Source: a virus. From it: a stretch of 35,364 nucleotides of DNA. Positions 1 to 35,364 of the stretch are shown in pieces. The stretch is taken from positions 1 through 35,364 of the IMG/VR virus record IMGVR_UViG_3300002242_000631. The stretch is one strand, 5' to 3'. The notes under the pieces are model-generated. The model saw only the letters and a list, made by a program, of their open reading frames with translations, was not told the origin of the DNA and did no database searches. The position numbers were made by a program, and so were the translations under genes. How positions within the stretch are numbered: position 1 is the first letter of the stretch; each line of letters starts with the position of its first letter.

Positions 1-1
1 T

Positions 2-826
2 GCAACACCTAGAGTAACAGGTGAAGATGTTATTGTAGATAAGAATACTGGTAAGACTGTTACTTCTAACTTTGTAGATGGTAGTAAGGCAAGAGAGTTG
101 ACACCTGATGAAATACATGCACAACTTGTCAGTAGTCATTTAAAGAATCCTAGATCAGATGTAGCTAGAAGTATCTCTGATCTTACAGATGGAAGTTTAC
201 CAGCTAAATCTATCACACACAGGTGGGATGCTTATCTTAAGAAACTCAGAGCTAAAGGTGAGCCTCTACCGACTAATGAGGATCTTCTTAATATCTATAG
301 AGATGTAAGTCACCCTCTACATAAGAGGTTCTACGGACCTGTTAAAGTAAAACCTAAGTACTCTAAACCTGCTCAAACTTTCTTAGGAAACCAAGGTTTA
401 CTGAAACCTGGTAATCAAAAGAAAGGTTATAGTAAGTACCAAGTAATGAATGATAGATTTACTAAAGTGAAAGGCATGGATGCAAATAAGTTTAGTAAAC
501 TAGTTGAGGACAATACTGTAGATGGTTTAGGTGTTAAATTAATTGATAACCCAGATCCTTTACTTTTAAAGTTAGGTACTAATCTTTATAAACAAGAGAA
601 TACAACATTCAACCAAGCTATGCTCAAGAGAGGTCTTAATACGAACAGCGGTGTAAGACAGAAGTTGAATAGATCTGGTTTAGATACTAAAGACTGGGAG
701 AGTATGTCTGAGGAGTTGCAGGATTACATTGTAAAACACCAAGTAGGTGCTAAGTCTCCCCAACACATACGGGACGAGGTTAATGATATTATAGCTGTGA
801 AGATAGCTAGAGATTTAGGAGTTTAA
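2..826 (+). CDS. Unknown protein, 5' end outside the window
   Basis: The reading frame is open from base 2, so this is the C-terminal 274 residues of a longer protein. A TTG at 98 is only an internal codon: the 32 codons before it have no stop and look like normal protein (they contain GEDVIVDKNTGKTV). The product is basic and hydrophilic, with no membrane segment or signal peptide. I recognise no family. The gene ends three bases before the next ATG, so the two are probably co-transcribed and coupled. Being next to the packaging genes, it could be the end of a virion or ejection protein, but nothing in the sequence proves that. Confidence 0.75.
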   Translation, partial: ATPRVTGEDVIVDKNTGKTVTSNFVDGSKARELTPDEIHAQLVSSHLKNPRSDVARSISDLTDGSLPAKSITHRWDAYLKKLRAKGEPLPTNEDLLNIYRDVSHPLHKRFYGPVKVKPKYSKPAQTFLGNQGLLKPGNQKKGYSKYQVMNDRFTKVKGMDANKFSKLVEDNTVDGLGVKLIDNPDPLLLKLGTNLYKQENTTFNQAMLKRGLNTNSGVRQKLNRSGLDTKDWESMSEELQDYIVKHQVGAKSPQHIRDEVNDIIAVKIARDLGV

Positions 827-828
827 TT

Positions 829-1290
829 ATGGCTTGGAAATTAAGAGGACTACTGAGTCCTAATACAAACAAGGTAAAAAAGGTACCACTAAGTATGTTA
901 TCTGATCAAGCCAGAGTACAAAAAAGCTTGAATAAGAAAGCTCTAGAGAAGATGAACAGAGAGAATGTAGGGCAGAAAACTCTAGTTAAGAATACTGGTG
1001 AAGTTGGTCCCAATATTCCACCTGGGTATAAGCATCAAGAAGCTAAGTACGACATACACACCTACCCTAATAAGAACCTCCCTGACGAATTAGTACAGGA
1101 AGCAGGTTACGTAGACTCTAGTTTAGGCAAGTTAAGAAGAACTGATTTCCAACCAACAACAAAGGGTACTGAGTTCAGAGGTGAGATGGACCTTTACGGT
1201 GGTACCTCAAATCTAGACCCAAAGGATAAGAGTGTTGAATTTCTCAATTCTCTAAAGAAGATTATATATAGTAAAGATCGATCTAAATAA
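829..1290 (+). CDS. Hypothetical protein, 153 aa
   Basis: The ATG at 829 has an AGGAG site at 817-821, inside the end of the preceding gene. The protein is hydrophilic, with a Lys-rich N-terminal half. A middle part, KHQEAKYDIHTYPNKNLPDE, and a C-terminal part around residues 105-125 look folded rather than low-complexity. There is no signal peptide, transmembrane segment or catalytic motif I can name. It lies between two other unassigned genes in a tightly packed + strand operon leading towards the terminase. I give no function. Confidence 0.75.
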   Translation: MAWKLRGLLSPNTNKVKKVPLSMLSDQARVQKSLNKKALEKMNRENVGQKTLVKNTGEVGPNIPPGYKHQEAKYDIHTYPNKNLPDELVQEAGYVDSSLGKLRRTDFQPTTKGTEFRGEMDLYGGTSNLDPKDKSVEFLNSLKKIIYSKDRSK

Positions 1291-1303
1291 GAAGGAGAAG
1301 TAG

Positions 1304-1756
1304 ATGGCGTATGGAGATAAAGATAAGTTAACAGCTACTGCTGCTAATGGAACCAAGTATGACCCCGATAGATTCTATGAGACTGTCAATGGTAATATAA
1401 TGTGTAGAGGTAAAACCTTTACTGCAGGTAATGCTAAAGAGATGCAAGCTAGATCTGTAGAGAGTAGAATGTTATCTAATAAAGTAAAGAAGGCTGTAGA
1501 AGCCTTTACTAAGCAAGGAGTAGATGCTCCCCCTGCTTTAGATGTAATGAAAGCTGTGATGTTGTCACAGTTAGCTAGTGAGGACCTAGATTCGGCCCTT
1601 AAGACTGCTGCGATTGTTGCTGAATTTGAGACTCCTAAGTTGAGTCGTAGAGAAGTAGAACAACGTACAGTAGAAGTAAATGAGATGTCTATGGATGACA
1701 TCGATAAGGAACTAGAGGAAGTTAATCTTAGATTGGTTAACGAACAAGATTCGTAG
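1304..1756 (+). CDS. Hypothetical protein, possible terminase small subunit
   Basis: The ATG at 1304 follows a good AAGGAG site. The 150-residue product has a short N-terminal part (residues 1-45) and a helical middle (about 50-105). It ends in a charged tail with MSMDDIDKELEEVNLRL at about residues 127-143. That tail resembles the acidic C-terminal helix that follows the helical core of several phage small terminase subunits, where a phrase like 'LSDEELDxEL' is common. The size and the position upstream of the large terminase (4404) fit. The two are now separated by a Lys-rich protein and the transport cassette. The assignment is weak: I cannot see a clear helix-turn-helix. Confidence 0.7.
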   Translation: MAYGDKDKLTATAANGTKYDPDRFYETVNGNIMCRGKTFTAGNAKEMQARSVESRMLSNKVKKAVEAFTKQGVDAPPALDVMKAVMLSQLASEDLDSALKTAAIVAEFETPKLSRREVEQRTVEVNEMSMDDIDKELEEVNLRLVNEQDS

Positions 1757-1799
1757 ACACTCCTTCAACAGACGGTGGGCTGTGTTTACGAATCCCACC
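1740..1799 (+). other. Intergenic RNA structure with overlapping hairpins
   Basis: Three pairings are possible between the end of the 1304 gene and the 1840 gene. ACGAA at 1740-1744 pairs with TTCGT at 1750-1754. GATTCGTA at 1748-1755 pairs with TACGAATC at 1787-1794 (8 bp). GGTGGG at 1774-1779 pairs with CCCACC at 1794-1799. The middle stem shares bases with the first and touches the third, so they are at least partly alternative. There is no U-run, so it is not a standard terminator. The stretch TACGAATCCCACCACC also looks like the T-arm and acceptor end of a tRNA gene, but no complete tRNA can be folded here. Confidence 0.35.
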
Positions 1800-1839
1800 A
1801 CCTAATTAAAATAAGTACCCTAAGGGTAACGGAGAGATA

Positions 1840-2196
1840 ATGGCTGCAAAGAAACTAATAGGTGCATTAAGCACAAAAAAGAGTGCTAATGTAGACGCAC
1901 TAGGAAACTGGGTTGGAAAGCGTAAAGCAAAAGAATCTGACAACGTTAACACTACTGCAAATGAAAGAGATGGCATAGGTGGAGATTTAGATGCTCTTAG
2001 GAATAAGAATGCAGGTGCTACCAAGAAGAAAAAGAAGAAGACTAAAAAGAAGAAAACACACCCTGTTGAATCTAACGCATTAGGTGACGATGCCTTAGAG
2101 AGTCAAGTAGATGAAAGCCTTCCCGATAACCTATATGATGAACTTAAGACTCTTCTCGATAAACAAGATAAGTTTTTAAATAATAAAAAGAAATAG
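1840..2196 (+). CDS. Lys-rich hypothetical protein, 118 aa
   Basis: The ATG at 1840 has a GGAGA site. The N-terminal half is hydrophilic. Residues 60-73 form an almost pure lysine run (KKKKKKTKKKK), followed by an acidic C-terminal helix (residues 75-110) that ends in another Lys cluster. The design suggests a disordered nucleic-acid-binding or charge-neutralising protein, but that is inference from composition alone. The A-rich DNA at about 2022-2055 that codes for the lysine run is a potential slippage site. It sits just before the transport cassette and was probably the direct upstream neighbour of the terminase before that cassette arrived. Confidence 0.7.
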   Translation: MAAKKLIGALSTKKSANVDALGNWVGKRKAKESDNVNTTANERDGIGGDLDALRNKNAGATKKKKKKTKKKKTHPVESNALGDDALESQVDESLPDNLYDELKTLLDKQDKFLNNKKK

Positions 2197-2205
2197 CCAA
2201 TATTA

Positions 2206-2229
2206 GATTTGAAGGAGTCTACTATGGAA
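2206..2229 (+). repeat. Direct repeat, left copy, at the edge of the transport cassette
   Basis: The left copy of a 24-bp direct repeat has one mismatch to its partner at 4386-4409. It contains GATTTGAAGGAGTCT, then the start codon and first codon of the gene. It covers the ribosome binding site and start of the TctA-like gene; the right copy does the same for the terminase gene. A shorter copy, TTGAAGGAGTC, lies at 3521-3531 before the binding-protein gene. A shared translation-initiation block at both edges of a two-gene insert fits acquisition by recombination or duplication at this site. Confidence 0.8.
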
Positions 2230-3519
2230 TTATTAATAGTTATATTTTTAGGAATATTCGTAGGGATATTAACAGGACTACTGCCAGCACTTCCGGTATT
2301 TACAGGTCCTTTCATATTGTACTACTTCCATTCTGATTTACAAATAGAATCTCTTTTAGTATTCTGGTTAGCAGTTGTTTCAGGTTCTCAATTCTTTGGG
2401 TCTGTGGCTGTGATAACTACAAGAATACCAGGTGAAGAGTCTTCTACTATTTACCTCAATGATCTTAAAAATATACCTATTAATATAAAGAACCACCTGT
2501 TGTATGATACGGCTTTGGGTTCTTATATTTCAGGAATATTTGGTGTTCTAGTGATGTGGTTCTTACTCACTAATATGAACATAGACATACTGCCAACTTT
2601 AATGAGTTTGGATTTCCAGATAGTTATTTACACATTGGCTTTGTTGTCATTCTTTCTTGTAAATAAATCACTGTATTGGACTTTAGGATTGATATCTTTA
2701 GGTATTATCATTGGTCCTAGAAACAACTATGCATTAGATGATTCTTGGTACCAGGTTCAAGAACTGTTCCAAGGTTACACCTTCTATATGGTAATACTAG
2801 GTTTAGTACTTCTCCCTGAGATTGCATCAAGAGCCGATAAACAAGACTTAGGAGCTGGGACATATAAAGCTATCAAGAGTAAGTTCAATTGGTTTCTAGC
2901 CTTTAAAAGCAGTCTAATAGGCTCCTTATCTGGTTTAATACCTGGACCCTCTGCATCATTGGGCTCCACCTATGCATATAGATTAGCTGGTAAAGATACG
3001 AGTAATAAAATTATAGCTGCAGAAACAGCCAATAACGGTGCTGTAATAACAGCTGCAATACCTCTGTTACTCCTAGCTTTACCTATAAACATAAACACAA
3101 TGATCATGTCTAACTTAATGGATATTAAGAGTATTGATCTTCCAATAGAGATTTTAGAATCTAGTAGTGTTTTTCCAACACTATCGGTTTCTGAAGTGAT
3201 GATGATGTCATTAACATTTTGCTTGACTTTGTATTATTTTCTATCCACTCATTTAATTGATTGGTATGTGAATATCATAAAGACATTGCATGATAATATA
3301 AGACTAATACTGATAACTATTTTAGTCTTATTAATCGGGGTGGATTTGTACTCATCAGAGATAACTTTGGTAAGGTATGTTACCTTGTTATCTTTTTTTA
3401 GCCTAATAGGGTTTTTCTTGAAAAAACACCAGATCAACCCTATTGTATTACTGTTCAGTATTATATTAAGCGATAAATTGATATGGCTGTACATACAGGC
3501 CGGTAAGATATATTTTTAA
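2224..3519 (+). CDS. TctA-family transporter membrane subunit (tripartite tricarboxylate type)
   Basis: This 431-residue, very hydrophobic protein has about ten or more likely membrane spans. The TctA hallmarks appear twice, as expected for the internally repeated TctA fold. The N-terminal half has GILTGLLPALP (about 14-24) and a later IPGEESS segment (68-74). The second half has GSLSGLIPGPSASLG (233-247), then AAETANNGAVITAAIPLLLLALPI (about 265-288, TctA-type core). In cells TctA forms the large channel subunit of a secondary transporter for carboxylates, with small TctB and periplasmic TctC. It is shorter than the usual ~500 residues and no TctB is visible. I start it at the ATG at 2224 behind AAGGAGT rather than the TTG at 2209, which lies in the ribosome binding region. 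It pairs with the secreted binding protein that follows. Confidence 0.85.
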   Translation: MELLIVIFLGIFVGILTGLLPALPVFTGPFILYYFHSDLQIESLLVFWLAVVSGSQFFGSVAVITTRIPGEESSTIYLNDLKNIPINIKNHLLYDTALGSYISGIFGVLVMWFLLTNMNIDILPTLMSLDFQIVIYTLALLSFFLVNKSLYWTLGLISLGIIIGPRNNYALDDSWYQVQELFQGYTFYMVILGLVLLPEIASRADKQDLGAGTYKAIKSKFNWFLAFKSSLIGSLSGLIPGPSASLGSTYAYRLAGKDTSNKIIAAETANNGAVITAAIPLLLLALPININTMIMSNLMDIKSIDLPIEILESSSVFPTLSVSEVMMMSLTFCLTLYYFLSTHLIDWYVNIIKTLHDNIRLILITILVLLIGVDLYSSEITLVRYVTLLSFFSLIGFFLKKHQINPIVLLFSIILSDKLIWLYIQAGKIYF

Positions 3520-3538
3520 CTTGAAGGAGTCATAACAG

Positions 3539-4357
3539 ATGAAAAAACAAATAATTACAATTCTATCGGCTATATCTTTAACAGCCTCTGCTGGTTGGTT
3601 CGGCAATGATAATAACACTATTATTAACACCTCAAGCAAGGCCAGTCCTGCTACTACATTCAGTATGGCTTATAAGAAAGCAACAGGTTCTGATTGGTAT
3701 CAATCCTCAAATTGTGAAGATGGGAATGTGGCTTTTAGAAATACAGATAACTCTATTATGTCGTACAACAGCTCTATCGAGTTTGCGGCCCGTAACAAGG
3801 GATTGAATTGCAAGCTAGAGGGTGTTAAAACTGATGATGTTCTATTTATCGGATACACACCTGTACATCTTTGCAGAGCTAAAGGTTCTGATGTTGATTT
3901 TGGACAAACTAGTAATCGCACACTAGGCATGGCCTCTATGTATGCAACTAAGGAACATGAGAATAGGATGAATGAGGCAGGGGCTAATGTAACTATTGTC
4001 CCTTACTCAGGGTCTAAAACTGTACTCATAGCCTTAAGAGCTGGTGACTTAGATTTAGGATGGATTGGGTCGGGTTTAGCAATGAAGCATTCAGATAAGA
4101 TTGACTGTATGTATTCTACTGATCCTTCTGTAGGGAACTACGTAGGAAACAAATTACCACATTTATCTGTTCCTGATTTTAGAATTACCTTCGTACTGTA
4201 CGGTGAAGGTGACAAGCCCTCACTTGATAATGAAGCGTTTTCTAAATTCTTAAAGAGTAAGAACATTACTGAAGTACCTGTAACAGATGAAAATGTGCAA
4301 GGTGTCATTGATTATGTAGATACTATGTTTGAGAATTGGTCAGATAAATCTAAATAA
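3539..4357 (+). CDS. Secreted TctC-like solute-binding protein
   Basis: The 272-residue protein starts with a Sec signal peptide: MKKQ, a hydrophobic stretch ITILSAISLTA, and a probable cut after ASA near residue 18. The mature part resembles the TctC/Bug family of periplasmic carboxylate-binding proteins. It has FIGYTPVHLCRAKGSDVDFG at about residues 103-122 and VPYSGSKTVLIALRAGDLDLGW at about 153-174, matching the family's 'VPYKG...L..G..D' ligand region. Four or more cysteines suggest disulphides. It follows the TctA-like gene by 19 bases with its own TTGAAGGAGTC site, so the two form a permease-plus-receptor pair. The family call is by motif pattern only and the ligand cannot be read. Such a pair in a phage is unusual. 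Confidence 0.7.
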   Translation: MKKQIITILSAISLTASAGWFGNDNNTIINTSSKASPATTFSMAYKKATGSDWYQSSNCEDGNVAFRNTDNSIMSYNSSIEFAARNKGLNCKLEGVKTDDVLFIGYTPVHLCRAKGSDVDFGQTSNRTLGMASMYATKEHENRMNEAGANVTIVPYSGSKTVLIALRAGDLDLGWIGSGLAMKHSDKIDCMYSTDPSVGNYVGNKLPHLSVPDFRITFVLYGEGDKPSLDNEAFSKFLKSKNITEVPVTDENVQGVIDYVDTMFENWSDKSK

Positions 4358-4364
4358 GTTTTAA

Positions 4365-4378
4365 GGGGCTTTGGTCCC
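4365..4378 (+). other. Small hairpin between the transport cassette and terL
   Basis: GGGGC at 4365-4369 can pair with GTCCC at 4374-4378, including one G-U pair, around a TTTG loop. There is no T-run behind it, so I do not call it a terminator. Its 5' half, AAGGGGCTTT, resembles the start of the real terminator at 10637. It could be a decayed terminator brought in with the cassette or a weak translational element. Confidence 0.25.
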
Positions 4379-4385
4379 GTCTATG

Positions 4386-4409
4386 GATTTGAAGGAGTCT
4401 AATATGGAA
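4386..4409 (+). repeat. Direct repeat, right copy, at the terL start
   Basis: The right partner of the repeat at 2206-2229 has 23 of 24 bases identical. It holds the ribosome binding site and start of the large terminase gene. The 2180 bp from one repeat start to the next contain exactly the TctA-like and TctC-like genes. Recombination between the copies would remove both genes and leave terL with an intact initiation site. Confidence 0.8.
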
Positions 4410-6056
4410 GGATTAATTAAAGATACTAAAGAAGCTAAGTATCGACAGTTAGAATTAAAAAGAGAACTTCTTAAGAGAGAGAAAGATAAGAAGTACATCG
4501 AAAGCTTTAAAGAATTTGCTGGAGATAATCTTAGGATTATTACTAAAGATGCTTCAGCGGGCTACGTTCCTTTTAGGTTTAATGAAGCACAGAGAAATAT
4601 CGATGATGCTGTCAGTAAGCAACTAAAAGAAACAGGTAAGGTTAGGGCTCTCATATTGAAAGCTAGACAACAAGGTATTTCAACCTACACTGCTGGGAGA
4701 GTCTTTTGGAAGACTTTCTACACTCCCAACACTAGATCGGTTGTGATTGCACATGATAGTGCTACATCAGATGCTTTGTTCACAATGTCTAAGAATTATA
4801 TTGATGAGATGCCTGAAAGTGTAAGACCTGAGTTACAGAAGTCGAATGCAAAAGAGATTAAGTTCGCTCATAATGACTCAGGCTATCGCCTTTACACTGC
4901 AGGTTCTGCAGAGGCCGGTAGGGGAACTACCCCCACCATCCTACACGCTTCCGAGTGTGCCTTTTGGCAACATGATGAGAAGATCTTGGCAGGTTTATTC
5001 CAAGGTGTTTCATCTTCGGACGGCACAGAAATTATATTAGAATCCACAGCGAATGGTGCCACTGGTGCCTTTCATAGATTATGGAAGTCTACTATAAATG
5101 GAGATACTGACTACGTAGCTATATTCTTACCGTGGTTTTTGACCAATGAATATAGAACAAAGGTCCCAGAGGGTCTAGAGTTAGAAACAGAAGAAAAAGC
5201 TTTAATGGAGAAGTTTGATCTGGATATTGACCAGATCTATTGGAGAAGACTTAAGATTGCCGAGTCAGGTGAATTGAAGTTTAGACAAGAGTATCCTGCT
5301 ACTGCTGAAGAGGCTTTCATTGTTTCTGGTAATAGTGTATTCAATGGTGAAAAACTAAATGCATTAGAAGTAAAACCTGCTAAGACCAAAAGGTACTTAG
5401 ATACAGAGTTATCCACTTGGGAGGTGTCTCCTGATGGCCCCCTAGAGATATGGAAAGCCCCTGATTTTGAAAGTAATTACATTATCGGTGCTGACGTAGC
5501 TATGGGTGTAGGACAAGATTATAGTGTTGCTACTATTCTTAATAAGGATAGAGAAGTAGTTGCTCTATATAGAGATAACCGTATTGACCCTGCTGCTTTC
5601 GGAGCGTTGTTATTCTACTTAGGTAGATACTACAATAATGCCTTAGTAGCTGTGGAGTCTAACAGTATGGGTATTGCTACTTTGCAGAAGTTAAAAGAGA
5701 TGAAATATGTCAATCTATACTTTCAAACTAAGGTTGCAAATGTTTCTAAAGAAGAAGGTACTAGACTAGGTTGGAGAACTACACAAGCCTCTAAACAGTC
5801 TATTATTAGTAATCTAAAGAACTGGGTTGAGAATGACGATATTGCTATTTACTCAGCTAAGATAGTTAGTGAGATGAAAGACTACGTATCAAATGAACAA
5901 GGGAAGACTAATGCCATCCCTGGCTCTCATGACGATACTGTTATGTCTTTAGCAATTACAGCAGAAGTGTGGAGAACCCACTCTGATAAGTTAACCAATG
6001 AGAGAGTAAGTTTTGAAAACATGTGGACTGAACAAGAAGAGAAGTCCTGGATATAA
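4404..6056 (+). CDS. terL: Terminase large subunit
   Basis: This is the ATP-driven DNA-packaging motor and headful nuclease. With the ATG at 4404 (behind GAAGGAGT) it has 550 residues, normal for the family. An upstream in-frame TTG at 4371 and ATG at 4383 lie before the ribosome binding site. The ATPase domain has a Walker A-like LKARQQGIST at about 85-94, a Walker B-like TILHASECAF at 178-187 and the coupling motif ESTANG at 213-218. The RNase H-like nuclease domain shows acidic residues at D364 (IIGADVAMG), E418 (AVESNSMG) and D510/D511 (GSHDDTVMSL). All motifs are intact. It is followed 14 bases later by the portal gene, the usual order. Confidence 0.95.
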   Translation: MEGLIKDTKEAKYRQLELKRELLKREKDKKYIESFKEFAGDNLRIITKDASAGYVPFRFNEAQRNIDDAVSKQLKETGKVRALILKARQQGISTYTAGRVFWKTFYTPNTRSVVIAHDSATSDALFTMSKNYIDEMPESVRPELQKSNAKEIKFAHNDSGYRLYTAGSAEAGRGTTPTILHASECAFWQHDEKILAGLFQGVSSSDGTEIILESTANGATGAFHRLWKSTINGDTDYVAIFLPWFLTNEYRTKVPEGLELETEEKALMEKFDLDIDQIYWRRLKIAESGELKFRQEYPATAEEAFIVSGNSVFNGEKLNALEVKPAKTKRYLDTELSTWEVSPDGPLEIWKAPDFESNYIIGADVAMGVGQDYSVATILNKDREVVALYRDNRIDPAAFGALLFYLGRYYNNALVAVESNSMGIATLQKLKEMKYVNLYFQTKVANVSKEEGTRLGWRTTQASKQSIISNLKNWVENDDIAIYSAKIVSEMKDYVSNEQGKTNAIPGSHDDTVMSLAITAEVWRTHSDKLTNERVSFENMWTEQEEKSWI

Positions 6057-6070
6057 AATAGGAGATTATA

Positions 6071-8125
6071 GTGGCAGAGAAAGGTGAGAGCAAGATAAAA
6101 GAAGTCACAGACGAAGAACTGACTAGTATTATCGATACTTATGTAAACCAAGCTGCAGGTGGCCTTACTACGGGTTCTGAATTGTCCTCTCAAAGAGAAG
6201 ATGCTATGGACTACTATACACAACAGGCTCGTGGCAGGTTGACACCTACTGGTGTATCGTCAGTAGTTACATCTGACACAATGGAGATTATCGACTCATA
6301 CTTAGCAGTTATATCTGAGCTAATGTTATCTAATAGTAAGATTGCAAGATTCAACCCTAAAGATCCTACAGAATCTCAAGCTGCTAAGTTGGCCTCTGAG
6401 ATAACTAATGATTGTATCTTTGAAATGAACAACGGATGGGTAGAATTAAATACTTGGATCAAATCAGCTTTACTCTTTAAAAACGCCTCTATAAGATGGA
6501 GATGGGATGAGAAGATAGAGTATGAATTTGAGGAGTACGAAAACATAACATCTGTTGAAATAGATACAATCATCTCTGACCCTAGTATTGAGGTGGTTGA
6601 ATTAGTATCTAAAGAAGTTATAGCATATCAAGACGATGGTTCAGGACAAGAGACTCCTCCTCAAAATATTGATACATACGGATATGTTAAGATCAAGAGA
6701 GCTATTGATAAATCTAAGATAGTTTTAGAAAATATACCACCTGAGTCTTTCCTTATTGACAAGGACACAACATCGATTTTGGATGCCAAGTATGTAGGTA
6801 TCCAAACAGAATACACTATCTCTGATTTAAGAGAGATGGGTTTTGAGAATGTCGATGATATAGCAGATGATGGTAATATAAGAAACGGCTTCACCAATGA
6901 AGACTACACTAGACAAGCACTTAACGGAACCTCTTTAGCAGGTTTCAATAATGAAGACCCTGAAGATTCTTCTATGAGAGAGGTTTATGTAACCGAGAGC
7001 TGGTTAAGAGTAGATAGAGATGGTGATGGTATTGCAGAGCTTAAAAGAGTTATCAGTGTAGGTGATACTATATTACTAGAGGAAGATGCTAAAAGTATCC
7101 CTATTGCTAACTTGAATCCTATTGAGATTCCTTATGCTTTCTACGGTATTTCTATGGCAGATGCCACTAAGAGTGCTACCGAAGTTAAGACAGCTATTAC
7201 TAGAGGTATTGTAGAAAATATCTACTTAACTAACTACAGCAGAATCCTAGCAGATCCTAACACGGTAGACTTCAGAGCCTTACAAAGCCCTGAGCCTCAC
7301 CAGATCATTCCTACTAACGGTAATCCACTAAGTGCTGTACAACAGATACAGCCGTCAACAATTTCTCCTTCGTCATTCTCTCTATTAGAGTTTATGAATA
7401 ATGAGAAAGAGACGGCCACTGGTATGTCTAGAACAGCCCAAGGTATTAACTCTGATTTATTTAAGTCGGGTAACGATGCTAATAAAGTATCTATGATTGA
7501 ACAAGCCTCTCAGAAGAGAATTGCTTATATCGCTAGACGATTTGCTGAGACAGGTTTTGCTGATATGTGTAAAGGTGTGTACAGTCTTATTCTGGATAAT
7601 GCAGACTCTGTACTAGAGAAATACTCTTACTACAACTTGACACCTGATATGCTTAAGCCGTTCGATAGCCTAACTGTTGATGTTGATGTTGGTTCTAATA
7701 GCAGTACTAATACTAAAGAGAATATGACTGTCATGATGACTCAGATCATGCCCGCCTTATATCAGACACCAGAGTCTAAGAGTATTATTAACCCTGCTGC
7801 TCCATTTAACATTGCTAAACAAATGTTAGAGTCTATGGGGATCAACAATTGGCCTGACTTTATTGTTGACCCTAGTACTCAGGAAGGACAACAAGCCGCC
7901 CAGATGGTACAACAACAAAATGAACAATCTAAACAAGAAGATCAAAGATTAACTGCTGTAGAAGAGCAGAAGGTCATGATTGAACTTGAGAAGCAGAAGG
8001 TTGAAATTGAAGCTAAACTTGCTAAGATGAAATTGGATGAAGATAAGTTTGCTCACCAAGTTGCTAAGGATAAGGCTGAGGTTGCTTTGGAAGAGTCTCA
8101 AAAGAGACCTATTGGTATTGGATAA
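6071..8125 (+). CDS. Portal protein
   Basis: Portal proteins form the dodecameric ring at the head vertex through which DNA passes. This one has a GTG start at 6071 behind AGGAGA, and 684 residues. The length, the position directly after the terminase, and the segment ETATGMSRTAQGINSDLF (about 443-460) followed by an Arg-rich helix with RRFAETGF are typical of large podovirus portals of the P22-like kind. An acidic DxDGDG stretch (DRDGDGIAEL, about 317-326) looks like a calcium-type loop. The last 70 residues are a Gln/Glu/Lys-rich coiled coil, where P22-type portals have their barrel helix. I cannot name the exact family from sequence alone. Confidence 0.85.
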   Translation: MAEKGESKIKEVTDEELTSIIDTYVNQAAGGLTTGSELSSQREDAMDYYTQQARGRLTPTGVSSVVTSDTMEIIDSYLAVISELMLSNSKIARFNPKDPTESQAAKLASEITNDCIFEMNNGWVELNTWIKSALLFKNASIRWRWDEKIEYEFEEYENITSVEIDTIISDPSIEVVELVSKEVIAYQDDGSGQETPPQNIDTYGYVKIKRAIDKSKIVLENIPPESFLIDKDTTSILDAKYVGIQTEYTISDLREMGFENVDDIADDGNIRNGFTNEDYTRQALNGTSLAGFNNEDPEDSSMREVYVTESWLRVDRDGDGIAELKRVISVGDTILLEEDAKSIPIANLNPIEIPYAFYGISMADATKSATEVKTAITRGIVENIYLTNYSRILADPNTVDFRALQSPEPHQIIPTNGNPLSAVQQIQPSTISPSSFSLLEFMNNEKETATGMSRTAQGINSDLFKSGNDANKVSMIEQASQKRIAYIARRFAETGFADMCKGVYSLILDNADSVLEKYSYYNLTPDMLKPFDSLTVDVDVGSNSSTNTKENMTVMMTQIMPALYQTPESKSIINPAAPFNIAKQMLESMGINNWPDFIVDPSTQEGQQAAQMVQQQNEQSKQEDQRLTAVEEQKVMIELEKQKVEIEAKLAKMKLDEDKFAHQVAKDKAEVALEESQKRPIGIG

Positions 8126-8142
8126 TTAAGAAGGAGAAGTAA

Positions 8143-8388
8143 ATGGACATAATCGAACTAGGAGCCAAATCTAGGCTTATAGTAGAGAGTGATGCATTTG
8201 ACTTTGTATTTGATAGTGTGAAACAAAGCTATCAGACAGCTTGGTCAAAAACAACACCCGAAGAGGGTAACTTGAGAGGCAAACTATACTCTTCTGTTAT
8301 TGCTTTGGAGGATGTAAAAAGGGAACTAGTGAAGTTTGCTCAAGCTGGTTTAAATGAAGAACTTAGAAGGGAGAAGGATGATGAATGA
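8143..8388 (+). CDS. Small hypothetical head-region protein, 81 aa
   Basis: The ATG at 8143 has a good AAGGAGA site. The product is short, mixed helix and strand by look, with an acidic tail (REKDDE). It sits between portal and scaffold, where several podoviruses keep one or two small genes of unknown role. It contains no motif I recognise. Its end overlaps the start of the next gene, so the two are translationally coupled. Confidence 0.7.
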   Translation: MDIIELGAKSRLIVESDAFDFVFDSVKQSYQTAWSKTTPEEGNLRGKLYSSVIALEDVKRELVKFAQAGLNEELRREKDDE

Positions 8389-8572
8389 AGATTATACAAA
8401 AGGACTTGAGAGGTTTAAGGAATTAGAGACCTCTTTACTTAGAGATATTAACCTGTACACAGGAACTGGACGTGCTAGACAGTACGCAATGGATCTGTTT
8501 GCAACACAAGAAATAATTAAGACATTAGAAGCTAAGACAGCACCTGCTGCCAATAAAGCTTCTAAGAAATAA
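8381..8572 (+). CDS. Small helical hypothetical protein, ~63 aa
   Basis: The frame has ATGs at 8354, 8378 and 8381. The purine-rich site AAGGGAGA at 8367-8374 best serves 8381 (8378 is possible), so the earlier ATG is unlikely. The protein is helical: MNEDYTKGLERFKELETSLL and so on, ending in an Ala/Lys-rich tail. It overlaps the previous gene by eight bases and precedes the scaffold gene by 19 bases. A head-assembly accessory role is a guess from position only. Confidence 0.65.
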   Translation: MNEDYTKGLERFKELETSLLRDINLYTGTGRARQYAMDLFATQEIIKTLEAKTAPAANKASKK

Positions 8573-8591
8573 CTTTTAGAGGGAACTAAAA

Positions 8592-9626
8592 ATGATTGAA
8601 GAGAATACTGAAACTACCCAAGAGATGGATGTTAATAGTGAAATTCATGATGAGCTGCTGGACACTTTAGCGGATGACTTCTTTGATGAAGATCTACCCA
8701 ACGAAGATGATGAAAGCACAGTGGAAGCTGATGAGGAACTAGACGATGCCGAAGATGCCGAGACTGACGAAACTGATGAGGGTGATGAGGAAGATGAGTA
8801 CGAAACTGAAGAGGACGATGCTGAAGAGCTACCTGAGTCTGAGGAAGAGCAAGAGCTAGATATGGACTTTATGGTCCCCGTCAAGGTAGATGGGGAACAG
8901 GGGGAAGTGACTCTAGATGAACTTGTTCGAGGTTATCAAACGAATCAACATTCTAACAAGAAGTCAATTGAAGCAAGTGAGAAGATTAAACAAGCCGAAA
9001 GTCTTTTTAATGAGTATACTGCCTTAAAGACGCAGAATGCTGAGTTACTTAGTGGTCAAGTCGATCAGGATCAAGCACAACTTGATGCCTACGATAAGAA
9101 GATTAAGCAACTGATACTTGCAGATGATGTTTACGAATTACCTAAATGGCAGGAAGCCAGACGAATAAAGTCTCAACAATTGGATGCTAAAAGATCCGAG
9201 CAAGAGAAGCTTTCTTCTGAGGCCAATAAGGAGTTACAAGAACGACAACAAGCTCAATTTTCACAACAGAGACAAGGTGCTATCGATGCTCTAGATCAGG
9301 CTATGCCTGGTTGGCAAGATGGTTATGATGATGTTGTGGCATGGGCTGCTGAAGACTTAGGGTTTCCTGAGTTTGCAGAAGTGCTAGACCCTAGGGTTGT
9401 GGCAATGATGTTCGAGTATAAGAGCCTGAGGGAAGGTGGTAAACAAGCTGCAAAGAAAAGACTAAAGACACCTACGAAAGGTGTTAGGGCCAAGAAATCT
9501 CCTAACTTAAAAACTAAACAAGCTAAACAACAAGGTAACTTACGTAATAAAGTACTCTCTGGTAAAGGTAATGAAGGTGATCAACTTTCATTCCTAGAGG
9601 GACTTGCGAATGATGCCTTAAAGTAA
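8592..9626 (+). CDS. Capsid scaffolding protein
   Basis: Scaffolding proteins guide capsid assembly and then leave the head. This 344-residue protein lies directly before the capsid gene, the normal place. It has a very acidic N-terminal region (residues about 25-95, mostly Asp and Glu) and a DFMVPVKVDGEQGEVTLDEL segment (about 94-113). That is followed by a long Gln/Lys/Glu helical region (about 125-235) and a strongly basic C-terminus (about 290-325, KKRLKTPTKGVRAKK). A basic C-terminal tail is where P22-like scaffolds bind the coat. The call rests on position, charge pattern and the 'VKVDGEEGEVTLDEL' phrase common in such proteins. Confidence 0.8.
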   Translation: MIEENTETTQEMDVNSEIHDELLDTLADDFFDEDLPNEDDESTVEADEELDDAEDAETDETDEGDEEDEYETEEDDAEELPESEEEQELDMDFMVPVKVDGEQGEVTLDELVRGYQTNQHSNKKSIEASEKIKQAESLFNEYTALKTQNAELLSGQVDQDQAQLDAYDKKIKQLILADDVYELPKWQEARRIKSQQLDAKRSEQEKLSSEANKELQERQQAQFSQQRQGAIDALDQAMPGWQDGYDDVVAWAAEDLGFPEFAEVLDPRVVAMMFEYKSLREGGKQAAKKRLKTPTKGVRAKKSPNLKTKQAKQQGNLRNKVLSGKGNEGDQLSFLEGLANDALK

Positions 9627-9651
9627 TGCTTAAACTATAGGATAAAATACA

Positions 9652-10620
9652 ATGGCACAATTTAAAACCGAAGCCTCGGTAGGTAACAAAGAGGATCTAG
9701 CTAGTTTCATTTCGATGATCACTAGAGACGAGACTCCTTTCGCATCTTCTATTGGCAACTCAAAAGCAAGAGCAGTTTTCCATGAATGGCAGACTGACCA
9801 ACTAGCAGCACCTGCAACTAACGCTCAATCAGAGGGTGCAGACTACAACAATACTACAACATTAGCACCTACAACTCGTTTAGGTAACTACACTCAGATT
9901 CTTTCTAAAGAAATCAAAGTATCTAAGACATTAGATTCAATTTCTAAAGCTGGTCGTGCATCTGAATTTGCTTACCAAATGAAGAAGAAAGGTACTGAGC
10001 TTAAGCGTGACCTAGAGCATGCATTAGTAGGTTCTCGTCAAGTATCTAACGGTACTGGCGGTACTGCATCTGCTAACACAGGTCGTACTATGGGTGGCGT
10101 TCAAGCCTGGATCAATGGTTCAAGTACTTGGGATATGGATACTGGTGCATTTGGCTCTGGTTCTGCCGATGGTACTTCAGTAACTGCTGTTGGTACTGGT
10201 GCGACTTTCTCATTAAGTGCTGTAGACGAAGTAATGCAAAAGATCTACGAAGAAGGCGGTAAAGCTGGTACTTTAATGATGGCACCTTCTGTTAAGAGAG
10301 CATTCTCTTCAGCAGCACAAGGTACTACAAATGTTAGACGTAACATCGATGAAAAAGGTAAATTACGTCAATCAGTAGAAATCTACGAATCAGACTTCGG
10401 TGCAGTTAAGGTAGTTCCAAACTACGTTATGGGCCTTGGTGCAGGTGCATCTGACATCGTTGCATATGATTCAGCGAACTGGTCTTTAGCTACTCTTCGT
10501 CCATTACACAACACTGATGTTGGTCAAAAAGGTGACTCTACTGTTGGTATGATGGTTGAGGAATTAACTCTACAATGTAAGAACCCTGCCGGTAACGGTT
10601 TGGTTGCTAACGTAGCTTAA
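9652..10620 (+). CDS. Major capsid protein, SU10-like HK97 fold
   Basis: This 322-residue protein matches the SU10 major capsid family (DUF5309-like). The N-terminal part has MITRDETPFASSIG (about 22-35). It is followed by TTRLGNYTQILSKEIKVSKT (about 76-95) and a helical AGRASEFAYQMKKKGTELKRDLEHALVGS (about 102-130), the typical family signature. Codon use is the most biased in the window: arginine is mainly CGT here and mainly AGA elsewhere. This fits very high expression. A strong terminator follows, so the message for the head genes probably ends or is thinned here. The ribosome binding site (AGGAT at distance) is weak for so abundant a protein. Confidence 0.92.
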   Translation: MAQFKTEASVGNKEDLASFISMITRDETPFASSIGNSKARAVFHEWQTDQLAAPATNAQSEGADYNNTTTLAPTTRLGNYTQILSKEIKVSKTLDSISKAGRASEFAYQMKKKGTELKRDLEHALVGSRQVSNGTGGTASANTGRTMGGVQAWINGSSTWDMDTGAFGSGSADGTSVTAVGTGATFSLSAVDEVMQKIYEEGGKAGTLMMAPSVKRAFSSAAQGTTNVRRNIDEKGKLRQSVEIYESDFGAVKVVPNYVMGLGAGASDIVAYDSANWSLATLRPLHNTDVGQKGDSTVGMMVEELTLQCKNPAGNGLVANVA

Positions 10621-10636
10621 TTACCTGATCTAAATT

Positions 10637-10660
10637 AGGGGCTTTAATTAGCCCCTTTTT
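10637..10660 (+). terminator. Rho-independent terminator after the capsid gene
   Basis: AGGGGCT at 10637-10643 pairs perfectly with AGCCCCT at 10650-10656 (7 bp, TTAATT loop). A T-run follows at 10656-10660. It lies 16 bases after the capsid stop and before the next ribosome binding site, so it would reduce transcription into the tail genes and leave the capsid gene at the end of a shorter message. Confidence 0.9.
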
Positions 10661-10677
10661 AAATACAAGGAACTCAT

Positions 10678-10968
10678 ATGAGTAAAATTATCGACAAGTA
10701 CGATGACGGGGGATTGGTCTTAGAACAAGATGCCACAGCCTATCTAGACTACGCAAAGTCTGTTAGATCAGCAGGTGTAGACAGGAAAGCAAACTACAGA
10801 AGCTTTGCTATTATCCCTGACATTGTAGCTGTGGATATTTTTACAAGATTCGGGGTAGATATTAATAACCCTGAGAATACACACGTAGAACTAAATAAGT
10901 TTAAGAAGATTATTAAGGAACATTATCCTTTACTTCTGACAACTAACATTAACAAAGGTGGACTATAA
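10678..10968 (+). CDS. Small hypothetical protein between capsid and adaptor, 96 aa
   Basis: The ATG at 10678 has an AAGGA site and is the first gene after the terminator. The 96-residue soluble protein has one clear phrase, FAIIPDIVAVDIFTRFGVDI (about 43-62). It overlaps the next gene's ATG by one base (TAATG), a sign of translational coupling. Marine podoviruses often have a small conserved gene here, but I cannot name a function. Confidence 0.75.
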   Translation: MSKIIDKYDDGGLVLEQDATAYLDYAKSVRSAGVDRKANYRSFAIIPDIVAVDIFTRFGVDINNPENTHVELNKFKKIIKEHYPLLLTTNINKGGL

Positions 10969-11723
10969 TGGCTATAACAAACCAACAAACACTAAGAGAT
11001 ACTATTGCAGATTGGTTGAATCGTGGAGATTTAACAAACAACCAGATCGATAGCTTTATCTCGGCAGGTGAGAGTAAGATTTATGATGTCTTAAGAATCC
11101 CACCATTAGAAACAAGTACTGATTTCACACTGACACCGACATACAGTTCTATAACAATACCTTCCGATTTCCTAGAAGCTATAGAATTAAGAAAGATTAA
11201 TGAGGACGGTTCTTCAGATATTTACGATACAGTCCTTAAAAGGGTAGATTCAAGGACATTGTTTGACGGAGGAAGCCCTCGTGTGCCAAACTCTTTTGCT
11301 AGGGAACTAGGTAATTTTGTTATTACAGGATCCTCAGGTGAGATAGCTAATAGTGGTACTTATAAACTTAAGTATTATAGATATCTTACTAAAATAGGTG
11401 AGAAATATGATTTAGGTGCTGTCTTCAATACAGATTCAGAGACTTGTTCATCACTTGTGGATACGACATACGACTCCGATAACAGTGAATGTACAATAAC
11501 TTCAAATAATGTAGAGGTTCTTAATTATTTTATACTAGGAGACCCTGATATCGTACTTTACGCATCACTATGGGTTGCTTCTGAGTTCTTGAACGATGAT
11601 GAGGGTTCCGCTAGGTACTCCAAGTTATTCTTTGATAAAGTAGACTTTGTATCTAGGAGATCAAATAAATCAGAAATGTCTGGTGGTAATGTGACTGTCA
11701 AACTTCCTGTCGGAATAGGTTAA
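10968..11723 (+). CDS. Head-tail adaptor (tail tubular protein A-like)
   Basis: This 251-residue protein starts TNQQTLRDTIADWLNRGDLT, followed by DSFISAGESKIYDVLRIPPLE. That 'x-DWLNR-DL-x-x-x-I-x-x-FI-x-x-x-E-x-x-x' opening is typical of podovirus adaptor or tail tubular A proteins, which form the ring under the portal. A later segment, LGDPDIVLYASLWVASEFLNDD (about 188-209), is the expected helical pair near the end. An extra cysteine pair (ETCSSL...SECTI, about 161-178) is not usual for the family. It lies directly after the capsid block, the usual place. Confidence 0.85.
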   Translation: MAITNQQTLRDTIADWLNRGDLTNNQIDSFISAGESKIYDVLRIPPLETSTDFTLTPTYSSITIPSDFLEAIELRKINEDGSSDIYDTVLKRVDSRTLFDGGSPRVPNSFARELGNFVITGSSGEIANSGTYKLKYYRYLTKIGEKYDLGAVFNTDSETCSSLVDTTYDSDNSECTITSNNVEVLNYFILGDPDIVLYASLWVASEFLNDDEGSARYSKLFFDKVDFVSRRSNKSEMSGGNVTVKLPVGIG

Positions 11724-11736
11724 TATAGGAGATAGT

Positions 11737-13662
11737 ATGTCGAATTCATTCTTTGGCGGAGGTTCTAACTTCGGAGGAGGCTCTAAAAGTAAGAAATCTT
11801 CTGGTTTTTATAAGGGTTTCATTTCATCAACAGATTTATCTAATATTACAGCTAATTTACCAGAGATTGAGCTGTTAGGTAGCAATCTAGACGTAATCAG
11901 TAGTGTTGCGGTTGATTTTAATACGGTTGCTAGTAATATCACAAACGTAAGTAAGGTAGGTGTACTAGACTCCGATGTTACAAAAGTAGCTATTATTGAT
12001 TCGGATGTTTCTAAAGTAGCATTAATAGATAGTGATGTCTCTGCTGTATCAGCTATAGACTCTTCAGTTGTAACTGCAGCTAATAATGTCTCGGATATAA
12101 ATAACTTTGTAGACAACTACTCTATAAACTCTACTGCACCTACAACAAACCTAAGTGAAGGTCAGATGTATTACAACACTACGTTGAATGCAATGTTTAC
12201 CTATGATGGTATTGCTTGGAAAGAGACTACTAACTTTGTAAAAGGTTTTATTGGTACTTTTAAGTACTTAGCAACATCTGGTCAAGTAGATTTTACAGGA
12301 TCTGATGTTAACGGTAAATTATTACTGACATATCAAGACTACGCTACAAATGTTTTCTTGAATGGTATTCTGTTGGATTCAACAGATTACTCTATAACTA
12401 ATAACAATAAGGTGACACTTACATCTAGTGCTTCCCTTAATGATGAAGTTACTATCCATGCGTATCAAGCCATAACACTTGCTGTTGCACAAGAGACTGA
12501 GAACGCAAGAGATGAGGCTATTGTAGCTAAAACTGCTGCTGAAACTGCTAAGACCGCTGCTGAAACCGCAGAGACTAATGCTGAAACCGCAGAGACTAAC
12601 GCATCCAACAGTGCTTCTAGTGCCTCCTCTTCTGCTTCTACAGCGACAACACAGGCCTCTAATGCGAGTACTTCAGCTGCTAATGCACTTACCTCTGAAG
12701 GTAATTCAGCTAACTCGGCTGCTGCGTCTGCTAACTCGGCAAGCTCTTCAGCAACATCTGCTACAGATTCTGACACAGCTAAGGTAGCTTCACAAGCCGC
12801 GCAGACTGCTGCTGAAACTGCTAAGACTGCTGCTGAAACTGCTAAGACCGCTGCTGAAACTGCGGAGATTAATGCAGAGACTGCTGAAACAGGAGCAGTA
12901 ACAGCTAAAAATGCATCTGAGACTGCTAAGACCGCTGCTGAGACTTCTGAAACTAACGCATCTACATCAGAGACAAGTGCATCTAACAGTGCGACCTCTG
13001 CATCTTCATCAGCTAGTAGTGCATCTACATCAGCATCTAATGCGGCTCAGTCGGCCACAGATGCTGCTAACAGTGCGTCCTCTGCAGCGGCAGGTGGTCT
13101 TCAGACTACTGGTGGTACCATGACTGGTAGTATTGTTATGTCAGGAAATACCACTGTAGACGGTAGAGACTTATCGGTTGATGGTACTAAATTAGACGGT
13201 ATTCAAGCAGGAGCTACTAACTACCAACACCCAGCTACTCACTCCATTAGTGAAGTATCAGGATTACAGACAGCCCTAGACGCTAAGGTAGATGATTCAC
13301 AGGTACTGACCGATGTTCCATCTGGAGCGGTGTTTACTGATACAGTCTATAACCATCCATCTACACACAATATCTCAGAGATATCGGGATTACAAGTAGC
13401 CTTAGATGGTAAGATTGATGATTCACAAGTTCTGACTAATGTACCATCCGGTGCGTTATTCACAGACACAAACACTACATATAACCAGGCATCTATTAAT
13501 GCTATGGGTATTACTGCTACAGGTGTTGATTTAGGTAATTGGACTATTACAGAAACTGCTGGAGTCCTTTACTTTTCAACTTCAGGTACTAAAAAGATGA
13601 AACTAGATGCTTCAGGTAACTTAACCGTTCTAGGTAACGTAACTGCGTTCGGGTCAATGTAA
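11737..13662 (+). CDS. Long tail fibre with Ala/Ser coiled-coil stalk
   Basis: The 641-residue protein has a Gly/Ser-rich start (residues 3-22) and repeated 'xxxIDSDVSKVA' segments (about 80-120). It then has two small fibre modules, APTTNLSEGQMYYNTTLNAMFTYDGIAW and a 'FTGSDVNGKLLL...VFLNGILLDSTDY' domain (about 170-245). Residues about 263-451 are a coiled-coil stalk of ETAKTAA, ETAETNA and SASSASS repeats. The last part carries VDGTKLDGIQAGATNYQHPATH and a repeated 'ALDxKxDDSQVLTDVPSGA' unit, and ends at ...GNLTVLGNVTAFGSM. It has no C-terminal receptor domain after that, so the tip is probably supplied by separate proteins encoded downstream. Confidence 0.9.
   Translation: MSNSFFGGGSNFGGGSKSKKSSGFYKGFISSTDLSNITANLPEIELLGSNLDVISSVAVDFNTVASNITNVSKVGVLDSDVTKVAIIDSDVSKVALIDSDVSAVSAIDSSVVTAANNVSDINNFVDNYSINSTAPTTNLSEGQMYYNTTLNAMFTYDGIAWKETTNFVKGFIGTFKYLATSGQVDFTGSDVNGKLLLTYQDYATNVFLNGILLDSTDYSITNNNKVTLTSSASLNDEVTIHAYQAITLAVAQETENARDEAIVAKTAAETAKTAAETAETNAETAETNASNSASSASSSASTATTQASNASTSAANALTSEGNSANSAAASANSASSSATSATDSDTAKVASQAAQTAAETAKTAAETAKTAAETAEINAETAETGAVTAKNASETAKTAAETSETNASTSETSASNSATSASSSASSASTSASNAAQSATDAANSASSAAAGGLQTTGGTMTGSIVMSGNTTVDGRDLSVDGTKLDGIQAGATNYQHPATHSISEVSGLQTALDAKVDDSQVLTDVPSGAVFTDTVYNHPSTHNISEISGLQVALDGKIDDSQVLTNVPSGALFTDTNTTYNQASINAMGITATGVDLGNWTITETAGVLYFSTSGTKKMKLDASGNLTVLGNVTAFGSM
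12525..13090 (+). repeat. Degenerate in-frame repeats coding for the fibre stalk
   Basis: Units such as ACTGCTGCTGAAACTGCTAA recur at about 12530-12600 and 12805-12870, with single-base variants; Ser/Ala-rich units fill the space between. All are in frame. The two 'ETAKTAAETA' blocks are nearly the same at DNA level, so unequal recombination could change stalk length. Confidence 0.75.
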
Positions 13663-13672
13663 AGGAGATATT

Positions 13673-14782
13673 ATGGGTTATTACTATAGACACCCGTCTG
13701 TTATAGAACCAACAGAAGACGAGATGAAGGACTACGTATTAACTAAGGTTTTATCAAGAGACTTTGATGCTGCTATAGTAGATAGGACAGGTGTCTTAAA
13801 TAACTTTTGTGAAATACTTAAACCTATACCTCTTGAAAACCCTTTAGATCTGGAATTTAATGATGTTGTGGACCAAAGGGCTAAAGAGATAGTAGATGAT
13901 GCTATATCTAATAATAAAGAAGTAAGAATACTTTGGGACTCAGGTCTTACAAGTTCTATGATATTTCTATCTATTTCTAAATATAGAGACTCTGTTAATC
14001 CTGATCTTGTTTTAAAGCTATTTCCTACATTTAAAAGTCAGGAAAGATGGCATGGTTTTTATGATGAAATAATACTTAAAACACCTAATGTAGATATCTT
14101 TGAACCTAAGGGATCTACTGCTTGGAAGAACACACACCAACGTATGTGGAGTAGCGGGGACAGTGATGGTAATCTAGTTAAATTCACAGTAGTCACTCCA
14201 GATCTAACTGATCCATTATTGGGTCCAAGGTTGATGCTTAAGAAGGATTTTGAGAGTTTAAATAAACCACATGATCAAGTATTTAACCCTGACATACTTT
14301 GTTGTCTAGAAGGCATAATTGAAAAGATGCCACCTAGATTAGGGAGTAAGACTGCAGGGAATGTTCTTAATTGGCTTAACTTTGTACTATCTTGGCAGTG
14401 GAATCTACTCAGGAGATGGATGAACTCACCTACTGATAGAAGCAATATTAGTATATTCTATGACCACGATTTATTTCAACAATGGTTCTTACAAACACCT
14501 CTTGTGGAGAAGTGGCCTGATGTAGGTCATGATGTTCTTCAGAACTCTTGGCATGTGAGAGAATATATAAGACAGTATTATGATGATTTTGTATTGGGTA
14601 AAAAGGAATACATCCAACAGCTTAGTATACAAATTAATACACCGATAGATGTACCACCACCCCTAAGGGAAGACAGGGATAACAACTCTGTTTGGACAGG
14701 TATAACTACAGGGTTTGTTAAGGAACAAAAGGTTATTGAGCCTATCATTGTTAATACAGTAGACGATGAACACGAACATTAA
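13673..14782 (+). CDS. Asparagine-synthetase-like PP-loop protein, probably inactive
   Basis: This 369-residue protein is a clear paralogue of the product of 16590-17900. It shares HDQVFNPDI...MP...GNVLNWLNFVLSWQW (about 200-243) and FYDHDLFQQWFLQ (262-274). The ATP-binding PP-loop, SGGIDS in its relatives, reads DSGLTS here (about 89-94). The second nucleotide-site motif, TGELGDQVFG in the paralogue, reads TPDLTDPLLG (about 175-184). Both are broken, so it is probably a pseudoenzyme acting as a partner or scaffold. There is no N-terminal Cys, and the ~85-residue N-terminal part does not look like a glutaminase domain. It begins 11 bases after the fibre gene, and its C-terminus ends in an acidic His-containing tail. 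Confidence 0.8.
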   Translation: MGYYYRHPSVIEPTEDEMKDYVLTKVLSRDFDAAIVDRTGVLNNFCEILKPIPLENPLDLEFNDVVDQRAKEIVDDAISNNKEVRILWDSGLTSSMIFLSISKYRDSVNPDLVLKLFPTFKSQERWHGFYDEIILKTPNVDIFEPKGSTAWKNTHQRMWSSGDSDGNLVKFTVVTPDLTDPLLGPRLMLKKDFESLNKPHDQVFNPDILCCLEGIIEKMPPRLGSKTAGNVLNWLNFVLSWQWNLLRRWMNSPTDRSNISIFYDHDLFQQWFLQTPLVEKWPDVGHDVLQNSWHVREYIRQYYDDFVLGKKEYIQQLSIQINTPIDVPPPLREDRDNNSVWTGITTGFVKEQKVIEPIIVNTVDDEHEH

Positions 14783-14794
14783 CGGAGAGATGCA

Positions 14795-16054
14795 ATGTCT
14801 GTAAACGGTAAAAGTTACATACTTAGACAATTAGATCATTTAATTGCTAAACAAGTAGGTACACAAGACAACCCAAGTGGAGTAAGAACGGATATCGCTA
14901 GAAGGGTTAAACAGTTTGTTCTTGATGCTAAGTCAGACGGTGAGGCTATTGATATATTCAACAGGCACTTCGATTGGAGATTTGACACCGTATCAGGTAA
15001 GGAGCAAAAGTTTCAAATTGAAATGGCTGAATATTTAGGCCCTGAGGTTGTTGAAAAGTATGTTCCTGTACTAACTCATATAGAGAGAACGGATGAAGAG
15101 AAACTCTTAAAGGATGTTGTAAGAGGCAGACCGCTTAATAGATATAATCCAGGATTTAAGACAGTATTATCCCCTATACCGGATGTTACGGAAGATACCC
15201 CTAAGCTTACACTGAAAGAGGTTTGTTCCAAGGCTGCGAATAGGTTTCATGAAATAGGCAAGGGTAAACAAATCTACCTATTGTGGTCTGGTGGTATAGA
15301 TTCTACACTGGTGTTGCACAGCTTGAAAGAAGCAGGTGTCCCATTTAAAGTTATAATGGATGAAGACACCCTAGATGAGCACACAACACTCGCTAAAGAT
15401 TTAATTGCAGGTAGATACAGCTTAATAACTGAGGTTATTTTTTCACCTAAACCACCTGAATACAACAAGTTATTGGGAAACCCTAATAATATATTCATTA
15501 GTGGCGGTAACGGTGATGAGGTATTTGGAGGAGAGGCTGAGTGTGATGGTGAATTTAAGTATGCAGATAATGAATACGGATATTACGCACCAACAGATAT
15601 TGATGAGGTTACCAAGCCTTGGATACAGAAACTTGTAGGTGATATGTCAGATATGACTGTCTGTGAATGGAGATGGGCTGTTAATTTCATCTATAAGTGG
15701 CAACAAGTTCAAATATCTAGTATGTTTATGCTTGGTATTGGTATGGTTGATGGTTTTAATAACCGTAATGGTTACCACTTCTACGACACTGAAGAGTTCC
15801 AGGTCTGGTCTATTCAGAACTACAAGAGCCTCTGTGGTGACAATAAAGACAAAGCGATAGCTAAGAAGGCTATCTTAGACATAGACGGTGATGAGGCTTA
15901 CTATCTTTATAAACGTAAGGTTTGCTCTATGAAGAAGACCCTATACAGGACTGGTAGTGATTTCTTCAAAGAGAAGAAAGTACACACCTACGCAAGTACA
16001 TTAGCTGTCACTGATGCTGAGAGAGATCTAGGTGGTATTTTAAAAGGAGTTTAG
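14795..16054 (+). CDS. Asparagine-synthetase-like PP-loop ATPase
   Basis: The 419-residue protein has intact AsnB-type nucleotide motifs: LLWSGGIDSTLVLHSL at about 162-177 (PP-loop SGGxDS) and FISGGNGDEVFGGE at 234-247 (compare SGEGSDEIFGGY in AsnB). Members of this superfamily adenylate a carboxylate and then form an amide or similar bond. The Cys2-dependent glutaminase half of true AsnB is absent; a ~150-residue helical N-terminal part replaces it. The C-terminal part has WRWAVNFIYKWQ (292-303) and HFYDTEEFQVWSIQN (328-342), shared with its two phage paralogues. The gene ends one base before the small tail-protein ATG. The substrate is unknown. Confidence 0.85.
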   Translation: MSVNGKSYILRQLDHLIAKQVGTQDNPSGVRTDIARRVKQFVLDAKSDGEAIDIFNRHFDWRFDTVSGKEQKFQIEMAEYLGPEVVEKYVPVLTHIERTDEEKLLKDVVRGRPLNRYNPGFKTVLSPIPDVTEDTPKLTLKEVCSKAANRFHEIGKGKQIYLLWSGGIDSTLVLHSLKEAGVPFKVIMDEDTLDEHTTLAKDLIAGRYSLITEVIFSPKPPEYNKLLGNPNNIFISGGNGDEVFGGEAECDGEFKYADNEYGYYAPTDIDEVTKPWIQKLVGDMSDMTVCEWRWAVNFIYKWQQVQISSMFMLGIGMVDGFNNRNGYHFYDTEEFQVWSIQNYKSLCGDNKDKAIAKKAILDIDGDEAYYLYKRKVCSMKKTLYRTGSDFFKEKKVHTYASTLAVTDAERDLGGILKGV

Positions 16055-16055
16055 T

Positions 16056-16574
16056 ATGGCTTTACCTACTAGTAATTTACAGTTTCAACATATTGAGAAT
16101 TTGTTCGGAGGATCACATCCTATATCTCTAAACGAGTACTACGGTTCTACTGGCGGTATCCCTACATCTGGGGCTATATCTATGGAGGATTTCAGAGGTG
16201 CTCAGAATCTTCAGTACATCTCCTTGGGCGGTTATTCACACCAAGACCATTACTACAACTCTGGTACAACATCCCATACTGTGGGCACCCTGACGGTCCC
16301 TAGGACTGCCAGACTGTACAAGGTTTGGATACGTGGATCTACAGGTGATAACATTAGTTCTTATTTAGACAGGTTGTATGTAGGATCGAATCTGGTATGG
16401 GATGGCACCTTATATGATGTGTCTACATCTGGTGATGGTACCGAGTTTACAATAAACACAAGCAGTAACTATGCAGCGGGTAACTATGGTATCAATATGC
16501 AAGTGTACTCTAGCTATGAATCTTATGATAGGATTTATATTAATCAAGTTAAGTTTTATCTAGAGTATTTATAA
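16056..16574 (+). CDS. Small tail or adhesin protein, 172 aa
   Basis: The N-terminus reads LPTSNLQFQHIENLFGGSHP, then ISLNEYYG and IPTSGAISMEDFRGA (about 22-50). This 'LPxSG-ISMxDFxG' pattern is common at the start of phage tail proteins in marine phages. The rest is a Gly/Ser/Tyr-rich beta-type domain (about 55-172) with regular aromatic spacing, which fits a receptor-binding sandwich. It sits between two PP-loop genes, so it is a candidate partner or target of them. Tail association is inference from the motif and the neighbourhood. Confidence 0.7.
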   Translation: MALPTSNLQFQHIENLFGGSHPISLNEYYGSTGGIPTSGAISMEDFRGAQNLQYISLGGYSHQDHYYNSGTTSHTVGTLTVPRTARLYKVWIRGSTGDNISSYLDRLYVGSNLVWDGTLYDVSTSGDGTEFTINTSSNYAAGNYGINMQVYSSYESYDRIYINQVKFYLEYL

Positions 16575-16589
16575 TGAAGGGAAGGGAAT

Positions 16590-17900
16590 ATGTCAGAACT
16601 AACAGGGATATCAACTAATTTTGTTGAAGAGGAAGAATACTTTAAAAAGAGATTGTCTGAGTTTGGAGACTTGAGCTTAAGAGCTCTAAATTGGAGATAC
16701 ACAGATAGGGAATTAGAGTGGAGTAAGGGCTTCTACTATACTAAAAAAAGGGGTGTAGGGCAGACTTATAACAGAACTAGTATGATTGATGTGTTAGGAA
16801 CACTTATGAAGGCTCCTTTAGTGGATAGGACAAGAACTATAGACTCCTACTACTCTCTCATCTCAGAATTACCTGAAATACCTGATTATAAAGTAGATTA
16901 TCACAAAGTATGTGATGATAAAACTATAGAGATATTTGAGGAATGTAGAAGAGATAATAAAGATCTGAGAGTATCCTGGTCTGGAGGTATTGACTCAACT
17001 AACGCCTTGTCTGCTATTTTAAAACACTGGAGTAAGTACCCAGATGTAGAACTCGTTGTGTGTCTTAATCAGAAATCCATCGATGAGTACCCTTGGTTCT
17101 ATGAGAAATACCTCAACCCTGATAATCAAAGTGATATAGTGATACTGATGGGTGACGTTAAAGAACTGTCACACCTAGGTGAGAATGAGGCTCTTGGTCT
17201 TAATATGTCTAAAGATATAGGCAATGGTAAGGATTTCTTAATTGTAACTGGAGAACTTGGTGATCAGGTGTTCGGGGCAAAGATCCTAATTAACGACATT
17301 AAAGAGAATGGTACTGATGGTTTAGTTAATAAACCCTATGAACACGTATTTAGCCCAGATATTAATACATTTATTAAACCAATAGTCGATGTTATGCCAA
17401 AAGATTGGCCTAGAGATTGTGGAAATGTAATGCACTGGCTTAACTTCACACTGAAGTGGCAGTGGTGTCAGTTGAGAATGTTCATGATGTACCCGATAGA
17501 ATATAGGAAATATAGACATTTCTACGATTCAGATGGTTTTCAACAATGGACTATGCAGAATGATATGAGTGTTAAGATGCCTAATTATGACTTAAAGAGG
17601 TACAAAGAAGTTGCTAAAAGATACATAGCTGATTTTACTGGAGATGAAGAATACTTTATCAATAAGGAAAAAGAAGACAGTCAAAGATGTACTATTAATG
17701 TCTTCGGGTCAGATCCCACTATGGAGGGTAAGGACCCAGAGGAAGTGCGTAGACACTGGGAGTCATGTGATATTGACTTTAATAAGAAATGGAAACCTGT
17801 AAGAACTACAGATTCTATCGTAAGAGAGACTAGTGAAGACCTTGATAAGGGGATAAAAGCTGGTATTGAAATAGAAATGAATATCAATTTAGATATTTAA
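16590..17900 (+). CDS. Asparagine-synthetase-like PP-loop ATPase, second active-looking copy
   Basis: The 436-residue protein has VSWSGGIDSTNALSAIL at about 128-144 (intact PP-loop) and VTGELGDQVFGAKI at 219-232. The usual acidic residue D225 is kept, with Gln in place of the following Glu. C-terminal signatures are HWLNFTLKWQW (282-292) and HFYDSDGFQQWTMQN (310-324). It is closest to the inactive copy at 13673 and more distant from the 14795 copy. As in the others there is no glutaminase domain. Three related copies in one tail region argue for a shared function rather than asparagine supply. It ends 14 bases before the DctP-like gene. Confidence 0.85.
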   Translation: MSELTGISTNFVEEEEYFKKRLSEFGDLSLRALNWRYTDRELEWSKGFYYTKKRGVGQTYNRTSMIDVLGTLMKAPLVDRTRTIDSYYSLISELPEIPDYKVDYHKVCDDKTIEIFEECRRDNKDLRVSWSGGIDSTNALSAILKHWSKYPDVELVVCLNQKSIDEYPWFYEKYLNPDNQSDIVILMGDVKELSHLGENEALGLNMSKDIGNGKDFLIVTGELGDQVFGAKILINDIKENGTDGLVNKPYEHVFSPDINTFIKPIVDVMPKDWPRDCGNVMHWLNFTLKWQWCQLRMFMMYPIEYRKYRHFYDSDGFQQWTMQNDMSVKMPNYDLKRYKEVAKRYIADFTGDEEYFINKEKEDSQRCTINVFGSDPTMEGKDPEEVRRHWESCDIDFNKKWKPVRTTDSIVRETSEDLDKGIKAGIEIEMNINLDI

Positions 17901-17914
17901 AATAGGAGAAAACT

Positions 17915-18856
17915 ATGAAAACAATTAAATGGGTTATCGCCCACGAGCCAATTGACTTGTTTCTACGTGCAGCTAACAGATTCGCTGACGATATTAACAG
18001 CAAATCAAACGATTTCAACTTGGAGATCATGACATTACCTGAGTACTCTAATAAGTACAATGACGGTATTAAAGTAGATAAGAATGGTTTGTTAGAAGCT
18101 ATGGAGTCAGGTGATGTTCAAATGTCACAGATGTTCACAACTACCCTAGGTAAAAGTCATAATAAAGACATGTGGGCGTTAGATATGCCTTTCTTATTCA
18201 GAGACCACGACCACGCTAAGAGAGTATTTGATGGTAAGCTTGGGCAGGATATGCTTAAAGGTTTAGCAAAAGACAGTAACGTAAAAGGATTAGCTTTCAC
18301 TTACTCAGGTGGTTTTAGAATGTTACCTTCTGACAGAGATGTATTCTCTATTGAAGACTTGAAAGGTATGAGAGTCCGTACACATGAGCAATCGCCTATC
18401 TCTGCTGAAACATTTAAAGCAGTAGGCGCTACACCTGTACCTCTTACTTTAGAAGAGATTAATGAAGGTGTTGCAAAAGACCTTATTGATAGCGGTGAGT
18501 CTACTTATCCTAGATACTATTCTTTAAAGCAAAATGAAGCTCTACCTACTATTAATGACACTAAGCATAGCTTATTCTTAACATCTATTCTTATCGGTAA
18601 AGATTTCTGGGACAGCATGGATTCCGAGTCTCAAGAGTTAATCCAAACAGCAGCAGTTAGAGCAGCTGAAACTGAACGTGAAGAGTCTATTGCTGATATT
18701 GCACGAGTTGAAGACCAATGTAAAGAAGATGGTATAAACATCGTACACATGTCTGATTTTGAAAGAGACCGGTTTAAAGAAGCTACTGGCTATATGTATT
18801 CTAAGTTTGAAGACCTATTCACACCTGGTCTGTTACAAGCTATTAAAGCTGCTTAG
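17915..18856 (+). CDS. TRAP-type (DctP) solute-binding protein without signal peptide
   Basis: The 313-residue protein keeps the DctP pattern throughout. Residues 64-95 have ESGDVQMSQMFTTTL...WALDMPFLFRD and 146-176 have IEDLKGMRVRTHEQSPISAE...VGATPVPL. The first includes the 'lDlPFLFrd' phrase and the second the conserved carboxylate-binding Arg (R155 in GMRVRT). Near the end is a long helix with FWDSMDSESQELIQTAAVRAA. The start at 17915 has an AGGAGA site and the first residues (MKTIKWVIAHEP) go straight into the fold, so there is no signal peptide. It therefore cannot act as a normal periplasmic receptor unless exported another way. Its place among tail genes suggests a virion part or a cytoplasmic ligand binder. 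Confidence 0.85.
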   Translation: MKTIKWVIAHEPIDLFLRAANRFADDINSKSNDFNLEIMTLPEYSNKYNDGIKVDKNGLLEAMESGDVQMSQMFTTTLGKSHNKDMWALDMPFLFRDHDHAKRVFDGKLGQDMLKGLAKDSNVKGLAFTYSGGFRMLPSDRDVFSIEDLKGMRVRTHEQSPISAETFKAVGATPVPLTLEEINEGVAKDLIDSGESTYPRYYSLKQNEALPTINDTKHSLFLTSILIGKDFWDSMDSESQELIQTAAVRAAETEREESIADIARVEDQCKEDGINIVHMSDFERDRFKEATGYMYSKFEDLFTPGLLQAIKAA

Positions 18857-18858
18857 TT

Positions 18859-19254
18859 ATGAGTAGCAGGGTAGTGCTAGAAAAGGACCCTAATCAGACA
18901 GATATGGGTCTTGAGTCATCCAATGGACTGAGGGATCAATCAATATCAATTTCATTACACGACATAGCGTCATGTGTTATGGTTATTGATGTTATGGATA
19001 AAAGACAGGGCTTCAAGAAGGATGAAGTTTTTGATGTTCTGACTTTAAGAAATAGACTAGCTACATTCTTGAATGAGAATGTTCCTGAAAACTATGACAT
19101 CATGGAAGACAGAGAGAAGGTCCGAGTTTGGGCTGAAAATAACAAGGATAAGGAACCTTTAAGAGATCTAAGGGGTGTTAACCCTGAAGAGGTGGATAAA
19201 CTAGAGGGGGCTGTTGCCTCAAGCCTAGGTGGTGCACCTTTTCCTAGGTCCTAA
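18859..19254 (+). CDS. Hypothetical protein, 131 aa
   Basis: The ATG is two bases after the DctP-like stop and has no clear ribosome binding site, so translation probably depends on the upstream gene. The soluble protein has a helical centre, ISLHDIASCVMVIDVMDKRQ (about 32-51), then FDVLTLRNRLATFLNE (about 58-73), and a Gly/Pro-rich end (SSLGGAPFPRS). I recognise no family. Coupling to the DctP-like gene suggests a joint function or complex. Confidence 0.7.
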   Translation: MSSRVVLEKDPNQTDMGLESSNGLRDQSISISLHDIASCVMVIDVMDKRQGFKKDEVFDVLTLRNRLATFLNENVPENYDIMEDREKVRVWAENNKDKEPLRDLRGVNPEEVDKLEGAVASSLGGAPFPRS

Positions 19255-19271
19255 ATTAACGGGAGATTCAT

Positions 19272-19331
19272 ATGAGTAAGGCAAGAAATATATCTAAACT
19301 ACTGGATGAATTACAATGGAAGGAGCTATAG
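19272..19331 (+). CDS. 19-residue mini-gene with a tail-fibre-like 'SKARN' motif
   Basis: GGGAGA at 19261-19266 is followed by an ATG at 19272 and 19 codons, giving MSKARNISKLLDELQWKEL. The stop is directly next to the ATG of the glycine-rich adhesin, and the last codons hold that gene's own AAGGAG site. The sequence resembles the 'SKARdladLl' segment found in many marine-phage fibre proteins. It may be a relic of a lost fibre or simply a leader that sets adhesin translation. It is too short to be sure it is a stable product. Confidence 0.45.
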   Translation: MSKARNISKLLDELQWKEL

Positions 19332-19982
19332 ATGTCAATTAACGGAGAAAACCTCGCAGCTATCAAAGCTCTATTAACAGAGGAGGCAACAACAGAGGCC
19401 AATTTCAGACAGGGTTTAGATCATGTTATTAATGAGGTAGAGTCTCTTAACACAGCACCTCCTGTAGCCACAACAGGATTCGATGTATTTACATCTTCAG
19501 GTACTTGGGATTGGGCAGCTGCAGGTTCACCATCTAAGGTCTTTGTGACACTAGTAGGTGGTGGTGGTGGTGGTGGTAGGAATTATTATGATGGTGGGTG
19601 TTCACGTGGTGTAGGTGGGACTGGTGGTGTTATCTTCTGGAGAGAGGTTGCTGTAAACTCTAATGAAACTGTCACAGTAGGGGGTGGTGGGTCAGGAAGT
19701 GCTGGTCATAATAAGAATCAAATCCAAGGAAACCCAGGTGGTACTTCTGATTTTGGACCAATATCCGTAGGTGGTGGTGGTGCTTCTCTTTATGGCGGGG
19801 GTGGCTCTGGCGGAACTGCGGTAGGTCCTGGTTCTGTTGGTGGATACTCTGGATACTGCGCAGGTAACTCTTCAGCATCTTTGACTGGGGGTCATCCTTC
19901 CTCTCCCTTCGGTGGTATTGGTGGTGCAGGGGTAGGTTATGGCAGCTCTGGTAGATCTGGAATAGTAATAGTAGCTTACTAG
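19332..19982 (+). CDS. Glycine-rich tail adhesin
   Basis: The 216-residue protein has a helical N-terminal part (1-40), then GFDVFTSSGTWDW...SKVFVTLVGGGGGGG (about 49-81), the typical opening of glycine-rich receptor-binding domains. The rest is loops rich in Gly and Ser (VGGGGSGSAG, VGGGGASLYGGGGSGG, GGIGGAGVGYG) ending in SGIVIVAY, the classic closing strand. Such domains carry host specificity in tail fibres and adhesins, with variable residues in loops between polyglycine helices. Seven GGT codons in a row lie at 19557-19577. It lies directly before a cupin and an oxygenase gene, and a tail assembly chaperone gene lies further down. Confidence 0.85.
   Translation: MSINGENLAAIKALLTEEATTEANFRQGLDHVINEVESLNTAPPVATTGFDVFTSSGTWDWAAAGSPSKVFVTLVGGGGGGGRNYYDGGCSRGVGGTGGVIFWREVAVNSNETVTVGGGGSGSAGHNKNQIQGNPGGTSDFGPISVGGGGASLYGGGGSGGTAVGPGSVGGYSGYCAGNSSASLTGGHPSSPFGGIGGAGVGYGSSGRSGIVIVAY
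19557..19577 (+). repeat. (GGT)7 triplet run in the adhesin gene
   Basis: Seven perfect GGT triplets code for the first polyglycine strand of the adhesin. Slippage would add or remove whole glycines without changing frame. Shorter GGT runs recur downstream in the same gene. Confidence 0.8.
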
Positions 19983-19991
19983 GAGTCGTAT

Positions 19992-20375
19992 ATGAAGGAA
20001 AATACTAGTATTGTATCTAATGTATGGTTTAGGCAAATACAATTAGACTACAAGGGGGATGAATACGGTGGTCACTCTCACAAGTTTGACCACATGCACC
20101 TGCTTTGTGTAGGTCAGATAGACTTAGAAATAGAAGGTATTACTACTCGTTTTACTGCACCACAGATGATCTTCATAGAGAAAGGTAGGAAACACAGTAT
20201 GAAGGCTGTTTCAGATAAAACACTAGGATACTGTATACACCCTGTAAGAGGTGGTGATAAAGTGGAAGACATAGTAGACCCTGAAAGCTTACCTGATGGC
20301 TTCAATTTAGAGAGATGGTTAGTTTCTTCAAAATACCCTAAACTTTTAAAAGAGGTGGAGGATGAGATTAGATAG
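19992..20375 (+). CDS. Cupin-domain protein
   Basis: The 127-residue protein is a single small beta-barrel cupin. Motif 1 is GGHSHKFDHMHLLCVGQI (about 26-43), with metal-ligand candidates H28, H30 and H34 or D33 in place of the usual Glu. Motif 2 is APQMIFIEKGRKHSM (about 56-70) with H68. Cupins of this size are metal-dependent dioxygenases, isomerases or sugar-binding proteins; the reaction cannot be read from this. Its end overlaps the 2OG-oxygenase start by 14 bases, so the two are made together. It follows the adhesin by nine bases. Confidence 0.75.
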   Translation: MKENTSIVSNVWFRQIQLDYKGDEYGGHSHKFDHMHLLCVGQIDLEIEGITTRFTAPQMIFIEKGRKHSMKAVSDKTLGYCIHPVRGGDKVEDIVDPESLPDGFNLERWLVSSKYPKLLKEVEDEIR

Positions 20376-20886
20376 GTATGAGGATTTCATAACTGAAGAA
20401 GAGAGATTGTCTTTAATAGATTGGATGGATAACTCAGGGAAGTTAGTACCTGGTCTATCTAGAGGAGAGTTTGGTTATAGTGGTAGAAAAACTACTAGAC
20501 TTAACGAGGAAACTATACTCTTCCCAAAAGAGGCCTACGATATCCAAAATAGAATAATGGATCTGTATGGTTTTAAGATGGGTGATGTTGAAAGGATAGC
20601 AAAAGGAAGTGGTATGATTTCTGTTGTGACCTACCCTGGTGGTGACACTTATAAACACACGGATCCTATCGTAGGAAATAAACACGCTATGCGCGCTAAT
20701 ATTGTCTTGCAAAAACCAGAAGAAGGAGGGGAGCTCTATGTAGCTGGCAATCACATTCCTTTAAAGGAAAAAGAACTTCATTGTTATTGTGCTACTAAAT
20801 ATGAACATTGGGTGACTGAAGTAATAGGCAGTAAGACAAGGTACATTTGGCTTTTTGGTTTTGAAGTGGATGAAAGTTTATGGTAA
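20362..20886 (+). CDS. 2-oxoglutarate/Fe(II) oxygenase, prolyl-hydroxylase type
   Basis: The 174-residue protein has the iron facial triad and 2OG anchor in order. It has HTD (H99, D101) in YPGGDTYKHTDP, ANIVLQKPEEGGELYVAGN (112-130, the GGxL strand), then H149 in KYEHWVTEV and R160 in GSKTRYIWLFGFEV. This is the complete P4Hc-like core and little else. Family members hydroxylate proline, other amino-acid side chains, nucleobases or small molecules using O2 and 2-oxoglutarate. Such oxygenases are well known in marine phages, with mostly unknown substrates. It overlaps the cupin gene (AGGTGGAGG site at 20353-20361) and the next small gene. Confidence 0.85.
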   Translation: MRLDRYEDFITEEERLSLIDWMDNSGKLVPGLSRGEFGYSGRKTTRLNEETILFPKEAYDIQNRIMDLYGFKMGDVERIAKGSGMISVVTYPGGDTYKHTDPIVGNKHAMRANIVLQKPEEGGELYVAGNHIPLKEKELHCYCATKYEHWVTEVIGSKTRYIWLFGFEVDESLW

Positions 20887-21065
20887 TAAAAGATAATAAA
20901 CTTTGGAAGAAAATAGATTCTCTTTGTTGGGAGGGGTTTAGTAAAGTAATGAAATATTCAAATAACGATATAGATAAGTTTGTCACTGAGTTTAAAGGTG
21001 ATTATTCAGATTGGTGTAATCTAATAGATAATATAACAAGTTTTAAGGGAGATTCAAATGGCTAA
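20880..21065 (+). CDS. Small hypothetical protein, 61 aa
   Basis: The ATG lies inside the last codons of the oxygenase gene (7-base overlap), and the stop lies inside the next gene (8-base overlap), so it is part of a coupled chain. The protein is hydrophilic and aromatic-rich with two cysteines (LCWEGF, SDWCNL). I recognise no family. The overlaps on both sides support it as a real gene. Confidence 0.65.
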   Translation: MVIKDNKLWKKIDSLCWEGFSKVMKYSNNDIDKFVTEFKGDYSDWCNLIDNITSFKGDSNG

Positions 21066-21435
21066 TGGTATGTATTTAGCAGTAAATAATAATGGACTAG
21101 CAGTATCAGGGGCCTGGAATGCAGATAGTCTAGTAGCAGAGGGTCTTACTTTAGTGCCCTGCGGTTTAGATAACCAGATAGGTGATACTTGGGACGGTAC
21201 TTTTTGGCGTAGACAAATGGTATCTGTAGAAGAAGTAAGAAGAGTACGAGATATATTACTATCTGATACAGATTGGATTATGCAGAGGCATTCAGAGGAG
21301 GTTTCAAATAATATAGAACCGTCTTTATCTCCAGACAAGTACAGTGCTTGGTTGTCTTATCGAAAAGATTTGAGGGATATTACAGAGAACTACACTCCTG
21401 TGTCTGACCCTGTATACCCTTCTAAGCCTCTATAA
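21058..21435 (+). CDS. Tail fibre assembly chaperone-like protein
   Basis: The C-terminal half reads VRRVRDILLSDTDWIMQRHSEE (about 61-82), then YSAWLSYRKDLRDITENY (about 94-111) and a final Pro-rich DPVYPSKP. This 'RN.LL..TDW...Y..YR..LRDI..' pattern is the phage tail assembly chaperone signature (Phage_tail_APC and DUF4376-like proteins). The N-terminal half (ANGMYLAVNNNGLAVSGAWNAD) is the usual short beta part. It closes the adhesin block, where such chaperones normally lie. Confidence 0.75.
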   Translation: MANGMYLAVNNNGLAVSGAWNADSLVAEGLTLVPCGLDNQIGDTWDGTFWRRQMVSVEEVRRVRDILLSDTDWIMQRHSEEVSNNIEPSLSPDKYSAWLSYRKDLRDITENYTPVSDPVYPSKPL

Positions 21436-21448
21436 AGGAGAACCCTAA

Positions 21449-21826
21449 ATGGAACACAGAGTAGAATCACTAGAGACCCAACTAGCCCTAATACAGGCTG
21501 AAGTTGCCTCTTTAAAGACTAAAGAAGTGGAACTGCCCGATTGGGTTCGATCTACATCTATTGCCTTGCTATTTGCAATATTCGCACAGACGATAACAGC
21601 AGTGTGGTGGGCAAGTAACATCACAACTAAACAAGAAGTACTAGAGTCACGTATTAGCACTAATACTGATTTCCGTTTAGGATGGCACGATAAACACCGT
21701 GAAGTTATGTCTTCCCTGCAAAGGTTAGAGATAAAACTAGAGCAAATAGAGAAAGACAGTAGAGATATAAAACAAGAACATAAGTTTGTAAATGATAAAT
21801 TAATAAGAGAAGGTCTCTTAAATTAA
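21449..21826 (+). CDS. Single-span coiled-coil membrane protein, lysis region
   Basis: The 125-residue protein has a short N-terminal helix (1-25, heptad-like LESLETQLA pattern), one membrane span at about 33-56 (WVRSTSIALLFAIFAQTITAVWW) and a charged C-terminal coiled coil (60-120). It lies next to a holin-like gene. The shape fits an antiholin, an accessory holin or a spanin-like protein. No lipobox or signal peptide cleavage site is visible, so a standard o-spanin is unlikely. Confidence 0.7.
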   Translation: MEHRVESLETQLALIQAEVASLKTKEVELPDWVRSTSIALLFAIFAQTITAVWWASNITTKQEVLESRISTNTDFRLGWHDKHREVMSSLQRLEIKLEQIEKDSRDIKQEHKFVNDKLIREGLLN

Positions 21827-21835
21827 GGAAGTAAT

Positions 21836-22264
21836 ATGATAACGGTAATCACAAATATATTACCAATCATCCTAGGTTACTTAGGTAAGTTTATGGCTAT
21901 TAAGTCTAAAGCGGCCTCCGATAGCCAAAAGAGAATGATTGAGATACTAGGTGCCAAAGCAGGTGCTAGACAACAGGCTGTAGAGCAGTCTAACAAAGAG
22001 TCCCCTTGGGCTGCTTTGAATCGAAGAGTGATTATCTTTGTAATACTATTTTTAGTGGCCTTATATCCTATTGCAGGTATGTTTGGTATCGAAACTGTTA
22101 TCCCTGTCGTTACCGAAGGGTTCAGTTTTCTAGGTATATTCAGTACTCCTGAAGAGGTTGAATATTTGACGGTTAAAGGTCTGTTGAAATACGAAGAGAT
22201 ATTCGGATGGGCTACAATGATTATAGAGTTCTACTTTGGGGCTCAATTAGCTAAAGCGAGGTAA
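21836..22264 (+). CDS. Holin-like protein, three hydrophobic segments
   Basis: The 142-residue protein has hydrophobic segments at about 2-22, 65-85 and 119-136, separated by a basic helical part (22-63). The phrase SPWAALNRRVIIFVILFL before the second span and GWATMIIEFYFGAQLAK at the end resemble three-span phage holins of the GTA_holin_3TM type. Holins open the inner membrane at the end of infection. It lies ten bases after the single-span gene, forming a likely two-gene membrane-lysis unit. I see no endolysin directly beside it. Confidence 0.7.
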   Translation: MITVITNILPIILGYLGKFMAIKSKAASDSQKRMIEILGAKAGARQQAVEQSNKESPWAALNRRVIIFVILFLVALYPIAGMFGIETVIPVVTEGFSFLGIFSTPEEVEYLTVKGLLKYEEIFGWATMIIEFYFGAQLAKAR

Positions 22265-22269
22265 ATAAT

Positions 22270-23271
22270 ATGGCTTATTTTAATAAGAAGGGCAAACTGA
22301 TGCCTAGTGACTCTTATAGTCCTGGTACTAAAAGTTTTGAAGTGGAAGACACTTATACACCTTACAAGAAGAAGAAGTTTGAAGAAGAACTAGAAGCTAT
22401 AAGAAAGTTTCAAGCTGAGGCTGCTAAAGCTAATCGTGAGGAAGTTGTTGATGACAGTCAGCATACCCCTATGACTGAGCGTGTTATGGATGATTATGTT
22501 TCACTAAGTCTGAAACTACAAAATGGTGATATATCTTTTGAAGAGTTTGACAGATTAGAGGCAATGGAGGCTGAAAGAGCCAAAGCCTATGCGGCAAATG
22601 ACACTATGGGTGGTACAAAGGAAGACTACCTTATAAAGAACAACCCAAGAGTCCTACTTAACAATGTAGAGGTTGTTGATAAACCGATAAAAAAGGAACC
22701 ACAAAAGAATATCGATGTAAGCGACTACTTGGTAGATTGGCCTGTGGTGCCTGATTGGGATGCACTTAGAGAAGAACAACAAGAGAAACATAAAGTAAAA
22801 CTAGATCCCTATGAAAGAAACTTTAGTGATTTTGCAAACTCTATACCTGAATTAGACCCTGATCAAGTTATTAAAGATGCTGTTTCAAGGGGTATGGCAA
22901 AACACCGAAAAGAAAAGTGGGATGAAGATTACAAAGAAGGGTTGGCTCGTTGGGAGGCTATGCAAAAGAAGACTCCTAAGTTTCAAGTAGGTAAAGGTGT
23001 TAGCAACCCTATAAACCAAGAAGAGCTTAATACCTTTATAGAGTCCCCTGAAGTAGTAAGTTTAGAAGGCATGGCTGATGTCATAAACCCTGGAAATACA
23101 GTTAAAACCGAAGTTGTTAAAGAGCCTAAACGAGACTTTCTTAATTACAACAGTCAAACACCTGTAGACCAGATTAACTCACAGAATACTTCTGTAACAG
23201 ATAACGGTGGTTTTTATTTAGATAATAAGGGCGATAGAGGTTTTGGTATTGGTTACAGATATAAATTCTAA
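22270..23271 (+). CDS. Hypothetical protein, 333 aa
   Basis: The protein is hydrophilic, rich in Lys, Glu and Asp, and likely helical or partly disordered. It has short repeats of KKK and EEL (33-50), DYLVDWPVVPDWDALREEQQ (about 152-171), and a C-terminal GGFYLDNKGDRGFGIGYRYKF (about 313-333). That end resembles the last beta strand of an outer-membrane-like or virion protein. There is no signal peptide. The stop codon is directly followed by the next ATG. It lies between holin and metzincin-like genes; I give no function. Confidence 0.7.
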   Translation: MAYFNKKGKLMPSDSYSPGTKSFEVEDTYTPYKKKKFEEELEAIRKFQAEAAKANREEVVDDSQHTPMTERVMDDYVSLSLKLQNGDISFEEFDRLEAMEAERAKAYAANDTMGGTKEDYLIKNNPRVLLNNVEVVDKPIKKEPQKNIDVSDYLVDWPVVPDWDALREEQQEKHKVKLDPYERNFSDFANSIPELDPDQVIKDAVSRGMAKHRKEKWDEDYKEGLARWEAMQKKTPKFQVGKGVSNPINQEELNTFIESPEVVSLEGMADVINPGNTVKTEVVKEPKRDFLNYNSQTPVDQINSQNTSVTDNGGFYLDNKGDRGFGIGYRYKF

Positions 23272-23754
23272 ATGAAGTCTATAGTAATAGCATTGACACT
23301 GCTAGTAACGAACGTGTTTGCATTAGATGACTTCGACCTGTATAGATATGGTCCTGATGCTAAATTAAATATTGAAAGAGAGGCCTTTGTAACCAAAATA
23401 GTCTTCTATGACTCATTTGAAGACCTACAAGTTGCCTTTAAGAAGGCTACTCGTAATAAGAAGGCTGGTGAGGTAAGGGGTTTCACAATGGTTTCTAGAG
23501 GTCAAGATGTATGTGTGATACATGTAGAAAGACCTAAGATCTGGGATGACAGGGAAGCTATGGCCATTATGGGTCATGAGATATACCATTGTACTTTTGC
23601 AGACCATAAGAAGGTTGTTGTAGATCAAGACCACGAAGATAAGAAAGATCTTACAGATAAGGATAAGGAATTAGAACTAGATAACTTAAAAGAAGAGTGT
23701 GAAGGTACTACATTTGAAATAGCAGGTTGTAAAGAGTTAGAAGAAACTAAATAA
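23272..23754 (+). CDS. Secreted metzincin-like zinc peptidase candidate
   Basis: The 160-residue protein starts with a signal peptide, MKSIVIALTLLVTNVFA, with a likely cut after VFA (residue 17). It contains MGHEIYHCTFADH at 100-112, giving H102, E103, H106 and H112. That is HExxHxxxxxH, the metzincin zinc-ligand spacing, with Phe where Gly is usual. Cysteines at about 81 and 107, and two in the C-terminal region (about 143-153), could form disulphides in the periplasm. The Asp/Lys-rich C-terminal part is probably flexible. It lies after the holin genes, so an envelope or lysis role is plausible. It could also be a non-catalytic zinc protein. Confidence 0.65.
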   Translation: MKSIVIALTLLVTNVFALDDFDLYRYGPDAKLNIEREAFVTKIVFYDSFEDLQVAFKKATRNKKAGEVRGFTMVSRGQDVCVIHVERPKIWDDREAMAIMGHEIYHCTFADHKKVVVDQDHEDKKDLTDKDKELELDNLKEECEGTTFEIAGCKELEETK

Positions 23755-23767
23755 CATAGGAGGCATT

Positions 23768-26700
23768 ATGCCATTTAATACTACCCCAGACATTGACTTC
23801 TCTGCGATTGGTCTTATTACAGACGTACCACCTCACAGCTTACCCCCTGGTGCATGGTCTGACTGTTTAAACATTAGACCTAAAGATGCTTCAGTGCAGG
23901 GTGTTTTAGATTTTGTAGCCTCTGATATTGACTTATTTGGTAGATTCTCTATTGTAGATGTTACTGATGAAATCTCTACGAACTTAGAGACTGCAACAGC
24001 AGCAATGCAGGTTGTTAAAGACAGAATTACCTTAGCTCAGGAAGAAATACAAGCGGGTATCGATACTGCACAAGATGCGTTGAGTACAGCAAATGAAAAT
24101 CTAATAGAGCAACAAGAGTTACTACTAGATAAAGAGGAAGAAATCGAAGAGGCACAAGAGTTATATGATATTCTAGACTCTACCCTTTACGATGCTTGGT
24201 TTGATGCAGATGCCAAGTATACGGCTGCCGATACGGCACATGGTTATTTAGTAGCCGCCTATAATGCTTGGGATGCTGCATCGACTGCTTATGGTAATAT
24301 TAATACAGATCTTATATACCACTGTACCGCTTACAACAATGATGGTGTTTGTACTGGAACAGAGACAGGTTATAAAGTAGTCAGAGATGCCGTTACAGAG
24401 CTTCTAGTGGATGCACAAGGGGACTGGGATGCTAAGGCTACTTTAAGAACTAGTGTACAGAACAAAGAAGTAACACACAGGAATGCAACTACAACATTAG
24501 AGAATGCACAAACTGTCTTTGATAATACTGATATGTTTGATACGGATAACTTTAACAGTGCACAGGATTCGTTACAACAAGCTCAGTATGATTATGATAT
24601 TTCTCTTGGTATTGTAACTGCAAGTAGTCATATAACAAATGTAGCTACATTAGATGCTTTAGATGATGCATTAGAGCTTGCTGTTGCAAACTTAGAAACA
24701 GCAGAAGCTACTTACTCACAACAAACTTTTAACCTTCTACAACCTGAGTTAAACACACTTACCGAGGCTGAGAAAGACTTACAAGATATAAGAAATATCT
24801 ACGACTCTCTTGCAGATGCTAATACAAATGAGATAACAGCTAAGGCTGCTTTTGAGACCTTTGAAGCTCTTATAAAAGAGAGAGATGATGCACAAGAAGC
24901 CTCTGATAAACTAAATACAGACGCTGAAGAGGTTCAGACTAAACAGGCAGAGTATGACACTGCGTTTGCAGCTGACCCTGCATCGCAAGCAACGATAGAT
25001 GCCCAAATAGCCCTAGACGTGGCCAATGGTGATTTAGATAATACATTAGAAGCCTACACAATAGATGCTACTTTAGCAGAAGCTTTTGAACAATCTAGAA
25101 CTAGATTAGATGATGCTTTTGAAGCACTACACACTTCTTTATCTTCTTACGGAACTTGTGATATTGCAGGACACCCTAATAAGGATATATGTGAAGCTAA
25201 CGGTGGTTCTTGGTCGGTCCCTGATCTTGATTATGAAATGATTGGTGCTTTCAATACAGCTGTAGATAACCAACTAACAGAACTAGAAACTATCAAAGAT
25301 AATATGGTAGAGTACGCTGAATTGTCTGATTTCTTATACCAAGAAAGTTTGTTGACTTTAGCACAAGCAACAGACAGTTGGGAAACAGCCACTGAAGAAA
25401 AAGAAGCTGCTGAGACAGCTAACGGGGCAGCTACCTCTGGTGAGTCTTATGATTTAATGATTCTAAAACAAGAGGCATTCGATGTAGCTGCAGAGGCTTA
25501 TTGGCGGACAAAACCTATACTCCCAGATGGTACGGAGAAACATAATTATATTCCTGGTGGAACTGTAGACAACAAGTACACTTCCGTATGGTTTAAATCG
25601 GAGGCTTGGGGTGAGAATGTAACTACAGGTGCTGCACTTTCTGCTGATACAGATAACACAGCCCTACTAGCAACCCGTAGAGCTGCTGTAGCCTCCTTAG
25701 AAACTGAGGCATCTCTTATAGAAGATGAGATTGTAATTAAAGAGGAAGCTTTAGAGGTTACACAGGACGCAGCATATGTAGCAGGTATCAAAAAAGTCAA
25801 TCAGGACATATTGAATGATTTTGATAAAAAACAAGAAGAACTTAATGATGCCAACGAGGCTTACCAAGATGCACTGTTAACCTCTAATACGTTATCAGAA
25901 GCTGCTGATTTGAATATACTAAATGGAAGAGCTGTAGCGGTGACACAATTTACACCTGCAGGATCTGATGGTCTTATCTTAGCTTATATCGTTAAGGGTG
26001 TGGATAATAAGGGACATGTAATTATTTATGATGTAGATTCTGATGTTTGGAATAACGTCACACCTGCTACAGAGGAACATGTATTCACCTTTGATGGTAA
26101 ACATAAGCCTCAAATATTCGTATTTAACGGTTGTTTGATTGTTAACCCTGCTACAGATTGTCCACCACTATGGTGTGAGGCTTCTGTGGAGGCGGGAAGT
26201 CTTATTGAGATGCCAGATTGGTTCAATGATAGGTATAAAGAACCTGGTACTGATGAGGTTCAGTTGATTACCTTATCTGGTGTTCCTTTTGAAGGCAACT
26301 ACCCTTCATTCCTAAGTGTTACTTTGGATGGAGAAGTCAAAGAGTTAGATTTAGATATATTTACAGATGATACTTTAGAAAATGTTGCAGTAAGCCTAGC
26401 TAATGCTATTGGTTCTTATGCTGTAGCCTCTAATAACACAGTGTCTATAACATTCCCTGCTGATTACGGTAATGTACCATCTATCCACTCAGACTCAGGT
26501 GACTCTGGTCTTGTAGTTTCTATAACTACTACAACTAAAGGTGTAGCCCCAGTTGGTACCCCATTAGTAACTAGAATACTAAGGCCGTTCAATAATAGAC
26601 TTATTGCAATGGACATCAAAGAGGAGAGAGACCCTTCTATTACAGAAGATGATGAGTTCTTACCTATTGACTTCCTATGGTCTGGTAATATCAAGACACA

Positions 26701-27610
26701 AGGTACCCTAGTGGGCCTAGAATGGGCTATTTCATCCATTAATACAGCAGGTGATTCTTTCTTAACACAGACACCTGGTAAGATTGTAGATGGTATGCAA
26801 TTAGGTCCTTACTTCATGGTCTACAAAGATGATGCTGTTATTCAGGCCTCTGAGACAGGTAATGCTTTTGTATTGAACTTCAGATCAGTATTTGAAGATG
26901 ATGGTCTTTACAGTAGTGGTTGTACGGCACCTATTGGTAATAATCAACACTTAGTTGTTGGTAATTATGGTGTCTATATCCATGATGGTCAAACACAGAA
27001 ACAACACATTGCTAAGGGTATCTTCCAAGATTTCCTATTCAAGGCTGTTGATCCTGCTCATAAAGATAGGTCTTTTGTGTTCCAACAAACTAGAGATAAA
27101 GAGATTTGGTTCTGCTTTAGTTCTGTTGGTAATACTGGTACAGGTTGTAATGGTGCTTTTGTATACGACTATGAAGCTCAGAAGTTACACAGAAGAACCT
27201 TACCTGATGTCACGGATCTATATGAGACTGAGTTAGACGGTAAGATGGAAATCTACGGTGCTACTAGTACTGGTCTTCAAATACTAGATCCTGAATCTTA
27301 TGTTAGTGGTGGTTGGTTTGAGAGAAAGAACGAAAGCCTTCAATCTAATAACTTTAAGACTGTAACAGGTTGTAATATTAAATCAGAAGGTGCTGTTGAT
27401 GTCTACTCAGCATCTAATAAGAATATCAATGATCTGGAGGTTTACACTTCTACACCGTTTGACCCTGCTGAGGACTATAAGGTCAATTTTAGACAAAACG
27501 GACGTTACCTATCAATAAAGATTGAAATGGTCGATGATAGTAATCAAGTTGCAATTAACCCTAAATTAACAACTATCTCTTTCGATATGAAGGAGACAAG
27601 CAGGAGATAA
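23768..27610 (+). CDS. Tail nozzle (tail tubular protein B-like) with a large helical insertion
   Basis: Residues 1-50 (MPFNTTPDIDFSAIGLITDVPPHSLPPGAWSDCLNIRPKD) are the standard opening of podovirus nozzle proteins. The family pattern resumes near residue 718 (NGRAVAVTQFTPAG...IIYDVDSDVWNNVTP) and runs to the end. That part includes RPFNNRLIAMDI, FLWSGNIKTQGTL, FMVYKDDAVIQASETG and LHRRTLPDVTDL. In between lie about 660 residues rich in Ala, Thr, Asp, Glu and Asn, mostly coiled-coil-like, with two cysteine-containing islands. Without the insertion the protein would be ~620 residues, a normal size. It has a strong ATAGGAGG site. The nozzle closes the tail and carries fibres. Confidence 0.85.
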   Translation: MPFNTTPDIDFSAIGLITDVPPHSLPPGAWSDCLNIRPKDASVQGVLDFVASDIDLFGRFSIVDVTDEISTNLETATAAMQVVKDRITLAQEEIQAGIDTAQDALSTANENLIEQQELLLDKEEEIEEAQELYDILDSTLYDAWFDADAKYTAADTAHGYLVAAYNAWDAASTAYGNINTDLIYHCTAYNNDGVCTGTETGYKVVRDAVTELLVDAQGDWDAKATLRTSVQNKEVTHRNATTTLENAQTVFDNTDMFDTDNFNSAQDSLQQAQYDYDISLGIVTASSHITNVATLDALDDALELAVANLETAEATYSQQTFNLLQPELNTLTEAEKDLQDIRNIYDSLADANTNEITAKAAFETFEALIKERDDAQEASDKLNTDAEEVQTKQAEYDTAFAADPASQATIDAQIALDVANGDLDNTLEAYTIDATLAEAFEQSRTRLDDAFEALHTSLSSYGTCDIAGHPNKDICEANGGSWSVPDLDYEMIGAFNTAVDNQLTELETIKDNMVEYAELSDFLYQESLLTLAQATDSWETATEEKEAAETANGAATSGESYDLMILKQEAFDVAAEAYWRTKPILPDGTEKHNYIPGGTVDNKYTSVWFKSEAWGENVTTGAALSADTDNTALLATRRAAVASLETEASLIEDEIVIKEEALEVTQDAAYVAGIKKVNQDILNDFDKKQEELNDANEAYQDALLTSNTLSEAADLNILNGRAVAVTQFTPAGSDGLILAYIVKGVDNKGHVIIYDVDSDVWNNVTPATEEHVFTFDGKHKPQIFVFNGCLIVNPATDCPPLWCEASVEAGSLIEMPDWFNDRYKEPGTDEVQLITLSGVPFEGNYPSFLSVTLDGEVKELDLDIFTDDTLENVAVSLANAIGSYAVASNNTVSITFPADYGNVPSIHSDSGDSGLVVSITTTTKGVAPVGTPLVTRILRPFNNRLIAMDIKEERDPSITEDDEFLPIDFLWSGNIKTQGTLVGLEWAISSINTAGDSFLTQTPGKIVDGMQLGPYFMVYKDDAVIQASETGNAFVLNFRSVFEDDGLYSSGCTAPIGNNQHLVVGNYGVYIHDGQTQKQHIAKGIFQDFLFKAVDPAHKDRSFVFQQTRDKEIWFCFSSVGNTGTGCNGAFVYDYEAQKLHRRTLPDVTDLYETELDGKMEIYGATSTGLQILDPESYVSGGWFERKNESLQSNNFKTVTGCNIKSEGAVDVYSASNKNINDLEVYTSTPFDPAEDYKVNFRQNGRYLSIKIEMVDDSNQVAINPKLTTISFDMKETSRR

Positions 27611-27613
27611 CTA

Positions 27614-29725
27614 ATGAGTTCTTTATCGAATACAGCTATTGAGATGAGACTCTCTCTTTTAGAGAGTGGCACTAGTACTTCAGGTGGTTCGTCAACCTCT
27701 GCAGAGACTGCATCTAATGTAGTATCTACGTCCTCTGACGGTAGTGAGATTGTAGGAACAAATCTGTATGTGGCCTATGCTACTTCTGTAATCGGTGCTG
27801 ATACCTTTGGTAAAGTGCCTGTCCAATCTGCTGTACAAGGATTTAGGCTATCTAGGGATATAGCTTTTGATGAGTCTGGTGATGTTCTCCCTTGGGTTGG
27901 TCTACTAACATCTAGTAGCCCTTTCCAATCAGAAGACCCTGTTGATTACATATGGTCTAATGCTACTACAGGTGCTGGTGTAACTTCTGCATTCTTTGTA
28001 AGATATTACACATTAAACCCTGGATTAGCTGCCTTTATTGGTGACCCTGATAACCCTGGGGATGGTATCTATTGGCAGGAAGTACCTGCTAGTGGTGAGA
28101 TACCCTCAGCTGCCACTTGGATGGTTGAAAGATACACCATTGGTGGTTCTAACACCTCTTGGCAATTAAGACCCCTAAGGGTCTCTGAGAACTTCTTACC
28201 TTTTGTTAAGTACTCTAAGGTAGGTACAGCACCTATTCTTAATACAAGTACTTGGGATGAGGATGTAATTGAGGCTGTAGCAGACCAAACAGGACTACCT
28301 TACTCTAATATAAGAGAGTTAGGCTACGGTACTGTTGTTGTTGTAGACTACGATGACGGTACCTCTCAGACGGGTGTTCTAAAACAAGTTAATGGTTTAG
28401 ATGTTTGGGAACCACCTGGTGAGATGATCCCAGGTAATCTAGTTGTAGACGGTACTATTGCAGGTGATAAGATACAGGCTAATAGTATCACATCAGACCA
28501 AATTGGTGCTAATGAGATTAATGCTAATCATCTAGAAGTAGGTGCTGTTAATGCACAGGCTATTACAATTGATGGTAATATCCACATCCAAACCCCTGAA
28601 GAAGGTTACTGTTTAAATACGTCGTATACAGACAAGGTGTCTTGTGAGGGCATTGGTTCTACTTGGGTAGAGGAGTATTCATCAGGACTTAGTGCAGGTG
28701 AATATACTACTGGATATGATACCTTCTTGTATCCTGACGGATCAGCAGACAGACCTCTACCTTCAGATTCAAGTATTTTCCTAGGTCTTGATAACTTAGA
28801 GGAAATTGCTGAAATTAATGCTAAGTTCTTCGTAGGTAACAAGGATGAGTACATCAGTTGGAATGGTAAAAAATTAACTATTGGTGGAAACATTGTTACC
28901 TCTGGTAATATCCAATCTATGGACGGTTCTAAGATTATCTTAGCAACTTATAAGTTAGATGGTAGGGTCTCTGGTCCCAACATGTCAAATAGAGTAAATG
29001 CGTGTATAGCCCCAGTTACGGCTTCAGCTAGTGGTGAAGTACTTGAATTTGATATAGATATTATTGAAGAAACTTTTGATAAGAATCTGGTCCCTGTTGT
29101 CAACGATGCTAATGGTCTACATATGGACAACGGTTGGTCATTAGAGTACGGTAAACTTGGTTCTAAGACTGGTATGTACACACCTGGTTCAGGTATGGCT
29201 TTTATGTATGATCAGGAATCTACTATTGAGCTTGTCTACAAGAAACAAGAAATGTTAACTGATGATTGGACCCCGATGAATGGTCTGTTTGTTATAAGAA
29301 AAGCGGATTTCCCATTCTTAAACTTCCAACTTAGGTTATCGGTAAACCCAAACTTCTCGACTGCTGAAGTAGGTTTTAATGCCTTTGCAGGTGGTCTGTC
29401 TGAAACTATTACTGTTGATTTGGACAATGCAAATGGTACTACTCTAGACCTTACTGGGTACGGTTTTACTAAGATAGAGGCCATACAAGCTACCCCTATC
29501 TATGGACTGCCTCATACTGGCCAATATTGTTATGATGGTGGTGTTCTTAACACAAACATTACTAATAAGGTAACTTGTGAGGATTATGAGTTTGACTGGG
29601 TAACACCTTGGATGCACTCTGTTGTAACTGAGTTTATTGACGTAAATACTATAAAACTTCATGGGTTCACTGGTACAACAGAGTTAGGTGCTGGTAGGCT
29701 TACTGTAAGTATCGATGGTTACTAA
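27614..29725 (+). CDS. Tail fibre or tip protein, 703 aa
   Basis: The N-terminus is a helix and Ser/Thr-rich linker (1-45), followed by a beta-type region (50-270). Residues about 273-320 read PGNLVVDGTIAGDKIQANSITSDQIGANEINANHL, the repeating 'G-I-x-D-x-I-x-A-x-S-I-T' segment found in phage central fibres and J-like tip proteins. The C-terminal half is beta-rich. Two cysteine motifs with C-E-x5-W occur at residues 331-351 and 637-662. It follows the nozzle by four bases, so it is probably a fibre or tip attached to it. Confidence 0.75.
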   Translation: MSSLSNTAIEMRLSLLESGTSTSGGSSTSAETASNVVSTSSDGSEIVGTNLYVAYATSVIGADTFGKVPVQSAVQGFRLSRDIAFDESGDVLPWVGLLTSSSPFQSEDPVDYIWSNATTGAGVTSAFFVRYYTLNPGLAAFIGDPDNPGDGIYWQEVPASGEIPSAATWMVERYTIGGSNTSWQLRPLRVSENFLPFVKYSKVGTAPILNTSTWDEDVIEAVADQTGLPYSNIRELGYGTVVVVDYDDGTSQTGVLKQVNGLDVWEPPGEMIPGNLVVDGTIAGDKIQANSITSDQIGANEINANHLEVGAVNAQAITIDGNIHIQTPEEGYCLNTSYTDKVSCEGIGSTWVEEYSSGLSAGEYTTGYDTFLYPDGSADRPLPSDSSIFLGLDNLEEIAEINAKFFVGNKDEYISWNGKKLTIGGNIVTSGNIQSMDGSKIILATYKLDGRVSGPNMSNRVNACIAPVTASASGEVLEFDIDIIEETFDKNLVPVVNDANGLHMDNGWSLEYGKLGSKTGMYTPGSGMAFMYDQESTIELVYKKQEMLTDDWTPMNGLFVIRKADFPFLNFQLRLSVNPNFSTAEVGFNAFAGGLSETITVDLDNANGTTLDLTGYGFTKIEAIQATPIYGLPHTGQYCYDGGVLNTNITNKVTCEDYEFDWVTPWMHSVVTEFIDVNTIKLHGFTGTTELGAGRLTVSIDGY

Positions 29726-29741
29726 GAAAGAAGGAGAAGGA

Positions 29742-30197
29742 ATGTACGATATAAGAATGTTAACACAAGATGAATGTTTAGACAGATGGGTCCACATTAA
29801 GCCCTACTTAGAGAAAGCTTTGGCCTACTCTAGGGGTGAGTGGACTTCTAATGAAATACTAAAAGAGATAATGGTACAACCACTATTATTTCACCTGTGG
29901 GAAATATCTAATGATGGTAAGGTAGTTGCTTTGGCAAGTACCAGATCTATCAATTATGGCTCTTTCTCATCACTTCATATTATCACATTAGCTAATGTAG
30001 ATACTGATGAAGATATAAGATGGGAAGACTATCAAGAGGAGGCTTTAGAGCCCGTTATTAAGATGGCTAGAGAGGCTGGTCTTGATAGAATTGAGTTTAC
30101 AGGAAGAAGAGGTTGGTTGAGGAAACTTAAAAGTATTGGCTGGAAGGAACAATATATCACAATGGATATGGAATTAAAAGGAGAATCAGATGCGTAA
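29742..30197 (+). CDS. GNAT-fold protein of the ejection-protein block
   Basis: The ATG at 29742 has AAGGAGA at about 29730-29737. An in-frame ATG at 29715 lies inside the previous gene and ahead of that site, so I prefer 29742 (151 residues). The order VVALASTRS (strand), long helix YQEEALEPVIKMAREAGLDRIEF, then GRRGWLRKLKSIGWKEQYITMDMEL is the phage GNAT-like pattern. T7 gp13-type proteins at the same position are similar. The acetyl-CoA loop is not clear, so it may be a structural relative without activity. It overlaps the next gene by eight bases. Confidence 0.7.
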   Translation: MYDIRMLTQDECLDRWVHIKPYLEKALAYSRGEWTSNEILKEIMVQPLLFHLWEISNDGKVVALASTRSINYGSFSSLHIITLANVDTDEDIRWEDYQEEALEPVIKMAREAGLDRIEFTGRRGWLRKLKSIGWKEQYITMDMELKGESDA

Positions 30198-30936
30198 GAT
30201 TACGACTGGAGCCACTTGGCAAATGACAGACGAAGGTATGTACTTAGAGAAGGAAAACTTCTACTTTATACCTGAAGATGTAGAGATTGCAGAATGCAAA
30301 GGAAAGAAGACAACGACCTCAACCTCAAGTTATCCTAAGGAGTTCCTTCCTTACATAACTCAGGTTATGGAGAATGCTCAAAATGCCTACAATGCAGGTG
30401 ACCTGAGTAAGGTTGCAGACTTATCAGCAGACCAACTAGAGGCCCTACAGAGGGGTCGTGGTGCTGCGGATAGACAAGACCAGATGGCTGTAGAGTCTAG
30501 AGGTGCGTTAGATCGTATTAAGTCTGATATGGGAGCTAGAGATACCTCTGCTGCCCGTAATATGGCTATGATGGGTGCCCAACAGGGTATGAATAAACTA
30601 TTAGGATCAGCAGGTGCCTCAGGTAACCTAGGTGGTTCTAGACAAGCATTGAGCCGTATGGGTATGGAGAATGACTTAGGAAGAGCTTTCTATGACATTG
30701 AGAATCAAGAGCTTAATAGACAAGCACAGGCTGCAGCAGGTTACCAACAGGCTACAGGTGCTCAACAGGGTATTGAAACTATGGGTGCCCAGACATTAGG
30801 ACAAGTAGGTCAGGTTATTCAATCTCAAGATCAGGCTCAATTAGACTCTGTACTTAAGGGTTTACAGAATGTATCAGGTATGTACCAAGGTATTATTCCA
30901 AGAGAGAACAACACTGTACAGACTGGCGGTAAATAG
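30190..30936 (+). CDS. Internal virion (ejection) protein
   Basis: The 248-residue protein has a short N-terminal part, then KKTTTSTSSYPKEFLPYITQVMENAQNAYNAGDLSKVADLSADQLEAL (about 39-86). This 'YPKE..PYI...' opening is typical of small internal or ejection proteins of podoviruses next to the GNAT-like gene. The rest is Ala/Gln/Gly-rich helix (90-235), with little hydrophobic core and many Met residues. It should be packed in the head and ejected to help form the DNA channel. There is no membrane segment. Confidence 0.7.
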   Translation: MRKITTGATWQMTDEGMYLEKENFYFIPEDVEIAECKGKKTTTSTSSYPKEFLPYITQVMENAQNAYNAGDLSKVADLSADQLEALQRGRGAADRQDQMAVESRGALDRIKSDMGARDTSAARNMAMMGAQQGMNKLLGSAGASGNLGGSRQALSRMGMENDLGRAFYDIENQELNRQAQAAAGYQQATGAQQGIETMGAQTLGQVGQVIQSQDQAQLDSVLKGLQNVSGMYQGIIPRENNTVQTGGK

Positions 30937-30938
30937 TC

Positions 30939-31553
30939 ATGGCTGTTAATGGTTTTCTAAGTAATGAATGGGCTCCTAAAAACTGGGACCATGACAATAT
31001 GCCCACAGCACCCCACACCAACTACGACAGATTAATGCGTCCAGCTTGGAGTACCGATCCAGGATCCGAGTATCAACAGTTTAAAAATAGTGGTCAAACA
31101 TCCTTTATAGGTGATAACGACATGCCTGACTTCGACCTAGGTAACTTCTTAGGTGAATTCTGGGGTGGTAAGACTACGTTTGGTAGTAATGCCCCTGAGC
31201 ATAACACATTAGGTAGTACTCTCCCTGAGCATAATACCATTAACTACATGGGTGGGGACAAGAGCCCATTTAGTATCTCTGGTATCAATAAGAACAACAC
31301 TAAGGCTAATACTGCCCCTGGTAACAGTACAGGTGTGCTCAGTAATGGTCAAAACAACTCATACTATGGCCAAGATGTGAACCAAGACAACTCTTATTTC
31401 TCAGGAGATAATGGTGGTTCCGACTCAGGTAGTTATGGTGGTTCTGATTCAGGTAGTTATAGTGACTCTGGTGATAGTAGTTTTGGTACTGCTGAGGGGT
31501 TAGGTGGTTTTTCTAACTCAGAAGAGGATGACTCTGCTGTGAGTGACTTTTAG
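30939..31553 (+). CDS. Low-complexity Gly/Ser/Asn/Asp virion candidate, 204 aa
   Basis: The first ~85 residues are Trp/Asp-rich (EWAPKNWDHDNMP, PAWSTDPGSEYQQF, LGNFLGEFWGGK). Then come two copies of PEHNT (about 88-101) and a long disordered tail of Asn, Gly, Ser and Asp with repeated SDSGSYGGSDSGSYSDSG (about 164-181). No known domain is seen. It begins two bases after the ejection-protein stop. Its place among ejection-type genes suggests a virion protein, but this is inferred. Confidence 0.65.
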   Translation: MAVNGFLSNEWAPKNWDHDNMPTAPHTNYDRLMRPAWSTDPGSEYQQFKNSGQTSFIGDNDMPDFDLGNFLGEFWGGKTTFGSNAPEHNTLGSTLPEHNTINYMGGDKSPFSISGINKNNTKANTAPGNSTGVLSNGQNNSYYGQDVNQDNSYFSGDNGGSDSGSYGGSDSGSYSDSGDSSFGTAEGLGGFSNSEEDDSAVSDF

Positions 31554-31571
31554 TAATTTTGGAGAATAATA

Positions 31572-32114
31572 ATGCCTGAACAAGAAAATAGAAAACTGTT
31601 CTATACAGAAGCTGAGAGACTAGCAGAAGAGAAGAGACAAATGGAGGCCCTACTTGCCCAAGGTTCCCAATTTAGTACCGAAAAGGGTACACAAATAAAT
31701 GAGGGTATGAAGGGTCCTGGTGCAATACTACCACCTGGTGAGGGGGAGAAGGTCTTACTAGAGACTGGTATGGGTGTACTTGGTAACTTATTTAACAGTG
31801 CTGGAAGTAAACTACAGGGTGTCTTAGGTGAGAGGAATGAAGAGTTTCAAAAGTATAATGAGAAGATGGATGCTTATAATCAAATCGATAATAAAATCTT
31901 AGGCAGTAACAACCCTGACAAACTGAAACACCCTGGTAATAGGCCTTTAGAGGGTCCTTTAGACAAACATGGACACTATGAGTCCTTTGAGTTCGGTTGG
32001 CCTGATGACACACCTGATTGGATTAAAAGTGTTGGTGGTAAGGTGGGTGAGGCATTTATGAAGAACGGTGAGTTAGCTGCAAGAGCTGTTTACAATGAAC
32101 TATACAATAAATAG
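31572..32114 (+). CDS. Hypothetical protein, 180 aa
   Basis: The ATG at 31572 has a TGGAGA site. The protein begins with a helical, charged segment (QENRKLFYTEAERLAEEKRQMEALLAQ, about 3-29), then a Gly-rich middle containing LLETGMGVLGNLFNSAGSKL (about 62-81). It ends in a helix with VGEAFMKNGELAARAVYNELYNK. The middle helix could be amphipathic. It lies in the ejection-protein block. I cannot assign it. Confidence 0.65.
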   Translation: MPEQENRKLFYTEAERLAEEKRQMEALLAQGSQFSTEKGTQINEGMKGPGAILPPGEGEKVLLETGMGVLGNLFNSAGSKLQGVLGERNEEFQKYNEKMDAYNQIDNKILGSNNPDKLKHPGNRPLEGPLDKHGHYESFEFGWPDDTPDWIKSVGGKVGEAFMKNGELAARAVYNELYNK

Positions 32115-32123
32115 GAGGGTATT

Positions 32124-32603
32124 ATGAATTTTATGAACGATCCTATGTTTAAGCAAAAGCTTAAAGAGTTGTCTGAAAAGACTGTAGGTACTGGTAATAT
32201 AGGTGGTGAGAAGGGCCCTTTTGGGGATACAAAAATAACACCACCACCATCACCTACTGCACCACCTCCAACTACAGATATGTTGGATCAACAAGATGAA
32301 GTACTCGCTAACGGTATAAAAGATGTCGGTTCCCTATCTAAAGCAGTCAACATGGGTCCAACAGAGGCACCTGCTGCCTTATCTAATAAACTAGAAAGTA
32401 AGGTGTTTACAGAGGGTGGTCCTACAAGTGTTACACAGAATACGGGTGGAATAACAGTAGACCCGACTGTAGCTAAAGCTACTGCGGCAGACCCAGCTAA
32501 GGACTCTAGAATGATGGCCGATGCTCAGGGTAATACCAGAGAGGTCTTGAAAGATATTGACTATATGGCTATCTTTAAAATGCTTGCTGGTGCAGGTGCA
32601 TAA
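32124..32603 (+). CDS. Hypothetical protein with Pro-rich linker, 159 aa
   Basis: TAGGAGG precedes the ATG at 32124. The N-terminus is a short helix (MNFMNDPMFKQKLKELSEK), followed by a Pro/Thr linker (ITPPPSPTAPPPTTD, about 38-52), Ala/Thr-rich sequence and a C-terminal helix (LKDIDYMAIFKMLAGAGA). There are no catalytic motifs. The repeated ATG with AGGAGG in this block indicates strong independent translation of each gene. Probably a small virion or ejection accessory. Confidence 0.65.
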   Translation: MNFMNDPMFKQKLKELSEKTVGTGNIGGEKGPFGDTKITPPPSPTAPPPTTDMLDQQDEVLANGIKDVGSLSKAVNMGPTEAPAALSNKLESKVFTEGGPTSVTQNTGGITVDPTVAKATAADPAKDSRMMADAQGNTREVLKDIDYMAIFKMLAGAGA

Positions 32604-32624
32604 ACAACAAATTAGGAGAAATAT

Positions 32625-35345
32625 ATGGGATATTGTGTAAACCCAAATACTGGTGAGAGACTCAGTGATACTGTCGAGAATTACGGTGGTATCTATGAGA
32701 GTCAAGGTACCTGTGAAGGTAATGGCTACCAATGGGTAGAAGAAAGCTTGGTAGACGATACAGCACAGACTGTCGAAGCACCAATTACGAGAGACGGTTT
32801 TGATATTATCCCTAGTGATGTTATCTCCTTAGACAGTATTGTAGAAGCTGAAAAAGAAGCCGTTATAGATGGATTAATAGCAGAACAAGAAGCAGAGGAC
32901 TCTAAGACTGTCATGAATAAAGGTGGTCTAGAAGACATGTTTAAGACTGTCACAGATAACGATAATGATCTGGAGAAGATCTCTGGTGAGACCCTTGACG
33001 GTGGTAAGTTTGAGTTCAAGAACAACAGACCCAATAAAGATGCTAAGAATAACCAAATTACAGCATCCACACCATTTGTTGCAGGAACTACTACAGAAGG
33101 CAAGAAAGAGGCTGCAACAGGTACTCCTGAGGCTGTCACAGACTTCCTAAGTGGTGGTGATGTACAACAAGGTGAAGTACAACAAGGTGAAGTACAACAA
33201 GGTGAAGTACAACAAGCCCCTATTACAGAGCAAGATATAGCCGCATTACTACCTACGTTAGAGCCTACAATAGACCCTACATTAGACCCTCTACAGGCCC
33301 AAATTGGACAACCTGTGGACGATAGTAAGTTTGTTGAGACAATGGATCGACAGCTTAATGATCAAGGATTAAATGAGCAAATGATGGTCCCTACAGGTGG
33401 TCCAGAAGAGACTCCTTTAGATCTTACACAGGCCTTTGCTCCAGAAGAAGTATTAGAGTCTCCTGAGGATGTTATTGCATCACAGGTTGCTCCTGAAATG
33501 GTTGACTTAGGTCAAGAAGAAGTCATTACAGAGCATGCCCCTGAAACAGTGGATTTATCAGAGGAGAAGGTACTAGAGATCGTAGAGAGTCCTGAATTAG
33601 CTACGGCTAACTTAGAGCAAGCATTGGTTAACACAGGTGAAATTGACAACCCTGTTACTATTGAAGCTGTTAATGACTTTGTTGCTAAAGTAGATGAAGT
33701 TGCACAGGCATTAGCTGACGGCAGTATTGAACTACTAAGTGATGCGTCTAACGCTGCTAAGATAACTGCAGGGGCAGGTGTTGTTACCCTAGCTGAAGCA
33801 GGTGATTGGGTTGTCGATGAAGCAGGTAATGCTATCGATGAAGCAGGAGCTATTATTGCTGAAGCAGGTGATTGGGTTGAGAATGCAGCTGGTGAATTAG
33901 AGAGTGCTGTTAGTGAGGGTATAGACAGTGCAAGTGAGACAGCAGGTGAGTTAATTGCATCCGCAGGTGAATGGATGGAAACTGACGGTGGTGAACTTGT
34001 TGACCAGGCAGGTAATGTACTTGCCGAAGCAGGTGAGTGGCTACTAGACACTGCAGGTAATGCTGTAATGGCTGTTGTAGGTGCCCCTGTTGTAGCTGCT
34101 GGAGCTGTTATTGACGGTGTTACTGATTTATTCTCAAGTGAAGAGGGTGCTGAGAAAGACCTTAAGAAGATGGCCGATGGTGGTGAAGACAAGGATGCTA
34201 CATCTTGGATTTCTGATCTAATGGCAGGTTTTACAGAGTTAACAGGTATTACAAGTCAAGAGATTATGAGAGCTTTAGTGCTGTATGCAGGTTCTCGCCT
34301 ATTCGGTTACAGTCCTCATGATTCTGCTGAGTTTGCCTTTAAGGGTTTCGCTGAGGGTGTTCAAGATGGTTGGACCGCACAGATGAAAGATCATCAATAT
34401 TATAAGAAAGAGCAGTCTAAGATTCTTGCTAAGTATAAGGGTGATAAAGAGAACCCAGGCTATGTAGAAGATATGGCTTCACTAGATAGAACTGTTGGAA
34501 ACGATTCTCTTACTTTAGCTGAGAAATTACTACTCAAACAAGGCCAATCCAAAATCGATGTGGGTGAACATGAAGATAAGACAGTTATCGATACGGGTGC
34601 ACATGAAGATAGGACTACTATAGATACTAGGGCTAAGGGTGATGAAACTTCTGAGAAGAAAGTGATCGAGTACCAAGAGGTACTTAGAGGAGAGACAGAT
34701 AGAGCTAGAAAAACTCAGGCAAACTCTTCACAGTTCAGAAGAGTATTAGAAGAGTCTGAAATAGGGACTGGTAAGTTCTTAGGCAACTTAAGACAATCTG
34801 CTAGAACTCTTGCATCTGAGCTTTTGGGGATAGAGACAGAGGAAGCAGCATCTGGTGAGCTTATTATGCAGAAAACCTTAGAGTCTATGCTACTTTATAT
34901 CTCTGACACTAAGGGTGCTATCTCTAATGCAGAAATGGATCAGTTCAGGAAAGCATCTGCAGGACTGCATATGACCCCTGCTGGTATTAGACTTATCCTT
35001 GAGACAGCGGATAGATTTGCTGATAACGATATTAGAAGAAACAAAGCTATCAACGATTGGATTGCTAAGGTGAAAAGAGAAAAGAGAACCCCTTCTATGG
35101 AAGGATTGGAGTCATTTACACACCAATGGGATCTAGATAACAGAATAGAACTTCCTACTTCTGGTGAGGTCGAGGCAGCTCTTAAGGCTAAACATGTTGA
35201 GGTGACTGAGGTGGAGAAAACCTCTATAGATGCTATAAATAATGCTACATCTGCGGATGAGTTAAGGTCTATTGTTAATGGTATGGAGAACCCAACTGAT
35301 GCTCAGAAACGGGCTGCAATGGATGCGTTCTCTAAGTTTCAATAG
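32625..35345 (+). CDS. Large internal virion-type protein, 906 aa
   Basis: The N-terminus has the cysteine motif GYC...TCEGNGYQW (1-37). Residues 180-197 are VQQGE repeats from a 15-bp DNA repeat. Residues about 255-345 have Pro/Glu-rich 'APExVDLxxEEV' repeats. Residues about 386-495 repeat 'AGDWV', 'AGNxxDEAG' and 'AGEWL' units with amphipathic-helix spacing. The second half (about 540-906) is helical, with MRALVLYAGSRLFGYSPHD (about 545-563), a 10-residue repeat 'DxGxHEDKTVIDT' (about 645-675) and a globular end. Size, helical content and position after the small ejection protein fit a podovirus ejection protein. No lytic transglycosylase motif is seen. Confidence 0.7.
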   Translation: MGYCVNPNTGERLSDTVENYGGIYESQGTCEGNGYQWVEESLVDDTAQTVEAPITRDGFDIIPSDVISLDSIVEAEKEAVIDGLIAEQEAEDSKTVMNKGGLEDMFKTVTDNDNDLEKISGETLDGGKFEFKNNRPNKDAKNNQITASTPFVAGTTTEGKKEAATGTPEAVTDFLSGGDVQQGEVQQGEVQQGEVQQAPITEQDIAALLPTLEPTIDPTLDPLQAQIGQPVDDSKFVETMDRQLNDQGLNEQMMVPTGGPEETPLDLTQAFAPEEVLESPEDVIASQVAPEMVDLGQEEVITEHAPETVDLSEEKVLEIVESPELATANLEQALVNTGEIDNPVTIEAVNDFVAKVDEVAQALADGSIELLSDASNAAKITAGAGVVTLAEAGDWVVDEAGNAIDEAGAIIAEAGDWVENAAGELESAVSEGIDSASETAGELIASAGEWMETDGGELVDQAGNVLAEAGEWLLDTAGNAVMAVVGAPVVAAGAVIDGVTDLFSSEEGAEKDLKKMADGGEDKDATSWISDLMAGFTELTGITSQEIMRALVLYAGSRLFGYSPHDSAEFAFKGFAEGVQDGWTAQMKDHQYYKKEQSKILAKYKGDKENPGYVEDMASLDRTVGNDSLTLAEKLLLKQGQSKIDVGEHEDKTVIDTGAHEDRTTIDTRAKGDETSEKKVIEYQEVLRGETDRARKTQANSSQFRRVLEESEIGTGKFLGNLRQSARTLASELLGIETEEAASGELIMQKTLESMLLYISDTKGAISNAEMDQFRKASAGLHMTPAGIRLILETADRFADNDIRRNKAINDWIAKVKREKRTPSMEGLESFTHQWDLDNRIELPTSGEVEAALKAKHVEVTEVEKTSIDAINNATSADELRSIVNGMENPTDAQKRAAMDAFSKFQ
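33162..33216 (+). repeat. 15-bp tandem repeat, about 3.7 copies
   Basis: Three perfect copies of GTACAACAAGGTGAA and a partial fourth code for VQQGE x3 and VQQ. The unit is a multiple of three, so copy-number change keeps the frame. It lies in a flexible part of the 906-residue protein. Confidence 0.9.
33790..34100 (+). repeat. Degenerate repeats coding for AGDW/AGEW amphipathic units
   Basis: GAAGCAGGTGATTGGGTT occurs exactly twice and related forms (GCAGGTGAATGG, GCAGGTGAGTGG, GCAGGTAATG) recur through the stretch. They give 'AGDWV', 'AGNAIDEAG', 'AGEWM' and 'AGEWL' units. The products alternate acidic and hydrophobic faces. Confidence 0.7.
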
Positions 35346-35353
35346 GAGGTTAT

Positions 35354-35364
35354 ATGCCGAAAAT
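35354..35364 (+). CDS. Start of a further gene, cut by the window end
   Basis: A strong AGGAGG at 35344-35349 overlaps the previous stop and is followed by ATG at 35354 with correct spacing. Only MPK and part of a codon are visible. The block of virion genes therefore continues beyond the window. Confidence 0.7.

Follow-up and report, generated by a model that had tools for sequence, protein, structure and literature searches.

A putative two-gene TctA/TctC-type transport cassette at a duplicated terL leader in an uncultured phage

The DNA analysed here, hereafter the window, is the whole 35,364-nucleotide stretch of IMG/VR virus record IMGVR_UViG_3300002242_000631. Upstream of terL it carries an interval with a near-identical ribosome-binding leader at each edge. 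The features of this region are the following:

1304 to 1756, + strand: small gene upstream of the insertion, conserved (85-93% identical in four close relatives)
1840 to 2196, + strand: lysine-rich, highly variable gene of 118 aa, whose positional counterpart directly precedes terL in empty-site relatives
2206 to 2226, + strand: leader copy 1, ribosome-binding block and ATG, now that of the permease (pattern, shuffle and contig searches)
2224 to 3519, + strand: TctA-like permease, 431 aa (PF01970)
3521 to 3531, + strand: leader core TTGAAGGAGTC before the receptor gene
3539 to 4357, + strand: periplasmic binding protein, 272 aa, predicted TctC/Bug fold, signal-peptide-like N-terminus
4386 to 4406, + strand: leader copy 2, in its original place before terL (terL leaders of relatives, shuffles and contig search)
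4404 to 6056, + strand: terL, terminase large subunit, intact, with its start ATG at 4404

A 12-bp stem-loop (1748-1794) overlaps the stop codon of the 1304 gene. It is conserved in six relatives, with both-sided changes at two stem pairs. No Rfam match was obtained for this stem-loop, and a tRNA search gave none.

The permease and terL leaders share 23 of 24 bases (2206-2229 and 4386-4409), and 29 of 32 bases match in the longer comparison of 2206-2237 with 4386-4417. The repeated leader reads GATTTGAAGGAGTCTA[A/C]TATG and its copies, starting at 2206 and 4386, lie 2,180 bases apart, at both edges of the cassette. A preliminary description, made from the sequence alone, had placed a 24-bp repeat at these two gene starts and a shorter copy before the middle gene; its coordinates were correct, and the shorter copy is the 11-base core at 3521-3531, upstream of the receptor gene. 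When searched with up to three mismatches, the 24-base pattern matched the window twice, at the permease and terL leaders, and gave zero matches in 100 dinucleotide shuffles. On the + strand, TTGAAGGAGT has three copies in 35 kb, one upstream of each of the three genes for permease, receptor and terL, and none elsewhere. The exact 21-base block was present in four of 2.9 million viral contigs, each time as the terL leader (L003, L004, L005 and L006). The base preceding TATG is C in the permease copy and A in the terL copy of the window. Because the terL leader of L004 also has C and those of L003, L005 and L006 have A, the two copies appear to match two natural leader variants, a correspondence of one base that is only suggestive. 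The block was absent before TctA in eleven other TctA-receptor pairs, and it can thus be regarded as part of the target and not of the cassette.

The terL gene of the window is 93-95% identical to those of the same four contigs, in which terL lies directly behind an 1840-type gene with a single leader copy. These loci represent empty sites. In the more distant L007 and L023 (79-81%), terL directly follows a 1304-type gene, and the cassette was absent from all six relatives examined. Among isolates, the closest terL was that of Roseobacter phage CRP-7. Since the sites of the four closest relatives are empty and bear the leader once, the window would be the filled site, with the target leader duplicated, one copy at each edge of the insert, so that permease and terL each retain a ribosome-binding block. 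Exactly two genes lie between the leader copies. The preliminary description had interpreted them as a moron, consisting of just a permease and a signal-peptide-bearing receptor, inserted between the small upstream genes and terL through a shared ribosome-binding block, and had proposed looking for relatives with terL behind the 1840 gene. Four such genomes were found, and together with the restriction of the block to their terL leaders and its absence before the other TctA genes compared they support this insertion well. Absent at this site in close relatives and leaving its neighbours undisturbed, the cassette corresponds to a phage moron or auxiliary metabolic gene, and comparison of the empty and occupied sites clearly illustrates how a moron can enter a gene leader while the late operon stays intact. 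The counterpart of the 1840-2196 gene is very divergent and measures 148-197 aa in empty-site relatives versus 118 aa in the window, where the 3' part of the gene may have been replaced when the cassette inserted. As neither a recombinase nor a transposase was found inside the insert, the cassette probably arrived by recombination at the shared leader and not by transposition.

Two other explanations of this arrangement were considered. The repeat could merely be a strong ribosome-binding sequence common to several genes, in which case the position of the cassette would tell nothing about its origin. Indeed, an AAGGAG core is present in all three leaders and has 17 copies in the window. However, the identity spans 21-24 bases, the distributions of TTGAAGGAGT and of the full block are as narrow as described above, and the leaders of other TctA genes in the family are unrelated. 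This explanation is already disfavoured and very improbable. It is also quite unlikely that presence of the cassette is the older state and that the relatives lost it exactly, through recombination of the two leader copies. Flanking direct repeats permit an exact loop-out, and one site alone cannot separate loop-out from insertion, but the close and outer relatives all lack the cassette, so deletion needs repeated or early losses, and insertion is favoured over loss. Among 33 genes the permease gene ranks lowest in GC, and its codon usage is one of the two that deviate most, which is weak evidence, while the GC of the receptor gene and the GC3 of both genes are ordinary. No clear foreign signature was thus seen in the GC or codon usage of the cassette relative to the 33 genes.

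The product of the permease gene matched PF01970 with 123.3 bits (cut-off 28.9, E=1.3e-35) over positions 1-421 of 423, in agreement with the TctA-like identity first assigned to it. The TctA motif G-Hy3-G-Hy3-G-Hy2-P-G-Hy-G was then looked for in TM1 and TM7. None of ten family-1 proteins has the exact TM1 motif, since TM1 ends in P-[A/V]-L-P and not in P-G-Hy-G; the glycine spacing before the motif end is largely kept, as is an E-x-A-N-N segment, and TM7 retains P-G, reading P-G-P-S. By its profile the permease is therefore a PF01970 member, though not a canonical TctA. All ten family-1 carriers, that of the bacterial locus L111 among them, cluster in one group of the tree with support 97/96. 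The viral TctA proteins are 423-434 aa long, versus 490-514 aa for the bacterial ones compared. Neither permease nor receptor was assigned to a PHROGs family. A sequence search found no relative of the permease among solved structures, and its AlphaFold model (pLDDT 67.6) was too poor for a fold search.

The receptor begins with a signal-peptide-like stretch ending in ASA-G, and four cysteines are conserved across the family. Its structure model (pLDDT 86.8) was compared using Foldseek, where the best 17 matches were all TctC/Bug-type proteins, and VIA-align, where 11 TctC/Bug entries scored Z 17.7-20.5 and the next fold 11.5. The predicted fold is therefore specifically TctC/Bug. No usable family match was obtained by sequence in Pfam or NCBIfam: the window receptor did not match PF03401, and its best relative, that of L088, reached 15.2 bits (cut-off 27). 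Weak Phosphonate-bd and SsuA matches were rejected as generic binding-protein similarity, because the fold comparison clearly separates TctC/Bug from PhnD-type entries. In TctC, a pincer motif P-F-x-A-G-G-x-x-D follows strand 1 (PMC5812351). It is absent from all eight aligned receptors, in which the corresponding loop is serine-rich, [S/A][S/N][K/A]-A-S-P, with A-S-P invariant. Some Bug proteins have hydroxyl side chains in place of the usual residues (PMC5812351). The earlier designation of this protein as TctC-like is thus upheld for its fold and not for its sequence.

The same pair, in the same order, was found in eight other uncultured viral lineages (L002, L084, L085, L088, L089, L090/L091, L092 and L099/L100) at 39-54% identity to the window, with permeases 47-54% and receptors 39-49% identical. 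The two contigs of L090/L091, and likewise those of L099/L100, seem to be near-copies of each other. The viral status of L088 and L099 was confirmed by head-tail connector genes; the others are IMG/VR contigs. The two genes are spaced by -4 to 30 bases in the viral loci and in one bacterial locus. L089 and L090/L091 bear additional TctA-receptor pairs of other families. The window permease had no match in 50,697 phage records or 72,556 plasmids. Neither cassette protein matched phage isolates by tblastn, and the TctA proteins of L089 gave only 22-38% matches there, mostly to unannotated fragments or bacterial contigs. On the cellular side, the carrier scan of bacterial genomes returned a single locus, L111, in the gammaproteobacterial MAG G022, where the pair is isolated among genes that look, by eye, like ordinary chromosomal ones. 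A pattern-based receptor scan of 84,980 species genomes found none, and a receptor profile search in genomes of one class gave one positive out of 369. As the bacterial searches were pattern-limited or covered part of the collections, the cellular count is a lower bound. The recurrence of the pair in many unrelated uncultured phages, against its near-absence from bacterial genomes, suggests that phages have a reduced transporter of their own, an apparently two-component, compact and mainly viral branch of the TTT systems.

A search for TctB (PF07331) in ten viral records and across the entire MAG G022, the sole cellular carrier found, gave no match. The same search found it in both bacterial controls (G544 and G772), which have a canonical TctA, and where the neighbourhood of a bacterial relative was inspected, TctA usually adjoined a gene of TctB size. 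No small membrane gene consistently adjoins the pair, and because the viral carrier is shorter than the bacterial ones compared, TctB is not fused to it. A complete tripartite tricarboxylate transporter, with TctB separate or fused, was thus not found, and a two-component system is the simplest reading. The suggestion that TctB comes from the host or is unnecessary shifts accordingly toward its second half, as none was detected in the viral records or in G022.

Compared with the TctCBA systems (TC 2.A.80; Salmonella TctCBA, Comamonas TpiBA/TphC), the phage pair is alike in its full-length TctA domain, the receptor fold predicted here and the side-by-side carrier and receptor genes. It differs in lacking TctB, in a carrier about 70 aa shorter, in the carrier-receptor order, in the replacement of the TM1 P-G-Hy-G and of the TctC pincer motif, and in being carried by phages. 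Archaeal TctA (arCOG04469) likewise occurs without TctB, but it mostly stands alone with no receptor gene (PMC5898192), while the phage pair always includes one. A tctA domain match whose role is unknown has been reported on viral contigs from SUP05 single cells (Roux et al. 2014, PMC4164917). It is similarly a TctA on a marine viral contig and a putative auxiliary metabolic gene; the accessible part of that report gives the domain match and describes no receptor pair, insertion site or family. TAXI-GltS of Bordetella pertussis is, according to the accessible part of its report (PMC12344293), also a binding-protein-dependent secondary transporter, presented as a new class next to the common tripartite systems, with other receptor and carrier families. 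Some uncultured Caudovirales have genes annotated as Bug/TTT-type binding proteins. A literature search whose coverage left out most subscription papers found neither the pair, nor its missing TctB, nor this insertion described.

Taken together, these features suggest, with a probability of roughly 60%, that a two-gene transport moron, made of a TctA-type carrier and a TctC-fold receptor with no TctB, entered the genome of this uncultured tailed phage precisely at the terL leader and imports an organic anion. The cassette would be co-transcribed with the packaging and head genes, and for this reason its products would be made late. The receptor would be exported, bind a small organic anion, a carboxylate or something similar, and pass it to the carrier, which, with no TctB subunit, would import it by ion symport; the anion could then feed phage production in nutrient-poor cells. 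The most likely role would be to take up an organic anion during the late phase of infection. The predicted fold and the family support the transport reading, and to that extent the carboxylate uptake first proposed; the carboxylate itself is only plausible. With the pincer motif absent and TM1 reading P-[A/V]-L-P, a tricarboxylate should not be assumed, and both substrate and coupling may differ from those of known TTT systems.

The pair could also work only with a TctB, or another small subunit, supplied by the host, and would then be a partner-replacing module. In Comamonas TpiBA both membrane subunits are required for terephthalate uptake, and the very low conservation of TctB makes it difficult to detect by sequence (PMC5812351); a very divergent one could be missed. 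However, G022 had no TctB match while the two bacterial controls were positive, and no small membrane gene is consistently found beside the pair; host supply is rather less probable than a system that does without TctB. The lack of TctB also offers a natural test of whether TTT transport depends on this poorly understood subunit. Superinfection is often blocked by small phage membrane proteins, and the role of the pair could be non-nutritional, for instance superinfection exclusion via the envelope or sensing, with transport secondary. Some TctC-like proteins have been proposed to act in sensing rather than transport (PMC5812351). However, carrier and receptor always occur together with their order kept, and they sometimes lie beside a phosphate-type binding protein (L002 and L085, by eye) or a DctP gene (L084 and L099), all of which fits uptake and makes a non-nutritional role unlikely.

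Phages carry single binding proteins such as PstS. With a complete carrier and receptor pair present across different phages, infected hosts could gain an entire uptake route. We tentatively propose a broader picture, in which minimal two-component systems of a TctA-type carrier and a TctC-fold receptor, with no TctB, form a mainly viral family circulating in uncultured marine phages; phages, not bacteria, would be its main reservoir, and the window copy would be one that landed in a gene leader.

Other transport-related genes were observed in the window and in the viral contigs compared. At 17915-18856 the window encodes a DctP-type TRAP receptor (PF03480, E=5e-45), which starts at the mature domain and, by eye, has no signal peptide. 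Similar DctP genes adjoin the cassette in L084 and L099. DctP was found in 5 of the 23 records searched, and all five also have TctA; two of them are near-identical, and many records are fragments. The DctP gene belongs to a segment (13673-19254) that also contains a small tail-region gene and three related PP-loop-like genes with SGG/SSG motifs, two of which gave weak PAPS-reductase/QueC-like matches. This segment is syntenic with L128 1528-8276, on a 79.5-kb viral contig that also bears a TctA-receptor pair, and the DctP proteins are 67% identical. Similar SGG/SSG-motif genes also lie beside the pairs in L099, L084, L089 and L091. In L089, three TctA genes are present on one viral contig, the third of which looks canonical (E=4e-93) and precedes a possible receptor gene and one for a DUF6552 protein (3603-6345). 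The tail region of the L007 contig (L127 241-6836) has several consecutive CxxxCxxC-type genes that resemble, by eye, radical-SAM proteins. By eye, PstS-like binding proteins lie near the TctA-receptor pair at L002 10764-13295, together with a porin-like gene, and at L085 6801-7808.
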